Shown here one piece after another: positions 1-64,000 of a stretch of DNA of 64,000 bases. Source of the DNA: Candidatus Tepidiaquacellales bacterium OLB4/UTCHB1 (GTDB lineage Bacteria; Bacteroidota; Ignavibacteria; Tepidaquicellales; Tepidaquicellaceae). Location of the stretch: contig MWSW01000018.1 in the NCBI GenBank assembly GCA_002050165.1, positions 1-64,000 of the forward strand. Reading direction: 5' to 3'. The notes under the pieces are model-generated. The model was not told where the DNA came from. It saw nothing but the letters and a program-made list of their open reading frames with translations, and searched no databases. Made by a program: the position numbers and the translations under genes. The stretch's first letter is position 1. Each line of letters starts with the position of its first letter.

Positions 1-130
1 TGCATTTATGCTTAAGATTCTCTGCAGCATCAAGTATTCTTCTTACTTCGTTTTCCGAAAATACCCCTGGAAGCTGAAATGGCTTTTTGGGACGAGGGAT
101 TTCGTAAACTTCTTTTACAGCAAAGGATAG
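1..130 (-). pseudogene. Tyrosine recombinase fragment, copy A, continuing off the left edge
   Basis: The minus-strand reading frame here encodes the same peptide as 7894-8023, including EVYEIPRPKK and the linker before the catalytic domain. The frame is closed upstream by a TGA at the same place as in copy B. The catalytic half would lie left of position 1 and cannot be seen. Because the copies share this lesion, the recombinase was already broken before the repeat was duplicated, or one copy was converted to the other. It is probably inactive unless the N-terminal arm-binding domain is dispensable. Confidence 0.6.
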
Positions 131-470
131 TCAAAGGTGTCACCCAAGTTTTTAATAAGGTCTTGATTTAATATTTGAAATTCAAGTAATTTTTTAAACC
201 ACATTTCTTGTAATCTCAAGCGTTTCGGTTATAGTTCTTCCTTGGGTGCTATTCCTTAAACATCACCGGATTAAGCTAAATAAAGCCCTTCAGATAACTT
301 TTCCATGTAAATTTGTATTGTGCCTTCCATTTTAAAAACGTTATATTGCAAATATCGTTTTTTCTGCCCTGCTGTGACTTATTATGGATTGCTAAAAGTT
401 TCGCGCCTTAAGTTCGGGCAGAATTATAGCACAAAAGCTCAATCGAAGAACGAATGCTGAGCCTTGCACA
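1..470. repeat. 470-bp direct repeat, copy A
   Basis: This segment recurs in the same orientation at 7894-8363, offset by exactly 7,893 bp, with no gaps and about five mismatches by eye. It holds the upstream part of a broken tyrosine recombinase gene (minus strand) and the non-coding stretch before it. Identity ends at the sequence CCTTGCACA (470 and 8363). The repeat may extend left beyond the window. Recombination between the two copies would delete or amplify the defence genes between them. Confidence 0.95.
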
Positions 471-728
471 AATGTCCAATCGAAGCCGTTCAGCCCCGCT
501 TTTGGCAATACCTTGTTGTGGGCATGTGCTTCTCTTTCCACGAAGCGATTCTGTTTCAAGTTAGCAGTCACTTTGTAAAGGCGATTTACATTCATTGCTC
601 TGTCGGTTGATGTCTGCACTGTCGTGTGCGGTTGCTTGCACTCTCTTTTGACTTTGCTTGCGTTGCCTGTGTGTGAGGGAGCAAAGGCAAATGTGAGTGC
701 AAATGAGTTGGAGTGATTTGCACTTAAC
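131..728. other. Non-coding stretch upstream of recombinase copy A and downstream of the helicase gene
   Basis: About 600 bases without a credible gene. Positions 131-470 belong to the 470-bp repeat and contain degenerate N-terminal recombinase sequence. Positions 471-728 contain cassette-junction-like sequence: GTTAGCA at 560-566, also found at 4038-4044 on the far side of the helicase gene, and the inverted repeat 636-702. A 185-codon minus-strand frame crosses the region but is only read-through across these repeats. Confidence 0.6.
636..702. repeat. Imperfect inverted repeat at the 3' end of the helicase module
   Basis: Arms 636-657 and 681-702 pair at 19 of 22 positions around a 23-base loop. 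The right arm begins GCAAAGGCAAATGTGA, which also starts the left arm of the hairpin at 3907-3974 on the other side of the helicase gene. The hairpin lies 27 bases beyond the helicase stop codon. It has no T-run, so it is not a standard terminator. I read it as a module boundary element similar in kind to an integron attC site. Confidence 0.6.
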
Positions 729-3700
729 TTATTTCGCTTTCCACCAAGCATTTTTCTTTTTTGAGTATTTGTATCCTGGAAGTTGAACCGAACTCCAAAA
801 TAATTTTTGCGATTCCCATTGTTTACCCGGGGTTTCGTTCCCAAATAAATCTGTTGTTGTTTCTGTTGTTTGGTTATTCGTTTTGTTTGCTCTTGGCTGT
901 CTTGGTGGATTAGTATTTCGTCTTGCTTGCCTTCTCTGCAAGTCACCAAGAGTTTTGGTTCTTATATCAGCAGTAAAGTCGCAGTCAGGATAACCTGAAC
1001 ATCCATAAAAGGATTTGCCGTAATGAGTCTTCGGACGGATAAAGTTTGTTCCACACTTTGGACAAGTTTCACCATTCAAGTTCGGACTGTAAAGCAATTC
1101 TTCTAAATCAAATCTTTGAAACAGTTCTTTCACTGTATTCTCTCCCTCAAACCGTTTCATGTATTCTTTTCGATTGTTGTGGCTTAAAATATTTAAGCTG
1201 CCTGACCATTCTATTTTTCTGTCAATGATTGCAATTTTCTCGTGCATCCCATCACGAAACTTTACAGTGATATTCATTGCTTTCAATTTTGTAACAACTT
1301 CTTTTGCACCTTGTAATTGAAGTCGGTCATTTGGAGATAATGTAATCACGGAAATTCTTATTCCTTTTGAAATCAACTGTGAGAACTTCAAGTGAAGTTT
1401 TCCTAATCTGTCTGCTGTGAGATAAGGTGAGAAAATTATCAGTTCTAAACTTGCTTTGGCTAAATCATTATGAAAGGTAACCCAAAAATCTTGGTCGTCA
1501 TAATTTGAACCGATGTTCTCTGGTCTTACTTCAAGCGAATTGAGTTTGGTAATCCAATACTCAAAATTCTCATCACGCAAATCCGCAATGATTTCAGTTG
1601 ACTTTGTTTCTTTTCCTTTTGCAATGATGTGCCGCAATACATCCATGAAAAGAGAATTGCTCTCAAAGGTATTTTTGATGTAATTGCAGTTAGCAACTAC
1701 AAACAATTTAGTTTCTGCTCTGGTCAATGCAACATTTAAAAGAAGTTTTGCGCTTTCAGTGTTGTTGTATTCGTTAATCATTGACCACTTTTTTGCTCCT
1801 TCACCTTCAACGCTGTCAAAGATTATTGCAGTTTCTTCTCCTCCTTGAAAACTATGAACCGTGTTGATACGAATTTTTGTGTTCTTCAAAATTCCTTTGT
1901 CCTCTGCAATTTTCAGAATGAGCCGTGCCTGACTTCTGTATGGAGTTATTATTCCGATTGATTCATTTTGCCCGAATGACTTAGAAATTTTTTCTGCAAG
2001 TGAAACGCAAATCAAAGCACTTATCAAATTGAATCTACCGCCTTTTTCTAATTGACTGCACCAAGGATTATGAATAGAAGTGTCAATAAGGCAAACTGCT
2101 GAATTGCCCGAAACATTATCTGTTTTGCTTTTGCTTTTTACTGATTCATCGTCTTCAAGTCGGTTGTCATAAATTCTTTTGTTTACAATCTCCGAAATGT
2201 GAGGGTGCATTCTGTATTGTCTGTAAAGTGGCTGCACTCTTTGTTCCGCCCTACTTATTTCAGAAATGTGCAACTCATCAAAAATGCTTCTGCCTAACCA
2301 TTTCTTTGCAAGTTCATCATCGGCAACACAAATGGGTGGAAGTTGTTTGAAGTCGCCAACAATCGTAATTCCTTTTTTGATTTTTGAAGCTGCCCAATAA
2401 AGCATCGGCATTGGAGCCATACTCACCTCGTCAACAAGCAAAATGTCAAACTCAATGTTTTCAATCTCCTTTGCGATATACGATTTTGTCAGAGTTGTAG
2501 CAACCAACTTTGCATCTTTCAAAATCTGAACTTTGATTTCTTCAATGGCTTTGTTGATTTCATCTAACCTAACTTGAAGTTGCTTTACCTTGCTGTCAAA
2601 CTGGCTTTCTTCTTTTTGAACTTCCGAAAGATTTTTTCCGACTTTTGAAAGCTGTTTATTCAATTCTGCTTCCGCATTGCTCTTTGAAGTTTTAAACGTC
2701 TGTATACTTTGAATGAGTTGATTTAACTGCTCTTCAAGATTTTTAGTTTGATTGGTCTTGATTGATAGATTTGAATTGGCTGATTTGAGATTGGCTTCAA
2801 GTTTTATAGGGTCAAGTCCTAAGAAGGTTCGTTTTAAGAACCCTGCATCTTTTGCCTTGCCCAATTTATCTTGAAGCTCCGCAATCTGATTTTGAATTTG
2901 TGAAAGCTCATTCTTGGCTGAATTGATTTTTGCTTCAATGCTTCTGCCTTCCGTTGTTACCTTTTCAATTTGGGTTATTGTTCTCCCAACTTCAGCATTG
3001 AGAGAAATGATGTTATCGTAAGATTGTTTGGCGGTCTTAATCTTTTCAAGTTGCCGATTCAGTTCTTCTTTTTCTTTGACAAGTTCTTTTGATTTGAACT
3101 CGGCAATCTTATGAATCATTACAAGAGTGCAATCTTCCTTTTCATACTTGTCGCTCATTTCAGGTTTTGGAGTTCCTAACCTTACCAACTGCCCTTCTTT
3201 GTAGTAAGTTTTTTTCATCTGACCTGCCACTTTCAAAAGTGCTTGGTCAACTGCATTATTGGAATGTGATAACAGCAAGACTTTTCTGCCAATGTTTAAA
3301 TGACTTTCAATTGCTTTAGCAATCGTTTGGGTTTTGCCGGTTCCGGGCGGTCCCCAAATGATTGAAAGAAAATCATTGATGGAAGATTCAATTGCTTTGT
3401 GTTGAAATTGGTTGGGTTGGTCTTTGCCATTAAGTGAATAGGAAGTGTTGAAATTTCCACCGTCAATTTTGGAATTCTGGTCTTGAAATAATTTGTTGCT
3501 GTTTTCAAATCGACTTAATGTGCTTTGATTGTCCTCATATTTCTTTTTTAAGCGTTCAAGCAAATACCAAGTGTTCGTTTTGATTTTCGCAACAGGAATT
3601 CTCTCGGATAATTTTTGATTGATGGATAATTGAACTTGTTGTCCTGTTACAGAAATAATATTGCATTCGTATTCTTTTCCGTTTACTTCAATGTTCGCTG

Positions 3701-3875
3701 GCGTATCATCAAGCGTAATCAGAAAATTTTCAAGGGTGAATTGATAAATGAAAAGGTCAAGAGTTTGTCTTATGAGTTCTCCATTGTAAACCGTTACAAT
3801 GCTTCCGCCTTTCCCTTTTTTCAGAGCATCAATTTCTATCGCTAGAGCATCTATGAATTCTTTTACAATCGTCAT
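729..3875 (-). CDS. SF1 (Upf1-like) helicase fused to a PLD-type nuclease domain and topoisomerase zinc finger; Mokosh type II-like defence protein
   Basis: A 1048-residue protein. Walker A GPPGTGKT at 175-182 is followed by a long coiled-coil insertion at about 255-455, then VDEVS (481-485), QYRMHP (553-558), a TPYRSQ motif near 645, HSFQGGE (674-680) and NVALTRA (714-720): the AAA_11/AAA_12 helicase core of the Upf1/Dna2 group. Residues 790-905 form one phospholipase D-like unit with H878-x-K880 and a following SGSLN motif. A four-Cys topoisomerase-type zinc finger lies at 938-965, then a low-complexity tail. A helicase fused to a C-terminal PLD domain is the design of type II Mokosh anti-phage systems, so RNA/DNA-targeting defence is inferred. 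It stands alone between two related hairpins. A non-defence repair helicase is the main alternative. Confidence 0.8.
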   Translation of the reverse strand: MTIVKEFIDALAIEIDALKKGKGGSIVTVYNGELIRQTLDLFIYQFTLENFLITLDDTPANIEVNGKEYECNIISVTGQQVQLSINQKLSERIPVAKIKTNTWYLLERLKKKYEDNQSTLSRFENSNKLFQDQNSKIDGGNFNTSYSLNGKDQPNQFQHKAIESSINDFLSIIWGPPGTGKTQTIAKAIESHLNIGRKVLLLSHSNNAVDQALLKVAGQMKKTYYKEGQLVRLGTPKPEMSDKYEKEDCTLVMIHKIAEFKSKELVKEKEELNRQLEKIKTAKQSYDNIISLNAEVGRTITQIEKVTTEGRSIEAKINSAKNELSQIQNQIAELQDKLGKAKDAGFLKRTFLGLDPIKLEANLKSANSNLSIKTNQTKNLEEQLNQLIQSIQTFKTSKSNAEAELNKQLSKVGKNLSEVQKEESQFDSKVKQLQVRLDEINKAIEEIKVQILKDAKLVATTLTKSYIAKEIENIEFDILLVDEVSMAPMPMLYWAASKIKKGITIVGDFKQLPPICVADDELAKKWLGRSIFDELHISEISRAEQRVQPLYRQYRMHPHISEIVNKRIYDNRLEDDESVKSKSKTDNVSGNSAVCLIDTSIHNPWCSQLEKGGRFNLISALICVSLAEKISKSFGQNESIGIITPYRSQARLILKIAEDKGILKNTKIRINTVHSFQGGEETAIIFDSVEGEGAKKWSMINEYNNTESAKLLLNVALTRAETKLFVVANCNYIKNTFESNSLFMDVLRHIIAKGKETKSTEIIADLRDENFEYWITKLNSLEVRPENIGSNYDDQDFWVTFHNDLAKASLELIIFSPYLTADRLGKLHLKFSQLISKGIRISVITLSPNDRLQLQGAKEVVTKLKAMNITVKFRDGMHEKIAIIDRKIEWSGSLNILSHNNRKEYMKRFEGENTVKELFQRFDLEELLYSPNLNGETCPKCGTNFIRPKTHYGKSFYGCSGYPDCDFTADIRTKTLGDLQRRQARRNTNPPRQPRANKTNNQTTETTTDLFGNETPGKQWESQKLFWSSVQLPGYKYSKKKNAWWKAK

Positions 3876-3906
3876 ATCTCAAATGTAACGGTCTTTGTGC
3901 TGTGGG

Positions 3907-3974
3907 GCAAAGGCAAATGTGAAGCAACTGAAGCGTTGGCTTGTGCGGTTGCGTTGCTTCTCTTTTGCTTTTGC
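3907..3974. repeat. Imperfect inverted repeat upstream of the helicase gene
   Basis: Arms 3907-3928 and 3953-3974 match at 19 of 22 positions. The left arm shares GCAAAGGCAAATGTGA with the right arm of the hairpin at 636-702, so the two hairpins flank the helicase gene as inverted relatives of each other. Only 31 bases separate it from the helicase start codon, so it may also act on transcription or translation of that gene. There is no coding evidence across it. Confidence 0.6.
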
Positions 3975-4061
3975 GAAGAATAGCAAACACGGCTTTGCCG
4001 AAATTGTTCTGTCGTTCATTTCTTGCAGTCAGGTTAATGTTAGCACTGTCGCCAAAGGGTT

Positions 4062-4198
4062 GCCGACAACGGTTCGGGGCTTGGCGAAGGTGGCGGATTT
4101 AGAAGCACAAACTTTCAATTTAGCACTACCGTTTTTTAGAAGCACTACCGTTCAATTTAGCACTGCCCCCGCCATTACGCAAAACCGCTGTTGGCTGC
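4062..4198. repeat. attC-like imperfect palindrome between helicase and restriction-modification modules
   Basis: The outer arms 4062-4096 and 4165-4198 pair imperfectly: GACAACGGTT with AACCGCTGTT, and the GGTGGCGG and CCCCGCC blocks. The right end carries GTTGGCT (4190-4196), similar to the GTTRRRY core of integron attC sites. Inside are two copies of CAATTTAGCACT (4116-4127 and 4153-4164). The last codons of the methyltransferase gene (stop at 4126-4128) run into this element. It is attC-like in position and shape only; the cores do not match the consensus exactly. Confidence 0.6.
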
Positions 4199-5046
4199 TG
4201 AGCTTCTTCTAATTCCGCATAGTATTCGTCTGTCGGTTCTTCTACAACAAATAATGTCGGTGCGTCTGCAATTAGTTTCACTCGTTTTCTTGCGATTTCG
4301 CAGTATTCGTGGCTTATGTCAATCCCGATATATTGTCTGCCCATTTCGCAAGCTACTCTTGCTGTTGTCCCGCTACCACTCATTGGGTCAAAAACTAAGT
4401 CGCCTTGATTTGTCCAAGATTTTATGTGGTCTCTTACAAGTTCACAAGGGAAAGGTGCTGGGTGTCCTTTTGCTTCTTGGTCTTCTTGTTTTTTGCCGAC
4501 AACATATTCCCAAATGTTTCCTTTTATTTTTTTGTCTTTAACTGGCTTTGCTAACTTTTCTCTTGTCTGCTCGTTCTTTGAAAAGTTTTTGTAAGTCGTT
4601 CCGTTTAGTTCAAGTCCTGCGTGTAAACAGTCAACCATAATAGGGTTGTGTGTTTTTACAACGCCTTTGCTGAAAACAAACATAAACTCAAACTCATTGT
4701 TATAGCGTTTGCGATAAATTTGGGGAATTGGGTTTGCCTTACGAAATATCATTGTGTCGTGAAGATTGAAACCAATTTGTTGAAAGTATAGGGCTTGTTT
4801 AAAACTTGTTCCTGTTTCGTTGCCGTTAATTGTTGCATCATTAACAACCCAAACAACTATGCCACCTTCTTTTGTAACTCTGTAAAGTTCCTTTGCAATA
4901 TCTTCAAAAGGGAAAACAAACCCTTTGTAGTTTCTCAAATCGTCATAAGGTGGCGAAGTAACTGTAAGGTCAATTACATTGTCGTCAAACTGTCGCATTA
5001 CTTCTACGCAGTTACCTTCGATTATTTTATTTATAAAATTCTCCAT
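4126..5046 (-). CDS. Beta-class DNA methyltransferase of a HindIII-type restriction-modification pair
   Basis: A 306-residue protein. The catalytic TSPPYDD motif is at 30-36 and the S-adenosylmethionine-binding DPMSGSGTT motif at 220-228, the order of beta-class amino-methyltransferases that make N6-adenine or N4-cytosine. The start codon is 6 bases from the stop of the endonuclease gene at 5053-5967, so the pair is co-transcribed with the endonuclease first. Its job is to protect host DNA. If the partner keeps HindIII specificity the target would be AAGCTT, methylated on adenine. The last 20 or so residues (after about 286) are encoded by the attC-like repeat and probably are not part of the conserved fold. 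Confidence 0.9.
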   Translation of the reverse strand: MENFINKIIEGNCVEVMRQFDDNVIDLTVTSPPYDDLRNYKGFVFPFEDIAKELYRVTKEGGIVVWVVNDATINGNETGTSFKQALYFQQIGFNLHDTMIFRKANPIPQIYRKRYNNEFEFMFVFSKGVVKTHNPIMVDCLHAGLELNGTTYKNFSKNEQTREKLAKPVKDKKIKGNIWEYVVGKKQEDQEAKGHPAPFPCELVRDHIKSWTNQGDLVFDPMSGSGTTARVACEMGRQYIGIDISHEYCEIARKRVKLIADAPTLFVVEEPTDEYYAELEEAQQPTAVLRNGGGSAKLNGSASKKR

Positions 5047-5052
5047 TGTCGT

Positions 5053-5967
5053 TTATTTAAGTGTAAATAGTCCGTTATCGGAAATTGCACTGATAGTTTT
5101 AATTCTGCTTTCAATCTTGTGAACTTTGATAAGTTCTTTCAACGCTTCTTTGTGGCTCATTCGCATTATCTTTTCTCTTTCTTGTGCTAAGAATGTCAGG
5201 GCTTCTTCTTTGGAAATAGCGATACTTTCAGTTGCAACGCCTTTCTCTATACTCCACAAAGGTTCTACTGCTTTTGAAAAAGAAAGAATTGTTTTGTTGA
5301 TTGCTAACCAATAGTCGGTTGCATTTTTAGAAGGATTGAGAGCCTTAACCGTTTCAAATATTTTCTTCAAAAGCTGTTGAGCTTTTGCTTGTCCTTCTTT
5401 TTCAGAGTAGGAAAGTAGCAATGCAAGGTGTGAGTATGTGAAAACGCAAACATTTTGTGTCGTTGCTTGCTGGTAAATTTGGCTTGAAGAAGTTGGAAGC
5501 TGATAAATCGGGCAAACCACCATTGCATAAGGTTTGCCACGTTTCCAACCGTGCATTGCTTGAACTTTAAAGTCCTTTTGATTTTTTGCTGTCCTGCTTA
5601 GTCGGAACGCTTTTGCATCTGCAACAAAACTGTAATCTTTTGCAAATGCTTCAACGTCTGCTGCATCTGCTCTCTCTTTAAGCACCAAACTTTTTAGACC
5701 TAATGCTGTGTAAGCTAATGAAAGTAAACAGTCGGTGTATTTTGAATACAGTTTTTCTTCGCTTGTGTCGTGTCCGTAACTTTCAGGAATATTTCCGCAA
5801 AGTCGCAAATGGTCAATTAATGAGGAACCACCGTTTTTCTTGATTTCGGCTTCTAGTTCCTTTTCTAATTTGTCTGTGTCGTTACCGAAATTGCCACTCA
5901 GCTTTCGGATTTCTTCAATCCAATACTGTCTTGTTTTTATTGCCTTAGCTGATATTATTTTACTCAT
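5053..5967 (-). CDS. HindIII-family type II restriction endonuclease
   Basis: A 304-residue protein, close to the 300 residues of HindIII. From memory of the HindIII sequence, the block VADAKAFRLSRTAKNQKDF at residues 115-133 is almost identical to the HindIII active-site region; D117 and K119 are the likely metal-binding and catalytic residues. Other matching parts are the segment after EEKLYSK (70s) and the QIYQQ region. It is the upstream gene of a two-gene operon with the methyltransferase. Cleavage at AAGCTT is inferred from the family, not shown. No frameshift or missing catalytic residue is seen, so it is probably active. I see no separate controller gene. Confidence 0.9.
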   Translation of the reverse strand: MSKIISAKAIKTRQYWIEEIRKLSGNFGNDTDKLEKELEAEIKKNGGSSLIDHLRLCGNIPESYGHDTSEEKLYSKYTDCLLSLAYTALGLKSLVLKERADAADVEAFAKDYSFVADAKAFRLSRTAKNQKDFKVQAMHGWKRGKPYAMVVCPIYQLPTSSSQIYQQATTQNVCVFTYSHLALLLSYSEKEGQAKAQQLLKKIFETVKALNPSKNATDYWLAINKTILSFSKAVEPLWSIEKGVATESIAISKEEALTFLAQEREKIMRMSHKEALKELIKVHKIESRIKTISAISDNGLFTLK

Positions 5968-6081
5968 TTATCTCTGTCAAAATGTTAGTTTTCAAAGTTA
6001 CTTAAATTGTCGATTTAGCAGTCCGAAAAAGGTCAAAAGTTGTCAACGGTTACTGTCGGTTGTGCGTTCTGTCAGCATTGC

Positions 6082-6217
6082 AGCCAACGTCTGACCAGCT
6101 TTACGTTCGGGCGGGATTTTTTACCCTAACCTTTAAAGCGAAGCCGATACTTCAAATTTACTTAAAACTTTTGATTTGAAACCGTTCGCCCGCTTGACGT
6201 AAAACTGGCTGTTAGCT
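6082..6217. repeat. attC-like imperfect palindrome between restriction-modification and AbiTii modules
   Basis: Left arm 6082-6115 begins AGCCAAC, and right arm 6183-6217 ends GTTAGCT. Within them CCAGCTTTACGT pairs with ACGTAAAACTGG, and GGGCGG pairs with CGCCCG. The loop of about 67 bases has no coding sign. AGCCAAC and GTTAGCT are near-matches to the RYYYAAC and GTTRRRY cores that bound attC sites. The element fills the 308-base gap between the endonuclease (ends 5967) and the AbiTii gene (from 6276). Nothing else is seen in that gap. Confidence 0.6.
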
Positions 6218-6275
6218 GTATGTGCCTTTGTTCGTCCACTATTGTTCTCTATCAATTTATTGTCATTTTGGTTGC

Positions 6276-7268
6276 TTATTGAAATTGTCCTATTAGCCAA
6301 CTTAGTCGTTCCAAAATAGGCGGTGTCATTGCATTACCTGCAACTCCGATTAAAATTCCGTTTACAACCTTAAGTGCCTCATTTATGATTGGATACTTTG
6401 GTTGTTGTCTGCTTAATTGTGTTTCAATTCTTGAAATTTCATTTATGATGTCTGTCTGATCGTCCGTGTCAAGTGAGAGTTTATCTAATTGAAGTTTCAA
6501 TTCTTCAATAAATTTGGTAAGTTCTTGTTGTGCTTCAACATTTAGAGTCTGTGTTACATTTTCTCCTTTGGCAACATTTAGTTTAGCATTGTCCCCTGTG
6601 TTGACTGTCTGAACATTGTCCGTGCCAATTGAAATGTTTATTGTTTCACCGCTAAGATTTCCAATAGTTTTATCAAACAGATTGTCAATTTTTTTCTTAT
6701 GTTCCATAATGTCTATTTTTTCGTTTTCACCTATTTCGTCAGCAAGTTCGAGTAAGAAAGTAAGAAGATGGGATTTAATTGCACTTATTATCCCTTCAAT
6801 ACTGTTTAAACTAATTTCTTGCCAAGCAGAGTCAACTACCCAGCCATTAGATTGTAGTTTGGTTATTTCCCTATGAATGAGGTGGGGAATATTAATTTGA
6901 TATTCTCCACCTTTTTCTATCATATGTTCCAACTCGGAAACAGAAGAATTCATTGCAACACTCATCATTGCATCACGCAAGTCTTTCTCCAAATACTCTA
7001 TTGGAAGTGCGTGATTATTTCTTGTCATCATTCCACCAAACCCTCTGTCTTGAATAAGATTACCAAAAACAGCAGAAGGTATTTTTCTATATGAAGGAAC
7101 CTCCTTGCCAATAAAACCATTCAACTCATTGTTAACCCATTCTTTTAGTTTGGTGTTCTTAATCTTGAATGCAAGAACTTGAACTTTAAGTAAAGTGTCC
7201 TTAAGCTTTGTTTCCGGGTCAACAAGCTCTTTGATTATCGTATTTATCCAGTCAATTGTTTGGTTCAT
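6276..7268 (-). CDS. AbiTii-domain protein, predicted phage-defence module
   Basis: About 330 residues. The N-terminal part (about 5-190) matches the AbiTii family pattern as I recall it: a helical start with LKVQVLAFKIKN, then LKEWVNNELNGF and VPSYRKIP. The middle (about 205-245) is a short Thr/Asn-rich segment, NVQTVNTGDNAKL, typical of linkers in bacterial conflict proteins. The C-terminus is helical. I chose the ATG at 7268; a TTG 42 bases upstream gives 344 residues but lacks family support. The gene is alone in its module, bounded by GTTAGCTGTA at 6211-6220 and its reverse complement at 7333-7342. The biochemical activity is unknown; abortive infection is only suggested by the family name and neighbours. 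Confidence 0.7.
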   Translation of the reverse strand: MNQTIDWINTIIKELVDPETKLKDTLLKVQVLAFKIKNTKLKEWVNNELNGFIGKEVPSYRKIPSAVFGNLIQDRGFGGMMTRNNHALPIEYLEKDLRDAMMSVAMNSSVSELEHMIEKGGEYQINIPHLIHREITKLQSNGWVVDSAWQEISLNSIEGIISAIKSHLLTFLLELADEIGENEKIDIMEHKKKIDNLFDKTIGNLSGETINISIGTDNVQTVNTGDNAKLNVAKGENVTQTLNVEAQQELTKFIEELKLQLDKLSLDTDDQTDIINEISRIETQLSRQQPKYPIINEALKVVNGILIGVAGNAMTPPILERLSWLIGQFQ

Positions 7269-7332
7269 TAAATTATGTTTTGTCTGTTCTTTTCTTGCTA
7301 TCAGTTTCAAGTTTGCACAATTGATTTGGCAT

Positions 7333-7429
7333 TACAGCTAACAATTAAATATACGCAACTCTCTCTACAATTTATTCATATATCCAACGCACCGGCTACG
7401 GCTTCCCGCATATCCCGATTGCGTATATT
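7333..7429. repeat. Inverted repeat between AbiTii module and recombinase, with TACAGCTAAC boundary
   Basis: The arms AATATACGCAA (7348-7358) and TTGCGTATATT (7419-7429) pair perfectly around a loop of 60 bases. TACAGCTAAC at 7333-7342 is the exact reverse complement of GTTAGCTGTA at 6211-6220. The right arm ends one base before the recombinase stop codon. By position this could be the primary recombination site next to the recombinase (attI-like) or a further module junction. Confidence 0.6.
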
Positions 7430-8023
7430 CTACAGCAACTTGTCCAGTGGTGGCTGAATCTTATTTATGTGCTCCTTGCTTATATGCGTATATATCATTG
7501 TCGTTCGAAGACTGTTATGACCAAGCAGCTTCTTTATCGAAAGTATGTCAGTCCCTCCTTCAAATAAGTGCGTCGCAAATGAATGCCGCAATGTATGTAC
7601 ACTCCCTCTCTTCGTAACACCGGCCCTTTTCTTTATTGTTTTTAACAATGACTGAATACTCCTTGCACTGTATTTCCCCCCGTTCATTCCTTCAAATAAA
7701 TATGCTTTTGGTTTGTAACTCTTGTAGTATTCTCTCAGAATTATCAGCAGTTTCTGACTAAGCATCACTATCCTGTCTTTCTTCCCCGTAGAATTTTTTA
7801 TGTGTATTATCATCCTGTCGGAGTCAATGTCGCTGATTTTCAAATTAATAATTTCTGAAACTCTCAATCCCCCTGCATAAGCTAAACACAGTATGCATTT
7901 ATGCTTAAGATTCTCTTCAGCATCAAGTATTCTTCTTACTTCGTTTTCCGAAAATACCCCTGGAAGCTGAAATGGCTTTTTGGGACGAGGGATTTCGTAA
8001 ACTTCTTTTACAGCAAAGGATAG
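7430..8023 (-). pseudogene. Tyrosine recombinase (XerC/D or integron-integrase-like), N-terminally broken, copy B
   Basis: The frame encodes a complete catalytic domain. From the TTG codon at 7867 the last 145 residues show R2 in LRVSEI, a lysine at 29, HTLRH (91-95), GH at 116-117 and Y126 in YTH, which are the R-K-H-R-H-Y catalytic set. Upstream the frame continues through EVYEIPRPKK to a TGA at 8024-8026. N-terminal-like pieces (MWFKKLLEFQ..., and farther out MEGTIQIYMEKL) lie in other frames with stops, so the core-binding domain is frameshifted or deleted. The gene probably once moved the modules downstream of it. It may be supplied in trans by another copy. Confidence 0.75.
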
Positions 8024-8363
8024 TCAAAGGTGTCACCCAAGTTTTTAATAAGGTCTTGATTTAATATTTGAAATTCAAGTAATTTTTTAAACCACATTTC
8101 TTGTAATCCCAAGCGTTTCGGTTATAGTTCTTCCTTGGGTGCTATTCCTTAAACATCACCGGATTAAGCTAAATAAAGCCCTTCAGATAACTTTTCCATG
8201 TAAATTTGTATTGTGCCTTCCATTTTAAAAACGTTATATTGCAAATATCGTTTTTTCTGCCCTGCTGTGACTTATTATGGATTGCTAAAAGTTTCGCGCC
8301 TTAAGTTCGGGCAGAATTATAGCACGAAAGCTCTATCGAAGAACGAATGCTGAACCTTGCACA
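7894..8363. repeat. 470-bp direct repeat, copy B
   Basis: Second copy of the repeat at 1-470, same orientation, about five differences and no gaps. It covers the upstream half of the recombinase pseudogene and about 340 bases before it. To its right (8364-8485) the sequence has diverged from copy A apart from shared short blocks such as AAATGTCC and AGCCGTTCAGC, with G-rich insertions; no gene is seen there. Confidence 0.95.
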
Positions 8364-8485
8364 CCGCGAAGCAGCCACGTGGAGAAATGTCCGATCACTG
8401 CCCGTCCGGTAGGCGGGGAAGCCGTTCAGCAGGTGGGGAAGACGTTCAGTCGGTTTGATGTGAAACTTAATTATAGTCAATTATT

Positions 8486-8857
8486 TTATTTCGTTATTTG
8501 AAAATGTCCCCATTTAATCATATCAAAATCACTTTTCCCAAATCTCGAATTTTTATTTTTATTAAATATTAATTCTATGGAATTATCATCTTTATCAAAG
8601 TAAATTAACCAAGGTGAAGCAAGTTTATCCGCGAGGATTATTGCATAATGGTTTATTCTTTCTTGATGATTTTCAACAATAATTGTTTTTAACTCTATTT
8701 TGTATGCGCTCTCAAATTTATGATATTTGGCGATTGTTATAATTTCCCAATTATCACCTAACTCTGTTTGCAATAACTCAGACAATTTCTTGGCTTTCAT
8801 TTCACTTGTCTGACTTTCCGTTACGATTGTCAGGTAAATGTTTTGTGATTTATTCAT
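8486..8857 (-). CDS. Hypothetical protein of 123 residues
   Basis: I do not recognise the family. The protein is soluble and mixed alpha/beta, with no signal peptide or membrane segment, and rich in Lys, Ile and Asn. It has a good ribosome binding site (AAAGGGAG, 8 bases before the ATG at 8857). It lies just beyond copy B of the 470-bp repeat, on the same strand as the defence genes, so it may be one more accessory module or an immunity-type protein; that is context only. The segment YFDKDDNSIELIF near residues 87-99 looks like a strand-turn-strand unit. Confidence 0.6.
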   Translation of the reverse strand: MNKSQNIYLTIVTESQTSEMKAKKLSELLQTELGDNWEIITIAKYHKFESAYKIELKTIIVENHQERINHYAIILADKLASPWLIYFDKDDNSIELIFNKNKNSRFGKSDFDMIKWGHFQITK

Positions 8858-9196
8858 TTACTTTTGCTCCCTTTAAATCGTCCGAAAAAATTGCCCCCAT
8901 TGGATTCTCTGCTTTATTGCTAAGTTTCACACGACAAGAATAACTTTGGATATCCACTGTGTAAACATTAAACGTATCCCCCGAAATCCTTATGTGATAA
9001 TTTAATAACCATTATGAAAATATGAAAATTTGTATGTTCGATATATTAAAATTACTAAATGTGTAGTTCATAAAATTGGCTATAACCCGGTTAAGCTGTA
9101 CTGATAATCAAGTCGTTTTAGCTCCGTTTCTATTTGTCGAAATATTGTAATTGCTTGTCAGTCAAAGCATCGGCTTTTCGCATTTCAAAGGATTGT
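8858..9196. other. Intergenic region at the right border of the accessory island
   Basis: A 339-base AT-rich stretch. I see no gene, tRNA, hairpin with T-run or convincing repeat in it. The ribosome binding site of the 8486-8857 gene lies at its left end. It marks the change from accessory genes to chromosomal housekeeping genes. No attachment-site duplication was found against the left side of the window. Confidence 0.5.
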
Positions 9197-9832
9197 TCAC
9201 TTCAGAAAGTTAACCCCGAATGAAAGTTGTAGTCCGCCGACATCATCAATGGTATTGGTTGTAATACTTTTAACCTCGTTACCCAAAACCGGCAGGTAAT
9301 AATACTTCACATTAAAACTCAACCCCAGATTTTTATTGTGTCTGAACTCCAGCCCCGTCCCGATGAAACCGCCGAATGCGAACGATGCGTGCGCGTAACT
9401 GAAAGCATTGAAATAACTTTTATCGTACGGTGTAGTTACAATCAGCGCCGGCGATATTCCCGCAGTTACCAACGGTTTTATATTGCCCTCAAGGTCATCA
9501 GCGAAAAGGTAATGTTGCACTCCTATGCTAAGCGGAACCATATAAACGCGGTTCACTTTGTTCATTATCCACGAGTTTCCAAACGGATCGAATTCCTTAA
9601 ACTCCCTCGGATCGGAAACACCCGAAACAAGTATATTAGCCTGAATATCAGTGCTCTTTGAAACAGGGAAAGAATACATACCCGCAACTCCGAAGCCACT
9701 CTCGTTATAATTGAAGTTCAAACCCCAATTATTTCTCGGCTCCGTTTTAAAGTTGATTGAGCTCTCCTGTGATAAAATTTTTATCGGGTTAAAAATTAAT
9801 ATCAAAAAACTAATAACAGCTATTTGTTTCAT
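9197..9832 (-). CDS. Exported outer-membrane beta-barrel-like protein
   Basis: A 211-residue protein with a signal peptide (about 1-21, ILIFNPIKILSQ) followed by alternating amphipathic strands such as WGLNFNYNESGFGVAGMYSF, and ending in a strand LQLSFGVNFLK typical of small outer-membrane barrels. Length and layout fit the OmpA/OmpW-like eight-strand barrel group, but no specific family is recognised. It is transcribed away from the TrmH gene at 9902, with a 69-base divergent intergenic region. No substrate can be suggested. Confidence 0.65.
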   Translation of the reverse strand: MKQIAVISFLILIFNPIKILSQESSINFKTEPRNNWGLNFNYNESGFGVAGMYSFPVSKSTDIQANILVSGVSDPREFKEFDPFGNSWIMNKVNRVYMVPLSIGVQHYLFADDLEGNIKPLVTAGISPALIVTTPYDKSYFNAFSYAHASFAFGGFIGTGLEFRHNKNLGLSFNVKYYYLPVLGNEVKSITTNTIDDVGGLQLSFGVNFLK

Positions 9833-9901
9833 GCCGACTTTTGATTTATAAATTGTATATAGCTATATAGATTTTTAATTTAGTTAAAAACGACGATACA
9901 T

Positions 9902-10486
9902 TTGACGGAAAAAAGGTTATCAAGAATTGAGGAGGTAGTCAGCAAGAGGCAGAAAGGTCTCACCGTTGTAATTGAAAATGTTCACGACCCGCACAACGTC
10001 AGTGCAATTTTTCGAACCGCCGAAGCTGTCGGAATTGACAGGATTTACCTCATTTACAATACAAACAAATTTCCAAAGATTGGTCGGATATCATCCGCAA
10101 GCGCAAACAAATGGATTGACCGCTCACATTTTAACAATGTTCAGGATTGTTACAATGAGCTCCGAAAAAAAGAATTCAGGATATACTCAACATTTATGGA
10201 TGACCGCGAATCTAACCTCTCGCTGTTTGATCTTGATTTTACCGTTAACTCTGCTATCGTAGTGGGAAACGAGCACGAAGGTTTATCGGAAGAAGCATCC
10301 AAATATGCCGATTGTAATTTTTTAATTCCGCAATATGGAATGGTACAATCACTGAACGTATCAGTAGCCGCAGCAGTCTGTCTGTATGAGGCACTGCGGC
10401 AACGCAGGATTGCCGGGAAATATTCCGAACCACAGTACAGCTCAGAGGAGTTACAAGAAAAAATTAAATCTTACCTTGCAAAATGA
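9902..10486 (+). CDS. trmH: TrmH-family RNA 2'-O-methyltransferase (SpoU superfamily), likely tRNA Gm18
   Basis: A 194-residue trefoil-knot methyltransferase. Motif 1 is NVSAIFRTAEAVGI (33-46), with the catalytic Arg in FRTAE; motif 2 is VVGNEHEGLS; motif 3 is QSLNVSVAAAVCLYEAL near the end. These form the S-adenosylmethionine pocket of SpoU enzymes, and the length and pattern fit tRNA (guanosine-18-2'-O)-methyltransferase. The start is TTG at 9902. Its end overlaps the start of kdsA by 4 bases (ATGA), so the two are translationally coupled. Ribosomal RNA as substrate cannot be excluded. Confidence 0.88.
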   Translation: MTEKRLSRIEEVVSKRQKGLTVVIENVHDPHNVSAIFRTAEAVGIDRIYLIYNTNKFPKIGRISSASANKWIDRSHFNNVQDCYNELRKKEFRIYSTFMDDRESNLSLFDLDFTVNSAIVVGNEHEGLSEEASKYADCNFLIPQYGMVQSLNVSVAAAVCLYEALRQRRIAGKYSEPQYSSEELQEKIKSYLAK

Positions 10487-11292
10487 AAATTGAGAATGTT
10501 TTAAAATCATTGGGTTTGAAATCAACGGGCAAGCCGCTGTTGATTGCCGGGCCGTGCGTGGTTGAAAGTAAATCAGTTGTGTTCAAAACCTGTGAATCGC
10601 TCGTAAAATTAACAACCGACCTGAAAATTCCATTCGTGTTTAAAGCTTCATTCATTAAGGCAAACAGAACGTCGGTTTATTCTTTCAGAACTATAGGGAT
10701 TGATGAATCGCTGAAAATCCTCTCTGATGTGAAGGAGAGTTTTAACGTTCCTGTTTTATCTGATGTCCATTCTGAAATTGACACTGAGATTGCCTCACCT
10801 GTACTTGACATAATACAGATACCGGCTTTTTTATGTCGTCAGACAGAATTGCTTGAATGTGCGGGCGAAACGGGGAAGGTGGTTAATATTAAGAAGGGGC
10901 AATTCCTTGCACCGCAGGATATGAAATATCAGGCTGAAAAGGTTTCATTAACCGGGAACAATAAAATATTGCTTACAGAAAGGGGTACGAGCTTCGGATA
11001 CAACAACCTTGTAGTGGATATGCGATCACTTGTAATTATGAAGCGTATTGGTTACCCGGTAATTTTTGATGCGACACATTCGGTTCAGATGCCATCGTCT
11101 GAAAACGGAGTAAGCGGCGGTAATCCGGAGTTCATTAACCCACTTTGCAGAGCTGCCGCAGCTGTCGGAGTTGATGGATTTTTTATTGAAACACATCCCA
11201 ATCCGGGTAAAGCGCTTAGCGACGGATCAAATATGGTGAAGCTCTCCAAATTGAGAAAGCTCCTGACAGATATTATGAGGTTTAATCAATAA
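10483..11292 (+). CDS. kdsA: 3-deoxy-8-phosphooctulonate (KDO-8-P) synthase
   Basis: A 269-residue enzyme that condenses phosphoenolpyruvate with arabinose 5-phosphate in KDO synthesis for lipopolysaccharide. Family motifs are present: AGPCVVES (22-29), FKASF-KANRTS, QIPAFLCRQTELL, TERGTSFGYNNLVVDMR, FDATHSVQ and ETHPNP-ALSDG. The Cys in AGPC is the ligand seen in the metal-dependent class (Aquifex type); the metal-independent Escherichia coli enzyme has Asn there. The gene overlaps the TrmH-like gene by 4 bases. It supports a Gram-negative outer membrane with KDO-containing LPS. Confidence 0.95.
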   Translation: MKIENVLKSLGLKSTGKPLLIAGPCVVESKSVVFKTCESLVKLTTDLKIPFVFKASFIKANRTSVYSFRTIGIDESLKILSDVKESFNVPVLSDVHSEIDTEIASPVLDIIQIPAFLCRQTELLECAGETGKVVNIKKGQFLAPQDMKYQAEKVSLTGNNKILLTERGTSFGYNNLVVDMRSLVIMKRIGYPVIFDATHSVQMPSSENGVSGGNPEFINPLCRAAAAVGVDGFFIETHPNPGKALSDGSNMVKLSKLRKLLTDIMRFNQ

Positions 11293-11299
11293 ACGATAT

Positions 11300-11986
11300 T
11301 CAGTTCATCATCGAATAAACAATAATATTCAAGCCCATTCTCATTGCTTCCTCACGTTTTTCAACCGGATCGTTATGTTCGCGCGGATCTGCCCAGCCGT
11401 CTGTTATGTTCGATTCGTAAATATAGAATACACACAACCTCCCGTTGCTATCGAATAGCCCGAACCCCTGCGGTGGTTTCCCGTCATGTTCGTGAATCTT
11501 TGGTAATCCGTGCGCAAAGTTGAAATGTGAACGGTAAACCTCGTGACTGAATGGTAGTTCTTTGAGATCTTGTTGCGGAAATATTTTTTTCATTTCCCGT
11601 CGGAAGGATTCATCCATTCCATAATCATCGTCCGCAAGAAGAAAACCGCCTGATTCAAGGTAATCCCTTAACCTGAGCGATTCCTGTTCGCTGAAATTTA
11701 TGTTCCCGTGACCGGTTATTACTATAAACGGGTAATTGTAAATTTCATCCGATGCAATATCAACTGAATAGAATTTTGGTTCGGCAGTATTGATAGTTGA
11801 ATTTTCCCGCACGAAGTTCATCATATTAACTTCAGCGGTAGGATCGTTATACCAGTCACCGCCACCGGCATATTTCAACCGCGCAATTTTAAATGATGAA
11901 GAGTTGATACTTTCGCCTACCTGCGAAAATGCAACGGGTAACAATATGTATGAAATTGCAATGAATATGACTGATATAAATTTCAA
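11300..11986 (-). CDS. DUF4159-domain exported protein
   Basis: A 228-residue protein with a signal peptide (about 1-21). The mature part matches the DUF4159 pattern: an early KYAGGGDWYNDP segment, FIVITGHGNINFS, then LRDYLESGGFLLADDDYG, and a conserved C-terminal HNDPVEKREEAMRMGLNI helix. The fold is probably a class I glutamine amidotransferase-like Rossmann domain, but it lacks a clear catalytic Cys-His pair, so its role is unknown. In other Bacteroidota, DUF4159 proteins sit in BatA/MoxR-type operons; here the gene is alone, convergent with kdsA and only 7 bases from its stop. Confidence 0.85.
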   Translation of the reverse strand: MKFISVIFIAISYILLPVAFSQVGESINSSSFKIARLKYAGGGDWYNDPTAEVNMMNFVRENSTINTAEPKFYSVDIASDEIYNYPFIVITGHGNINFSEQESLRLRDYLESGGFLLADDDYGMDESFRREMKKIFPQQDLKELPFSHEVYRSHFNFAHGLPKIHEHDGKPPQGFGLFDSNGRLCVFYIYESNITDGWADPREHNDPVEKREEAMRMGLNIIVYSMMN

Positions 11987-12080
11987 AAGCTTTACGAATT
12001 AAAATTTTTTGCAAATATAAATTTCATTGAACTGAATACATTTCTAAGCCTTATCACAGATAAAACCACATATTGTTGAC

Positions 12081-14039
12081 TTACTTAACGAGAACCATTC
12101 GTTTGACGGTCGAAAATTCCCCAACGGTAAGCGAGTAAAAGTAAACTCCGCTCGGAAATCCGGAAGCATCCCAGGTGAAAGTGTAACTACCCGCGTTAAT
12201 TGGATTATTTAGCGGTACTGCAATTTCCATTCCCGCTGAATTGAAGATTTTGATAGTAACTTTCCTGCCGGTGAGTGATTGAGGAATTTCAAAATTTATA
12301 TTTGTGACCGGATTAAACGGGTTAGGGAAATTTTGAGATAACCAAAGTCCGTCAGGTAAGGTGTTCCCCTGAGCATTAATTACAAGCGGTATTAACGAAC
12401 TGCCACCGATACCGTCGCGTTTGTAATTGCCTTTAAAGGTACTCCAAATTTTAATTGAGTCATACACACCCGGAGTATCCCAGATATAAACTTTTCTATC
12501 GTTACAACCAGCAATTAATTCGTTATCACCGTCGCCGTCAATATCAGCGATAGTAGGAGAAGTTTCAAATGCATTGAGCGTAGTAGCTTCGGGGTCGAGT
12601 GGAAAACCATTAGCCAGAATTCCGGATCCGGTGAAACCATACATTTTACCCTGGTTTGTTCCGCCGATTATATCCGGTAGCGAGTCACCGTCCATATCGC
12701 CCATAGCTGTTGCACCGTCAACCCATGTTGCATATACGGGTTGCGGAAATCCGTTAATCAAATTGCCTTGTCTGTCGAACACAACTATTTTCCCGAGGCT
12801 AACCGCCTCAACAGTTCCAAACCCAAATTCAGGCTGACCATCGCCGTTCATATCGGCAATTGAAACGTTTGCAAACGGATGACCCGCAGGAACTTCAAAC
12901 GGGAATGGTGAAATTAAATTAGCGTTATAATCGAACGCATAGATTCCGTTAATCTGGTTCGGATGGCTTTCTATTTTAACCCTTATTATTACGTCTAGTT
13001 TTCCGTCACCGGTAATATCGTAAAGCGAAGGTGTTCCGCCAACGGCGTAGGGTCCGGCGATTACAGGCCAACCGGATTTTACTTCACCCATATCGTTGTA
13101 ACATAAAATCCGTCCCTCGTAGCTTGATGCATTATCGTAACCGGTACCTACTATAATTTCATATCTACCGTCATTATCAATGTCAGCTATTACCGGTGAA
13201 GATTCAGAGCCTTTGGTGTAACCAATCGGGAAATTTGGGTAGTTAACTACGTTTGAACCGTTAAACTTCAGTATGTGAAGTTTTGCGTCCATGTCAGTAT
13301 CACGGTCGCGGGATGTGATAATGATTTCATCTTTGCCGTCGCCGTCGAGGTCTTTTAGTGCCGGAGCGGAATGTTCGTTCAGTCCGCCGGTATTATACGG
13401 AAAGCCGGTCATCATTGAGCCGTCAAATTTGTGCGCAAAAATGTTTCCGTTTTCATCAGCGTGGACGACCTCAAGTTGCCCGTCGCCGTCAAGATCACCA
13501 ATCGCTGAAATTTCCATTGCGCCGCTGTTTTGGAGCGTTCCGAACGGAATAGCGTAAGGAAATCCCGGGACGAAAGCACCGGTATATTTCCAAAGGTACA
13601 ATTCCGGTTGATTCGTAGAGAATCCCGCAGTTACGGAGACTTCAAGTTTACCGTCGCCGTTCATATCTGCCGAAGTCGGCGATGATTTGTACAAAGGCCA
13701 ACCGGTGCTAACCTGTCGCGGCCAACCGAATTGATATGGCAGGACTAAATCCGAAGGCTCCGGCACTGGCGCAGTGTAGTGCTGTATTGATAATATCCTG
13801 AATCCCGCAACCTGTAAGCGCGATAGTTGTTCAGGTGTGCAGATTACCGTAATATTTCCGTTTTCAGTGTTATACGAATATTTACCTTCTCTTATTTTTT
13901 TTACATCATCGAAGGCGGAAATAAATGGTTCCAACTGCGCAATATCGGAAGTACTGTTAATCTTTATTTGAACGTAAATGTCAAATGAGTAAGAGTTGCC
14001 AAAGGTTAAAAGTAAAATTATGGTTAAAATGGTTTTCAT
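12081..14039 (-). CDS. Secreted FG-GAP/VCBS repeat protein with type IX secretion C-terminal sorting domain
   Basis: A 652-residue protein: signal peptide (about 1-18), a small N-terminal domain, then eight calcium-binding repeats of the form DxDGDGxxE/D (for example DMNGDGKLEV, DLDGDGQLEV, DIDNDGRYEI, DIDGDGDNEL), as in integrin-like beta-propellers, from about 110 to 540. The C-terminal 85 residues start with SQNFPNPFNP and end SGVYFYSLTVGEFSTVKRMVLVK-like strands; this is the type A sorting domain recognised by the type IX secretion system. The protein is probably surface-attached or released, with a binding rather than catalytic role. It implies a working type IX system elsewhere in the genome. 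Confidence 0.9.
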   Translation of the reverse strand: MKTILTIILLLTFGNSYSFDIYVQIKINSTSDIAQLEPFISAFDDVKKIREGKYSYNTENGNITVICTPEQLSRLQVAGFRILSIQHYTAPVPEPSDLVLPYQFGWPRQVSTGWPLYKSSPTSADMNGDGKLEVSVTAGFSTNQPELYLWKYTGAFVPGFPYAIPFGTLQNSGAMEISAIGDLDGDGQLEVVHADENGNIFAHKFDGSMMTGFPYNTGGLNEHSAPALKDLDGDGKDEIIITSRDRDTDMDAKLHILKFNGSNVVNYPNFPIGYTKGSESSPVIADIDNDGRYEIIVGTGYDNASSYEGRILCYNDMGEVKSGWPVIAGPYAVGGTPSLYDITGDGKLDVIIRVKIESHPNQINGIYAFDYNANLISPFPFEVPAGHPFANVSIADMNGDGQPEFGFGTVEAVSLGKIVVFDRQGNLINGFPQPVYATWVDGATAMGDMDGDSLPDIIGGTNQGKMYGFTGSGILANGFPLDPEATTLNAFETSPTIADIDGDGDNELIAGCNDRKVYIWDTPGVYDSIKIWSTFKGNYKRDGIGGSSLIPLVINAQGNTLPDGLWLSQNFPNPFNPVTNINFEIPQSLTGRKVTIKIFNSAGMEIAVPLNNPINAGSYTFTWDASGFPSGVYFYSLTVGEFSTVKRMVLVK

Positions 14040-14155
14040 TGGGATTTATTAATCAGATTCAAGTTATATTATTTGTTTTTCAACATCAATACAATCGAAT
14101 CAGATTTTAAGTATAAATTTTGATATAAAGATTTAAATTAAAAAAATATAAATTA

Positions 14156-17100
14156 GTGAAGTTTTTAACCTTGATAAAAGAAAAGTATAACAAACAATTT
14201 GTATTAGTTACGGGGATAATAATTACATTTCTGATATCCTACCTTGACATTATTACCGAACCTTTTACTTATTTTCTGGTTTTAGTTATTCTCCCAATCA
14301 TTTACGTAACATGGTATGCTGGTAAGAGCTACGGGGTAATCCTCACAGTGCTTTTCAATTTGTATTACGTGATAAATTCTTCAAGCCACATGAAGGGCGA
14401 TTCAGCAGGTGATGGTAACGTTTTAAATCTCTTCGTTATTTTGACCGCAACTATCCTCGTACTGATTTTGATTGCCAATATCCGCGGATATTACCTCGGG
14501 ATGCAACATCAATATCAACTTGCAAAGGACGAAACGAAGGTTACACAGGAGAAGCTTCAGAAGACTTCAAAAGCACTTGAAGAGTTCCGGCACGCAATTG
14601 AAAATATTTCACCTGAAAATATTTTTTATACTTTGAATTGCAGCGGGAAATTCATATACATTAACGAACATTTTGAAAGAATCACTGGATTCAGTCAGAG
14701 TGAAATTATGGAAATGAATTTCTTTGACCTCCTTCATCCCGATTACTCAGCAGATTCAATTGATTTTACTAACCGTCAGATCTGTGGCAGCGATTTAACC
14801 GGACTTTCTGAAATAAAGATTCGCAACAAACGTGGTAACGCTGTCTGGTTGAGGCAAAACGTAATGATGAACCTCGAAGGTGGCGAAATCATCGGGTTGA
14901 GTATTCTTGCAAATGACATAAGTGAAGAAATTCATTTGAAGGAAAAAATCGTTGAGAACGAATCGAAGCTAAGCCAGATTATTGACCTCGTGCCGCATTT
15001 CATTTTCGCAAAGGACAGGGAAGGGAAATTTATCCTTGCAAATAAAAGACTGGCTGATTCGTACGGTACTTCGAAGGAGGATATAATAGGTAAGAGTGAT
15101 AAAGATTTCAATACCAGCGAAGAAGAAATTGAATGGTTCAGGAACGATGACCTTGAAGTTATAAACACGCTAAGGTCAAAATACATCCCTATTGAAAAAG
15201 TTACGACAATTAATGGTGTGAGGTTTTACGAAACATTTAAAGCTCCTATTTTTATTTCTAAGATTAACGAATATGCAGTGCTCGGAGTAGCAAACGATAT
15301 CACTGAACGGGTAATGGCGGAGCGGGAGCTGAAAAAGCTAGAAATGAAATTTTCAAATTTCGCAAAAAACGCACCGGTTGCTTTCACAAGGTTCAATCTC
15401 ACAGAAAACAAGTACGATTTCGTTAACGATGAATTCGAACGGCAATCGGGTTATACGCTTGAGGAATATGAGAAATTATCCGATCAGGAATTAATTAATT
15501 TAATTCACCCGGAGGACAGGGATAAGAAATTTATGGAGTTTAAAAACTGGATGAATGACGGTATGACGGGTATTTTAAGGAGCCTCTATCGTATTGTGAA
15601 CAAAAATGGTGAAATTATCTGGATTGATACTTACAGTTACACTGATCTCGACGAGAACGGCGCTGTAAATTATATCAACCAGATTTGTGTGGACGTTACC
15701 GATAAAATGAACACCCAGAAACGAATTGAACGGAGTGAAGAGAGATATAAAACATTTATTGAAAATAGTACAGAAGGTATTTGCAGGTTTGAGCATTCAA
15801 CCCCGATTAATTTGAATCAAACTCACGAAAAAATTGTATCGGATATTTACAAATACGCTTATCTTGCAGAATGTAATTTAGAGTTTGCCAAAATGTACGG
15901 CTACAGAACCGTAGAAGAAATTGTGAACACTCCGTTGAGAGTTCTGCAAGGTGGGGATGACAATCCGGACAATTTTAATTCAAAGATCGCCTGGATTAAG
16001 AGCGGATTCAGGGTAAAAAATATAGAGACAATTGAGGTTAATAACAGAGGTGAACGCAAGTATTTCCTGAACAGCGTCATCGGGATAGTAGAAGACGGAA
16101 AGTTGCTTAGAGCATGGGGAACTCAAATTGATATAACCGAGCACAAGCAACTTCAATCTCTGAATAAAACTTTGTCTGAAGCAATTGAACAAACGCATAT
16201 TGCTATCAGGATAACTGACCCGGCCGGTGTAACGAGTTACGTTAATTCAAGTTTTGCAAATGTGATGGGCGTTCCGAAATCAAGCCTTATCGGTGAAAAA
16301 GACAGTCTTATTGCTGAACTCTTAAGTGATTCGTCGCCAGGAGGATTATCGGAATCGGGAATGTGGAAAAGCGAACGAATAAGAGTAAAGGAGAACGGCG
16401 AACAGTTCTGGGAAGTAGTGAATATTTCTTCAATCAGGGATTCGTCCGGCAAGGTGTTGCATTACCTTATAATCTCTGAGGATGTTACGGAGAAACGGGA
16501 ACTTGAAATTAAGCTCACTGAAAGTGATCAGAGGTACAAGGAATTTATTAATCAAAGCATTGATGCAGTTTACAGAATGGAGTTGAGAAAGCCGATTGAT
16601 ATTAACGAGCCATTGGAGAAAATCGTAAAGCATTTCTTTAATTACGGTTATATTGCCGAGTGTAACGAGGCAATGGCAAAGATTTACGCACAGAGAAAAG
16701 CCTCCGATTTGATTGGTCTTTCAGGAAAGGAAATTTCGAAATCTATCGATGAATACAGAAAGAAATATAATTTTGATGACTTTATTAAAAATGGATTTAA
16801 GTTAATAAATGATGAATCAAAGTTAGTTGACCCGGAAGGTAACGAAAGATATATATTGGACAACTTATTTGGTATAATTGAGGACGGTAAATTGATCAGA
16901 GTTTGGGGAATTAAGAGGGATATTACCGAAATTAGGATGATTGAGGAAGAAGGAAGATATTTGTCCAATGCTGTTCATCAAAGCCCGGTCGCAGTTGCAA
17001 TTTTGAATACCGGATTCAAAATAATGTATGTAAACAAACGATTCACCGAATTCACGCAATATGAAGAACAAGAAGTAATCGGAAAATATCCGTTTATTTT

Positions 17101-18055
17101 ACGTGACGGACAATTTTCTGTAGCGATGCAAAATGAAATTAAGTCAAGCCTTAAAAAAGGCGAAACCTGGCGGGGTGAGATTTTAAATAAAAGAAAGGAC
17201 GGTAGCGAGTATTGGGAAATATCAACCTTGTCATCCGTAAAAGATAAAGCCGGCGAGATTACGCATTACGTTTATATAAAGCAAGATATAACTCAAAGAA
17301 AAATTGTAGAAGCTGAATTACTCGAAGCGAAAAAGAAAGCGGAAGAGCTAACGAAAATTAAAGGTGAATTTCTCGCGAACATGAGTCATGAAATAAGGAC
17401 ACCGCTAAACGGTATTATCGGTATGTCGCAATTACTATCAACTACTGACCTAAACGAAGAACAAAATGAATATGTAGATCTGGTTAATATTTCATCGCAT
17501 TCACTCTTGAACATAATAAATGATATACTTGACTTTTCAAAGCTTGAAAGTAACAAACTAAAAATTTCCGAACACCCGTTCAATCTAAGAACACTGCTTA
17601 CAAATATCAGGTCACTCAATAATAAAATCGCTACTGAAAAGGGGATTGAACTCCGGCTAAACTTTGGAAACTTATCGGATGGAAATTATATCGGCGACGA
17701 GCAACGGATAAATCAGGTTATAACAAATCTGGTTTCAAATGCGCTTAAATTCACAAACGAAGGATACGTTGAGATAAATTGCTCCGCGCGGAAAGGGAGT
17801 CAAAATAATAAAGATGAAATTACAATCAGTGTTCAGGATACCGGAATAGGAATTCCCGATGATAAGATTGGTTACCTTTTCGAGAATTTTGTACAACTCG
17901 AAAATTCATACGGAAAAAATTATGTAGGAACGGGATTGGGGTTATCAATCGTTAAGAAGTTAGTTTCGCTTATGGATGGAGAGATTGAGGTAAAAAGCAA
18001 AGTTGGGCATGGAAGCGAGTTTATAGTAAAACTGAATCTAAGTACAACAGACTAA
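14156..18055 (+). CDS. Membrane-bound sensor histidine kinase with seven PAS domains
   Basis: A 1299-residue protein starting at GTG 14156. Four membrane segments (about 16-33, 38-55, 58-75, 88-108) precede seven PAS-type domains (about 145-255, 268-385, 395-510, 525-650, 660-790, 795-925, 930-1050), several ending in DITE/DVTE motifs that mark PAS-PAC joints. HisKA has the phospho-acceptor in NMSHEIRTPLNGI (about 1080), and the ATPase domain shows NLVSNALKF, DTGIGIP and GTGLGLS. No receiver domain follows, and no response regulator gene is adjacent, so the partner is unknown. PAS 4 and PAS 6 share an unusual PI(N/D)xN...EKIV insertion, suggesting internal duplication of a PAS pair. Confidence 0.92.
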   Translation: MKFLTLIKEKYNKQFVLVTGIIITFLISYLDIITEPFTYFLVLVILPIIYVTWYAGKSYGVILTVLFNLYYVINSSSHMKGDSAGDGNVLNLFVILTATILVLILIANIRGYYLGMQHQYQLAKDETKVTQEKLQKTSKALEEFRHAIENISPENIFYTLNCSGKFIYINEHFERITGFSQSEIMEMNFFDLLHPDYSADSIDFTNRQICGSDLTGLSEIKIRNKRGNAVWLRQNVMMNLEGGEIIGLSILANDISEEIHLKEKIVENESKLSQIIDLVPHFIFAKDREGKFILANKRLADSYGTSKEDIIGKSDKDFNTSEEEIEWFRNDDLEVINTLRSKYIPIEKVTTINGVRFYETFKAPIFISKINEYAVLGVANDITERVMAERELKKLEMKFSNFAKNAPVAFTRFNLTENKYDFVNDEFERQSGYTLEEYEKLSDQELINLIHPEDRDKKFMEFKNWMNDGMTGILRSLYRIVNKNGEIIWIDTYSYTDLDENGAVNYINQICVDVTDKMNTQKRIERSEERYKTFIENSTEGICRFEHSTPINLNQTHEKIVSDIYKYAYLAECNLEFAKMYGYRTVEEIVNTPLRVLQGGDDNPDNFNSKIAWIKSGFRVKNIETIEVNNRGERKYFLNSVIGIVEDGKLLRAWGTQIDITEHKQLQSLNKTLSEAIEQTHIAIRITDPAGVTSYVNSSFANVMGVPKSSLIGEKDSLIAELLSDSSPGGLSESGMWKSERIRVKENGEQFWEVVNISSIRDSSGKVLHYLIISEDVTEKRELEIKLTESDQRYKEFINQSIDAVYRMELRKPIDINEPLEKIVKHFFNYGYIAECNEAMAKIYAQRKASDLIGLSGKEISKSIDEYRKKYNFDDFIKNGFKLINDESKLVDPEGNERYILDNLFGIIEDGKLIRVWGIKRDITEIRMIEEEGRYLSNAVHQSPVAVAILNTGFKIMYVNKRFTEFTQYEEQEVIGKYPFILRDGQFSVAMQNEIKSSLKKGETWRGEILNKRKDGSEYWEISTLSSVKDKAGEITHYVYIKQDITQRKIVEAELLEAKKKAEELTKIKGEFLANMSHEIRTPLNGIIGMSQLLSTTDLNEEQNEYVDLVNISSHSLLNIINDILDFSKLESNKLKISEHPFNLRTLLTNIRSLNNKIATEKGIELRLNFGNLSDGNYIGDEQRINQVITNLVSNALKFTNEGYVEINCSARKGSQNNKDEITISVQDTGIGIPDDKIGYLFENFVQLENSYGKNYVGTGLGLSIVKKLVSLMDGEIEVKSKVGHGSEFIVKLNLSTTD

Positions 18056-18114
18056 CCGAAGTCAAGATTAATTTCGTTGAAATCCGGATTCAAAATCATT
18101 AGTTTGCACACTTC

Positions 18115-18187
18115 GGTCAGGTAGCTCAGTCGGTAGAGCAACGGCCTGAAAAGCCGTGTGTCGTCGGTTCGATTCCGTCCCTGACCA
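18115..18187 (+). tRNA. tRNA-Phe (GAA)
   Basis: A 73-base cloverleaf: acceptor stem GGTCAGG/CCTGACC, D arm GCTC...GAGC, anticodon arm ACGGC-CTGAAAA-GCCGT with anticodon GAA, variable GTGTC, and T arm GTCGG-TTCGATT-CCGTC. Discriminator base is A; CCA is not encoded. The T stem has one T-T mismatch (second pair). A terminator follows at 18198-18229. Confidence 0.95.
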
Positions 18188-18197
18188 CAATTAAATT

Positions 18198-18229
18198 AAG
18201 GATTCGGTAATTAATCGGATCCTTTTTTT
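18198..18229 (+). terminator. Rho-independent terminator after tRNA-Phe
   Basis: AAGGATTCG pairs with CGGATCCTT (one G-T pair) around a nine-base AT-rich loop, followed by a run of seven T. It ends the tRNA transcript just before the regulator gene at 18243. Confidence 0.8.
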
Positions 18230-18242
18230 GTTATAGTGAACA

Positions 18243-18809
18243 GTGAATATCAGAATTAAAAATATGGTGTGCGACCGGTGTCTTTTGACTGTAAGCAGAA
18301 TTTTCGATGAGTTGAAAATCAATCTCAGTTCGTTAAAGTTAGGTGAAGCGGTTACCGATAGAGAAACTATACCGAACAGCATATTTAATAAATTGAAATC
18401 AAAACTGTCGGAGAGCGGATTTGAAATAATAGAGGACAAAAATGAAGTATTAGTTAATTCATTGAAGCTGGAGTTGATGAAACTTGCAAGAAGCGAAGCG
18501 TCACCGGAGACGAGACAAAAGTTGTCAGAACACATCACAAAGAAATTCAACAGAGATTATAATTCACTTGCTGCGATTTTCTCTGAAATGGAAATGACAA
18601 CAATCGGCAAATACTTCATCGCGCAAAAGGTCGAATATGTGAAAGAATTACTGGAATACGGCGAATTAACTCTCAGCGAAATAGCGTATCGGTTGGGTTA
18701 CAGCAGTGTTTCACACTTGTCTTCGCAGTTTAAACAATTGACTGGCATTACACCTTCGGCTTATAAAATCAGCCCGAAAACGACTCGTCAGCCATTGGAC
18801 AAAGTTTAA
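18243..18809 (+). CDS. AraC-family regulator with N-terminal metal-binding-like CxxC segment
   Basis: A 188-residue protein starting at GTG 18243. The C-terminal part (about 95-180) is an AraC helix-turn-helix pair: the first helix-turn-helix includes LTLSEIAYRLGYSSVSHLSSQFK, followed by the family signature LTGITPSAYK. The N-terminal half begins IKNMVCDRCLLTV, resembling an HMA metal-binding motif with Cys at 9 and 12, followed by an HMA-like strand pattern. In Bacteroidota such regulators commonly sit beside copper or heavy-metal transport genes, as here (HMA, YHS and CopA genes downstream, same strand). Control of that cluster by Cu(I) or a related ion is inferred. Confidence 0.82.
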   Translation: MNIRIKNMVCDRCLLTVSRIFDELKINLSSLKLGEAVTDRETIPNSIFNKLKSKLSESGFEIIEDKNEVLVNSLKLELMKLARSEASPETRQKLSEHITKKFNRDYNSLAAIFSEMEMTTIGKYFIAQKVEYVKELLEYGELTLSEIAYRLGYSSVSHLSSQFKQLTGITPSAYKISPKTTRQPLDKV

Positions 18810-18875
18810 AATAATGAAAATGATTTATGAAAATATGTAACGGTATTTGGTGCAAAAGTTCATAAATTTGTATCA

Positions 18876-19289
18876 GTGAAAAGTAGAGTTGAAAATATTT
18901 TGTTGGTTTTAATTCCAATATTTTTTGTAGGAACTGCGCTTTTTGCAGGTGAGTTTAGAAATCCTGATGAAACGCTCAACAATTGTAATTCCACTTGTTC
19001 CGAAATTATTGCGAATTGTTCTTCCGTTGGAATTGAATCGGTTGGTAATCCGTACACCGGGAATTTAAAAAACGATGATTGCTGTTGCATACAGGGTACT
19101 GCTTCGGGAGATGAACAAAGCATCTTTGCGATTGTCCGGCAAATCCGCGATGACGGCTCTATATCAGCGGTAGATTATAGCCATTTTTCTAACAGAAAGT
19201 TGTACCACAGTATTCTTGATGGTGACGTTGAACAGAAAATCGGAGTTAGAAATGAATTGTTCTTATTATTTTCATCTTTGTTGATTTGA
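18876..19289 (+). CDS. Exported Cys-rich hypothetical protein of the metal cluster
   Basis: A 137-residue protein starting at GTG 18876, with an N-terminal hydrophobic segment (about 8-24) that looks like a signal peptide or anchor. The mature part has clustered cysteines at NNCNSTCSEIIANC and DDCCCIQG, the kind of pattern that binds soft metal ions or forms disulfides. No family is recognised. A TAAATTTG box at 18863-18870 resembles a Bacteroidota minus-7 element but would put the transcript start at the GTG, so the true start may be further in. It lies between the regulator and the HMA protein, so a periplasmic metal-related role is suggested by context. Confidence 0.55.
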   Translation: MKSRVENILLVLIPIFFVGTALFAGEFRNPDETLNNCNSTCSEIIANCSSVGIESVGNPYTGNLKNDDCCCIQGTASGDEQSIFAIVRQIRDDGSISAVDYSHFSNRKLYHSILDGDVEQKIGVRNELFLLFSSLLI

Positions 19290-19332
19290 TAACCCGTATA
19301 GGTTCAATTTTTAAAATTCAAACTCAACAAAA

Positions 19333-19800
19333 ATGTTACACAAAATTATTCCGATTGCGTTCTCGCTCTTTACTTTGACAGTTTTAAACCTTAATGCACA
19401 GGTGAAGCAGGCGACAGTTGAAGTTGATGGATTTACATGTTCGCTTTGTGCAAAAGGTGTTGAGGGTCAGTTCAAGGCAATTGAGTTCATAAAATCCGTT
19501 GAAGCAAATCTGCGGGAAGCAAGTTTTCATATAGTCTTTTCCGACACAAGGGCGATTGAATTGTCGCAATTGCAAACTGCCGTTAAAGACGGCGGATTTA
19601 CTGTCAGAAACATTATTATTAACGCTGCCGGAATTATTGATCAATCTGAATCCGGCTACAGCCTTACGACGGGAAATACTGAGGAAATTAAAGTAAATGA
19701 AATTTCCGACGGAATTAATCCCGGCGACCATGTGGAAATTACCGGCATCTATGATGCAACAAAAAATATAATCAACATAAGCACAATTAAAAAACTTTAA
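19333..19800 (+). CDS. Exported HMA (heavy-metal-associated) domain protein
   Basis: A 155-residue protein with signal peptide (about 1-22, ending LNLNAQ). Residues 25-95 form an HMA ferredoxin-like domain with a metal-binding FTCSLC motif (Cys 36 and 39) and a typical betaalphabeta layout ending KDGGFTVRN. The last 60 residues form a second, unrelated small domain. It most likely binds Cu(I) or another soft ion in the periplasm, as a chaperone or buffer for the CopA exporter encoded at 20529. The next gene starts 11 bases after its stop, so they are co-transcribed. Confidence 0.82.
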   Translation: MLHKIIPIAFSLFTLTVLNLNAQVKQATVEVDGFTCSLCAKGVEGQFKAIEFIKSVEANLREASFHIVFSDTRAIELSQLQTAVKDGGFTVRNIIINAAGIIDQSESGYSLTTGNTEEIKVNEISDGINPGDHVEITGIYDATKNIINISTIKKL

Positions 19801-19811
19801 ACCAAAACAAA

Positions 19812-20438
19812 ATGAAAACATTAATTGTAATTTTTGCGATCTTCTTTGTCAGCAGTTATTCTCAGTCAAAAGATCTTACGGCTGATTGTTGCGATTTAAA
19901 CTCTGAACAATCTACGATAAGTTCGTCCTTCTGCGACGATAAACCAAATTGCGATGGTACTTCGTCCACAAAAAAGAATTCCTCATGTAGCGATAACGGC
20001 AATACTGCAGGAATAACCGATGACGATCTCAAATGCCCGGTTTCCGGTGAAACAATTTCGGGTGAAGGCTTTAAATATACTTACCTGGGTAAAGAATATA
20101 CATTCTGCTGCAAAGGTTGTGTTTCTGAATTTAAAACAGAACCGATTTTGTACATTAAAGAAGAACTGAAGTGCCCGGTCAGAGGTGAGACTGCATCGAA
20201 GGATGTTTCAACAGTCGTTGACGGTGTAAAATACTATTTCTGCTGCCCACCGTGCGTTGAGAAATTTACGGCAGATGTATCGAAATATATAACACCTGAT
20301 ACAAAGACTGAAAAAGAAGAAACCATAAAACTTGAAACGTCTGAATCACCGGATGCAGAGAAAGAAGAAATTCAAAAGCTGGAACCACCGGTAACTCCGG
20401 ATACACCTGAAAAGTCCGATACTGATTCGAAAGAATAA
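19812..20438 (+). CDS. Exported double YHS-domain, Cys-rich protein
   Basis: A 208-residue protein with a signal peptide (about 1-18). After a Cys/Ser-rich linker (20-60) come two YHS-type metal-binding domains: KCPVSGE...FCCKGC (about 74-103) and KCPVRGE...FCCPPC (about 120-148). The C-terminus is acidic and Pro/Glu-rich (155-208). YHS domains accompany copper and other heavy-metal P-type ATPases. It is placed 11 bases after the HMA gene and ahead of a terminator, so it closes a small operon. Metal delivery or sequestration in the periplasm is inferred. Confidence 0.82.
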   Translation: MKTLIVIFAIFFVSSYSQSKDLTADCCDLNSEQSTISSSFCDDKPNCDGTSSTKKNSSCSDNGNTAGITDDDLKCPVSGETISGEGFKYTYLGKEYTFCCKGCVSEFKTEPILYIKEELKCPVRGETASKDVSTVVDGVKYYFCCPPCVEKFTADVSKYITPDTKTEKEETIKLETSESPDAEKEEIQKLEPPVTPDTPEKSDTDSKE

Positions 20439-20484
20439 CCAGACTCCTCAGGCAAACTGGATTTTTATGAGTAAGATTCAAGTA

Positions 20485-20516
20485 AAGGGGTGGAAACAGA
20501 TTCCACCCTTTTTTTT
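20485..20516 (+). terminator. Rho-independent terminator between the YHS gene and copA
   Basis: AAGGGGTGGAA (20485-20495) pairs with TTCCACCCTT (20501-20510) and is followed by eight T in total. It separates copA from the operon upstream. It also rules out a GTG at 20490 as the copA start, since that codon lies inside the stem. Confidence 0.85.
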
Positions 20517-20528
20517 AAAATTGCTTCA

Positions 20529-23030
20529 ATGAATTCAAACACCGGAAATATTTTTACGAAAACAACCTTCGATATTAAAGGTATGTCTTGTGCCTCGTGC
20601 GCTGCGTCAATAGAGTCAACTCTTAGGGCAATTAATGGTGTTGTCGAGGCAAATGTTAACTTTGCAACCAAGACTGTGAAAGTGAATTACGACCGTGAAT
20701 TGACAAATGCAGATGAACTTCAATCGGCAGTGAAAAATTCCGGATATGAGATTACGCCGGTGAAGTTATCCGGCAATTCTCACGTAAAAAAATCATTTGA
20801 CATTAGGGGAGTTTCATGCGCATCGTGTGTGACTTCTGTCGAATCTACACTCAATGCAATTCCCGGTGTCAGTGATGCAAGTGTGAATTTTGCTGATAAG
20901 ACTGTGAGGGTACTGTTTGATGCGGAGAGAGTAAAAACCGGACAACTTATTGATGCGGTAAAAAATGCCGGTTACGAATTAATCCCCAAAATTGATGCGG
21001 TGAGTGGTTCTATTCAGAACAGTCCGGAACAAACGGAGGCGGACAATAGCCTTGCCGGTTCAAAAATTGAGGAAAAGAGTGAATATGAAATCCTCAGGAA
21101 GAAAGTTACAGTAGCGTCAATATTCAGCATTCCGTTAGTTGTAATAGCTATGGGATTTCATACAATACCAAACGCTAACTTGATCATGTTCGCCCTTTCA
21201 ATCCCGGTGATTTTTTACAGCGGTATAAAGTTTTACACAAGCGCCTGGAAACAACTTAAACACGGTCGTTCCAACATGGACTCGTTGGTTGCGCTCGGAA
21301 CAGGAGCGGCATTTGTACTCAGCATCGTAAATACATTTTATCCCGAATATCTGACGCGCCATGGATTTGAAGTACACGTATATTTTGAAGCGGCAGCGGT
21401 AGTTATTACATTAGTGCTGCTTGGAAGAATGCTTGAATCAAAAGCTACATCAAAGACATCATCCGCAATAAAAAAGCTTATCGGACTTCAACCGAAAACC
21501 GCAAGAGTTGTCAGGAACGGAACAGAGACCGAGGTGTTAATTTCGGAGGTCATACCAGGTGATACAGTAATCGTTAAACCCGGTACAAAAATTCCGGTTG
21601 ATGGCAGGGTAATTGAAGGTAATTCCGTAGTTGATGAAAGTATGATAACGGGTGAACCCGTGCCTGTTGAAAAAATTACGGGTTCGAAAGTAATTGGAGG
21701 TACTATCAACAGAACTGGTTCATTTCGAATAGTAGCCGAAAAAGTCGGGAAAGATTCAATGCTTTCACAGATTATCTTAATGGTCGAAGAAGCGCAAGGA
21801 AGCAAAGCCCCCATACAAAAGCTTGTGGATAAAATTGCCTCAGTATTTGTGCCTGCAGTGTTCGCGATATCCGTTCTGGTTTTTGTAATATGGAACATTT
21901 TCGGTCCCCCGCCTTCATTTATTTATGGGTTTGTAACTTCGGTAACTGTGCTCGTAATTGCATGTCCGTGCGCACTCGGGCTGGCAACGCCGACCGCGGT
22001 TATGGTTGGTATCGGCAAAGGCGCTGAGAACGGTGTGCTGATTAAAAATGCTGAAGCGCTTGAAATAGTCAGAAACGCTGACGCTATTGTATTGGATAAA
22101 ACCGGTACGATTACTTTAGGTAAGCCCGAAGTAAGCAGTATTACATATTTATCCGACGGTGGAAAAAACTATCTTAACAACGTAATCTATTCTATCGAGA
22201 AAACTTCGGAACATCCGTTAGCTGAGGCTGTAACGAAGCATCTAAGTAACAGTGAATCGCTTACCGTAAAAAACTTTGACAGTTATACCGGTATGGGTGT
22301 TAGCGGTGAGGTGGAGGGAATAGTATATTTTATCGGCAATGAGAAACTCCTTAAAGCTAATGGAATTGAGATCAGCGAATATATTAAGACAGAGATAAAT
22401 AAAATTCAATCGCGGTCGAAAACCTGTTTGATAGTTGCAACAGGGAATTCAGTTCTGGCATTGATTGAAGTAGGTGACATGATAAAAGATTCATCTGCAA
22501 GTGCGATATCAGAATTGAAGAACTTCGGACTTGAAGTATATATGTTAACCGGTGATAATGCAATGACAGCGGAATCGGTTGCAAAGCAAACAGGGATTGA
22601 TAATTTTAAAGCAGAAGTTTTGCCAGGCGATAAACTTGAATTCGTTAAACAATTGAAAGCAGATGGCAGTAAAGTAATTATGGTAGGCGACGGTATAAAC
22701 GATTCGCCCGCTTTGGCAGAGGCAAACGTTGGAATTGCAATGGGAACCGGGACGGATATCGCAATGGATAGCGCCGATGTTGTCCTTGTAAAAGGCGACC
22801 TTGATCATATCGTAAAAGCAATAAAAATTTCAATCCAGACAACCACAGCTATAAAGCAGAATCTTTTCTGGGCTTTCATTTACAATCTCATCGGAATTCC
22901 GATTGCAGCGGGAGTTTTATATCCGTTTACAGGTTACCTGTTGGACCCTATGATAGCCGGCGGTGCGATGGCTTTTAGCTCCGTTTCAGTTGTAATGAAC
23001 AGTTTGCGCGTGAAAAGAAAGCAGGTTTAA
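20529..23030 (+). CDS. copA: Cu(+)-exporting P-type ATPase (P1B-1), two HMA domains
   Basis: An 833-residue ATPase from ATG 20529. Two N-terminal HMA domains carry GMSCASC (Cys 21, 24) and GVSCASC (Cys 97, 100). Eight membrane helices surround the transmembrane CPC metal site in [12 protein letters not shown]. The cytoplasmic machine is complete: TGEPVPVEK actuator loop, phosphorylated Asp in [15 protein letters not shown] nucleotide motif and [10 protein letters not shown] hinge. CPC plus YN and MxxSS motifs in the last helices indicate monovalent copper (or silver) export from the cytoplasm. It follows the HMA and YHS genes, which probably handle the exported copper. Confidence 0.94.
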
Positions 23031-23240
23031 AATTCACCGTTAAAGCACATCGTTTTTTCCACTCAAGATGTAAAATGTAAATTCATCTCATGTCCTGAAA
23101 TATATTCAGCCTTTCAAATCAAAAAGAATTGATGCTTAAAACCCGACCATTTTAGTCCCAAATGGAAAATTTTTGTCATTAGATTCTAAGACATAAATTA
23201 TCTAATTTGAGTTTCAAAATTCCATTTCAAATCTCACTTA

Positions 23241-23822
23241 ATGAACAAGTTTTTACTCGACTACAATTTAAAAGTACGTTTACCAATTATAATTTTTGTA
23301 GTCCTCGCGGTATTTGCCATTACCTATTATTCCTCATTTGCAGAAAGGAACGGTATAGGGTACTCACCTGATCAGCCGATCGCATATTCGCACGAACTTC
23401 ATGCGGGTCAAATGCAGATTGACTGTCAGTATTGTCACACGAACGTTGAAAAGTCAGCGTTTGCGAATGTCCCTTCAACGGATGTGTGCATGAATTGTCA
23501 TAACTTTGCCCGGACTGACAGACCGGAGATTCAAAAGCTCACCCAATATTACAAAGAAGGCAAGCCAATACCATGGAAGCGCATTCACCGGCTTCCGGAG
23601 TTCGTTTACTTTTCGCATTCGGTGCATGTGAACAAGGGGATTGACTGTGTTAACTGTCATGGTGATATTGCGCGAATGGAAAAAGTAGGGCAGGTAAGCT
23701 CATTCACTATGGCTGCATGTCTGGATTGTCACAGGAATCCCGAAAAGAGGATACAGGATTTTGAACTGATAAAGGCAAACATTAAAAAGGGTCCTGAATA
23801 TTGTTCAGCATGTCACAGATAA
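23241..23822 (+). CDS. actA: Alternative complex III subunit ActA, pentaheme cytochrome c
   Basis: A 193-residue protein with one N-terminal membrane helix (about 12-30) and five CxxCH haem sites: CQYCH, CMNCH, CVNCH, CLDCH and CSACH. This haem number and layout is that of ActA, which carries electrons in the periplasmic part of alternative complex III (menaquinol:cytochrome c oxidoreductase). It opens the act operon; a 210-base intergenic region from copA is likely to hold its promoter, though I see no clear box. The next gene begins 17 bases after its stop. Confidence 0.93.
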   Translation: MNKFLLDYNLKVRLPIIIFVVLAVFAITYYSSFAERNGIGYSPDQPIAYSHELHAGQMQIDCQYCHTNVEKSAFANVPSTDVCMNCHNFARTDRPEIQKLTQYYKEGKPIPWKRIHRLPEFVYFSHSVHVNKGIDCVNCHGDIARMEKVGQVSSFTMAACLDCHRNPEKRIQDFELIKANIKKGPEYCSACHR

Positions 23823-23839
23823 AATTAATTTCACTGAAT

Positions 23840-24037
23840 ATGGATAATAACAAAGTAGAAAAAAACGGGATTAAGCGGAAAAGATTTTTCGTATATCTCG
23901 GGGCGTCAGTTATTGGCATATACGCAGCGTTTTCAAATCCAATGCGTATTTTCTCGAAAAAGAATAATTCAAGTGCATCGGGGAAACTGAAGGTTCAGCA
24001 AAATCCTCTTGCAGTAAAAAGAAATTATAAGTCTTAA
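23840..24037 (+). CDS. Small membrane protein between actA and actB
   Basis: A 65-residue protein from ATG 23840: basic N-terminus (KRKRFF), one hydrophobic helix at about residues 19-32, and a basic C-terminal tail. It is tightly placed between actA (17 bases) and actB (3 bases), so it must be co-expressed with the complex. I do not recognise its family. It may be a small accessory or assembly subunit of alternative complex III. A longer frame starting inside actA is unlikely. Confidence 0.65.
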   Translation: MDNNKVEKNGIKRKRFFVYLGASVIGIYAAFSNPMRIFSKKNNSSASGKLKVQQNPLAVKRNYKS

Positions 24038-24040
24038 ATA

Positions 24041-27000
24041 ATGAATAAAAACTCAGAACTTACAAAAGGAGTAATCACATCAAACGATCTTTACGACACG
24101 AAAGAAGAAACATACAACAACAAAGATGTTAATTACTGGCGGGGGTTCAGGGAGCTATATAACGATCCGGAATTCAGGAAGGAAGTTGAGAGTGAGTTCG
24201 ATGATGATGCAGGGAAACCATTTGATACATCAAAATTATCGGCAATTTCAAGGCGCAAATTCCTTGCCTTGCTTAGTGCTTCAGCCGCAGTTGCCGCAGC
24301 CGGTTGCTCGAATTACCGCGATAAAGGTGAGATAGTACCTTTCAATCAAAAGCCAGAAAATCTGGTTGAGGGAAATCCAAACTATTTTGCGTCAACCTTT
24401 CAGATTGGCGGTGAGGAAATCGGTGTGCTCGTTAAATCCAGGGAAGGCAGACCGATAAAGGTTAACGGAAATCCCGAACATCCGGTCTCGAAGGGAAAAG
24501 CTAATCTCGCAGCACAGGCTACAGTTCTCGCATTATATGATCCTGACCGTATCCGCGAACCGAAAGCAAGTTCAGATAAAAATTCATTTTCGACAATTCA
24601 ATGGAATGACGCAGATGCAAAAATTATTGAAACTTTGCGTGCAGCTACAACTGCAGGAAAAGAAATTTCAATTTTCACCAGTTCCGTCATTTCGCCAACA
24701 CAGAGAAAACTTTTCGACGATTTTATCCAGCAATTTCCGACAACAAAAATATACCCATTTGAACAAGTTAATAATTCAGTAAAGAATTCAGCATGGAATA
24801 AAATTTACGGTCAGAATATTGCGCCGGCGGTAAAGTGGGACGAGGCAAAAGTTATTGTCGCACTTGAATGTGATTTCCTCGGACTCGAAGATGGTAAGAC
24901 CGAAGCAATGAGATTGTTTGCTAAAAACAGGGATCTTATTAATAATCCGGATAATTATTCGCGGTTGTATTCAATTGAAGGTAGCACAAGTTTAACGGGG
25001 CTTAATTCCGATTACAGGTTGCGGCTCAGAACTGATGCAATTGAGGAATTGATACTTGCTTTAGTGAATGAGTTCGGAGTGAAACGTGGTGGTTCAGCGT
25101 TGTCTTTAGAATCAGGGATTGTTTCAAAAGTGAGCTCATTCAATATTAACGCCGTTGCTGAAAAATACGGTCTGGATAAAGAAGTTATTGGTCATCTCGT
25201 CAAAGACCTTGATGCAAACCGTGGAACATCTATTTTTGTAGCGGGAGCTTCGTTGCCTGAATCAACTCAAATATCAACGTATCTGCTGAACGAAATTCTC
25301 GGCAATACAAAATTGTATTCGTTTGATTTTAAACAGGACCTAACGCCGCTTTCTACAACTGCCGAACTTGCCGATTTATCCGGCAAAATGAAGGGCGGAC
25401 AAGTAGGGGTATTTATTAATTTCGATTCAAACCCGGTATTTGACCTCCCGAGAAATCTTGGTATGGCAGAGGCTATCATGAATGTTGAAACGGTTATTTC
25501 ATTTACAGAAATTGACAATGAAACATCAATTAAAAGTAATTATGTTTTGCCGTGCAATAATCCGCTCGAAAGTTGGGGGGATTATAATTCGAGGATAAGC
25601 TATTTCGGACTTCAACAACCGCTCATCGCTCCGTTATTTAATACAAGACAAAAGGAAGCGGTAATGCTCAATTGGATGAGAGGCGGAAATAATTTTAACG
25701 AATCAATTTACCATCAATATTTAAAAGATAACTGGCAGCAGAATCTCTATCCCATACTTAACGCATCGGCAAGTTTTAATGACTTTTGGTTTGATGCGTT
25801 GCACGATGGATTCGTTCTGCTTCCGTCACAAACTCAGGAATCTTTACAGTTCAACCAGTCTGCGGTTATACAAGCACAGCCTATTAAACCTTCCGGTGGT
25901 AAGGTTGTATTACTTACGAGGAATTACACGCTCGGTGATGGTAAATATTCTAACAACGGCTGGCTTCAGGAATTACCGCATCCGGTTTCAAAAATTGTAT
26001 GGGATAACTATGCTGCAATTTCACTTGCAACAGCAAAAGCAAACGGACTTGACTCGAATGATTTGGTTAATGTAAGTATCGGCGATAGAACGGTTACGCT
26101 CCCTGTATTTGTTCAACCGTCAATGGCGGACGATGTTATAGCGATAGAGCTTGGTTGCGGCAGGTCTTCCGGAGGTAAAGTTTCAGAGGGTACAGGTTTT
26201 GATGTTGTACCACTAATTGGTAATGATGGAATTTCACCATGGGTTTACAATAACGCAAGTATTTCAAAGGCAACGGGAACTTACGAACTCGTTTCAACAC
26301 AGGAACACTACCCGATTGACAGTCCTAAGTTCAAGGATATACAGTTCAAGCGCAGAATTATACAACAGGGGACATATAAACAATTCAAATCTAATCCTAA
26401 AGATATCGTTGACCGAGTTGAAGTTGAGGGTATTGACTTGCGCGAATTTCCGAGTATAAACGGTGAGCCGATTAAATATACAGGTGTGAAATGGGCGATG
26501 GCAATTGACCTTAACAAATGTACGGGTTGCGGCGAGTGTATAATGTCTTGCAATGTTGAAAATAATATTCCGGTAGTGGGAAAAGATCAGGTTGCGAACA
26601 AACGTGCAATGCAATGGATTCGTCTCGACAGGTATTATTTCGGAACACCTGAAGATGCGCGCGCGAATTTCCAACCAATGTTGTGTCAGCACTGCGATTT
26701 TGCCCCGTGTGAAAATGTGTGCCCGGTCGTGGCTACAACTCACAGCGAAGATGGATTGAACGGTATGACTTATAACCGTTGTGTCGGAACAAGGTACTGT
26801 GCAAATAACTGTCCGTATAAAGTGAGGAGGTTCAATTACTTTAATTTCAGGCACGAGTTTAAAGATTACCACTATCATAACGATTCGATGCAGCTCGCTA
26901 TGAATCCGGAAGTAACTGTTAGATCGAGAGGGGTTATGGAGAAGTGTACTTTTTGTGTACAGCGTGTGATGAAAGCAAGACAAGATGCAATAAGTGCAAA

Positions 27001-27232
27001 CAGAGAGTTGAAAGGAACAGATGTAATAACAGCATGTCAGGAAGCCTGTCCGGCAAACGCAATTACTTTTGGCGATATGAACGATAAGTCCGATCCGATT
27101 CAGGCTTACAGAAATAGCGACATAGCATTTTATTCACTGGAAGAAGTAAAGGTTAGACCGAATGTTACTTACATCTCGCAGATATTTAATATTGAAGAGG
27201 AAATCCCGAAAGCCGGTCACCACAATGATTGA
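24041..27232 (+). CDS. actB: Alternative complex III subunit ActB, molybdopterin-like and iron-sulfur protein
   Basis: A 1063-residue fusion. Near residue 70 an SRRKFLALLSASAAVAAAGC segment is a Tat-type signal with a possible lipobox Cys. Residues about 90-740 resemble the molybdopterin-oxidoreductase fold (B1), which in this complex has no cofactor. Residues about 800-1040 are a ferredoxin-like B2 part with cysteine groups CTGCGECIMSC, CQHCDFAPCENVCP, CVGTRYCANNCP and CTFCVQR...CQEACP, enough for the usual three 4Fe-4S and one 3Fe-4S clusters. It would pass electrons from the quinol site in ActC to ActA. Its position after actA and before actC is standard. Confidence 0.94.
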   Translation: MNKNSELTKGVITSNDLYDTKEETYNNKDVNYWRGFRELYNDPEFRKEVESEFDDDAGKPFDTSKLSAISRRKFLALLSASAAVAAAGCSNYRDKGEIVPFNQKPENLVEGNPNYFASTFQIGGEEIGVLVKSREGRPIKVNGNPEHPVSKGKANLAAQATVLALYDPDRIREPKASSDKNSFSTIQWNDADAKIIETLRAATTAGKEISIFTSSVISPTQRKLFDDFIQQFPTTKIYPFEQVNNSVKNSAWNKIYGQNIAPAVKWDEAKVIVALECDFLGLEDGKTEAMRLFAKNRDLINNPDNYSRLYSIEGSTSLTGLNSDYRLRLRTDAIEELILALVNEFGVKRGGSALSLESGIVSKVSSFNINAVAEKYGLDKEVIGHLVKDLDANRGTSIFVAGASLPESTQISTYLLNEILGNTKLYSFDFKQDLTPLSTTAELADLSGKMKGGQVGVFINFDSNPVFDLPRNLGMAEAIMNVETVISFTEIDNETSIKSNYVLPCNNPLESWGDYNSRISYFGLQQPLIAPLFNTRQKEAVMLNWMRGGNNFNESIYHQYLKDNWQQNLYPILNASASFNDFWFDALHDGFVLLPSQTQESLQFNQSAVIQAQPIKPSGGKVVLLTRNYTLGDGKYSNNGWLQELPHPVSKIVWDNYAAISLATAKANGLDSNDLVNVSIGDRTVTLPVFVQPSMADDVIAIELGCGRSSGGKVSEGTGFDVVPLIGNDGISPWVYNNASISKATGTYELVSTQEHYPIDSPKFKDIQFKRRIIQQGTYKQFKSNPKDIVDRVEVEGIDLREFPSINGEPIKYTGVKWAMAIDLNKCTGCGECIMSCNVENNIPVVGKDQVANKRAMQWIRLDRYYFGTPEDARANFQPMLCQHCDFAPCENVCPVVATTHSEDGLNGMTYNRCVGTRYCANNCPYKVRRFNYFNFRHEFKDYHYHNDSMQLAMNPEVTVRSRGVMEKCTFCVQRVMKARQDAISANRELKGTDVITACQEACPANAITFGDMNDKSDPIQAYRNSDIAFYSLEEVKVRPNVTYISQIFNIEEEIPKAGHHND

Positions 27233-27531
27233 TGAAAAATTAATTTTTGATGATTTGGTTTTAATTGGCTTTCCGTTGAGAGAAAGTCGGGCGTATTGCG
27301 GATTTGGTGGAGTTAACTAATGGACAATCGTTGATACAAATTATATGCCCGCTAATAGTAATAGTACAGGGAACAATTAATGAAGTCAGGAATAGCAACG
27401 GGTGGTTTGTATGCCGGGCAGGTTTGTAGGAAAACAAACGGATGGTAGTTTTAAAATGATTTAGGGTAAAAATTTGGAATAAGGAACTACTTTTGATTTT
27501 TAAAAACTTACAAAAAAATTTCAATTAACCT
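27233..27531. other. 299-base gap inside the act operon
   Basis: No gene, no hairpin with a T-run and no repeat seen. It is the largest gap in the respiratory cluster and could hold an internal promoter or an RNA processing site, but I see no direct sign of either. Confidence 0.4.
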
Positions 27532-28902
27532 ATGAGTTTCGACTCTACTTACACACGAGAACTTCCGCTTGTACCGGAGAGATCGTCATTCAAAGAGATA
27601 GACGATGTTATATTTAGGCCGGTTGAGGAAGCCCCAACCCGCAAGTGGTTTATTGCGATTACCATAAGTTCGCTTGCGTTGATGATTGGCGCTGTTGCCC
27701 TTGCTAATACTTTTTATTTCGGTATCGGTACATGGGGAAATAACAGTACAGTTGGCTGGGGATTTGGGATTGTTAACTTTGTTTTCTGGATTGGTATCGG
27801 GCATGCTGGTACACTGATTTCCGCTATACTTTACCTTTTCCGGCAAAGGTGGCGAACGGGTATAGCAAGGTTTGCCGAAGCAATGACAATCTTTGCTGTT
27901 ATTACCGCAGGAATATTTCCTGTCATACATACCGGCAGGCCGTGGCTTGCTGCTTATCTGATTCCGTATCCAAATCAAAACAGTATTTGGGTTAACTTTA
28001 ATTCTCCGCTGTTGTGGGACGTATTTGCAGTTTCAACGTACTTTACGATTTCATTTGTATTCTGGAGCGTCGGATTAATTCCGGATATTGCTGCAATGAG
28101 AGATAGAGCAAGCGGAATAAAAAAGAGAATTTATACCGTCCTCTCGCTCGGTTGGAGAAATTCAAATCGTCACTGGCAGCATTATGAAAGAGCCTATCTG
28201 ATTCTTGCCGGACTTTCTACACCGTTGGTTCTTTCAGTACATACTATCGTTTCGTTCGATTTTGCAGTTGCGATATTGCCCGGTTGGCACACGACAATCT
28301 TTCCACCTTATTTTGTTGCCGGGGCAATTTTCTCAGGATTTGGTATGGTAGCCACGGTATTGATTATTCTGCGTAAGGTTTACGATATGGAACATATTAT
28401 TACGCTCGATCACCTGGAAAAGATGTGTAAAATCCTCCTTGCAACCGGCTCGATGGTTGGTTATGCCTATTGTATGGAGTTTTTTATGGCGTGGTATTCG
28501 GGATACATTTTCGAACAGTTCGTGTTTATTAACCGCGCTTTCGGTCCTTATGCATGGGCTTACTGGACAATGTTCTCGTGTAATGTGATTTTCCCTCAAC
28601 TGTTCTGGTTTAAAAAGATTAGGCGCAATATTCCGATCATGATGCTACTTGTAATACTCGTAAATGTCGGAATGTGGTTCGAGAGATTTGTAATTGTTGT
28701 AACTTCGCTACACAGGGATTTCCTTCCGTCAAGTTGGGCAATGTTTTATCCGACCTGGACTGACCTTGCACTGTTGCTGGGCAGCTTTGGATTCTTTTTC
28801 ACCTGTGTTCTACTGTTTGTGAAGGTTTTACCGTCAATTTCCCTGGCTGAACTTAAAGCCGTAACGGAGAACGCTCAACCAACGCACAAACATCATCATT
28901 AA
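27532..28902 (+). CDS. actC: Alternative complex III subunit ActC, NrfD-like quinol-binding membrane protein
   Basis: A 456-residue integral membrane protein with about ten helices, of the NrfD/PsrC family. Features typical of ActC are the cytoplasmic start with [46 protein letters not shown] in an early helix (the conserved GHAGT), VIHTGRPW and [13 protein letters not shown]. It forms the menaquinol oxidation site and possibly a proton path. The C-terminus ends in HKHHH. It precedes the actD-actE fusion by 23 bases and is co-transcribed with it. Confidence 0.93.
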
Positions 28903-28925
28903 GCAAATGATAACCATAATTAATC

Positions 28926-30125
28926 ATGATAGGAAAAATTAAAAATAAATTAAAAGAGGTCAACAACCGTAATTTGGAGCAGAAGCGTTCTGATGAGCTT
29001 TACGCAATTGGCGCTTTGTTCGATACGCCGGATGAAATTATGGACGCTGCAGGGAAAACAACAGAGGCAGGTTACGAAGAGTTTGATGTTAATACCCCTT
29101 ACCCTGTTCACGGAATGGATCAGGCAATGAAGTTGAAAAATACAATGGTGGGTAAAACGACTTTTATATTCGGGTTTCTGGGCACAACTGCTGCATTGCT
29201 AATGATAGGATGGATGTCGGGGATTGATTATCAGAATATTATCGGCGGTAAACCGTTTTTTGCCATACCACCTGCGATTCCAATTACATTTGAATTAACT
29301 GTATTGCTTGGTGGGCTTGCAACTGCGGGTCTTATGCTTACTCTTTTTAACAGGTTGCCGTGGATTAATAATCCACTGCACGACACTAATTACATTAAAC
29401 AAACAGCATCAGATAAATTCGGGTTGGTAATATATGCAAAGGATAAAAATTTCAACATCGCTACGGTTGAAGGTTTTTTACAATCAATCGGCGGGAAAAG
29501 TATTGAGAAGATAAATTTCTTTGAAGTCAGGGAAGACAGGGTAAGAACACCGATTTTTGATTTCAAATTTATTGCGTTGCTTGCCGTAGTTACCGTAGTT
29601 ACTGCTGTAACAGCGTACGGTATATTGAGATATGTCTTATTCCTACCGCCTTTTGATTTCATGTGGAAACAGGAGAAAGTTCTACCTCAGGAGAAATCAA
29701 CCTTTTTTGCAGATGGGTTTTCAATGAGGCCACCGGTTGAAGGTACGGTTTCAAGAGGGTATATTCCGTATGAATATCAGGGTTTACCCGATTCTGTTGT
29801 AACTTTGCTTGCAAATCCTCTACCGATAAATGCTGAAGTGCTTGCAAAGGGGAAGCAACGATTCAACACATATTGCAGCCCTTGCCACGGATATTACGGT
29901 GAAGGTGACAGTCGCCTCAGAGGTCAGTTTCCAAACCCACCTTCACTGCATACTGATAAAGTTCGCCAATGGGCGGATGGTAATATTTATCACGTTATTA
30001 CAAACGGACAAAATGTTATGTCAAGTTATGCTAAACAGATCTCGCGAGATGACAGGTGGGCGATTGTACACTACATCAGGGCGTTACAGAGAGCTTTGAA
30101 CGCAAAAGATGAAGACTTGAATTGA
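28926..30125 (+). CDS. Fused ActD-ActE: DUF3341 membrane protein plus monohaem cytochrome c
   Basis: A 399-residue protein. Residues 22-200 match ActD (DUF3341): an IGALFDTPDEIMDAA start, two membrane helices (about 77-97 and 122-142), and an ActD cytoplasmic domain. A third helix (about 215-238) leads into a periplasmic monohaem cytochrome c with CSPCH (317-321) and a likely distal Met in NVMSS (365), as in ActE. In the Rhodothermus marinus complex ActD and ActE are separate proteins; here they are one chain with no internal start or stop. The cytochrome part would be the electron exit of the complex. Confidence 0.88.
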   Translation: MIGKIKNKLKEVNNRNLEQKRSDELYAIGALFDTPDEIMDAAGKTTEAGYEEFDVNTPYPVHGMDQAMKLKNTMVGKTTFIFGFLGTTAALLMIGWMSGIDYQNIIGGKPFFAIPPAIPITFELTVLLGGLATAGLMLTLFNRLPWINNPLHDTNYIKQTASDKFGLVIYAKDKNFNIATVEGFLQSIGGKSIEKINFFEVREDRVRTPIFDFKFIALLAVVTVVTAVTAYGILRYVLFLPPFDFMWKQEKVLPQEKSTFFADGFSMRPPVEGTVSRGYIPYEYQGLPDSVVTLLANPLPINAEVLAKGKQRFNTYCSPCHGYYGEGDSRLRGQFPNPPSLHTDKVRQWADGNIYHVITNGQNVMSSYAKQISRDDRWAIVHYIRALQRALNAKDEDLN

Positions 30126-30166
30126 AGTAATTTTAACTATACAGAAAATTTTCATAAATATTAAAT

Positions 30167-31336
30167 ATGGAATTTCACAACAAGGCATTACCGGGTAAAG
30201 TAAGCAGGATTGGTTTCGGGTTACTCATTACCGGTTTGATTTTAATGGTCGCTGCTTTTGCATTGGATTACAGAAGGGCGATGTTCGATTATCTGACAAT
30301 GTTCATGTGGTTGCTCAGCCTCGGGCTTGGGTCACTCGGGTTAATTGCATTAGAGTATATATCCGGAGCTACGTGGAGCACGCCATTCAGAAGGGTCAGT
30401 GAGTTTCTCGCTTCATTGTTGCCGGTAATGTTTCTTCTTGTAATACCGGTCGTAGTTGGTATGAAAGAACTTTTCGTCTGGACAGATCCACAGGTTGTTA
30501 AATCAGATGCTGTCCTGCAGGGAAAAGAGCCATATCTTAATACTACATTTTTCATAGCGCGCGCTGCGATTTGTCTGCTGATTTGGGTTGTTTTCTATTT
30601 TTTCCTCGTAAGAAATTCGCAGAAGCAAGATTCTGAAAGTATTCCACAATATACTAAGAGCAACATTAGGCTGTCTGCAATTTTTACTCCGATTTTTATG
30701 GTAACACTCACGATCATTGCAATTGATTTCATGATGTCACTATTTCCTCACTGGTATTCAACTATATACGGTGTCTATTATTTCTCCGGGACATTAGTTG
30801 CAGCTTATTCTGCACTGACGCTTATATCGGTGCTTCTGAAAGAGGGAAATTACCTGAGTTCGAGAATTAATAACGATCATTTTTACAGCATGGGTATGTT
30901 AATGTTTGCCTTCAACATTTTCTGGGCATACATTGCGTTTTCACAATTGCTACTCCAATGGTACGCTGATATTCCTGAGGAAACGTTCTGGTATATTATT
31001 ATTTGGGAACATAGCTGGAAGGTAGTATCAATTGCGTTGTTCCTTGTCCACTTTGCTATACCATTCCTCGTTTTAATGCCGCGGTCGGTGAAAACAAATC
31101 TGAAAAAGTTGAAGTTCATGGCGATCTGGATGTTGGTTGCGCATTACCTTGATCTGTATTGGCTGATTATGCCGGCGTACGATCACCATTCTGCAGTATT
31201 CGGTTGGCAGGAAATAGGATTTCCACTTTTTGCTGTCGGTGTGGTCGTTGTAATCTTTAAAATGAAGGCGAGAAAAACCAATATTATACCAGTCGGTGAT
31301 CCAAAACTTGAAAGTGGATTTAACTTCCACCTTTAA
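30167..31336 (+). CDS. actF: Alternative complex III subunit ActF, second NrfD-like membrane protein
   Basis: A 389-residue integral membrane protein with about ten helices, lacking the extra motifs of ActC. Family-like features are LEYISGATWSTPFRRVSEF early and LPHWYSTIYGVYYFSGTLV, IAFSQLLLQWYADIPEETFWY and HYLDLYWLIMPAYDHH later. It packs beside ActC in the complex. Whether it takes part in proton translocation is unknown. It sits 41 bases after the ActDE fusion and 21 before a cytochrome c gene. Confidence 0.93.
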   Translation: MEFHNKALPGKVSRIGFGLLITGLILMVAAFALDYRRAMFDYLTMFMWLLSLGLGSLGLIALEYISGATWSTPFRRVSEFLASLLPVMFLLVIPVVVGMKELFVWTDPQVVKSDAVLQGKEPYLNTTFFIARAAICLLIWVVFYFFLVRNSQKQDSESIPQYTKSNIRLSAIFTPIFMVTLTIIAIDFMMSLFPHWYSTIYGVYYFSGTLVAAYSALTLISVLLKEGNYLSSRINNDHFYSMGMLMFAFNIFWAYIAFSQLLLQWYADIPEETFWYIIIWEHSWKVVSIALFLVHFAIPFLVLMPRSVKTNLKKLKFMAIWMLVAHYLDLYWLIMPAYDHHSAVFGWQEIGFPLFAVGVVVVIFKMKARKTNIIPVGDPKLESGFNFHL

Positions 31337-31357
31337 TAACAACAGAAATTTTCAATC

Positions 31358-32320
31358 ATGGAAGAGAAAAAACAAATCAATTTTCAAAAAATATACGATA
31401 AAGTCCTGGAGTTTCTCGGATTTTATGGAGTTGTTTACATTTTCGTACTAATAGCTCTCGTTGTCTTTGGCGCTATATATGTAAACAAAATTAAATTTCT
31501 TACTTCAAGTACACTGATGTCGCCTGCTATTGATAGTATTGCCAACACAAAGATTGAAGATTTACAAATGAAGAAAGGTTCACTGTCCCCTCCGGTAGAT
31601 GTATCGCTCTATATAAATCCATCTCAGGAAATTTTAGATAAAGGTAAGGAGATATATAATGTTCAATGCGCATCATGTCACGGAGAAGACGGACAAGGTA
31701 ACGGACCTGCCGGTGCAACGCTTAATCCACCACCGAGAAATTTTCATGATCTGAATGGTTGGACAAATGGTCCGGAGTTTGACAGGATGTATTTAACTTT
31801 GCAAGATGGAATACTTAAAAACGGGATGGCATCTTATTCAAATCTCCCGCCGGAAGAAAGATTGGCAATGATTTCATATATACGAACATTTAACGAGAAC
31901 TACCCTGAAATCACTGAGTCTGATATGCAGACCCTTGATGCAACATACAGCTTATCGGCCGGGTCTGTAACTCCGAATCAAATACCCGTTTCGCTCGCAA
32001 TGGAAAAGCTTATTGAGGAGTATAAACCAACCGAAGAAAAGGTTGATGCCATTAACCTGAAAATTTCAAGCGACAATTCTCCGCAAGCATTGAGTTTTAA
32101 AAACCTGACAACAGATATTAAACGCGCTTTACGGTCGTTACTTTCAAATCCGGGATGGAATGAAAATCAAAATGCATTTGTTAATTTCATCATAACTGAC
32201 CCTGTCCAAAAAGGATTCAAAGCAGGAGTTTCTGAAATCAGTAATGAACAATGGACTGAATTATTCAATTACGTTCAGAGCGTAATCGGACAAACTCAAA
32301 CCGGCAGTTCCGGAATTTAA
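31358..32320 (+). CDS. Membrane-anchored monohaem cytochrome c
   Basis: A 320-residue protein: one membrane helix (about 22-42), then a periplasmic class I cytochrome c with CASCH (104-108) and a possible distal Met in GMASYSN, then a further helical domain of about 110 residues with no haem site. It is placed between alternative complex III and the oxidase genes, so it is the likely electron carrier linking the two, either mobile on the membrane or as part of a supercomplex. The extra C-terminal domain is not recognised. Confidence 0.88.
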   Translation: MEEKKQINFQKIYDKVLEFLGFYGVVYIFVLIALVVFGAIYVNKIKFLTSSTLMSPAIDSIANTKIEDLQMKKGSLSPPVDVSLYINPSQEILDKGKEIYNVQCASCHGEDGQGNGPAGATLNPPPRNFHDLNGWTNGPEFDRMYLTLQDGILKNGMASYSNLPPEERLAMISYIRTFNENYPEITESDMQTLDATYSLSAGSVTPNQIPVSLAMEKLIEEYKPTEEKVDAINLKISSDNSPQALSFKNLTTDIKRALRSLLSNPGWNENQNAFVNFIITDPVQKGFKAGVSEISNEQWTELFNYVQSVIGQTQTGSSGI

Positions 32321-32325
32321 AAGTC

Positions 32326-33117
32326 ATGAAGAAGTTTAAATTTAGTATAATAATTGTAATACTTCTCACAGGATTTCTATCTGCAGAGGAAAGCAATCCA
32401 AAGCAGGAAATAGGAATTGTTGAGAACCTTGGGGAGAAAATTCCCCTCAACATTAATTTTTACGATGAGTATGGCAAGGGTGTATCACTGGGCGAGCTCA
32501 TGGGCGATAAACCTACTTTAATTGCACTGGTGTATTACCGTTGTCCCGGTATTTGCAGCCCACTTCTTACCGGACTAGCTGAAGGAATTGATAAGGTTGA
32601 TCTTGAGCCGTTTAAAGATTACAATATTATAACCGTTAGTTTTGATCACACAGAAGGCTATATTTTAGCAAACGAGAAAAAGAAGAATTACCTTGCCGGA
32701 CTTACGAGAGAAATTAACCCTCAAGGCTGGCGGTTTCTTACAAGCGATAGTATAAACATCGCGCGATTAACCGAGGCAATTGGTTGGAATTTCAAAAGAG
32801 TTGATGACGATTTTCTTCACGGGACTGGAGTTACCATTATCTCACCCGATGGAAAGATAGTAAGATACCTTTATGGAACAAGTTTTTTACCATTTGACCT
32901 GAAGATGGCGGTTACGGAGGCGACTGAGGGAAGAGTTGGGACAACAATTGCAAAACTTATGCAAATTTGTTTCAGTTACGACCCCGGAGCAAGGACATAT
33001 ATGCTAGACGTTACGCGAATATCCGGTGTGGCAATATTGTTCACTCTCGCCATTTTTATAACCATCGTTGTAATCAGAAAAAAAAATAAAATCAACAATA
33101 CTTTCAAACAAATTTAA
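32326..33117 (+). CDS. SCO1/SenC-family copper chaperone for cytochrome oxidase
   Basis: A 263-residue exported protein with a signal peptide (about 1-20) and a C-terminal membrane helix (about 230-250). The thioredoxin-like fold has the CPGIC copper-binding pair (CxxxC) in YYRCPGICSP and the third ligand His in HGTGVTI. SCO proteins load copper into the CuA site of subunit II. The gene lies 5 bases after the cytochrome c gene and 3 before subunit I, within one operon. The C-terminal anchor is less common than an N-terminal one. Confidence 0.92.
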   Translation: MKKFKFSIIIVILLTGFLSAEESNPKQEIGIVENLGEKIPLNINFYDEYGKGVSLGELMGDKPTLIALVYYRCPGICSPLLTGLAEGIDKVDLEPFKDYNIITVSFDHTEGYILANEKKKNYLAGLTREINPQGWRFLTSDSINIARLTEAIGWNFKRVDDDFLHGTGVTIISPDGKIVRYLYGTSFLPFDLKMAVTEATEGRVGTTIAKLMQICFSYDPGARTYMLDVTRISGVAILFTLAIFITIVVIRKKNKINNTFKQI

Positions 33118-33120
33118 ATT

Positions 33121-34758
33121 ATGGCTAACGGAATATTAGCTACTGATCCGAACAGGGTTTCATTTTACGAATATGAGGGAAAACACAAGGGAATCTTAAG
33201 TTGGTTACTTTCCACTGACCATAAGAGGATTGGACTGCTTTACCTTATTTCTTTGCTTGCATTCTTTGCAGTTGGTGTTACCCTCGGATTTCTGATGAGG
33301 CTCGAAATGATTTCGCCGGGTCCGACTATAATGGCACCGAATACCTATAACTCGGTCTTTACTCTTCACGGCGTTATAATGGTATTTCTGTTTATATTAC
33401 CCGGACTACCTGCGATATTCGGAAATTTTTTCCTGCCGATTCAAATCGGTGCAAGGGATGTAGCATTTCCAAGAATTAACTTGTTGTCCTGGTATCTTTA
33501 TTTAATTGGTGGAGTACTTGCAATTGTTTCATTGTTCACCGGCGGTGGAATAATGGATACCGGCTGGACATTTTATGTTCCTTATAGTATCAGAACAACA
33601 TCAAATATTTCACTATCGGTGTTTGCTGCTTTTGTGCTCGGATTTTCCTCCATCCTTACTGCAGTTAACTTTATTACAACTGCCCACAGGATGCGTGCGC
33701 CCGGAATGACATTTTTCAGGATGCCGCTTTTCGTTTGGGCGTTGTATTCTACCGCATGGATACAATTGCTTGCAACTCCGATTTTAGGTATTACATTATT
33801 GCTCATAATTGCTGAACGAATGCTTGGTGTAGGAATTTTCGATCCGAATCTCGGCGGTGACCCGATTTTGTATCAACACATGTTTTGGATTTATTCGCAC
33901 CCTGCAGTTTACATTATGGCTATACCCGCTTTTGGAGTTGTTTCGGAAATAATCCCGACGTTCTCCAAAAAAAATATTTTCGGTTATACACCGGTTGCAA
34001 TTTCCAGCCTGGCGATTGCTTTTGTCGGTTACCTCGTCTGGGGTCATCACATGTTTTCAAGCGGTATTAGCGATATCTCGAGACTTATATTTTCTTTACT
34101 TACTTTTCTTGTTGCAATACCTACTGGTGTAAAAGTATTCAATTGGGTTGCTACGATGTACAAGGGCTCGATTACCGTAAAAACACCGATGCTTTTTGTA
34201 TTATTTTTTATCGTTATTTTTTCGATTGGCGGACTTACAGGATTAGTGCTTGGCGCAATTAATACCGATATTCACGTCACGGATACATACTTTGTTGTTG
34301 GTCACTTCCACTATGTAATGTTCGGTTCGATGGGTATTCTGCTGTTTGCGGGATTGCATTACTGGTTCCCCAAAATGTTTGGCAGGATGTACCATGAAAA
34401 AATGGCACAGGTTTCAGCCTGGATTTTTTTCGTAGGGTTCAATCTTTTATATTTTCCGATGTTCATCATGGGGTATCTGGGGATGCCGCGAAGATATTAC
34501 GATTACCTGCCGGAGTTTACAACATATCACGTTATTGCAACGGTCGGTTCCTGGATCATGATAACTGGAATGATCATAATGTTTGCTAACTTGATCAGGA
34601 GTCTGTACACCGGCGCCAAAGCCACAGAAAATCCATGGGGTGGAACAACACTCGAATGGAAGATTCCATCACCACCACCACTTGAGAATTTCAGGGAAAT
34701 ACCGGTTATAACCGAAGGTCCCTACGAACACCATTTCAATAAGGAGGAAAATACATAA
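33121..34758 (+). CDS. ctaD: Cytochrome c oxidase subunit I, A2-type heme-copper oxidase
   Basis: A 545-residue protein with about twelve helices. Ligands and signatures are present: low-spin haem His in FTLHGVIMVF, the CuB His-Tyr pair in YSHPAVYI, HH in VWGHHMF, and HFHYVMFG for haem a3 and a. YSHPAVY replaces the GHPEVY of A1 oxidases, so the usual Glu of the D-channel is absent and the Tyr-Ser pair marks an A2-type enzyme, as in Rhodothermus and Thermus caa3. It reduces oxygen to water and pumps protons. Its stop overlaps the subunit III start. Confidence 0.96.
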   Translation: MANGILATDPNRVSFYEYEGKHKGILSWLLSTDHKRIGLLYLISLLAFFAVGVTLGFLMRLEMISPGPTIMAPNTYNSVFTLHGVIMVFLFILPGLPAIFGNFFLPIQIGARDVAFPRINLLSWYLYLIGGVLAIVSLFTGGGIMDTGWTFYVPYSIRTTSNISLSVFAAFVLGFSSILTAVNFITTAHRMRAPGMTFFRMPLFVWALYSTAWIQLLATPILGITLLLIIAERMLGVGIFDPNLGGDPILYQHMFWIYSHPAVYIMAIPAFGVVSEIIPTFSKKNIFGYTPVAISSLAIAFVGYLVWGHHMFSSGISDISRLIFSLLTFLVAIPTGVKVFNWVATMYKGSITVKTPMLFVLFFIVIFSIGGLTGLVLGAINTDIHVTDTYFVVGHFHYVMFGSMGILLFAGLHYWFPKMFGRMYHEKMAQVSAWIFFVGFNLLYFPMFIMGYLGMPRRYYDYLPEFTTYHVIATVGSWIMITGMIIMFANLIRSLYTGAKATENPWGGTTLEWKIPSPPPLENFREIPVITEGPYEHHFNKEENT

Positions 34759-35402
34759 TGAGTAATGATTCTACAGATGTAACAATTGCAAAATCCGAAT
34801 CACACTCTCACGTTCACCGCGATGACGCAGGCTCAAAAATGGGAATGTGGCTGTTCCTTTTTACTGAAGTATTACTTTTCGGCGGAATGTTTCTGGCTTA
34901 TGCAACATACAGATTCATGTATCCCCAGGATTTTGTAAATGCCGCACTACGTCTTGATCCGATCCTTGGTGCGGTTAATACGGTCATACTGTTAACCAGC
35001 AGCCTCTCGGTAGTTCTCTCGATTACGGCATTACAGAAAAACAAAAAAAATCTGAGTCTGGTATATCTGAGTATTACGATGCTACTTGCTTTGACATTTT
35101 TGGTTATTAAGTATTTCGAATGGTCGCATAAATTTGAGCTAGGAATTTATCCGAAGGGCCCGGCACTCGAATCCTTCGCTCAGGGAGGAAAGTTATTCTT
35201 CGGGCTTTATTACCTGATGACGGGACTCCACGGGCTGCACGTTGTTATAGGTATGACGTTTATAGGATTTATGATGTACTTTATCAGTAAGAACAAACAA
35301 ACCGCACATAACCACCAGCGAACTGAAAATGCGGGCCTTTACTGGCATCTGGTGGACTTGATATGGATATTCCTGTTCCCACTGTTTTATTTAGTCCATT
35401 AA
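34758..35402 (+). CDS. ctaE: Cytochrome c oxidase subunit III
   Basis: A 214-residue protein with about five helices. Family features are GMWLFLFTEVLLFGGMF (with the conserved Glu), FGLYYLMTGLHGLHVVIGM and WHLVDLIWIFLFPLFYLV at the C-terminus. It lacks the first two helices of the seven-helix mitochondrial form, as is usual for this bacterial branch. It overlaps the end of subunit I by one base and stabilises the core. A 141-base gap follows before subunit IV. Confidence 0.94.
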   Translation: MSNDSTDVTIAKSESHSHVHRDDAGSKMGMWLFLFTEVLLFGGMFLAYATYRFMYPQDFVNAALRLDPILGAVNTVILLTSSLSVVLSITALQKNKKNLSLVYLSITMLLALTFLVIKYFEWSHKFELGIYPKGPALESFAQGGKLFFGLYYLMTGLHGLHVVIGMTFIGFMMYFISKNKQTAHNHQRTENAGLYWHLVDLIWIFLFPLFYLVH

Positions 35403-35543
35403 AAATGCACTGAATGATAAAGTTGAATCAGGTTTGAAATGGAGGTATGATTAGTATGGGTAGAATATTAAAAGTTTGCAGTTTAGTTTATTTTAACTAT
35501 GATTTTTTATTCCAACGATTTTAAAGAAATCTTATAATTCTTT

Positions 35544-35879
35544 ATGAAAGACACAACACGAGACACAAAAGCTCTCGAGCGTGAACTTGAAGAAGAGCTT
35601 CATTCAACAGGATACGGGACTTACATACTCGTATGGCTCGGTTTAATTGGATTGACGGCAATAACGGTAACCGTTGCCGGTTTAAACCTCGGCAGTTTTG
35701 CTCTTATAGCGGCACTTATTATTGCAACTGTCAAATCTGCCCTGGTAGTCAATTATTTTATGCACATTAAATTTGATACACCTATTTTTAAGATTTTTGT
35801 TACAATTTGTATCATTGTAGTTCTGACTATATTTATTATAACTTTCTTTGATTATCTTTACAGGGAGCCTTTAATATGA
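35544..35879 (+). CDS. Cytochrome c oxidase subunit IV-family small membrane protein
   Basis: A 111-residue protein with three membrane helices (about 25-43, 48-68 and 82-103) and the family motif ATVKSALVVNYFMHIKF joining helices 2 and 3. This is the prokaryotic cytochrome C oxidase subunit IV (CtaF/CoxD) pattern. It overlaps the start of subunit II by 4 bases (ATGA). It helps assemble or stabilise the oxidase and carries no cofactor. Confidence 0.88.
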   Translation: MKDTTRDTKALERELEEELHSTGYGTYILVWLGLIGLTAITVTVAGLNLGSFALIAALIIATVKSALVVNYFMHIKFDTPIFKIFVTICIIVVLTIFIITFFDYLYREPLI

Positions 35880-36610
35880 GACCGGATATAGCAACACAGG
35901 TTGATAACACGATGATCCTGATCGTGGCGGTTTGTATTTTCTTTTTTGTCCTTGTAACAGGTACAATGATTTATTTTGTATTTCGTTACAATAAAAAGAG
36001 AAATCCCCAAGCCACCAATATACACGGCAATACTCCGCTTGAGGTCGCGTGGACTGTAATTCCGCTTATACTTGTCCTTGTAATTTTCTTTTACGGGTGG
36101 AACGGTTTCAGTAATATGCGCAATGTCCCCGAAGATGCACTCGTTGTAAAAGTAACCGGCCAGATGTGGAAGTGGAAGTTTGAATATGAGAACGGGAAAA
36201 AATCTGATACGCTGTTTGTACCTGTCGGAAAACCGGTTAGAATGAATATTCATTCAAATGACGTAAACCACAGCTTCTTTATTCCCTCAATGCGGGTAAA
36301 AGAAGATGCAGTACCGGGACGGGAAAATTACTTATGGTTTAAAGCTGATAATATTGGCGAATACGATATTGCATGTGCCGAATATTGCGGCCTCGACCAC
36401 TGGAATATGTATGCAAAGCTTATAGTCGATACAGATGAAAATTTCAATGCGTGGTATAATCAGGTTGAGCAATCTGAGAAAAAAACAAACAGCGGTGAAA
36501 CCGGAAATACGACTAATCAGGATTCATTAAAAAATAATTCAGGGAATACCGACGATTCTACGACGGTTACTGATACAACACAAATTTCAGATACAACTAA
36601 ATCCGAGTGA
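35876..36610 (+). CDS. ctaC: Cytochrome c oxidase subunit II with CuA site
   Basis: A 244-residue protein: two membrane helices (about 12-36 and 58-75) and a periplasmic cupredoxin domain. The CuA ligands are His132 in NHSFFIP, and Cys167, Glu169, Cys171, His175 and Met178 in CAEYCGLDHWNM. There is no fused cytochrome c, so this subunit II is of the aa3 and not the caa3 type; separate cytochromes in the operon may serve instead. The last 40 residues are a Thr/Ser/Asp/Asn-rich tail of unknown use. It overlaps subunit IV and ctaB by 4 bases each. It lies after subunits I, III and IV, unlike the more common II-first order. Confidence 0.95.
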   Translation: MRPDIATQVDNTMILIVAVCIFFFVLVTGTMIYFVFRYNKKRNPQATNIHGNTPLEVAWTVIPLILVLVIFFYGWNGFSNMRNVPEDALVVKVTGQMWKWKFEYENGKKSDTLFVPVGKPVRMNIHSNDVNHSFFIPSMRVKEDAVPGRENYLWFKADNIGEYDIACAEYCGLDHWNMYAKLIVDTDENFNAWYNQVEQSEKKTNSGETGNTTNQDSLKNNSGNTDDSTTVTDTTQISDTTKSE

Positions 36611-37542
36611 ATTTGGAAACCGGTTCATCAATACTCCAGGATAAGCAGCAGGTATATAGAAGTGTTTCGCTCTTTAAGTGGCTTGTAACTGTTGCCGAAC
36701 TTGCTAAAATAAAGATAACTATATTCGTGGCGTTCACCTCAGCATTAGGATTCATTCTTGCTGCTGACAGTTTATCTACCTCGATGATTCTTCCTGTTAG
36801 CGGAATATTTTTACTCGCCTGCAGTTCTGCAGTAATCAATCAAATTCAGGAGTGGCAATATGACGCGGTAATGAAACGTACGATGAACAGACCAATTCCA
36901 ACTAATAAAATTACACTTACCAATGCATGGGTAATTGCAGTTTCATTGTTTGTAATTGCCGTTTCCATGTTAATCTTTGCATCGAATATTTTAACGATTG
37001 CGGTATCACTTTTAACAATGGTCTGGTACAATCTTATTTACACTCCGTTAAAGCGTAAAACCGGGGTAGCGATTATTCCCGGATCGTTTGTAGGTGCATT
37101 GCCACCGCTCGCCGGTTGGCTTGCAGCAGGTGGAAGCCTGTTTGACACTCAAATCTGGATACTCTTTTCTCTCTTTTTCCTTTGGCAGATTCCACATTTC
37201 TGGCTTTTATTAATACTCTTTAAAGACGATTATAAAGCCGCATCGTTCCCTGTTTTTACTGATTCGGTTAGCGTATCAACACTTGAAAAACTTATAATAG
37301 CTACAACTTTACTAACCTCCGGAATTGCTATATTTTATGCGTTCACAGGAGCAATGAACTATTTCCCGTCACAATTGGTGATTGTTGCCTTTTCAGTTTT
37401 TTTAGCAATAAATTCTTTTTCAATTAACGGGAATCACGGGAACAGAAAGCGGGTAGTCGCGTCTTTTCTCGCTATAAATTTCTTTACTTTAATTTTCATA
37501 ACTATTTTAATTTTAGATAAACTTCTAAAGATTATTTTATAA
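36607..37542 (+). CDS. ctaB: Protoheme IX farnesyltransferase (heme o synthase)
   Basis: A 311-residue UbiA-family membrane enzyme with about nine helices, starting at GTG 36607, which overlaps the subunit II stop. The prenyl-diphosphate-binding Asp-rich loops are seen as NQIQEWQYDAVMKRTMNRPIP (first motif) and LFKDDYKAASFPVF (second). It adds the farnesyl tail to protohaem to make haem o, the precursor of haem a in the oxidase encoded beside it. No haem A synthase (ctaA) gene is present in the window. Confidence 0.94.
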   Translation: MNLETGSSILQDKQQVYRSVSLFKWLVTVAELAKIKITIFVAFTSALGFILAADSLSTSMILPVSGIFLLACSSAVINQIQEWQYDAVMKRTMNRPIPTNKITLTNAWVIAVSLFVIAVSMLIFASNILTIAVSLLTMVWYNLIYTPLKRKTGVAIIPGSFVGALPPLAGWLAAGGSLFDTQIWILFSLFFLWQIPHFWLLLILFKDDYKAASFPVFTDSVSVSTLEKLIIATTLLTSGIAIFYAFTGAMNYFPSQLVIVAFSVFLAINSFSINGNHGNRKRVVASFLAINFFTLIFITILILDKLLKIIL

Positions 37543-37548
37543 AAAACC

Positions 37549-38961
37549 ATGAATATTTTCGAACAATTTGTAATTCCTCCATCAAGTCATACATTGCCGT
37601 TGATGGATATTTTTCTGATCCTATCATTACTGTTGTTTCTGCCGTTTATAGGGATGTTAATCGGTGGAACCACTATGTCAATGATTTTATCCGGAATCAG
37701 CGGGAATACCGGTGATGATAATTATAACCGGTTCTCTAGGGATATTCTCAATAAACTATCGGTAAATAAAAATGTAGGGTTAGGACTTGGATTGATACCG
37801 GCGTTTTCAATTACCTTTGTTTACGCCCAATATCTGTACCAGGCGCCTGCTATTGCAATTTCAATAATGTTTATCGGATGTGTGATTTACATTTTTGCAT
37901 TTTTATTAACCTATCGGTTTCACCGTACATTTGAAACGGGGTTAATTCTCGATAGCTATAAATTATACATTGAACCGGGTAAAAATTTACCTGCTGATGT
38001 TATTGAGTACAAGAAAAAAAATGCAGCGATAACGAAACAAAGCGGTAGATTAGGATTATTTCTGCTTTACGTTGCCTCTTTCCTTTTTGTTGGTGGAGCT
38101 TCAATTGCAACCAATCCAATGCGATGGGCTGAAGTAACCAACGTTATTGTTTTGCTCATCGAATTTGAAGTCTGGATAAATTACCTTTATTTCCTTTCGT
38201 TTTCTGCTGCAATTACTTGCAGTGCAATATTATTCTTTTTCTTTAAATGGCAGGGCGGTATAAAGGATATGACAATAGATTATAAAATGTTGGTGTTAAA
38301 AGTTGCAGGATTTACGGGATTTTTCAGCGTTGTTCTCCTTCTTTTCTTCGTATTTATAAAGTTTTTGATAACTACGGAAATGGCGCTGTCAACCTCTGTA
38401 TTTGTTTATACAACTCTTGCAATGATTTCGATTCTTATCGTTTGCAGTTTATTATATGCAGTTCTTAAAAATCACGAGGTAAGATTTGCATCAGCAATTT
38501 TCTTTTTCATGATCCTGATTTTTCTTTTCACATCATTGAAAGATCAAGCTTTATTAGGGAATGCGTTGTCAGACCATCTTGCGCCGATTATTGCAGAGCA
38601 GGATAAGTTAATTGAAAGTAAAACTCAACCGATTGCTCAGGACGAATCTGCGATTGATGGCAGCCAGATTTATCAGACTAAATGTTCCGCCTGTCACAAA
38701 GGGGATGTAAAACTTGTAGGACCGCCTTATATGGAGACGATTCCAAAGTATAATGGTGACATCAAAAAACTTGCGGGATTTATCTATAACCCGGTTAAGG
38801 TGAACCCTGAATATCCCGCCATGCCGAGTCAAGGTTTATCGGTTGCTGAATCCGAAGCTGTAGCAAAGTATCTAATGGATACGTACGGTGGCGGTGCCGG
38901 TGGCGAAGAAAAAGAATCAGATAAACAAGGAACAGATAATAAAGAACCTGAATCAAAGTAA
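37549..38961 (+). CDS. Polytopic membrane protein fused to C-terminal cytochrome c
   Basis: A 470-residue protein: about eight membrane helices (roughly 18-40, 78-95, 101-122, 167-185, 198-230, 250-272, 282-304, 313-329), followed by a periplasmic class I cytochrome c with CSACH (379-383) and a possible distal Met in PAMPSQG. The C-terminus is Glu/Lys/Asp-rich. The membrane part is not recognised. As the last gene before the terminator at 38982, it is co-expressed with the oxidase (6 bases after ctaB). A role as an electron-transfer or assembly partner is inferred from place alone. Confidence 0.75.
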   Translation: MNIFEQFVIPPSSHTLPLMDIFLILSLLLFLPFIGMLIGGTTMSMILSGISGNTGDDNYNRFSRDILNKLSVNKNVGLGLGLIPAFSITFVYAQYLYQAPAIAISIMFIGCVIYIFAFLLTYRFHRTFETGLILDSYKLYIEPGKNLPADVIEYKKKNAAITKQSGRLGLFLLYVASFLFVGGASIATNPMRWAEVTNVIVLLIEFEVWINYLYFLSFSAAITCSAILFFFFKWQGGIKDMTIDYKMLVLKVAGFTGFFSVVLLLFFVFIKFLITTEMALSTSVFVYTTLAMISILIVCSLLYAVLKNHEVRFASAIFFFMILIFLFTSLKDQALLGNALSDHLAPIIAEQDKLIESKTQPIAQDESAIDGSQIYQTKCSACHKGDVKLVGPPYMETIPKYNGDIKKLAGFIYNPVKVNPEYPAMPSQGLSVAESEAVAKYLMDTYGGGAGGEEKESDKQGTDNKEPESK

Positions 38962-38981
38962 TCATATATTTTAATCGTTCT

Positions 38982-39018
38982 AAAAAGCAACTTAAAAATT
39001 TTTTTAGGTTGCTTTTTT
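38982..39018 (+). terminator. Rho-independent terminator of the respiratory operon
   Basis: AAAAAGCAACTTAAAAA pairs with TTTTTAGGTTGCTTTTT (one G-T pair), with the T-rich 3' arm serving as the release tract. It ends the long act-cta transcription unit. Confidence 0.85.
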
Positions 39019-39023
39019 ATTCA

Positions 39024-39740
39024 ATGAAAAAAAAAAGAGCAAAAATAGTAGTTCTGACAGGATCGGGGATCAGCGCAGAATCCGGTCTTAAAACTTTCAG
39101 GGACTCTGATGGCTTGTGGGAAGGATATGACGTAATGCAGGTTGCTTCAATTCAAGGCTGGCGTGAGAACAAGGAACTCGTGCTCGATTTCTATAACGAG
39201 CGAAGACGGGAACTTAAAAGAGCTAAGCCAAATGACGCGCATCTTGCTATAGCTGAGCTCCAGAAATATTTTCATGTTGAGGTTATTACACAGAATGTAG
39301 ATGATCTGCATGAAAGAGCCGGAACAAAAAATGTTTTACACCTGCACGGAGAGTTAACTAAAGCCAGGAGTTCAGGTGACCAAAGGGTGGTTGTGGATAT
39401 AGGTTACCGTGACATTAAGTCGGGAGAAAAGGCACCTGATGGATTTCCGCTTCGGCCTCACGTGGTATGGTTTGGTGAACAAGTACCACTGCTTGAAAAA
39501 GCGCATGTGATTGTTAAGAACTGCGATTTTTTTATCGTTGTCGGGACTTCGCTCGTTGTTTATCCCGCCGCGGGATTAATCGAATTCGTACCCGATGATG
39601 TACCCAAATATATTATTGACCCCGTTAAACCCGAACTGTTTAAAAAAATTAAGAATCTTTTTTTTATTGAAAAGGTTGCTTCTATCGGGATGAGGCAATT
39701 GACGAATGAATTTTTTAGACAGGTGAAGTCAATCAATTAG
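39024..39740 (+). CDS. cobB: Sir2-family NAD-dependent protein deacylase, zinc-less type
   Basis: A 238-residue protein from ATG 39024; a TTG at 39009 lies in the terminator and is unlikely. NAD-binding motifs GSGISAESG, FRDSDGLW, TQNVDDLHERAG and the catalytic His in HLHGEL are all present, and VGTSLVVYPAAGL near the end. The FYNERRR segment carries the Tyr-x-x-Arg pair linked to removal of acidic acyl groups (class III sirtuins). The usual four zinc Cys between HLHGEL and WFGE are missing, a state common in Bacteroidota sirtuins. Confidence 0.9.
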   Translation: MKKKRAKIVVLTGSGISAESGLKTFRDSDGLWEGYDVMQVASIQGWRENKELVLDFYNERRRELKRAKPNDAHLAIAELQKYFHVEVITQNVDDLHERAGTKNVLHLHGELTKARSSGDQRVVVDIGYRDIKSGEKAPDGFPLRPHVVWFGEQVPLLEKAHVIVKNCDFFIVVGTSLVVYPAAGLIEFVPDDVPKYIIDPVKPELFKKIKNLFFIEKVASIGMRQLTNEFFRQVKSIN

Positions 39741-39792
39741 ACATATCCCGATAAATATTCACTGATGATTTTCAACAAAAAGTTATCAGGAC

Positions 39793-40134
39793 TTGATAGT
39801 ATGGCAAAAGTCAATGGACTTAGCCCGGCAGATATATCAGCATACCTCCTCCTTTCCCAAAGAAGAGATATATGGATTGACTTCGCAAATGCGAAGAGCA
39901 GCGGTAAGCATTCCGGCAAACATAGCGGAAGGACAAGCGAGGAACACTACGGGGGAGTTCCGTCAGTTCTTGGGGATAGCGAAAGGTTCTTTAGCGGAAT
40001 TACAGACTTTGATAATTTTATCTCAGAACTTGGATTTTCTGAAACCGGAAAGCTCAAAACTGCTGTTGACGAATTGCGAAGAAGTCGCAAAGATGCTGAA
40101 TGGCTTACTGAAATCCATTTCTCAAAAGAACTAA
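39793..40134 (+). CDS. Four-helix bundle protein (S23/IVS family)
   Basis: A 113-residue protein starting at TTG 39793. It matches the family of proteins often encoded in 23S rRNA intervening sequences: [57 protein letters not shown]. In-frame codons upstream (from 39769) read FSTKSYQD, which also matches the usual family start, but no ATG is available, so the native start may be lost. There is no 23S rRNA here. It sits beside a truncated restriction-modification gene. Its function is unknown. Confidence 0.8.
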
Positions 40135-40154
40135 ACACTAAGCACTACCTACTA

Positions 40155-40529
40155 ACCACTATCAAAGGATTAGACATTTACGACCCCATAAAAGACATCG
40201 TCAAACCCCGCGATGTACACGATATTGCCTATTGGATGGTGGACGATGATTATGACGGCAGCAACTTTGTGGTAAAGCAGGTTTTCTTCTGCGGTGGTGA
40301 CAAATCCGAATTTGATAAATGGAAAAAAGGTTTAGACACTTTAGCCAAAGACGGCACCAAAAAGAAAGCAGAAAAGACGCTGAAAATTGAAATAGACGAT
40401 GAAGCCTTCGACCGATTGTACGGACACATTTCTCATCCAATCGAAATCAAAAAGAAAGGACAGAAAATTGCAGTGAGAATCATCAGTCAGTTTGGGGAAG
40501 AAAGCACGAAAGTTTTAAGTGCTGAATGA
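40155..40529 (+). pseudogene. C-terminal fragment of a restriction-modification enzyme, probably a DNA methyltransferase
   Basis: About 124 residues in the frame that runs to TGA at 40527-40529. The segment [27 protein letters not shown]-like, then [21 protein letters not shown] and [12 protein letters not shown], resembles, from memory, the tail of large Bacteroidota site-specific adenine methyltransferases or type III/IV restriction proteins. No catalytic motif and no N-terminal part is present. The upstream open frame is only the other reading of the four-helix-bundle gene. I read it as a remnant of a lost defence locus. Confidence 0.5.
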
Positions 40530-40551
40530 GGTATATTGTTCAAAGATTACA

Positions 40552-40582
40552 TTGTCTATCAGAAAGAATATCGGTATTTTTG
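40552..40582 (+). promoter_or_regulatory. Bacteroidota-type promoter of glgA
   Basis: TTG at 40552-40554, a 20-base spacer and TATTTTTG at 40575-40582 fit the TTG-N19-21-TAnnTTTG promoter of Bacteroidota sigma-A. The ATG of glgA is 18 bases further on, leaving a short leader. I found no equally good box elsewhere in the window. Confidence 0.55.
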
Positions 40583-40600
40583 TAAAATTATATGATTTAA

Positions 40601-42088
40601 ATGCCAAAAGGTTTTAACGTTCTATTTGTATCCAGCGAAGTCTATCCTTACTCTAAAACCGGCGGTTTAGCAGATATATCAAACTCCCTGCCGCAAGCAT
40701 TAAACTCCATCGGAAACGAAGTACGCATATTAACTCCAAAATACGGTCAGCTTGATGAAAGGAGACTTCAGATCCATGAGATTAAAAGAATGAAGGATCT
40801 CTCCATTGAGTTCAACAAGAAGAAACATAAATTCAGTATTAAATCTTCTTTTATACACGGCAAGAATACAAAAGCGCAAATTTATCTGCTTGAGAATAAT
40901 GATTTTTTCAAGAACAAGGGGATATATCAGAATATAAGGACAAAGAAAGATTTCCCGAACAACGATGAACGGTATATGTTCTTTTGTAAAACCGTGCTTG
41001 ACGTACTTGAAGTTTTACATTGGAAACCGGATATAATACATTGTAACGACTGGCAAACGGGACTCATTCCAGCATATATCAAAACTCTTTACAAGGACCA
41101 TCCGCTCATATCCGATATTAAAACTATTTTCACGATTCATAATCTTGCTTATCAGGGTAATTTCGCGAAATCATCTTTTAATAAAACAGGTTTACCGAGC
41201 GAAGCATTTTCTGATGAGACCGGGATGCTAAACGGGAAATTCAGTTTTCTTAAAGCGGGTCTCGCTTATGCAGATAAGATTTCAACGGTAAGCGAAAAAT
41301 ATGCCCTTGAAATCAGGACGGATAAAAATTATTCCTGCGGGATGGAAAAATTACTCACAAAAAGAAAAAATGACCTTGTGGGAATTCTTAACGGAATTGA
41401 CTACAACGTTTGGAATCCGAACTTCGACAAGTTAATTCCATATCGTTACACTAATCAGGAAATCCCGCTGAAATACGAGAACAAGCGTGAACTTCTTAAT
41501 AAATATAAGTTCGAATACAGTGAAGACATACCCTTAATTGGAATGATAACGAGGCTGGTTGACCAGAAAGGATTTGATCTTATAGTAGAATCTTTTGACG
41601 AGTTAATGAACGAGAATATACAAATGATAATCCTCGGTGCGGGTGAGGAGAAGTATCAGAAATTTTTACTGAAGATGAAGAAAAAATATCCAAAGAAACT
41701 CATTGTTCACATTGGTTACGATGAAGAACTTGCACACATGATTGAAGCCGGAAGTGATATATTTCTGATGCCGTCAAAATATGAACCATGCGGTTTAAAT
41801 CAGATGTATAGCCTGATGTACGGAACTGTGCCTGTTGTTAGAAATACCGGCGGTCTTTCCGATACAGTAAACGATTACAAGAAGAAAGACGGGAACGGAT
41901 TCCTGTTTGAAAATTACGATTCAAAAGATATGATGAAGGCAATTAAGCTTGCTTTAAAAATTTATCTCACGGATAAGAATAAATGGTATGATTTGATCAG
42001 GAATGGTATGTCGCACGATTTTTCATGGAAAGCTTCAGCAAAGAAGTACACCGCTCTTTATAAAAATATTGTTGCTTCCAGAAAGTAA
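40601..42088 (+). CDS. glgA: Glycogen synthase (ADP-glucose type, GT5)
   Basis: A 495-residue GT-B enzyme, the usual length for the family. KTGGLADISNSLP (19-31) is the sugar-nucleotide-binding loop; HNLAYQGNF, STVSEKYALEI and a C-terminal EPCGLNQMYSLMYGTVPVVRNTGGL (with the catalytic Glu-containing PSKYEPCG loop) follow. It adds glucose from ADP-glucose to glycogen. No branching enzyme or glgC gene is near. The start is ATG 40601 behind a likely promoter; the next gene follows by 15 bases. Confidence 0.94.
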   Translation: MPKGFNVLFVSSEVYPYSKTGGLADISNSLPQALNSIGNEVRILTPKYGQLDERRLQIHEIKRMKDLSIEFNKKKHKFSIKSSFIHGKNTKAQIYLLENNDFFKNKGIYQNIRTKKDFPNNDERYMFFCKTVLDVLEVLHWKPDIIHCNDWQTGLIPAYIKTLYKDHPLISDIKTIFTIHNLAYQGNFAKSSFNKTGLPSEAFSDETGMLNGKFSFLKAGLAYADKISTVSEKYALEIRTDKNYSCGMEKLLTKRKNDLVGILNGIDYNVWNPNFDKLIPYRYTNQEIPLKYENKRELLNKYKFEYSEDIPLIGMITRLVDQKGFDLIVESFDELMNENIQMIILGAGEEKYQKFLLKMKKKYPKKLIVHIGYDEELAHMIEAGSDIFLMPSKYEPCGLNQMYSLMYGTVPVVRNTGGLSDTVNDYKKKDGNGFLFENYDSKDMMKAIKLALKIYLTDKNKWYDLIRNGMSHDFSWKASAKKYTALYKNIVASRK

Positions 42089-42103
42089 TTATTCAGCAGA
42101 TGT

Positions 42104-42706
42104 ATGACCAGAGCTGTTTTTTTAGATAGAGACGGTACAATTAATAAAGAGGTAAATTATCTTACAAGGATTGAAGACCTGGTTATACCTGAGGATGTCC
42201 CGCCAACGTTAAAGCGTTTTAAAGATTTAGGTTTCCTTAATATTATTATTACCAATCAATCAGGTATCGCCAGGGGATACCTTACAACAGACGCCCTTGC
42301 AGAAATTAACTCAGAAATAAGGCGAAGGCTGTTTGGGTTTTATGGACAGGAATTGATTGACGCGGTTTATTTCAGCCCGTTCCATCCCAATGGTAGTATT
42401 CCGGAATATAAAATTTCCAGCAATTGCCGTAAACCGGGTACCGGAATGATTGACCGCGCTGTAAAGGAATTTGATATTGACTTATCAGGTTCATTTCTGA
42501 TCGGCGATTCTTATTCCGATATGCTTTGTGCTCAAAATGCTGGTGTTCGAAGTATCCTGCTGCTTGCCGGTCATGGTCAAAGCGCATATAAAAAGTGTAT
42601 TGAAGATAATATTCAAATTGACTTTTTTACTGAGAAAATTTCAGGTTCAATAATGTTTATAGAAAGAAAAATTAAATCAGACAAGTTTGATAAATCTCAT
42701 TCGTAG
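42104..42706 (+). CDS. GmhB-like HAD phosphatase (heptose bisphosphate phosphatase family)
   Basis: A 200-residue HAD-IIIA phosphatase. The catalytic Asp pair is in FLDRDGTIN (6-14), TNQSGIARG is motif 2, and CRKPGTGM plus GDSYSDMLCAQNAG are motifs 3 and 4. Closest in pattern to D-glycero-beta-D-manno-heptose 1,7-bisphosphate 7-phosphatase, used in LPS heptose synthesis. The zinc loop is degraded: the CPHH of the Escherichia coli enzyme is SPFH here, and CDC is SNC, leaving one of four ligands. Substrate could also be a related sugar phosphate or histidinol phosphate. It overlaps the next gene by 20 bases. Confidence 0.82.
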   Translation: MTRAVFLDRDGTINKEVNYLTRIEDLVIPEDVPPTLKRFKDLGFLNIIITNQSGIARGYLTTDALAEINSEIRRRLFGFYGQELIDAVYFSPFHPNGSIPEYKISSNCRKPGTGMIDRAVKEFDIDLSGSFLIGDSYSDMLCAQNAGVRSILLLAGHGQSAYKKCIEDNIQIDFFTEKISGSIMFIERKIKSDKFDKSHS

Positions 42707-43865
42707 TTTTATCCAGGTAATAATTGGAATAACAATTCTCGTTTCAATCCAAAGTTGTGAAGAAGTACCGACTGACATAGGCAGCGGCTTCATCTCACCG
42801 GATGATACTTTAAATGTAAAAGTACTTGATTCGGAAACTGATACCATTCCATTATTGGCAACACAATACAAAAAAGCATTTTCAAATTTCATATCACCTT
42901 TTATTTTAATAGGTAAGACCGCTGGGGTTGAGTCAAGCGGGTTGCTGAGGTTCAACAATTTACCCTCTACGTATCAGGGTGTAACAGTAAATTCCGCCAA
43001 ACTTTTTCTTAAGTACGTAAATTATTATTACACTGATTCCGCAGGGACACTTGATTTCAATATTTACAAACTCACTCAGGATTTTTCATTTGCTACTGTT
43101 ACCAGAGATTCAATCAATAGCGGTTCGTACAATCCCGCACCGGTCGGAAATTATTCCGGAACGCCGGTTGATTCTGTTACAATCTCAATAAACCTCGATA
43201 ACAATATGGTGAAGGATTGGCTTGAGTTTGCGGCTGATCCGAATTATCACGAACCTAACTACGGAATGATCTTTATTCCCAACTCTGCTTCAACGACAAT
43301 AAAAGGTTTCGGGTCAACGAACGCGAACACGATAGAAACCCCTTACGTTGAGATAGCGCTGACATTAAACGGTCAAAATGATACCATTACTCTGAACACA
43401 ACGGAATCTAATTTCATCACTGACGGAGATATCAGTTCATTACCGTCTGACAGGATTACTTTGCAGAGCGGTGTTTCTATTCAAAATTTTTTCAGGTTCA
43501 ACCTCAGTAAATTACCTTCAAATGTAATCGTTAATGAAGCCAGATTAGAGATGTACCTTGATACAACTTCATCATATTATTTTTCCGTTTCCGAAAAAAG
43601 GATTGTGGCAAATTTGATAACTGACAGTACTACGTTAGAAGATACGCTAAGCATAATAAACTCTGAAATTCAGGGTAACAAGTACATACTTCAGTTTAAT
43701 CCGTTCGTTCAATTCTGGGCTAATGGTACATTTGAAAATAAAGGGATCGCGCTTTCAACTTTAAGCAAGCGTCTCAACATTGATAAGTTTGTCTTCTATT
43801 CCCCAACCTATTCCGATGTTTCAAAACGACCGAGGTTAAGGATAACCTACACAATCAGAAATTAA
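42687..43865 (+). CDS. Putative lipoprotein with DNRLRE-like repeats
   Basis: A 392-residue protein. The first 25 residues are a signal peptide ending in ILVSIQSC, a likely lipobox with Cys 24. The mature part holds two beta-rich domains, each with GLLRFNNLPSTYQGVTVNSAKLFL-like and FFRFNLSKLPSNVIVNEARLEM-like segments, the pattern seen in DNRLRE-type beta-sandwich repeats of Bacteroidota. It overlaps the gmhB-like gene and is followed after 2 bases by an outer-membrane protein gene, so the pair may act together at the outer membrane. Function unknown. Confidence 0.68.
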   Translation: MINLIRSFIQVIIGITILVSIQSCEEVPTDIGSGFISPDDTLNVKVLDSETDTIPLLATQYKKAFSNFISPFILIGKTAGVESSGLLRFNNLPSTYQGVTVNSAKLFLKYVNYYYTDSAGTLDFNIYKLTQDFSFATVTRDSINSGSYNPAPVGNYSGTPVDSVTISINLDNNMVKDWLEFAADPNYHEPNYGMIFIPNSASTTIKGFGSTNANTIETPYVEIALTLNGQNDTITLNTTESNFITDGDISSLPSDRITLQSGVSIQNFFRFNLSKLPSNVIVNEARLEMYLDTTSSYYFSVSEKRIVANLITDSTTLEDTLSIINSEIQGNKYILQFNPFVQFWANGTFENKGIALSTLSKRLNIDKFVFYSPTYSDVSKRPRLRITYTIRN

Positions 43866-43867
43866 CC

Positions 43868-45124
43868 ATGATGAGAACGATTATTAAAAGCATCATTTTT
43901 TTCGTTATTGCAACGAGCATTCTGCGCGCTCAGACAGACGAATTTGAACCAGGGTCACCTTACACTATTTTTGGTGTAGGTGAATTGAATTACAGCAATA
44001 GTTTAAGGACACGTTCGATGGGAATAAATGGCATCGGACTTTCAGGTGATTACGTAAATTCATTGAACCCCGCAGCGAATTACGATATGAGTTATACCAG
44101 AATTTCTCTAAACGGGAAATATTCATTTTATAAATATTCCGATGCGACTTCTACCGGACAAGACTCGGACGGTAAAGTTGATGGTTTAAATATAGGTATT
44201 CCAATCAGCAACGAAAAAGGAATTTCACTGTTTCTTGGATTTAACCGGCTTAGTTCAGTTGGTTATCAGATTACCCAAATTGAACAAAACACTTCCGGAA
44301 ATGAAACGAGGTTTTATTCCGGGAAAGGCGGACTTTCAAAAATCAATGTTGGACTTACGTACAAGCTGGCAAATTCAGTTGTGCTCGGAGCTGAGTACAA
44401 TTACGCATTTGGAAATATAATAGATTCAAAAAAGATTGATTTCGGATTGCAAGGTGTGACCAATACAGATATAAGAAAGGAGATTGACCTTCAGAACTCG
44501 TATTTCAAAGGTGGCGCGATAATAGAAATCGGGAACCTGGTAAAGTCAAAACTCCTGAAAGATCTGAAGATTGGTTTTTATTATCAGACAAAGATTAATT
44601 TCAACTCAGCCGGCGATGCGATTTACACAACCAGCACATCAACTGATACTGTTAGAATTACCGGTGAGCCTCTGGAATTTCCTGCTTCGTTCGGTTTTGG
44701 CATAAGCAATAAATTCGGTAACAGATACATCGTTTCCGCTGATTTATTGATGCACAATTGGGAGAATTTTCAGAGCACTAAAATCACAGTTGCAAAGTAT
44801 GAGAACTCATACCAGCTTGGTCTGGGGCTTGAGATATTGCCTCTAAGTGAAAGCGATGTTTCGTATTGGAATAAACTAACTTACAGGATGGGTGTATTTT
44901 ACGGGAAGGAATATTATTCAGTCAACAATAACGATATTAATGTTCTTGGTGCTTCAACCGGAGTCAACATACCGTTAACCAATCAGAATTCAATTGACCT
45001 TGCGATTATGTACTTAATTCGCGGTAAGAATTCTGATGGCTTAATAAAAGATGAGAATTTATCGTTAGCGCTTGGTTTCAATTTTGGTGAACTCTGGTTT
45101 TTGAAACGGCAGGAAGAAAACTAA
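43868..45124 (+). CDS. Outer-membrane beta-barrel protein (PorV/FadL-like layout)
   Basis: A 418-residue protein with signal peptide (about 1-21, ending LRAQ). The start YTIFGVGELNYSNSLRTRSMGINGIGLSGDYVNSLNPA is typical of barrel proteins that carry a short plug, such as FadL and PorV, including the NPA turn. Amphipathic strands follow to the C-terminal LALGFNFGELWF. It is probably made together with the lipoprotein gene 2 bases upstream. No specific substrate is evident, and it is not certain to be the type IX component PorV. Confidence 0.72.
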   Translation: MMRTIIKSIIFFVIATSILRAQTDEFEPGSPYTIFGVGELNYSNSLRTRSMGINGIGLSGDYVNSLNPAANYDMSYTRISLNGKYSFYKYSDATSTGQDSDGKVDGLNIGIPISNEKGISLFLGFNRLSSVGYQITQIEQNTSGNETRFYSGKGGLSKINVGLTYKLANSVVLGAEYNYAFGNIIDSKKIDFGLQGVTNTDIRKEIDLQNSYFKGGAIIEIGNLVKSKLLKDLKIGFYYQTKINFNSAGDAIYTTSTSTDTVRITGEPLEFPASFGFGISNKFGNRYIVSADLLMHNWENFQSTKITVAKYENSYQLGLGLEILPLSESDVSYWNKLTYRMGVFYGKEYYSVNNNDINVLGASTGVNIPLTNQNSIDLAIMYLIRGKNSDGLIKDENLSLALGFNFGELWFLKRQEEN

Positions 45125-45143
45125 TAAAATTTAAACCTTACAA

Positions 45144-46433
45144 ATGGATTTAAAAATTTCGGATTCCGATATTTTCAACGCAATAGCGAATGAAAAACAA
45201 AGACAGTTAAACAAACTTGAGCTCATTGCTTCGGAGAATTTCACATCGGAAGCTGTAATGCAGGCACAGGGTTGCGTGATGACCAATAAATACGCTGAAG
45301 GTTACCCGGGAAAAAGGTATTACGGCGGTTGTGAGTTTGTTGATATCGCTGAAGACCTTGCCCGACAGCGGGTTAAGGAATTATTCGGAGCTAATTATGC
45401 AAATGTTCAGCCGCATTCGGGAAGTCAGGCAAATATGGCAGTGTACTTCACTCTTGTTAAACCCGGAGACAAGGTTATGGGAATGGATCTCTCGCACGGC
45501 GGTCACCTTACGCACGGCTCCCCTGTAAATTTTTCAGGTCAGCTATATAATTTTGTTCAGTACGGTATTAATCCGGAAACCGAAGTTCTCGATTACAATC
45601 AAATCGCTGATACCGCTAAGAAGGAAAAACCTAAAATGATAACAGTCGGTGCGAGTGCTTATAGCAGAAATATTGAGTATGATAAATTCCGTGAAATTGC
45701 AGATTCGGTCGGCGCTTTTCTGCTTGCTGATATTGCGCATCCTGCGGGATTAATTGCAAAGAAACTTCTCAGCGATCCAATAAAACACTGTCACGTTGTT
45801 ACTTCCACGACGCATAAAACTCTCCGTGGTCCACGTGGCGGGATAATTCTTATGGGAAAGGATTTTGAAAACACTTTCGGAATTGTTGCCCCTAAATCCG
45901 GAAGGACAAAAATGATGAGCGAGCTTATAGACTCTATGGTGATGCCCGGAATTCAGGGTGGACCGCTAATGCACGTGATCGCAGCGAAAGCAGTTGCGTT
46001 TAAAGAAGCACTCTCTGATGAGTTTCTCAATTATGCAAAGCAGGTAATAATTAATGCCCAAACTCTGGCTTCAACTTTGATGAATAGAGGTTTTAAAGTA
46101 ATTTCCGGCGGAACGGATAATCACCTCATGCTCATAGACCTTCGGAATAAAAATGTCACCGGTAAAGCAGCTCAGGAAGCTCTCGATGAAGTGGGCATTA
46201 CGTGTAACAAAAATTCTGTACCATTCGATGATAAAAGTCCGTTCGTTACTTCCGGGATTAGGCTTGGCTCTCCCGCTTTAACGACAAGAGGTATGAGGGA
46301 ATCTGAAATGAAAATTATTGGTGAATTAATCAGCGATGTTATTGAAAACATTGGAAGCGAAGATGTGAAATCGAAAGTTTCAAACGAAATCAAAGAACTA
46401 ACTGCCGGATTTGATTTTTATAACAAAAGATAA
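45144..46433 (+). CDS. glyA: Serine hydroxymethyltransferase
   Basis: A 429-residue PLP enzyme, close to the usual 415-430. The PLP lysine lies in [14 protein letters not shown]; the N-terminal [15 protein letters not shown], the [17 protein letters not shown] substrate segment and the [13 protein letters not shown] motif are all present. It converts serine and tetrahydrofolate to glycine and 5,10-methylene-tetrahydrofolate, supplying one-carbon units. It follows the barrel-protein gene by 19 bases. No riboswitch is seen upstream. Confidence 0.96.
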
Positions 46434-46829
46434 AGTTACTTTATCTCTTGTGCCGTTACGTGAATTTTAACGGTAATCAAAAATGATTTTTTTGTTCAGA
46501 TATTATTCCCCAAAGATTAATGTACGGGAATTAACATTACTAACCGTAATAGATGCACGTTACCTTCGTTTGAAATGTTAGTTAGATTAAGGCAACGGCT
46601 CTTCAATTATCAGGGTTGTGTAATAGCAGATATTGAGAGCTCAAAATTCGTAATTGAGAAATACAGACCACGGGATTTTGTTTATTAGACGGTGAATTTA
46701 TTTTGTTAAGCAATTATTCCAATTATTGAATCCGGGATTTTTTAAAAATCATTTCATTTATTCGTCCCCTGTCATTTGTAAATAGGTTTCGCATCACCCG
46801 GTGGGTTTGGTTAATGAAAAATTTTAACA
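46434..46829. other. 396-base intergenic region between glyA and tatC
   Basis: AT-rich and without a credible reading frame on either strand. A weak six-base hairpin (CCGTTA...TAACGG, about 46452-46472) lies just after glyA, without a T-run. No other structure is clear. It probably ends the glyA unit and holds the promoter for tatC. Confidence 0.4.
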
Positions 46830-47615
46830 GTGTCTGATATCGAAGATTTGAAAATTGAGAGCAATGAATACGGCGAGATGGGTTTCTTAGACCATCTCGA
46901 AGAATTGCGTTGGCGGATTATCAAATCAGTTATCGGGGTTATAGTTGCAGGTATCGTGATTGCAATATTCATTGAGCCGTTGGTTAACAATGTATTAATG
47001 AAACCCGCAATGAATACGTCTCCTCCCATGAAGATAATTAACCTCAAGCCGATTGGTCAGTTCACAATGTATATGGAGGTAATTATTTACGCTGCAATTG
47101 TTTTAAGTTTGCCAAATCTTGTATTCCAGCTCTGGAAGTTTATTGAGCCGGCATTAAAACCCGCTGAAAGAAAATTTGTCTGGTGGATTGTAATTTTTAC
47201 TTCTGTATGTTTTATAATCGGTATTTTGTTTGCATATTTCATTATGATTCCGACCTCACTTGGATTTTTTGCAACCTTCGGGACATCGCTAATAGAAAAT
47301 CAAATTTCTATTGAGGAATATTTGAAGTTTGTCGTTTCAATTTCAATCGCCTCGGGTATAGTATTTGAACTTCCGATGCTATCTTTTTTCCTGTCGAAAA
47401 TTGGAATCCTGAAACCTGAGTATATGCGTAAATACAGAAAGCACGCAATTGTGATAAACGTAATTATCGGTGCATTGCTGACTCCACCCGATGTTATTAG
47501 TCAGATAATATTATCAGTTCCGCTTATTATACTATACGAAGTAAGCATAATTATTAGTCAGTATTCGCAAAAAAAAGAAGAGTATATTGATTCAAATTTA
47601 AATCCAACAGTTTAG
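46830..47615 (+). CDS. tatC: Sec-independent (Tat) translocase subunit TatC
   Basis: A 261-residue protein starting at GTG 46830. Six membrane helices follow the family motif FLDHLEELRWRIIKS (19-33), with LWKFIEPALKPAERK in the first cytoplasmic loop and the conserved helical segment FAYFIMIPTSLGFF. It recognises twin-arginine signals; an Act B-type Tat substrate is in this window. It overlaps the next gene by 1 base. tatA is not in the window. Confidence 0.94.
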   Translation: MSDIEDLKIESNEYGEMGFLDHLEELRWRIIKSVIGVIVAGIVIAIFIEPLVNNVLMKPAMNTSPPMKIINLKPIGQFTMYMEVIIYAAIVLSLPNLVFQLWKFIEPALKPAERKFVWWIVIFTSVCFIIGILFAYFIMIPTSLGFFATFGTSLIENQISIEEYLKFVVSISIASGIVFELPMLSFFLSKIGILKPEYMRKYRKHAIVINVIIGALLTPPDVISQIILSVPLIILYEVSIIISQYSQKKEEYIDSNLNPTV

Positions 47616-48583
47616 TGAACCTCTCTAAAATAAAGGAACCGGTTGAGGAAGAGTTAAAGACATTTCAGAAGAGATTTTCTTCTGAATTAAGCTCAAAAGT
47701 TGCGCTCATTGACCTGATAACTAAATACATTTTAAAACAAAAGGGTAAGAAAGTCAGACCGATGTTGGTTTTGCTCTGTGCGAAAATGTGCGGACAAATT
47801 AATGACAGGACTTACACGGCAGCAATAATGATTGAACTTTTACATACAGCTACACTGATACATGACGATGTTGTGGATAACGCAAAGACACGAAGAGGTC
47901 TTGCATCAATTAACGCTGTCTGGAAAAGTAAGGTTGCTGTGTTAATGGGTGATTTTCTGCTCTCAAAAGGGTTGCTTGTCAGTCTTGACAAGAACGAATT
48001 TGGATTTCTTAAAATAACTTCAGAGGCAGTTAAGAAAATGAGTGAAGGTGAACTATTGCAAATTCAAAAAGCAAGAAACTTTGATGCAACTGAAGAAACC
48101 TATTTTCAGGTAATCAAAAATAAAACTGCATCTTTATTTCAGGCGTGTTGTGTGCTTGGCGGTTCCAGTGTGGTTAACAATAAAGATGAACTCAACGCGC
48201 TATCATCATTCGGTGAAAATCTTGGGATTGCATTTCAGCTCCGCGATGATTTGCTTGATTACACGGGTAGAAAAAAACTGCTCGGTAAATCCACAGGTAA
48301 CGATCTAAAAGAGAAAAAATTTACTCTCCCATTAATCAAAGCTCTCGAAACTGCCCCAAAGAAAGAATCCTCTCACATCATGAAGTTGATTAAAAATGAA
48401 AGGGAAAGTAATTTTGAAACAGTGTTTGATTTTATTAACAATCACGGTGGACTCGATTACACAATAGATAAAATCAACGAGTACTCAATCAAGGCGATCA
48501 GACAACTTGAGAGATTTCCAACCTCAGAATCAAAATCTTCATTGAAGAAACTTGTAAGTTTCATTTCGGATAGGGAATACTAG
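47615..48583 (+). CDS. Polyprenyl diphosphate synthase (menaquinone side chain)
   Basis: A 322-residue trans-isoprenyl diphosphate synthase starting at GTG 47615. Both aspartate-rich motifs are present: HDDVVDNAKTRRG for the first and LRDDLLDYTG for the second, with the GKKVRPML substrate-binding start. Length and pattern fit octaprenyl or similar long-chain synthases (IspB/HepT) that make the quinone tail. This would supply menaquinone for the alternative complex III in the same window. Chain length cannot be set from sequence alone. Confidence 0.9.
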   Translation: MNLSKIKEPVEEELKTFQKRFSSELSSKVALIDLITKYILKQKGKKVRPMLVLLCAKMCGQINDRTYTAAIMIELLHTATLIHDDVVDNAKTRRGLASINAVWKSKVAVLMGDFLLSKGLLVSLDKNEFGFLKITSEAVKKMSEGELLQIQKARNFDATEETYFQVIKNKTASLFQACCVLGGSSVVNNKDELNALSSFGENLGIAFQLRDDLLDYTGRKKLLGKSTGNDLKEKKFTLPLIKALETAPKKESSHIMKLIKNERESNFETVFDFINNHGGLDYTIDKINEYSIKAIRQLERFPTSESKSSLKKLVSFISDREY

Positions 48584-48589
48584 TCCATT

Positions 48590-49129
48590 TTAACCATCAT
48601 CCTTTAATTTCCTTAAGAGCGAATAAGCTGCAATTCCAAATGCAACGGATACGTTCAGAGATTGTTTAAATCCGAACATCGGGATTTCATAAGATAAATC
48701 TGCTTGCCTGATAATCCCTTCAGCAACGCCTGAGATTTCGTTACCAAGTACAAGACAAATTGGGAAGTCGTCAGTTTTTACATCCCAAATGGTATTTCGT
48801 TTGTTTGTTTGTTCGAGCACTGCAATCTTTACCCCGAATGATTTTAGTTTATCAATTACCTCGATTGGATTTTTGACGTATTCCCAATGTACAGTTCTGG
48901 TTGCTCCGAGGGCAACTTTTTCAATTTCTTTTCTTGGCGGATAAGGAGTGTAACCGGTTAGCCAAATCTTCTCTGCAAGTATCGCGTCTGATGTTCTGAA
49001 TATTGCGCCAACATTGAAAATGCTCCGGATATTATCACACAAAACTGATATCGGGTTCCTTTGGGTAACGAGCGCTTCGGTTTCAGATAAACGAAGGGAT
49101 TTTATCTCATCGTATGTAAGTTTTCTCAT
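48590..49129 (-). CDS. TrmH-family RNA 2'-O-methyltransferase
   Basis: A 179-residue protein from ATG 49129 (MRKLTYDEIK); a further upstream ATG at 49168 adds 13 residues that look non-native. Motif 1 is NIRSIFNVGAIFRTSDA, with catalytic Arg; motif 2 is CLVLGNEISGVAEG; motif 3 is QSLNVSVAFGIAAYSLL. It is short, without an N-terminal substrate-recognition domain, as in TrmL-type or TrmH-type enzymes. The RNA substrate is unknown. It is convergent with the polyprenyl synthase and divergent from the dinG-like gene. Confidence 0.86.
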   Translation of the reverse strand: MRKLTYDEIKSLRLSETEALVTQRNPISVLCDNIRSIFNVGAIFRTSDAILAEKIWLTGYTPYPPRKEIEKVALGATRTVHWEYVKNPIEVIDKLKSFGVKIAVLEQTNKRNTIWDVKTDDFPICLVLGNEISGVAEGIIRQADLSYEIPMFGFKQSLNVSVAFGIAAYSLLRKLKDDG

Positions 49130-49220
49130 AATCAAAAATAAATTTATACTTACTGAATAACAGTTCAATTTATTGAGAATTTTTCAGTTTAATCGAAATG
49201 TATATTTCGTAAATTTAGGT

Positions 49221-51242
49221 ATGGACATTCGCAAAGAAACGGAAAACTTTTTCAAGAATGGCGGATTGCTTTCCCATCATTTTGAGAATTACGAACACAG
49301 GCAATCGCAACTGGAGATGGCTTTGGCAATAGCAGATACGCTTGAAACTAAAACACACCTTTTGGTCGAAGCGCCGACTGGTGTTGGTAAAAGTTTTGCC
49401 TATCTTGTACCGGCAATTTTATTCGCAAAAAAATATAATCGAAAGGCTGTTATATCAACCCACACGATAAACCTACAGGAGCAAATCCTTTATAAAGATA
49501 TTCCGGTTTTGAAAAATATTATTCCGTTGGAATTTAAAGCGAACCTGATAAAAGGTAAATCAAATTACCTTTGTCCGAACAGATTGAGCAGGGCTCTAGA
49601 AAATGCCAATTCACTTTTTGAAGATGAGGAACAAATATTCCTTGATAAAATTCATCGGTGGGCAAAACAAACTTCGGACGGGACTACATCTGATCTGAAC
49701 TTCAGAATTAATTACAATGTATGGCAAAATGTTTGTGCCGAGAGGGGAATTTGCACAAGTAAAACCTGCGGTTCTACTGATACGAAATGTTTTTATCAAA
49801 AAGCAAGAATGGAACTTGAAACTTCCGATGTCATAATTACAAATCATCATCTGTTCTTCACATTGTACGATGGAATATCTGACCCTGATGTTGTGGGATA
49901 TCTTTATAAAGATGACTTTGTGATTTTTGATGAATCACATACTCTTGAAAGTGTTGCTGCAAGTCATATATCACCTGCATTTTCGCGTGAAATGTTAAAA
50001 TACCACTTGTTGCGACTACACAATAGTAAAACACGTAAAGGTTTTTTGGTAGGTAAACAATCTTTGCATATCTTGCCGGTAGTACAAAATTTACTCGATA
50101 TCAACAGTGCATTCTTCGATAGTTTAAAACGGAAATTATTCAAACATTCAGAAGGCAAACCGGGGAAATTGGCTGTCAGGGTTTACGAGCCGGGTATCGT
50201 AAAGGATATTATCACAAATGAACTTGGTGTTTTAATTGAAGGTCTCAGAAAATTGCGCCAATCTGTTCAGAACGATTGGGAGGAAAATGAACTTAACGAT
50301 TTTATTATCAAATTCGGGGAGATGAAATACATTATATCTGATTTTTTAGGGCAAGGGAAAAATTCGGATAACCCCAATGAGTTTGTTTACTGGGTAGAAC
50401 TAGCATCAAATAATACTGACGCGAATGTATCTCTTTGTTCTTCACCGGTTGACTTGTCGGATTATTTCAGGCAAAATATTTTCCGGCAATCAAATACTAC
50501 AATTCACACGAGTGCAACTTTAACCGTTAACAATTCCTTTGAGTATTTCAGCACCCGGCTTGGAGCTGAATCTTCTGCAAATCTGAAACTCTCATCATCA
50601 TTTAATTATTACGATCAGATGGAAATGTACATCGTTAACGATATTCACGTTCCCAACAGGGATACTAATGAAATGTATGAGTTGATGCTCAGGGATAATA
50701 TTGTGGAATTTATAAACCGGACGGAAGGAAAGGCTATGGTTTTATTTACAAATTCAGCATTAATGCAGAGCATTGCTAATAAAGTAAAAGATGAATTAAA
50801 GCAAAATGAAATCAAAATATTCGTACAAGGTGTATCAGGTTCGAGGAAACATATATTAGATTCGTTTAAACAAGACGTAAACTCAGTATTGTTCGGTCTG
50901 GACAGCTTTTGGCTCGGTGTGGATATACCGGGCGAATCATTGAGTAACCTTATAATTACAAAACTCCCATTTCAGGTTCCTGAGCATCCGGTTATAAAGG
51001 CAAGGATGGAATATATTGAGATGAAGGGTGGTAATAGTTTTATGGAATATTCATTGCCTGAAGCAATTTTAAAATTCAGACAAGGGGTGGGCAGGCTGAT
51101 TAGGAACAAAACAGATCATGGAATTTTGGTTATTCTGGATTCACGAATTGTCACGAAACCTTATGGGAAGTATTTCATTAACTCAATTGATGAATGTAAA
51201 ATAGAAATTGTTTCAAGTACGGTTAATACGAAAACTGAATGA
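49221..51242 (+). CDS. dinG: DinG/XPD-family ATP-dependent DNA helicase with Fe-S cluster
   Basis: A 674-residue protein from ATG 49221; an earlier ATG at 49173 adds 16 residues without family match. Walker A is APTGVGKS (51-58); Walker B is FDESH. Four cysteines between the motifs (YLCPNR, CAERGICTSKTC, KCFYQKAR) form the iron-sulfur site, and the segment ITNHHLFF follows as in DinG. The second helicase lobe ends FRQGVGRLIRN. It unwinds DNA 5'-3' in repair and replication-fork support. No damage-box was recognised upstream. Confidence 0.9.
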   Translation: MDIRKETENFFKNGGLLSHHFENYEHRQSQLEMALAIADTLETKTHLLVEAPTGVGKSFAYLVPAILFAKKYNRKAVISTHTINLQEQILYKDIPVLKNIIPLEFKANLIKGKSNYLCPNRLSRALENANSLFEDEEQIFLDKIHRWAKQTSDGTTSDLNFRINYNVWQNVCAERGICTSKTCGSTDTKCFYQKARMELETSDVIITNHHLFFTLYDGISDPDVVGYLYKDDFVIFDESHTLESVAASHISPAFSREMLKYHLLRLHNSKTRKGFLVGKQSLHILPVVQNLLDINSAFFDSLKRKLFKHSEGKPGKLAVRVYEPGIVKDIITNELGVLIEGLRKLRQSVQNDWEENELNDFIIKFGEMKYIISDFLGQGKNSDNPNEFVYWVELASNNTDANVSLCSSPVDLSDYFRQNIFRQSNTTIHTSATLTVNNSFEYFSTRLGAESSANLKLSSSFNYYDQMEMYIVNDIHVPNRDTNEMYELMLRDNIVEFINRTEGKAMVLFTNSALMQSIANKVKDELKQNEIKIFVQGVSGSRKHILDSFKQDVNSVLFGLDSFWLGVDIPGESLSNLIITKLPFQVPEHPVIKARMEYIEMKGGNSFMEYSLPEAILKFRQGVGRLIRNKTDHGILVILDSRIVTKPYGKYFINSIDECKIEIVSSTVNTKTE

Positions 51243-51417
51243 TCGGATTATAATCCGGATGAGTAAATAAAATACATCGGATATAAATTGTCTTGATTCC
51301 AAACAAATACCTCCCGGCAGTTAATTTATCCGAATCGTTTATTAAAGTAGATCAACTAAGCGAATGTCGGCTATGAAAGTACATTTAATAAAGAAGTACA
51401 TTTAACTACTTTTAAAA

Positions 51418-52857
51418 ATGGAAAGTTCAGGAGACAATACAACGATAAAAGAAAAATCACAACAAAACGGGAGTCATGAGATTCTCAAAACAAAGAATCT
51501 TTATGAAGATGCACGTTCGTGCGCTGTGAAAATTATATGCCGGTGTGAAAGAACAGATTCATATCTCGATAAGCTTATTGACGCTGAGTTACGAAATTCC
51601 AATTTAAATGATTTTGACAAGTCATTGTTAAATGAACTTGCTCATGGAGTGATAAGATGGATGCGTCGCCTCGATTGGTTTTTGAACGGATTTTATCGGG
51701 GAAACTACGAGAAGTGTATGCCGGAAGTAAAAAATGCTCTAAGAGTTGCTTTATATCAGATAATGTTTCTCAATAAAATACCATATTCTGCAGCAGTGAA
51801 CGAAGCGGTTGAATATGTTAAAAGAATTCATGGGGAAAAACATGCAGCGGTTGTAAACGGTTTGCTGAGGAACATTATCCGCACACTGGATAACTTAGTA
51901 TGGCCGTCAAGAGAAATTGATGAAGTAAATTATCTTGGCATGGTTCAATCGCACCCGAACTGGATGGTCAGAAGATGGGTGAACCGCTTCGGGTTTGATG
52001 ATGCGGAAAAATTGTGTGAAGCAAATAATAAACGACCGGTAATAAGCCTCAGGGTAAACCGGCTCAAGTTAAGCAACGAAGATTTTGAACAACACCTGTT
52101 TAATAGAAATATTCAGTTCAGGAAATCAGAATTTTTGGAAAATTTTTATACAATTCGTACCATGGCGAAAATCTATACTGATGATTTCTTTGAAGCAGGT
52201 ATGTTTACTGTGCAAGATGTAAGTGCAGGACTCGTTTCGCACCTTGTCGCGCCATCGGAGGATGAAGTTGTATTAGACGTTTGCGCTGCACCCGGCGGAA
52301 AATCATCTCACCTTTCGGAGTTAATGAACAACAGAGGCAAACTTGTTTCAGTTGAAAAATATTTATCCAGAGCAGAGATAATGAAAAGAAATTTCGAGAG
52401 GCTTGGTGTTGAAAATAGCACGGTTGTTCACGATGATATAAAATCTCCCGAATCAGATTTGTTGAAAGAAGAATTGGTTGGTAAGGTTGATAAATTGCTG
52501 CTTGATGTACCTTGCTCCGGATTGGGTGTGTTGTCAAAAAAGCCCGATATAAAATGGAAACGCGAGATTGAACATATCACTGAACTGCAATCCATACAAC
52601 TTGAGATATTGGAAAATTCCGTTAAGTATCTTAAACCAAATGGGGTAATGGTATATAGTACGTGTACGACTGAGAAGGAAGAGAACGAAGACGTAATTAA
52701 TTTATTCCTTGTGAATCATCCGGAGTTTGAAATTGAAAACGCGTCGAATTATGTAACTCCGGAAGTTGTAAACTCACGTGGATTCATTGAAATATTCCCG
52801 CATATTCATTCAACTGACGGATCATTTGCAGCGAGATTAAAGAGAAAAGGGATCTGA
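51418..52857 (+). CDS. rsmB: 16S rRNA (cytosine-967-C5)-methyltransferase
   Basis: A 479-residue protein. An N-terminal NusB-like RNA-binding domain (about 28-180, with LNELAHGVIRW and PYSAAVNEAVEYVKR) is followed by the Rossmann methyltransferase: DVCAAPGGKSSHLSEL for S-adenosylmethionine, LLDVPCSGLGVL for the first catalytic Cys and YSTCTTEKEEN for the second. It makes m5C at position 967 of 16S rRNA. Its stop codon lies in the loop of a strong terminator (52841-52873). Confidence 0.93.
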   Translation: MESSGDNTTIKEKSQQNGSHEILKTKNLYEDARSCAVKIICRCERTDSYLDKLIDAELRNSNLNDFDKSLLNELAHGVIRWMRRLDWFLNGFYRGNYEKCMPEVKNALRVALYQIMFLNKIPYSAAVNEAVEYVKRIHGEKHAAVVNGLLRNIIRTLDNLVWPSREIDEVNYLGMVQSHPNWMVRRWVNRFGFDDAEKLCEANNKRPVISLRVNRLKLSNEDFEQHLFNRNIQFRKSEFLENFYTIRTMAKIYTDDFFEAGMFTVQDVSAGLVSHLVAPSEDEVVLDVCAAPGGKSSHLSELMNNRGKLVSVEKYLSRAEIMKRNFERLGVENSTVVHDDIKSPESDLLKEELVGKVDKLLLDVPCSGLGVLSKKPDIKWKREIEHITELQSIQLEILENSVKYLKPNGVMVYSTCTTEKEENEDVINLFLVNHPEFEIENASNYVTPEVVNSRGFIEIFPHIHSTDGSFAARLKRKGI

Positions 52858-52873
52858 TAGATCCCTTTTCTCT
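52841..52873. terminator. Bidirectional terminator overlapping the rsmB stop codon
   Basis: A perfect 14-bp stem AGAGAAAAGGGATC / GATCCCTTTTCTCT around the loop TGATA. The rsmB TGA stop is in the loop. T-rich tracts lie on both outer sides of the stem, so it can serve rsmB and the minus-strand gene at 52906. Confidence 0.85.
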
Positions 52874-52905
52874 TTGAATTGTCTCTTTACTTGTAACTGT
52901 ACGAA

Positions 52906-54291
52906 TTATTGCTCAACAAAGATATCACCAATCTTCCATCTCATATTTAAGAGGATTGTCAGCGCACCGAATTTACCATCATTTTTCGTACCTAATCTGA
53001 TAGACGGTCCGAAAGCAAAGGATGTATTTGCGAATCCTTGGGCAATATCCGAGATTAGTGTTTCAAACAATATTTGAAAGTTCCTCGTCGGGCTGCTAAC
53101 CATTGCGTTAATCCTAACGTCAAAGACGGAGTTTGCAAGTTTCATTTCTCTACCTGAAAATCCAACGTGCGTCTCACCCAGATATTTCGCAACGTAAACT
53201 TTTGCTCTGGTTGAACCAAATGTTCTGAATGGATACCTGAACTCCCAGTTAAAGTGATTCCCTTGAACGACCAGATTGGGCATGAAATCGTTCGGATCAC
53301 TTGTACCCTTGTTTCGAACCTGGACAGGTGGAGCTGCGTTTCCGGAATCAATTTCTGTAAAAAATCCGACTTCAAAGAAATTACCGAAAGGTATCACGTA
53401 ATTGAACTCAAGTGCAAAGTGGGGCAGGAAAATATTGTTGTAATCTGCAATCATCGGTGAATCATCTGAGCCGTTTGTAATGACGCCTGAACCTCTTTCG
53501 TGTGTAAACTCGAGAATTCTTGTAACTACTCCAATGGAAGCGCCCAGAAGGTGGAATTTTGCGCCAATAGCTTCAGATTCCATCGGGCCTGAATATTGAT
53601 TGCCGAGCCCAAACGACAACCCAAAATCGCTTTTAATCGGAAATCCAACATGTTCGCCACCGAAAACCTGAAAATATGGATTGATGTACGCGGTACCACT
53701 TCTAATTTCTCTGAATCGTTTCGGCGGAGCAATCGCATCTGATACCCTGATTTTTTTGATTACATCCGTGAAAACGGATGCAAAATTAGGCGCTGTCGGA
53801 TTAAGGTTCTCTTTAGCCGCGCCTGTAAAGTTTATCAGCCCCGATTGAACGCGATTAGATAACTGTCCCCAGCTTACAAGTTTAAGTGGGTTATCTTCGG
53901 AACCAATAAATGCAATTTCATTTCCCGGGTTTCTTAAATCAACAGTAATGAAGTAACTTCCCAACTTCGGACTTATCTCCATATCATCCTGAACCCAAAT
54001 AAACAAGCTATCATTTTCAACGCTCGCCGCTATCCTGAAATATTTCCAGGTTCTGGGGTCGTCATCAACCTGTTCGCCGGTAATAGTGAGTATCTTACCG
54101 TTGCTACCTATTGGACCATCATCAGTAATCTGTTCATCAGTTAAAAGCTCAGGTACATCTTTAATTGTATCCTCAGGTGTTGATGTAGAAATCTCAGGAA
54201 TGTCATCACTTTGTGAAACTACAAATGACGGCAGTACAACCAAGAATGCAATCACAATAACAATTCTAAAGACGTAAGATTTAAATTTCAT
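52906..54291 (-). CDS. Exported outer-membrane barrel protein, third gene of a motor-like set
   Basis: A 461-residue protein: signal peptide (about 1-26, FVVSQ), an Asp/Glu/Thr-rich linker (27-60), a beta-sandwich-like domain (about 65-170, with WKYFRIAASVENDSLFIWVQDD), then a barrel-like part of amphipathic strands ending MRWKIGDIFVEQ. No family is recognised. It follows the GldM-like gene by 67 bases on the same strand, with a hairpin in between (54321-54341). It could be the outer-membrane element driven by the two membrane proteins upstream; this is inference from gene order. Confidence 0.6.
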   Translation of the reverse strand: MKFKSYVFRIVIVIAFLVVLPSFVVSQSDDIPEISTSTPEDTIKDVPELLTDEQITDDGPIGSNGKILTITGEQVDDDPRTWKYFRIAASVENDSLFIWVQDDMEISPKLGSYFITVDLRNPGNEIAFIGSEDNPLKLVSWGQLSNRVQSGLINFTGAAKENLNPTAPNFASVFTDVIKKIRVSDAIAPPKRFREIRSGTAYINPYFQVFGGEHVGFPIKSDFGLSFGLGNQYSGPMESEAIGAKFHLLGASIGVVTRILEFTHERGSGVITNGSDDSPMIADYNNIFLPHFALEFNYVIPFGNFFEVGFFTEIDSGNAAPPVQVRNKGTSDPNDFMPNLVVQGNHFNWEFRYPFRTFGSTRAKVYVAKYLGETHVGFSGREMKLANSVFDVRINAMVSSPTRNFQILFETLISDIAQGFANTSFAFGPSIRLGTKNDGKFGALTILLNMRWKIGDIFVEQ

Positions 54292-54310
54292 TTTGTATTA
54301 ATTTAGTTGA

Positions 54311-54341
54311 TTAAAACATAGCCCTGCATTCTCAGCAGGGC
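54311..54341 (-). terminator. Hairpin between GldM-like gene and barrel gene, partial terminator
   Basis: GCCCTGC / GCAGGGC pair (54321-54341) around ATTCTCA. On the minus strand it is followed by TATGTTTTAA, a weak T-tract, so it may attenuate and not fully stop transcription into 52906-54291. Confidence 0.5.
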
Positions 54342-54358
54342 GTATTATTAAAGAAGAG

Positions 54359-55285
54359 TTAATATTCACTGAATACAAACGAACCCCCGTTGGAAACAGT
54401 TTTACCGGAAACTTTGTCCTTGACGTTTACACTGAAATTTATTCTATAAGGTGGTTCCTGATTTCCGTATATCTGGTCAAATTGTGATTCCGAGCCAATC
54501 GTTTGGTTAAGTTTTATATCGAGAACTTTGCCACTTTGAGTAACTGAGACCGGACCGGTTACACTGATCTGTAATTGACCCGGAAAATCATCCTCGACCG
54601 TGACCCTGAAACCTGTTACTCTTGTCAATGACCTATACGATCCGACGTCAGCAACTTTTTGCACTATTATTCTCGGATTATCGTTTGGTTTAAGGGATAC
54701 AGTTTTTGTCGAACTACCGACTCTAATTGTTACCGAACTTTGACCACCGGTAGTGAATGTTTTTGTACTTTTTGGTGGTATTGTAGTTATACCGACAATT
54801 TCAAGCGGTAAATCGTAAGGGTTATTTAAAGTGTTCTGAGTATATTGAGTCAGTTCTATACTACCAATCCGAATATCTGTAACCTCCGATGGTTCTTTGG
54901 GGATTTCTTCCTTTTTTTCTTCGGGAATTTCCTCTTGTTGAACTTGGGGAGTTACAGTTGGATTTGTTTGATTAACAGTTAAACTCATTTTTTGAGTGAT
55001 CTGCGAGAGTTGCATTTGAGTTTGCTGCAACTTCTGCCTGAGTTCTTCTGGATTTGAAAATTTCAGTGTTGTGTCAATGTCTATTTTCGGAACAAGTCCT
55101 AACGCTATGAGTGAATCAAGGTATTTTTTAAGAGAATCTGCATACTCTCTCTCAACTACAGTTTCTTTTTCAATAACTTCCTCAAGGTCCAGATTGGCGC
55201 CTTTGAGTGCGATGACACAAATCACAAAAATATAGAGTACCTGATATATGACGAACTTTACGTCTCTGTCTTTATTTCCTGCCAT
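54359..55285 (-). CDS. GldM/PorM-like membrane-anchored periplasmic protein
   Basis: A 308-residue protein. Residues 1-30 form a short cytoplasmic start (MAGNKDRD) and one membrane helix (about 11-29), followed by ALKGANLDLEEVIEK, which resembles the start of GldM (ALNxSxExL). A helical region (35-110) leads to a Pro/Glu-rich linker (115-137) and then two beta-rich Ig-like domains (about 140-308), also the GldM layout. In type IX secretion GldM and GldL form a proton-driven rotor. The upstream gene is a likely partner. It is shorter than GldM (about 510 residues), so this is a relative and not a confident orthologue. Confidence 0.55.
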   Translation of the reverse strand: MAGNKDRDVKFVIYQVLYIFVICVIALKGANLDLEEVIEKETVVEREYADSLKKYLDSLIALGLVPKIDIDTTLKFSNPEELRQKLQQTQMQLSQITQKMSLTVNQTNPTVTPQVQQEEIPEEKKEEIPKEPSEVTDIRIGSIELTQYTQNTLNNPYDLPLEIVGITTIPPKSTKTFTTGGQSSVTIRVGSSTKTVSLKPNDNPRIIVQKVADVGSYRSLTRVTGFRVTVEDDFPGQLQISVTGPVSVTQSGKVLDIKLNQTIGSESQFDQIYGNQEPPYRINFSVNVKDKVSGKTVSNGGSFVFSEY

Positions 55286-55303
55286 AGCTTTTGATTTTAA
55301 AGT

Positions 55304-56515
55304 TTACTGCCTCTTGCCGGCGAGGTATGCAAGATTATCAAGTCCTTTTATAGCAGAGGAATCGTTCAGATTTTTAATCGTCTCCCCGATAAAATGTGCC
55401 GTAACCTGCAACTCTTTCAGAACTTTTTCTTCCGGAAGTTTTACATTGTTTATCTCTGTTACTATTTGCCTTACACTATTCATATTATCCTTAATAGTAG
55501 CTGAATAATCAGATGACTTTTGAACGGTTGTTACAACGTTGGTCATAGTGTCAGCCACGTGTTTGAAATCTTCCATAAGCTGGTGATCAACAAGTTTCAC
55601 TTTACTTAGTTCATCAGCAGCATTCCGGAATTTAATGAGATTCTGAGTGAACTTTTCGTTGAGCTCTTCGGTAGTTTTCACAACATTATAAATCATATCG
55701 AGCTGTTCTTTTGATAGATTCGGTCCACCTTGACCCTGAATTGCAGCGAAAGTTTTTTTCGTGATTTCTTTTAAATCGCTTGCGATATGTTTAAGCTCTG
55801 ATTTTCCTTGTTGTGCAAAGTATTCTCTCTCTACCTTGCTCACCTCATGCTGAATTTCCTGATATTTTACCGCCTGTGCGCTGAAAACAGATTCGAAAAG
55901 TTTTGCAATTGCGAGTATAACGATTGCTTTAATTTCGAATGGAACAGAAAAGCCGAGGAAAATTGTCGGTCCTTCTTTAATTGAAACAAGCAGAATGGCA
56001 GCACCTAAAAGCGGTAATGCGGTCCCGATTCCATCAACAACCCCGCTGTATTTGTCAATTATTCTGTCTATACTGTTTTCGGATGCACCTTTTTGCAGAA
56101 TTTCCTTTTTTAAAGCGCTATTGCACAGGTAAGCGTTTAAAACGAAAATAATATAAAACAAAAATGGCATCCACCAGAACTGAATAGGTACAACGCCTTG
56201 ATTGAGGAGGCTTACACCCGGGAAAATCCAACTTGCAATGTTCTTTGCCACCTCTCCAAATATTGGTACAGCGCTGATGTCAATAAAAATTGAAAGTATT
56301 AGCAAGATTAACGAAGGAATCATTGCACGGAGTGTTATTCCCGTCAGCTGACCTTCGATTTCCTTCATCTTGTTTTGGACCACATAATTCTTGATCTCGC
56401 TAATCTCATTGTTCAACTTAAGAAGGTTTTCTATCCTTTCTTCCATTGAACCATTTGAAGAATTGTTTCCCCCCTGTCCGGTTTCGTTGTACGAGATTTG
56501 AGTGTTCTCTGTCAT
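55304..56515 (-). CDS. Four-helix inner-membrane protein with MotA/ExbB/GldL-like traits
   Basis: A 403-residue protein. Four membrane helices at about 62-82, 111-132, 158-179 and 190-212; helix 3 holds GTALPLLGAAILL, like the APxLGLLGT stretch of TolQ/ExbB/MotA, and helix 4 carries KLFESVF. A long helical cytoplasmic tail follows (215-403), as in GldL. The GldM-like gene begins 18 bases downstream. A two-protein ion-driven motor is inferred. No polar residues beyond Glu208 are seen in the core helices that would prove ion conduction. Confidence 0.5.
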   Translation of the reverse strand: MTENTQISYNETGQGGNNSSNGSMEERIENLLKLNNEISEIKNYVVQNKMKEIEGQLTGITLRAMIPSLILLILSIFIDISAVPIFGEVAKNIASWIFPGVSLLNQGVVPIQFWWMPFLFYIIFVLNAYLCNSALKKEILQKGASENSIDRIIDKYSGVVDGIGTALPLLGAAILLVSIKEGPTIFLGFSVPFEIKAIVILAIAKLFESVFSAQAVKYQEIQHEVSKVEREYFAQQGKSELKHIASDLKEITKKTFAAIQGQGGPNLSKEQLDMIYNVVKTTEELNEKFTQNLIKFRNAADELSKVKLVDHQLMEDFKHVADTMTNVVTTVQKSSDYSATIKDNMNSVRQIVTEINNVKLPEEKVLKELQVTAHFIGETIKNLNDSSAIKGLDNLAYLAGKRQ

Positions 56516-56709
56516 CTTGAGTTAGGTTGTTGTTTGAAAGTTAATGTTAAATGTGAATCAGCAATTAATCCGATTTGTATTAAAGCGTGCAAAAAAAAAA
56601 TCAGATTTAGGGTTTCAATTGGTGCTAAATTTACTTAATAAGCCTCAATAATCAATGTAAAAAAAGTTATTATCGAAAAAAAATTATCCAAAAATTATCA
56701 ATCACAGAC

Positions 56710-57687
56710 CTATATTTCAGTGTTATGTTTCTCGTATGCTTCAATAATATCCTTAACCAATTTATGTCTCACTACATCTGATTTTTCAAAAAAGACAAAT
56801 TCGATTCCGTCAATACCGTCAAGTATTTTCTGAACCTGAACAAGTCCGGAGAGCTCGCGTTTAGGAATATCAATCTGAGTAGTATCACCTGTGATGATTG
56901 CCCTGGAGTTTGCACCGAGCCGGGTTAGAAACATTTTCATTTGGATTGTCGTAGTATTTTGAGCTTCATCAAGTATTACAAAGGAATTATTTAGAGTACG
57001 ACCGCGCATATATGCTAAAGGTACGACCTCAATAGTATTTCGTTCAAGATAAGTTTTCAATTTTTCGAACGGGATCATATCTTCAAGCGCATCGTAGAGC
57101 GGTCTGAGGTAAGGGTCAACTTTCTCTGATAAGTCACCCGGAAGGAATCCTAGATTTTCACCTGCTTCAACTGCTGGTCGGGTAAGTACAATTTTATTAA
57201 CCTGCTTTTTCTTTAGGGCTGAAACTGCAAATGCTACTGCCAGATACGTTTTCCCGGTACCGGCTGGACCAATTGCAAAAACTATGTCGTTTTCTAAACT
57301 CTTTTTGTGATAAATTAACTGGGTTCGAGTCCTGGGCTTTATGAAGTCGTTCTTTTTGAATAAAATTATATCTTTTACATCGCCAGAAGTAACATTGTAC
57401 TTTTCAAGTACACGATTATCATCTCCGGTGTCAACTAAGTTTAAAATTAATTTAACATCTTCGGTTGATATTTCTCCCTGCCTGTTGTAAAGGAACACAA
57501 GTTCATTTATTATACGCTCGATTGTTTTAACTTCCTGCTCATCTCCCTTAACGAAAAGGTTTTCTCCACGCAATACGATAGTTGAGTCAAAGCATTCTCT
57601 GATATGATTTATATTGTTATCGTTGAACCCTGCAAAATTCAGAAGATTAATTCCTTCCAATTTTATATTCAGTTCTTTTACGCTCAA
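56710..57687 (-). CDS. phoH: PhoH-family ATPase (YbeZ-like)
   Basis: A 325-residue protein. An N-terminal KH-like/accessory region (1-120) precedes the ATPase with Walker A GPAGTGKT (140-147), LTRPAVEAGE, GFLPGDLSEKVDPYLRP and Walker B VILDEAQN, then TGDTTQIDIP: the PhoH signature set. In other bacteria it works with YbeY in 16S rRNA maturation. The ybeY gene is not in the window. Start ATG at 57687. A 194-base gap separates it from the gene set downstream, with A-rich runs only. Confidence 0.92.
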   Translation of the reverse strand: MSVKELNIKLEGINLLNFAGFNDNNINHIRECFDSTIVLRGENLFVKGDEQEVKTIERIINELVFLYNRQGEISTEDVKLILNLVDTGDDNRVLEKYNVTSGDVKDIILFKKNDFIKPRTRTQLIYHKKSLENDIVFAIGPAGTGKTYLAVAFAVSALKKKQVNKIVLTRPAVEAGENLGFLPGDLSEKVDPYLRPLYDALEDMIPFEKLKTYLERNTIEVVPLAYMRGRTLNNSFVILDEAQNTTTIQMKMFLTRLGANSRAIITGDTTQIDIPKRELSGLVQVQKILDGIDGIEFVFFEKSDVVRHKLVKDIIEAYEKHNTEI

Positions 57688-57750
57688 ATTACTATTATTG
57701 ATATAGAGGTTTTGTTATTGAAATGTATAAGTAAAAAAGTAATGTATTAA

Positions 57751-57784
57751 AAAAGCCCTCACACTTTAAAAGTGCAGGGCTTTG
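57751..57784 (-). terminator. Rho-independent terminator for the LysM gene at 57823
   Basis: On the minus strand AAAGCCCT-type arms close an inner CACTTT/AAAGTG stem, followed by six T. It lies 39 bases after the LysM gene stop. It separates that unit from phoH. Confidence 0.8.
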
Positions 57785-57822
57785 AAAGAATTTACAAGGA
57801 ATTAAAAAATAAACCGACTGAA

Positions 57823-58617
57823 TTAGTTTGATTTCTTTTCAGTGCTTTCTTTCTTTTCAGTACTCTCGGTTTTCGTTGTCTTTTTAATTCTGTTTTTAGT
57901 TTTGGTGTTTCTCCAGTAAACTCTCTTCTTCAAATAGTCTTTCTTTTGAGCATCAGTGAGAGTAGGAACTTTCAGAACCTGACCGGGATAAATCAAGTTA
58001 GGATTCGGAATAGTTTTAGGAATTCTCGGAGGAGCACTTACAACACCGCTCTTGTTGGCTTCCCAAAGTGCAGGCCATAATTTCGGGTTATTATAAATGT
58101 TGCTCTTTCCGGAAATTTTCCAGAGACAGTCCCCTTTAACAACGGTGTAGTTGTTTGTAGGTGCAGGACCCCATGCATCTAACTTTTTCTTCATTGCATT
58201 GAACCTGTCCCAGAATTCAGGGAGACACCTTATTTTAGAAGCCTCGATTTCTGCAAAGGTTTTTTCTGCATCTTCTTTTGAACCGGACTTTGAGTTGATT
58301 TTCTTCTCTAAGTCGTTAAACTTGGTTCTGAAGTCAGCTACCTGAGATTTCGTTGCTCCAACAGAAGCGTAAAGATCGTTCTCGGCTTTTTCTAGTTCGT
58401 TATCTTTCTGCGCTGAACTCTTCCTTAATCCGTCAATGTCGGAATTAAGAGAATTGAGCGTCGAGGTTAAATCATTTTTCCTGACAGTTAACTCATCCAT
58501 TTGCATTTGCCATTCTTCTTCAGTCATTTCTTCTTCGTCCTGAGCAAATACGGAAGAACCTGCAACAACTGTCAAGGAGAAGGCGAGCATTAAAGCAAAT
58601 AATTTATTGAATTTCAT
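57823..58617 (-). CDS. Exported coiled-coil LysM protein, copy 1
   Basis: A 264-residue protein: signal peptide (about 1-25, ending VFAQ), an acidic helical coiled-coil region (27-150), then a LysM domain (about 156-215: YTVVKGDCLWKISG...LIYPGQVLKVP) for binding peptidoglycan, and a basic Lys/Thr/Glu tail. Residues 1-165 are identical to copy 2 (59175-59960); later residues differ (for example WKISGKSNIYNN against SKIAGMSKIYGN). It has a good ribosome site (AAAGGAGAATC). It pairs with the small lipoprotein gene 57 bases upstream; both probably tether envelope layers. Confidence 0.85.
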   Translation of the reverse strand: MKFNKLFALMLAFSLTVVAGSSVFAQDEEEMTEEEWQMQMDELTVRKNDLTSTLNSLNSDIDGLRKSSAQKDNELEKAENDLYASVGATKSQVADFRTKFNDLEKKINSKSGSKEDAEKTFAEIEASKIRCLPEFWDRFNAMKKKLDAWGPAPTNNYTVVKGDCLWKISGKSNIYNNPKLWPALWEANKSGVVSAPPRIPKTIPNPNLIYPGQVLKVPTLTDAQKKDYLKKRVYWRNTKTKNRIKKTTKTESTEKKESTEKKSN

Positions 58618-58890
58618 TTTTTAGGATTCTCCTTTTAAAATTTGTTTTTAAATTAACTTTAGCTGATTGTGAGATTACGGACATCTCTTTTTAACAGCAT
58701 CAATGTCATTGAGATACTGCCTGATCTTTGCATCTTTATCTGCAACTTGTCTTTCAAGCTGTGATTTTTCGTTTTGTTTTGCATTGACCTGAGACTGCAA
58801 TGACTCAACTTCAGCTTTCAAATCGTTAAGCTGTTGCATTTGTTCTTCGCTTACTCCACCGCCGCATCCGACTAAAAATGTAGAGCCTGC
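57961..58890. repeat. Tandem duplication, copy 1 (930 bp)
   Basis: This block recurs at 59304-60233 (same strand, offset 1,343 bp, no gaps). The part from about 58117 on is nearly identical; a short patch in the LysM region (about 58050-58115) has diverged. Flanking signal-peptide and tail regions differ between copies. Confidence 0.9.
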
Positions 58891-58941
58891 AAATAGAACG
58901 GTCATGAGTAATGCCATGAACATGTTTTTGGACTTTGCCAT
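58675..58941 (-). CDS. Small coiled-coil lipoprotein, copy 1
   Basis: An 88-residue protein from ATG 58941: signal peptide with lipobox LVGC (Cys 26), a Gly-rich start and one long helix of leucine/glutamine heptads (about 31-80, coiled coil), ending KKRCP. The pattern recalls Lpp/Braun-type lipoproteins, so it likely forms a helical trimer between outer membrane and peptidoglycan. The strong ribosome binding site CCAGGAGG is present. The mature sequence is identical to copy 2, while the signal peptides differ. The penultimate Cys could make a disulfide. Confidence 0.85.
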   Translation of the reverse strand: MAKSKNMFMALLMTVLFAGSTFLVGCGGGVSEEQMQQLNDLKAEVESLQSQVNAKQNEKSQLERQVADKDAKIRQYLNDIDAVKKRCP

Positions 58942-59121
58942 TTGAATACCTCCTGGTTTTTGGCTTTTAGTTTTTAAAATGTTGGTGTATTTAATACAAT
59001 ACAAATTTAGGATTATCTAATTTGGTAGTCAAGTCTATTCTCAAAAAGTGGACAATGTTTTATGTTAAATTTTCGTTAATTAACCTGGATTCATTTATAG
59101 TGTATAAAAAATAGGACAAAA

Positions 59122-59149
59122 AAAACCTCCGTTTGAATGCGGAGGTTTT
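59122..59149 (-). terminator. Rho-independent terminator of the second LysM module
   Basis: On the minus strand AAAACCTCCG pairs with CGGAGGTTTT around an eight-base loop, then eight T. It ends the transcript of the 59175-60284 pair. Confidence 0.85.
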
Positions 59150-59174
59150 CCAAAAATGTAATACTTTTAAATTC

Positions 59175-59960
59175 TTAATTTGTTGTTTCGGTTTTCTTAG
59201 GTGTTTCAGTCTTCTTCATCCTTTTAGTTTTGACAGTCCCTCGTTTCCAGTTTCTCCAGTTAACTTTTTTCTTCAGGGTTTCCTCTTTTTGTTGTGAAGT
59301 GAGAGTAGGAACTTTCAGAACCTGACCGGGATAAATCAAGTTAGGATTCGGAATAGTTTTAGGAATTCTCGGAGGAGCACTTACAACACCGCCCTTGTTG
59401 GCTTCCCAAAGTGCAGGCCATAATTTCATATTACCGTAAATTTTGCTCATACCAGCAATTTTTGATAAGCAGTCCCCTTTAACAACAGTGTAGTTGTTTG
59501 TAGGTGCAGGACCCCATGCATCTAACTTTTTCTTCATTGCATTGAACCTGTCCCAGAATTCAGGGAGACACCTTATTTTAGAAGCTTCGATTTCTGCAAA
59601 GGTTTTTTCTGCATCTTCTTTTGAACCGGACTTCGAGTTGATTTTCTTCTCTAAGTCGTTAAACTTGGTTCTGAAGTCAGCTACCTGAGATTTCGTTGCT
59701 CCAACAGAAGCGTAAAGATCGTTCTCGGCTTTTTCTAGTTCGTTATCTTTCTGCGCTGAACTCTTCCTTAATCCGTCAATGTCGGAATTAAGAGAATTGA
59801 GCGTCGAGGTTAAATCGTTTTTCCTGACAGTTAACTCATCCATTTGCATTTGCCATTCTTCTTCAGTCATTTCTTCTTCGTCCTGAGCAAATACAGAAGA
59901 ACCTGCAACAACTGTCAAGGAGAAAGCGAGCATTAAAGCAAATAATTTATTGAATTTCAT
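59175..59960 (-). CDS. Exported coiled-coil LysM protein, copy 2
   Basis: A 261-residue paralogue of 57823-58617. The first 165 residues, including signal peptide and coiled coil, are identical; from the LysM loop on the sequences drift (SKIAGMSKIYGNMKLW), then rejoin at GVVSAPPRIPKTI and IYPGQVLKVPTL, and differ again in the basic tail. Such a mosaic suggests recent duplication with gene conversion of the N-terminal part. The LysM domain should bind peptidoglycan. It follows the lipoprotein copy 2 by 57 bases. Confidence 0.85.
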   Translation of the reverse strand: MKFNKLFALMLAFSLTVVAGSSVFAQDEEEMTEEEWQMQMDELTVRKNDLTSTLNSLNSDIDGLRKSSAQKDNELEKAENDLYASVGATKSQVADFRTKFNDLEKKINSKSGSKEDAEKTFAEIEASKIRCLPEFWDRFNAMKKKLDAWGPAPTNNYTVVKGDCLSKIAGMSKIYGNMKLWPALWEANKGGVVSAPPRIPKTIPNPNLIYPGQVLKVPTLTSQQKEETLKKKVNWRNWKRGTVKTKRMKKTETPKKTETTN

Positions 59961-60233
59961 TTTTTAGGATTCTCCTTTTAAAATTTGTTTTTAAATTAAC
60001 TTTAGCTGATTGTGAGATTACGGACATCTCTTTTTAACAGCATCAATGTCATTGAGATACTGCCTGATCTTTGCATCTTTATCTGCAACTTGTCTTTCAA
60101 GCTGTGATTTTTCGTTTTGTTTTGCATTGACCTGAGACTGCAATGACTCAACTTCAGCTTTCAAATCGTTAAGCTGTTGCATTTGTTCTTCGCTTACTCC
60201 ACCGCCGCATCCGACCAAAAATGTAGAGCCTGC
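59304..60233. repeat. Tandem duplication, copy 2 (930 bp)
   Basis: Second copy of the block at 57961-58890, in the same order and orientation (lipoprotein then LysM gene on the minus strand). Differences are few and clustered in the LysM loop. Confidence 0.9.
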
Positions 60234-60284
60234 GAGCATTAGAGCCATAAATAACGCGAGTGAAACGGACTTCAAATTTTTCAT
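60018..60284 (-). CDS. Small coiled-coil lipoprotein, copy 2
   Basis: An 88-residue protein from ATG 60284. The signal peptide (MKNLKSVSLALFMALM) differs from copy 1, but from LAGSTFLVGC/FAGSTFLVGC on the lipobox and the whole mature helix are identical to copy 1. RBS AAAGGAG precedes it. It opens the second module; the LysM gene copy 2 follows. Either copy is the ancestral one; nothing in sequence decides. Confidence 0.85.
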   Translation of the reverse strand: MKNLKSVSLALFMALMLAGSTFLVGCGGGVSEEQMQQLNDLKAEVESLQSQVNAKQNEKSQLERQVADKDAKIRQYLNDIDAVKKRCP

Positions 60285-60360
60285 TTAATTTTCTCCTTTT
60301 TATTTTAGGTTCCCGTAATTTAATAAAAATATATTGTAATATTTACTGAATTTTTAAATC

Positions 60361-61923
60361 TCATTCCCACTCTATTGTTGCAGGTGGTTTTGAGCTAACG
60401 TCGTAAACGACGCGGTTTACACCTCGTACACTATTAATGATTGCATTTGACACGGTTGTAAGAAAAGTCTTATTAAAATCAAAGAAATCTGCAGTCATAC
60501 CATCTTTCGAAGTAACCGCACGGAGTGCAACCACGTTCTCATAAGTCCGTTCATCTCCCATCACCCCCACAGTTTGTATTGGTAACAGAATAGAAAATGC
60601 CTGCCATATCCTTTTATATAATCCGGTTTCACGAAGAAGCCCCATATAAATGTCATCAACCTCTTTTAATATTTTCAAACGTTCGGCTGTCACATTGCCA
60701 ATGATTCTTATTGCTAATCCCGGTCCCGGAAACGGATGCCTCATGACGAAGTAATCCGGAATACCAAGTTTCTTTCCGATTTCCCTTACTTCATCTTTAA
60801 AGAGTTCTCTGAAGGGTTCTATTAATTTTAGATTCATATCCATTGGTAAACCGCCTACATTGTGATGAGTTTTGATAGTAGCAGAGGGACCTTTGAACGA
60901 TACGGATTCAATTACATCAGGGTATAGTGTCCCCTGAACGAGATATTCAACATTTTTAAACTTTCTTGCCTCTCTTTCAAAAATTTCAATGAAAGTATTA
61001 CCGATAATTTTCCGTTTCATTTCCGGCTCTGATATCCTTTTAAGCCTGCGAAGGAATACGGAAGATGCGTTTACCAATTTTACATTTAAATTGAAATGTT
61101 CTTTGAATAACTTCAGTAACTTTTCACTTTCATTTTTCCTCATTAAACCGGTATCAATATGGATGCAGATTAGTCTGTTACCAATGGCTTTTTGAACCAG
61201 TACGGCTGCAACTGAAGAATCAACACCACCACTTAAGGCGCATATTACTTTACCTGTCCCGGTTTCCGCGCGGATGGATTGAACCTGTCCTTTTATAAAG
61301 TTACCTGTTTTAAACAGATTTTTAATTTTACATATTTCAAATGCAAAGTTTCCGATAATTTTCTTCCCGAACTCTGTGTGGTTTACCTCCGGATGAAACT
61401 GAACAGCGTAAAGCCTCAGATCTTCATCTGAGAAGCTGCTCAAATTTTCATTTGAGCTCACTGATGTTATCGAGAAACCTTTTGGTAAAGATTTAACCGA
61501 ATCACCGTGGCTCATCCAAACCTTTAGTGATTTTGGGACATTCTTAAATAGTTTGTCTCGTTTTAAAATCCTGATATTTGTAAGTCCGTATTCCCTGATT
61601 AAGGCAGGTTTAACCGTCCCACCGGAAAGTTTTGAGATTAACTGCAACCCGTAACAAATTCCAAGAACGGGAATTTTTCTTGTTATTAAATTTTTCAGTA
61701 AAGACGCATTAGGAATAGGTGCGTTTTTATCCATTACGCTGGAAGGTCCTCCGGATAATACAACACCTTTAAGGTTATACTCACTTGTCGGGTTCAGAAG
61801 GGGTGAAATATCTTTTGTGAACGGATATATCTGGCAAAACACTTTCATTTCGCGAAGCCTTCGCGCAATGAGTTGTGTATATTGTGAACCGAAATCTAAA
61901 ATTACGATTAAATCAGTTTTCAT
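60361..61923 (-). CDS. guaA: GMP synthase (glutamine-hydrolysing)
   Basis: A 520-residue enzyme, the family length. Class I glutamine amidotransferase domain (1-200): GGPSSVMD, the catalytic Cys in GICYGLQLI, and FHPEVNHTE. ATP-pyrophosphatase domain: LSGGVDSSVAA loop. The C-terminal dimer domain ends with SSKPPATIEWE, conserved in GuaA. It converts XMP to GMP. Its first 11 bases overlap the end of the kinase gene at 61913. No purine riboswitch is seen before the pair. Confidence 0.97.
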   Translation of the reverse strand: MKTDLIVILDFGSQYTQLIARRLREMKVFCQIYPFTKDISPLLNPTSEYNLKGVVLSGGPSSVMDKNAPIPNASLLKNLITRKIPVLGICYGLQLISKLSGGTVKPALIREYGLTNIRILKRDKLFKNVPKSLKVWMSHGDSVKSLPKGFSITSVSSNENLSSFSDEDLRLYAVQFHPEVNHTEFGKKIIGNFAFEICKIKNLFKTGNFIKGQVQSIRAETGTGKVICALSGGVDSSVAAVLVQKAIGNRLICIHIDTGLMRKNESEKLLKLFKEHFNLNVKLVNASSVFLRRLKRISEPEMKRKIIGNTFIEIFEREARKFKNVEYLVQGTLYPDVIESVSFKGPSATIKTHHNVGGLPMDMNLKLIEPFRELFKDEVREIGKKLGIPDYFVMRHPFPGPGLAIRIIGNVTAERLKILKEVDDIYMGLLRETGLYKRIWQAFSILLPIQTVGVMGDERTYENVVALRAVTSKDGMTADFFDFNKTFLTTVSNAIINSVRGVNRVVYDVSSKPPATIEWE

Positions 61924-62860
61924 TATAATTCATATCGTTGAAATATTTTTTTGCTAATTGAAGTCCTCCAAAAGCAGGTGAATTGTAATTTTTGAGAATA
62001 TTAATTTTTCTTCCAAAGAGTTTTTTGATTTTTTTTCTGACTTTACGCGAGTAAAGATTATCGTTGCAGATAAGAGAGCCAACAAATACGAGATCAAGTG
62101 GTTTCTTTCTGCCGGTTGATTCGAAAAAGTCTGATATGTGTTTTACTAAATCATCGGAAGCGGAATCGAGAATTTTTAAGGAAGTGTTGTCTTTTTCTCC
62201 CGCACATTTTAATACTATCATCGCAATTTCCTGTATAGGAAAATTCCAGTCGAATGTATGACCAATGATATTAGAGGGGTTAAGACCGGTTTCCGATAAA
62301 ATTTTCTTACACAAAAGCGATCTTGAGTCCGGTTCAGGTTGAATGTCAAATTCGCGGACGATGTGCCTTAATGCTTCTTTTCCTATCCAATATCCGCTCC
62401 CCTGATCTCCGAGAATTTTACCCCAACCACCTATCCGGTGAAGCTTGCCGTCATGTATTGCATACAGTACAGAACCTGTTCCGGCTATTAAAATTGCACC
62501 GTCATTATTCCCGAACGCACCATAAATGGCAATCATTGCGTCCGTTTCAATTGCGATTTTTTTAATCCCCAGATATTTTGAAAGTGAATTTTTTAAAGCG
62601 ACTTTATCCTGTCGCCGCCGTGCCCCTGCAATGCCGATACATATTCCAAGGCATTTGTTGATGTCAATGTCTTGCTGGTTTAGAAATGTTTTAAGGTTTC
62701 TGTTAAAGTCTTTCGAAAAACTTTTAGCCCCGTGAAGTGAATAATGTATTGACGGGAAAACGTGATTTACCTTTTCACCTGAGACACGCTCAATTAATAT
62801 TTCACATTTGGTCCCTCCAGAATCCGCACCGATATAAAAATTTTCACTGTTTTTCTTCAT
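61913..62860 (-). CDS. N-acetylglucosamine kinase-like (BadF/BadG/BcrA/BcrD ATPase family)
   Basis: A 315-residue ASKHA-fold kinase. Phosphate loop IGADSGGTKCEILI near the start, GICIGIAGARR, the adenosine motif LIAGTGSVLY and GGWGKILGDQGSGYWIGKEAL are typical of eukaryote-type N-acetylglucosamine kinases found in Bacteroidota. It probably phosphorylates N-acetylglucosamine or a related amino sugar from peptidoglycan turnover. There is no Cys-rich iron-sulfur domain, so it is not an activator of a 2-hydroxyacyl dehydratase. It overlaps guaA by 11 bases. Confidence 0.82.
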   Translation of the reverse strand: MKKNSENFYIGADSGGTKCEILIERVSGEKVNHVFPSIHYSLHGAKSFSKDFNRNLKTFLNQQDIDINKCLGICIGIAGARRRQDKVALKNSLSKYLGIKKIAIETDAMIAIYGAFGNNDGAILIAGTGSVLYAIHDGKLHRIGGWGKILGDQGSGYWIGKEALRHIVREFDIQPEPDSRSLLCKKILSETGLNPSNIIGHTFDWNFPIQEIAMIVLKCAGEKDNTSLKILDSASDDLVKHISDFFESTGRKKPLDLVFVGSLICNDNLYSRKVRKKIKKLFGRKINILKNYNSPAFGGLQLAKKYFNDMNYNEN

Positions 62861-62986
62861 TATGTAATTTATCTATCATTCGATTTAATATAAATTGAAT
62901 TAATCTTGATTGCCTGAAGAAAAATAAGCCAAGTTCCATTTTAAGGCACTTGCAATTATAAATGAACACTTCTATATTTACTTGCC

Positions 62987-63412
62987 ATGAAAAATAGTTT
63001 ACTTCTTAAACATTCGTTAATTATTATCATCCTGTTGCTATCAGGTATAGCCGTTGCAGGCCTTACAATTGAATATTTTACTGGTCGAACCAATAATAAC
63101 GGAATTTTAATAGAGTGGAAAACGGGACAGGAAGGAAACACTACAAGTTTCGAAATACAACGTAGCGTTTCAAATCCGGACAATTTTATCTACATCGCTA
63201 CGGTGAATGCGCAGGGTACTAATTCATATTACACCTATCAGGATAATTCAGTTGACCACAACACTAACACTCAATCGAATTCTGTATATTACTACCGTTT
63301 GAAGTGTTTACAGTCAAATGGGTCTTACTCTTACAGTAATATTATAACCGTAATGCACTCAGTTTCCGGAATCAGAAGCACCTGGGGCAGTATCAAGGCA
63401 ATCTTCAGGTAA
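62987..63412 (+). CDS. Secreted small beta-sandwich protein
   Basis: A 141-residue protein with a signal peptide (about 1-25). The mature part resembles a fibronectin III-like or T9SS-accessory module: IEYFTGRTNNNGILIEWKTG, FEIQRSVSNPDNFIYIATV, and YYYRLKCLQSNGSYSYSNII, as often seen before C-terminal sorting domains in Bacteroidota surface proteins. Here the protein stops after that module, with no sorting domain. It may be a truncated relative of such a surface protein or a free module. Confidence 0.6.
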   Translation: MKNSLLLKHSLIIIILLLSGIAVAGLTIEYFTGRTNNNGILIEWKTGQEGNTTSFEIQRSVSNPDNFIYIATVNAQGTNSYYTYQDNSVDHNTNTQSNSVYYYRLKCLQSNGSYSYSNIITVMHSVSGIRSTWGSIKAIFR

Positions 63413-63497
63413 TAATTCAAAACCACATTCATGAAAAATTTTAATTCTTTTAGTTTAATTTTTTTAATCAACTCACAAATTAAACCGGAGGAATAAA

Positions 63498-63869
63498 ATG
63501 TCTGAAAGAAATTTACAGTTTACACCTGAGGAAATTGAAAGCGGTAAAACCATGGGTATTCTTGCATGGATTATCTTTTTAATACCATTGTTTGCTGCAC
63601 GCGACCAAAGGTATGCAATGTTTCAAACAGAGCAGGCAATAATTCTCGCAATTGTTGGTTTTGTCGTTTACCTTGGTATTTGGATTTTAACGTTTATTGT
63701 CGGCCAGATTAGTAGCGGCATCGCTTGTTTAATCTCGGTGCTTTCGTTCTTACCTTGGGTACTTTATTTAGTGCTATGGATTATCGGCTTGTTAGGTGCG
63801 ATTCAAGGTAAAACCAAACCATTGCCTGTAATAGGTCAATACGGTGAAAAGTTAAACCTGGTAAAATAA
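63498..63869 (+). CDS. DUF4870-like membrane protein
   Basis: A 123-residue protein with a strong ribosome site (CCGGAGG, 8 bases before the ATG). Three membrane helices (about 20-33, 48-70 and 75-100) and the pattern ILAWIIFLIPLFAARDQRYAMFQTEQAIIL then LIGA-type end match the DUF4870/Tic20-like family of small membrane proteins. Function unknown. The next gene is a paralogue 14 bases downstream. Confidence 0.72.
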   Translation: MSERNLQFTPEEIESGKTMGILAWIIFLIPLFAARDQRYAMFQTEQAIILAIVGFVVYLGIWILTFIVGQISSGIACLISVLSFLPWVLYLVLWIIGLLGAIQGKTKPLPVIGQYGEKLNLVK

Positions 63870-63883
63870 AAAACTGAAATAAA

Positions 63884-64000
63884 ATGGCAGAAGACACTAG
63901 AAATTTAAATATTGAGCCTGAAGAAATTGAAGCAGGTAAAACTATGGCATTTGTGGCATACCTGGTTTTTTTCATTCCGTTTCTAATGGAAGATATGAGA
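63884..64000 (+). CDS. DUF4870-like membrane protein, paralogue, cut by the window end
   Basis: The first 39 residues are visible from ATG 63884. The start NLNIEPEEIEAGKTMAFVAYL parallels NLQFTPEEIESGKTMGILAWI of the gene before it, so the two are tandem paralogues. The rest lies beyond the window. Confidence 0.65.
   Translation, partial: MAEDTRNLNIEPEEIEAGKTMAFVAYLVFFIPFLMEDMR

Follow-up and report, generated by a model that had tools for sequence, protein, structure and literature searches.

Three adjacent genes in the genome of a member of the Ignavibacteria raise the question of whether they encode an ion-driven motor of the cell envelope and, if so, which process such a motor would power. 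The genes lie within a 64,000-nucleotide stretch of contig MWSW01000018.1 (hereafter, the window). Known ion-driven envelope motors are few (MotAB, ExbBD, TolQR, AglRQS, GldLM and ZorAB), and one more family in which the ring subunit carries the acidic residue would make it easier to recognise the indispensable parts of the mechanism. The three open reading frames, here named c3, c1 and c4, were recovered as originally predicted, all on the minus strand and with ATG starts (Table 1). Sequence and profile searches returned no significant match of c3, c1 or c4 to any known family, motor families included (the PDB sequence search was queried with the c3 and c1 sequences and with profiles of c3 and GldL). 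On balance, we lean towards regarding c3-c1-c4 as a new family, the members of which are probably ion-driven envelope motors.

Table 1. Coordinates of the cassette genes and their parts, and of the sorting-domain gene, in the window.
Feature	Position	Strand	Description
c3	55304-56515	minus	403 aa, ATG start; putative motor ring subunit, inner membrane
c3 TM3-TM4, residues 157-213	55877..56047	minus	25 of the 30 invariant positions of residues 60-261
c3 cytoplasmic stalk and coiled tail, residues 214-403	55307..55876	minus	weakly conserved
c1	54359-55285	minus	308 aa, ATG start, single-TM; putative periplasmic central shaft
c1 cytoplasmic N-terminus and TM helix, residues 1-34	55184..55285	minus	12 of 18 invariant positions
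c1 Ig-like domains 1 (residues 138-203) and 2 (residues 204-308)	54362..54874	minus	periplasmic (model)
c4	52906-54291	minus	461 aa, ATG start; predicted outer-membrane beta-barrel with N-terminal periplasmic domain
c4N domain, residues 78-166	53794..54060	minus	mobile domain
c4 beta-barrel, residues 195-458	52918..53709	minus	model
T9SS sorting-domain protein	12081-14039		33.8 bits (cut-off 23)

Order and co-occurrence of the three genes

Relatives of c3 were encoded at 64 Ignavibacteria loci in the named genome set, and at 48 of them c3, c1 and c4 followed each other in this order on one strand, more than chance would produce. The remaining 16 loci comprise 14 that run out of sequence inside the cassette, one (L229), at first sight a shortened copy, with a 100-N gap inside c3, and one (L223) in which no c4 adjoins the pair. 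Approximately 1.6 kb separates c1 from c4 in L230, L231 and L233, and c1 is split in L192 and L232. Of 294 class genomes, 53 matched c3 strongly (each at E 1.6e-38 or better), and every one of these also had c4, which occurred without c3 in three more. Within the order of the studied genome c3 was found in 41 of 44 genomes, and outside it a strong match was registered for 12 of 250 class genomes. Three weak matches were treated as chance or undecided and are not counted among the 53 (G114, E 0.006; G265, E 1.8e-4; G224, E 0.009, containing a stop), while a second c3 match in the studied genome (G000:C4:67731, E 5e-4) was rejected, being by its sequence the tail of a Mce-type-looking protein. 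Many of the uncultured relatives thus keep c3-c1-c4 together.

We consider it somewhat favoured that the three products form one trans-envelope machine. Its putative shaft (c1) is tied to the barrel protein (c4) by a split variant (L047_11) in which the c4N domain is fused to an Ig2-type domain of c1. Two observations count against a single machine: the one locus of the 64 (L223) with c3-c1 and no adjacent c4, and the existence of solitary c4 paralogues, around which the stretches read held no c3 or c1 matches (20 stretches were examined, mostly around c4 matches and covering a subset of these).

Predicted structure and conserved core

Hydropathy analysis resolved four hydrophobic clusters in c3, and the AlphaFold2 model placed TM1 in helix 21-77, TM2 in 115-141 (after a short helix at 84-97), TM3 in 146-181, and TM4 together with the stalk in 183-261, followed by a low-confidence coiled tail. 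Both lines of evidence bear out the four-helix protein with a long cytoplasmic tail that had been proposed, and the modelled helices fit a MotA-type topology in which TM4 continues as a cytoplasmic stalk. The LPLLGA helix singled out at the outset sits in TM3, with P168, G171 and A172 invariant in all 57 aligned rows. For c1, hydropathy indicates a single N-terminal TM helix and the model adds two beta-sandwich domains, the second of which resembles protocadherin Ig-like domains (e.g., Z 8.9, rmsd 2.7, 94 residues); the anticipated single-helix protein with periplasmic Ig-like domains was hence recovered by hydropathy, model and structure matches alike. The model of c4, in which a beta barrel comes after a small alpha/beta domain, is consistent with the outer-membrane barrel expected as third member, and its structure search gave generic barrel-like matches, none at E <0.001. 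The c3-c1 model was built as one artificial 1:1 read-through chain; its Foldseek and VIA searches returned mainly Ig-like matches of c1 and no motor for c3, and were uninformative on the helices (the top match was a ciliary protein with a very low TM-score).

Conservation was assessed in an alignment (A7) restricted to c3 rows >300 aa and c1 rows >280 aa (57 and 46 rows, respectively; L201, cut by its contig end, was left out), and mean values were calculated after removal of rows >80% identical (33 c3 and 29 c1 rows remaining). Within c3 the means reached 0.80 in TM3 and 0.77 in TM4, as against 0.63 in TM1, 0.56 in TM2 and 0.41 in stalk and tail; within c1, residues 1-34 (which hold the motif D-x-K-F-x6-Y) averaged 0.79, as against 0.43-0.59 elsewhere. 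Conservation concentrates where a motor core would be expected, in TM3/TM4 of c3 and the membrane helix of c1. The invariant positions of TM3-TM4 include T165 and P168 (a Thr and a Pro of TM3), E194, K196 and K205; the last three, unchanged in 57 of 57 rows, all fall in the modelled TM4 helix, and the pattern P-x-E-[IV]-K-x8-K recurred in 9 of 9 additional c3 sequences, short and divergent ones included. An invariant ionisable residue in the membrane core is expected of 5:2 ion-driven motors, and these residues of c3, as placed by the model, would provide it. The tail is present in most members, and stalk and tail (residues 214-403) are largely absent from the short variants.

It is rather doubtful that the trio forms no motor at all and serves as a static trans-envelope tether or scaffold, with c3 as anchor, c1 as periplasmic rod and c4 as barrel. 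The long coiled tail of c3 and the Ig-like rod of c1 would suit such a role, as would genes of LysM and Lpp-like type, which lie close to the cassette across much of the genome's own family. It would also accord with c4N being found outside c4, both on its own in small proteins and within other proteins. However, no LysM or Lpp relatives were found beside the cassette at the two sister-family loci and the four f18 loci examined, and a tether fits poorly both with invariant charged residues in the modelled TM4 and with conservation that peaks in TM3/TM4 and the c1 helix rather than in the periplasmic domains.

Returning to the motor reading, the gene set, its order, its co-occurrence and the conserved positions are observed, folds and topology are predicted, and the workings (oligomerisation, pore, ion coupling and force transfer to c4) are inferred. 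A c3 oligomer in the inner membrane would form a pore lined by TM3/TM4 and occupied by the membrane helices of c1. Ions, probably protons, might flow via E194, with K196 and K205 in c3 and K10/Y18 in c1 assisting, and this flow would shift c1 relative to c3; the Ig-like domains of c1 could then pass the force across the periplasm to c4, in which c4N is the likely docking module.

The four-helix topology with its TM4 stalk and the invariant Thr and Pro of TM3 also recall the MotA/TolQ/ExbB proteins with their MotB/TolR/ExbD partners, among which we regard membership of c3 and c1 as highly improbable. PF01618 had a single locus in the studied genome (G000:C19), which is not c3 and encodes a TolQ/ExbB-type protein with ExbD/TolR-type neighbours; it was also absent from the 12 families matched at E 0.1 by any of 38 c3 cores (alignment A9, 38 of 70 cores after removal of rows >85% identical and L229). 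According to PMC12905483, MotB, ExbD and TolR need an Asp in their single TM helix. The c1 helix (residues 11-27) holds no acidic residue, so that membership very probably fails on a defining residue.

Type IX secretion as a candidate process

The studied genome encodes a 2197-aa SprA (TIGR04189, E 7.9e-275) and, within the window, a T9SS sorting-domain protein (Table 1). A search for true gldL and gldM genes had been suggested as a check, and it detected none: GldL (TIGR03513), GldM (TIGR03517) and GldN had no match at E 0.01 in this genome and none over cut-off in genomes of the same class, from which ten weak matches under cut-off were obtained (7 GldL, 1 GldM and 2 GldN). Across the phylum the cut-offs were passed in 70 of 296 genomes for GldL, 70 of 296 for GldM and 64 of 277 for GldN. 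Two further profiles, PF22827 (GldL_N; no match in the genome or 59 relatives) and PF12080 (GldM_4th; no match in the genome), were silent in the controls as well, hence we relied on TIGR03513 and TIGR03517, both of which match in other classes of the phylum. These profiles are not exhaustive, as clear gldL/gldM neighbours in other families scored under cut-off or were missed (the divergent genes of L092-L095), and G164 gave no GldN match though a gldN-like gene is visible there by eye; a divergent GldLMN may therefore exist in the class.

SprA is kept in 58 of 59 relatives (43 of 44 in the genome's own order and 15 of 15 in other families of the class), and sorting-domain proteins in some, while GldL, GldM and GldN went undetected over cut-off. 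The power source of secretion in the class thereby gains a testable candidate, for one order. We tentatively entertain type IX secretion as the process served by the cassette, given the SprA and sorting-domain protein of a genome in which the Gld genes went undetected, and the parallel presence of c3 and SprA in 41 and 43 of the order's 44 genomes. PorV/PorQ-like genes, recognised by a short motif, also lie near the cassette at 13 of the 64 loci (the two checked were over the PorV-family cut-off). Against it stand the possible divergent GldLMN of the class, the location of cassette and SprA on separate contigs (C6, C12), a genome with c3 and no SprA match (G042), and a distribution that is not one-to-one: all 15 same-class genomes of other families carry SprA, with c3 not found there, and outside the order a strong c3 match is limited to the 12 of 250 genomes noted above. 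The PorV-like genes, moreover, are confined to L206-L226 and may reflect the plain synteny of close relatives. The advised comparison of genomes that have type IX secretion with those that lack it was carried out and proved uninformative within the class, since SprA occurs in 58 of 59 relatives, including the 15 of 15 without c3.

Type IX secretion, the boldest candidate for what c3-c1-c4 drives, is less likely than not. We would likewise give less than even credence, and distinctly so, to the trio having evolved on its own as an ion-driven motor that supplies type IX secretion (SprA) with energy and replaces GldKLMN in this order; if true, separate lineages would have joined the one translocon to motors that share no ancestry. 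A literature search with preprints and most subscription papers outside its scope found no Ignavibacteria paper joining GldL and type IX secretion, and, judged by titles and the beginnings of abstracts, none of the Ignavibacteria T9SS papers concerned motors.

Relation to GldLM and other motors

That c3 and c1 are true, strongly diverged descendants of GldL and GldM appears unlikely. Gene order follows that of Gld (ring, shaft, outer-membrane side), and the best hhalign alignments place E194 of c3 on E49 of GldL in the inner helix pair, and Y18 of c1 on Y17 of GldM, in which case K10 would meet R9 by ungapped extension; [R/K]-x7-Y occurs in 11 of 11 GldM N-termini and K-x7-Y in 46 of 46 c1 N-termini. 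Functional roles are ascribed to R9 and Y17 of GldM. Yet the hhalign P values (0.098 for c3 and 0.034 for c1; reversed controls 0.2 and 0.64) are not significant and are the best among several ranges tried, and for the whole c3 core against GldL the reversed control (0.15) outscored the real alignment (0.29). TIGR03513 and TIGR03517 did not match c3 or c1, and c3 has two helices more than GldL. In a score matrix of 11 GldM helices, 171 of 392 unrelated N-terminal membrane helices scored no lower than c1 does at the median, and c1 fitted best in another register; with c1 not ranked above decoys, GldM-likeness in sequence was dropped, and the 'GldM-like' label first given to c1 reduces to a resemblance by eye. 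Profile-profile comparison, which gave no significant similarity to known motor families, is underpowered here, as GldL against ExbB, expected structural analogues, failed too.

Of the motor for an outer-membrane process that was originally predicted, the motor itself is favoured by the conserved set, the MotA-like topology, the conservation of the core and the invariant Glu in TM4, whereas descent from GldL/GldM found no such backing. The best reading of our analysis is that c3 and c1 would work like GldLM, with no demonstrable kinship.

Compared with GldL-GldM(-GldN) of F. johnsoniae, the cassette likewise places the putative ring gene next to the shaft gene and an outer-membrane-side gene after them, and has a shaft protein with a single N-terminal TM helix and periplasmic domains, and a ring subunit with a long cytoplasmic tail. 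It differs in the four TM helices of c3 (two in GldL; hydropathy and model), in the length of c1 (308 aa, against 513 aa for the GldM of L088), in the predicted barrel of c4 (GldN is not known to form a barrel), and in the missing profile match or demonstrable homology of c3/c1. GldL has an invariant Glu in an inner helix (E49; PMC8986121), to which E194 in the modelled TM4 of c3 may correspond, although the alignment that pairs the two is not significant. In the motor reading the invariant acidic residue would lie in the ring subunit, as in GldLM, rather than in the shaft helix, as in MotB/ExbD.

With MotAB the likeness lies in a four-helix ring protein with cytoplasmic loop and tail (as in MotA) and a single-TM partner (as MotB is), while c3 has no PF01618 match, the c1 helix has no Asp, the c1 domains are Ig-like and not peptidoglycan-binding, and a barrel gene (c4) accompanies the pair. 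ExbBD-TonB and TolQR-TolA similarly link an inner-membrane motor to outer-membrane partners, although the genome has its own TolQ/ExbB-type gene elsewhere and c1 lacks the ExbD-type Asp. PADLOC gave no match for c3, c1 or c4, ZorAB (Zorya) included; the ring protein ZorA carries a long cytoplasmic tail, as does c3.

The three-gene unit and its surroundings

We consider solid the gene unit, the conservation and the predicted anatomy of a cassette composed of c3 (a four-helix membrane protein), c1 (a single-helix periplasmic protein) and c4 (a predicted outer-membrane barrel). Against Pfam, NCBIfam, PHROGs and PADLOC, the three proteins recovered at most weak scattered matches, far below any cut-off, and a PDB sequence search with c3 and c1 gave no convincing match. 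Scanning of named genome contigs yielded 64 loci with a c3 relative (titles mostly Ignavibacteria, Ignavibacteriae, Ignavibacteriaceae, Melioribacteraceae or Bacteroidetes bacterium), at 48 of which c3, c1 and c4 are consecutive on one strand; among the remaining 16, 14 end in mid-cassette, one (L229) has a 100-N gap within c3, and the exception (L223) carries c3-c1 with no adjoining c4. The flanks vary among families: much of the source bacterium's own family has phoH-, guaA- and LysM-like genes there, the sister family has nuoD and nuoE, and four loci of f18, another family of the same class, differ again. What is conserved as a unit is thus the c3-c1-c4 trio.

In the window, the gene directly upstream of the cassette is one that we take, from its sequence, to be phoH-like, and past it lies a LysM protein/Lpp-like lipoprotein pair in two copies, which share an identical 290-base stretch and whose LysM genes agree at 700 of 786 ungapped positions. 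Farther away, a row of three genes with matches below cut-off is possibly a restriction or defence unit.

Features of the window and of loci from related genomes
Feature	Stretch	Coordinates	Strand	Remark
Cassette (c3, c1, c4)	window	56515 to 52906	minus	all same reading direction
c3	window		minus	first gene; 403 aa
c1	window		minus	starts 18 bases past c3; 308 aa
c4	window		minus	third gene; 461 aa
LysM protein and small Lpp-like lipoprotein	window	57823-60284	minus	two tandem copies
BamG-family outer-membrane protein	window	43868-45124	plus	NF053685, 252.7 bits (cut-off 250)
Type A sorting domain protein	window	12081-14039	minus	652 aa; domain C-terminal; TIGR04183, 33.8 bits (cut-off 23)
IGHMBP2-like helicase, CcrM-like DNA methyltransferase, unknown 304-aa protein	window	729-5967	minus	consecutive
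Stand-alone c4N	L156	8591-8974
Stand-alone c4N	L157	8384-8797
Stand-alone c4N	L158	8707-9066
Solo c4 paralogue	L150	8897-10162
Solo c4 paralogue	L152	9069-10238		adjoins Wzc-like and polysaccharide-export-like genes
Solo c4 paralogues	L153, L154, L155
Divergent cassette	L167	8921-14507		VWA/OmpA-domain protein directly upstream of c3

At four loci (L042, L043, L044, L050) both c3 (158-236 aa) and c1 (125-140 aa) are short, and two further proteins lie between c1 and c4. The periplasmic part of c1 is split in L047, where one protein holds the membrane helix and the first Ig-like domain, and the next is a fusion of c4N (the small N-terminal domain of c4) to the second, connecting the shaft with c4. 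Elsewhere, c4N is found within other proteins and as small stand-alone ones (some with a lipoprotein-like N-terminus, judged by eye), and solo c4 paralogues were found on stretches free of c3 or c1 matches.

Distribution, conservation and predicted anatomy

By protein search, c3 was recovered in 41 of 59 relatives, all within the own family and order, and in none of the 15 same-class genomes of other families. A c3-core profile matched 9 of 296 phylum genomes (three in the own order, five in f18, and a weak one with an internal stop that was taken as chance), and a broader profile alignment of this core (A9) matched 55 of 294 class genomes, 53 of them strongly (41/44 in the own order, 12/250 outside it). 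Among these 294 genomes, 56 carry a match to the c4 profile, including all 53 with strong c3; only G002, G038 and G494 (the last a fragment) had c4 without it.

Conservation, counted over 33 non-redundant rows for c3 and 29 for c1, was concentrated in the inner helices of c3 (column means: TM3 0.80, TM4 0.77, TM1 0.63, TM2 0.56, stalk and tail 0.41; TM3/TM4 hold 25 of the 30 invariant positions counted across residues 60-261) and in the first 34 residues of c1 (mean 0.79; 12 of its 18 invariants). Invariant are E194, K196 and K205 in c3 (57/57 rows) and D8, K10 and Y18 in c1 (46/46 rows). The motif P-x-E-[IV]-K-x8-K was present in all nine additional c3 sequences checked, the most distant of which (G511) has 27% identity to the window's c3 across the core.

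The original prediction of a four-helix protein with a tail, a single-helix protein with Ig-like domains and a barrel agrees with the AlphaFold2 models. In the c3-c1 pair, modelled as a read-through chain (87 sequences, mean pLDDT 71.8, pTM 0.43; residue blocks 111 to 220 reaching 82-96), c3 is predicted to have four membrane helices, TM4 extending into a cytoplasmic stalk, and a tail of low confidence; c1 is modelled as a membrane helix (block values of just 47-66) followed by a pair of beta-sandwich domains, of which the second aligns to protocadherin domains (e.g., Z 8.9, rmsd 2.7, 94 residues). The c4 model (48 sequences, pLDDT 81.1, pTM 0.63) places a small alpha/beta domain before the barrel.

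Type IX secretion as a candidate process

SprA, the type IX translocon, was found in 58 of 59 relatives, the own genome included (2197 aa, TIGR04189 at 7.9e-275), and proteins with a type A sorting domain are encoded in the window and in the related genome G025. The originally proposed search for true gldL and gldM elsewhere in the genome detected neither of these, nor GldN, by TIGR profiles; the genome thus appears to have translocon and cargo without a detectable GldL, GldM or GldN. With a T9SS model that relies on these components, TXSScan is reported to have found T9SS in Bacteroidetes only (PMC4793230). The trio readily suggests itself as a candidate for the undetected motor, a role that we hold to be possible but less than likely. 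Against it, SprA is present and c3 absent in all 15 same-class genomes of other families, which would mean that these rely on a different motor or that the trio has another function; no SprA match was obtained in G042, a genome carrying c3; and trio and SprA sit on different contigs. PorV/PorQ-like genes near the cassette (13/64 loci by a short motif, all within L206-L226) may reflect plain local synteny.

Comparison with known envelope motors

Profiles for GldL (TIGR03513, 70/296), GldM (TIGR03517, 70/296) and GldN (TIGR03523, 64/277) exceeded cut-off across the phylum and in no genome of the own class, in which 7, 1 and 2 weaker matches, respectively, fell below it. Since these models also miss clear gldL-gldM neighbours in other phylum families, or score them below cut-off, this is an absence at that sensitivity. 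Four loci from two such families (L092-L095) carry shortened, divergent gldL and gldM (GldM 380-399 aa), below or missed by the cut-offs, next to genes that are gldN- and gldK-like by eye. The single PF01618 locus of the own genome, separate from c3, holds a TolQ/ExbB-type gene followed by two ExbD/TolR-type genes (one by profile, one by motif).

By hhalign of the inner helices, c3 E194 was placed on GldL E49 (best P 0.098 among several tries), and by that of the c1 helix, Y18 on GldM Y17, with K10 on R9 if extended (best P 0.034), neither being significant, and [R/K]-x7-Y occurs in 11/11 GldM N-termini as K-x7-Y does in 46/46 of c1. We did not file c3/c1 as GldL/GldM because these alignments are non-significant, one reversed control outscored the real profile, and c1 gained no advantage as GldM-like against 392 other N-terminal helices.

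In MotB, ExbD and TolR an Asp is required in the single helix (PMC12905483), whereas the c1 helix is devoid of acidic residues; in GldL the essential E49 sits in the ring subunit (PMC8986121), and c3 similarly has its invariant Glu within modelled TM4. The ionisable-group placement is thus GldLM-like, from which we infer an arrangement in which c3 would form a ring around c1 helices, ions would pass at E194, and the Ig-like domains would pass force on to c4. An ion-driven motor is, by a slight balance, the reading that we favour for c3-c1-c4, which probably represents a new family working like the known 5:2 envelope motors, whether or not it is akin to them.
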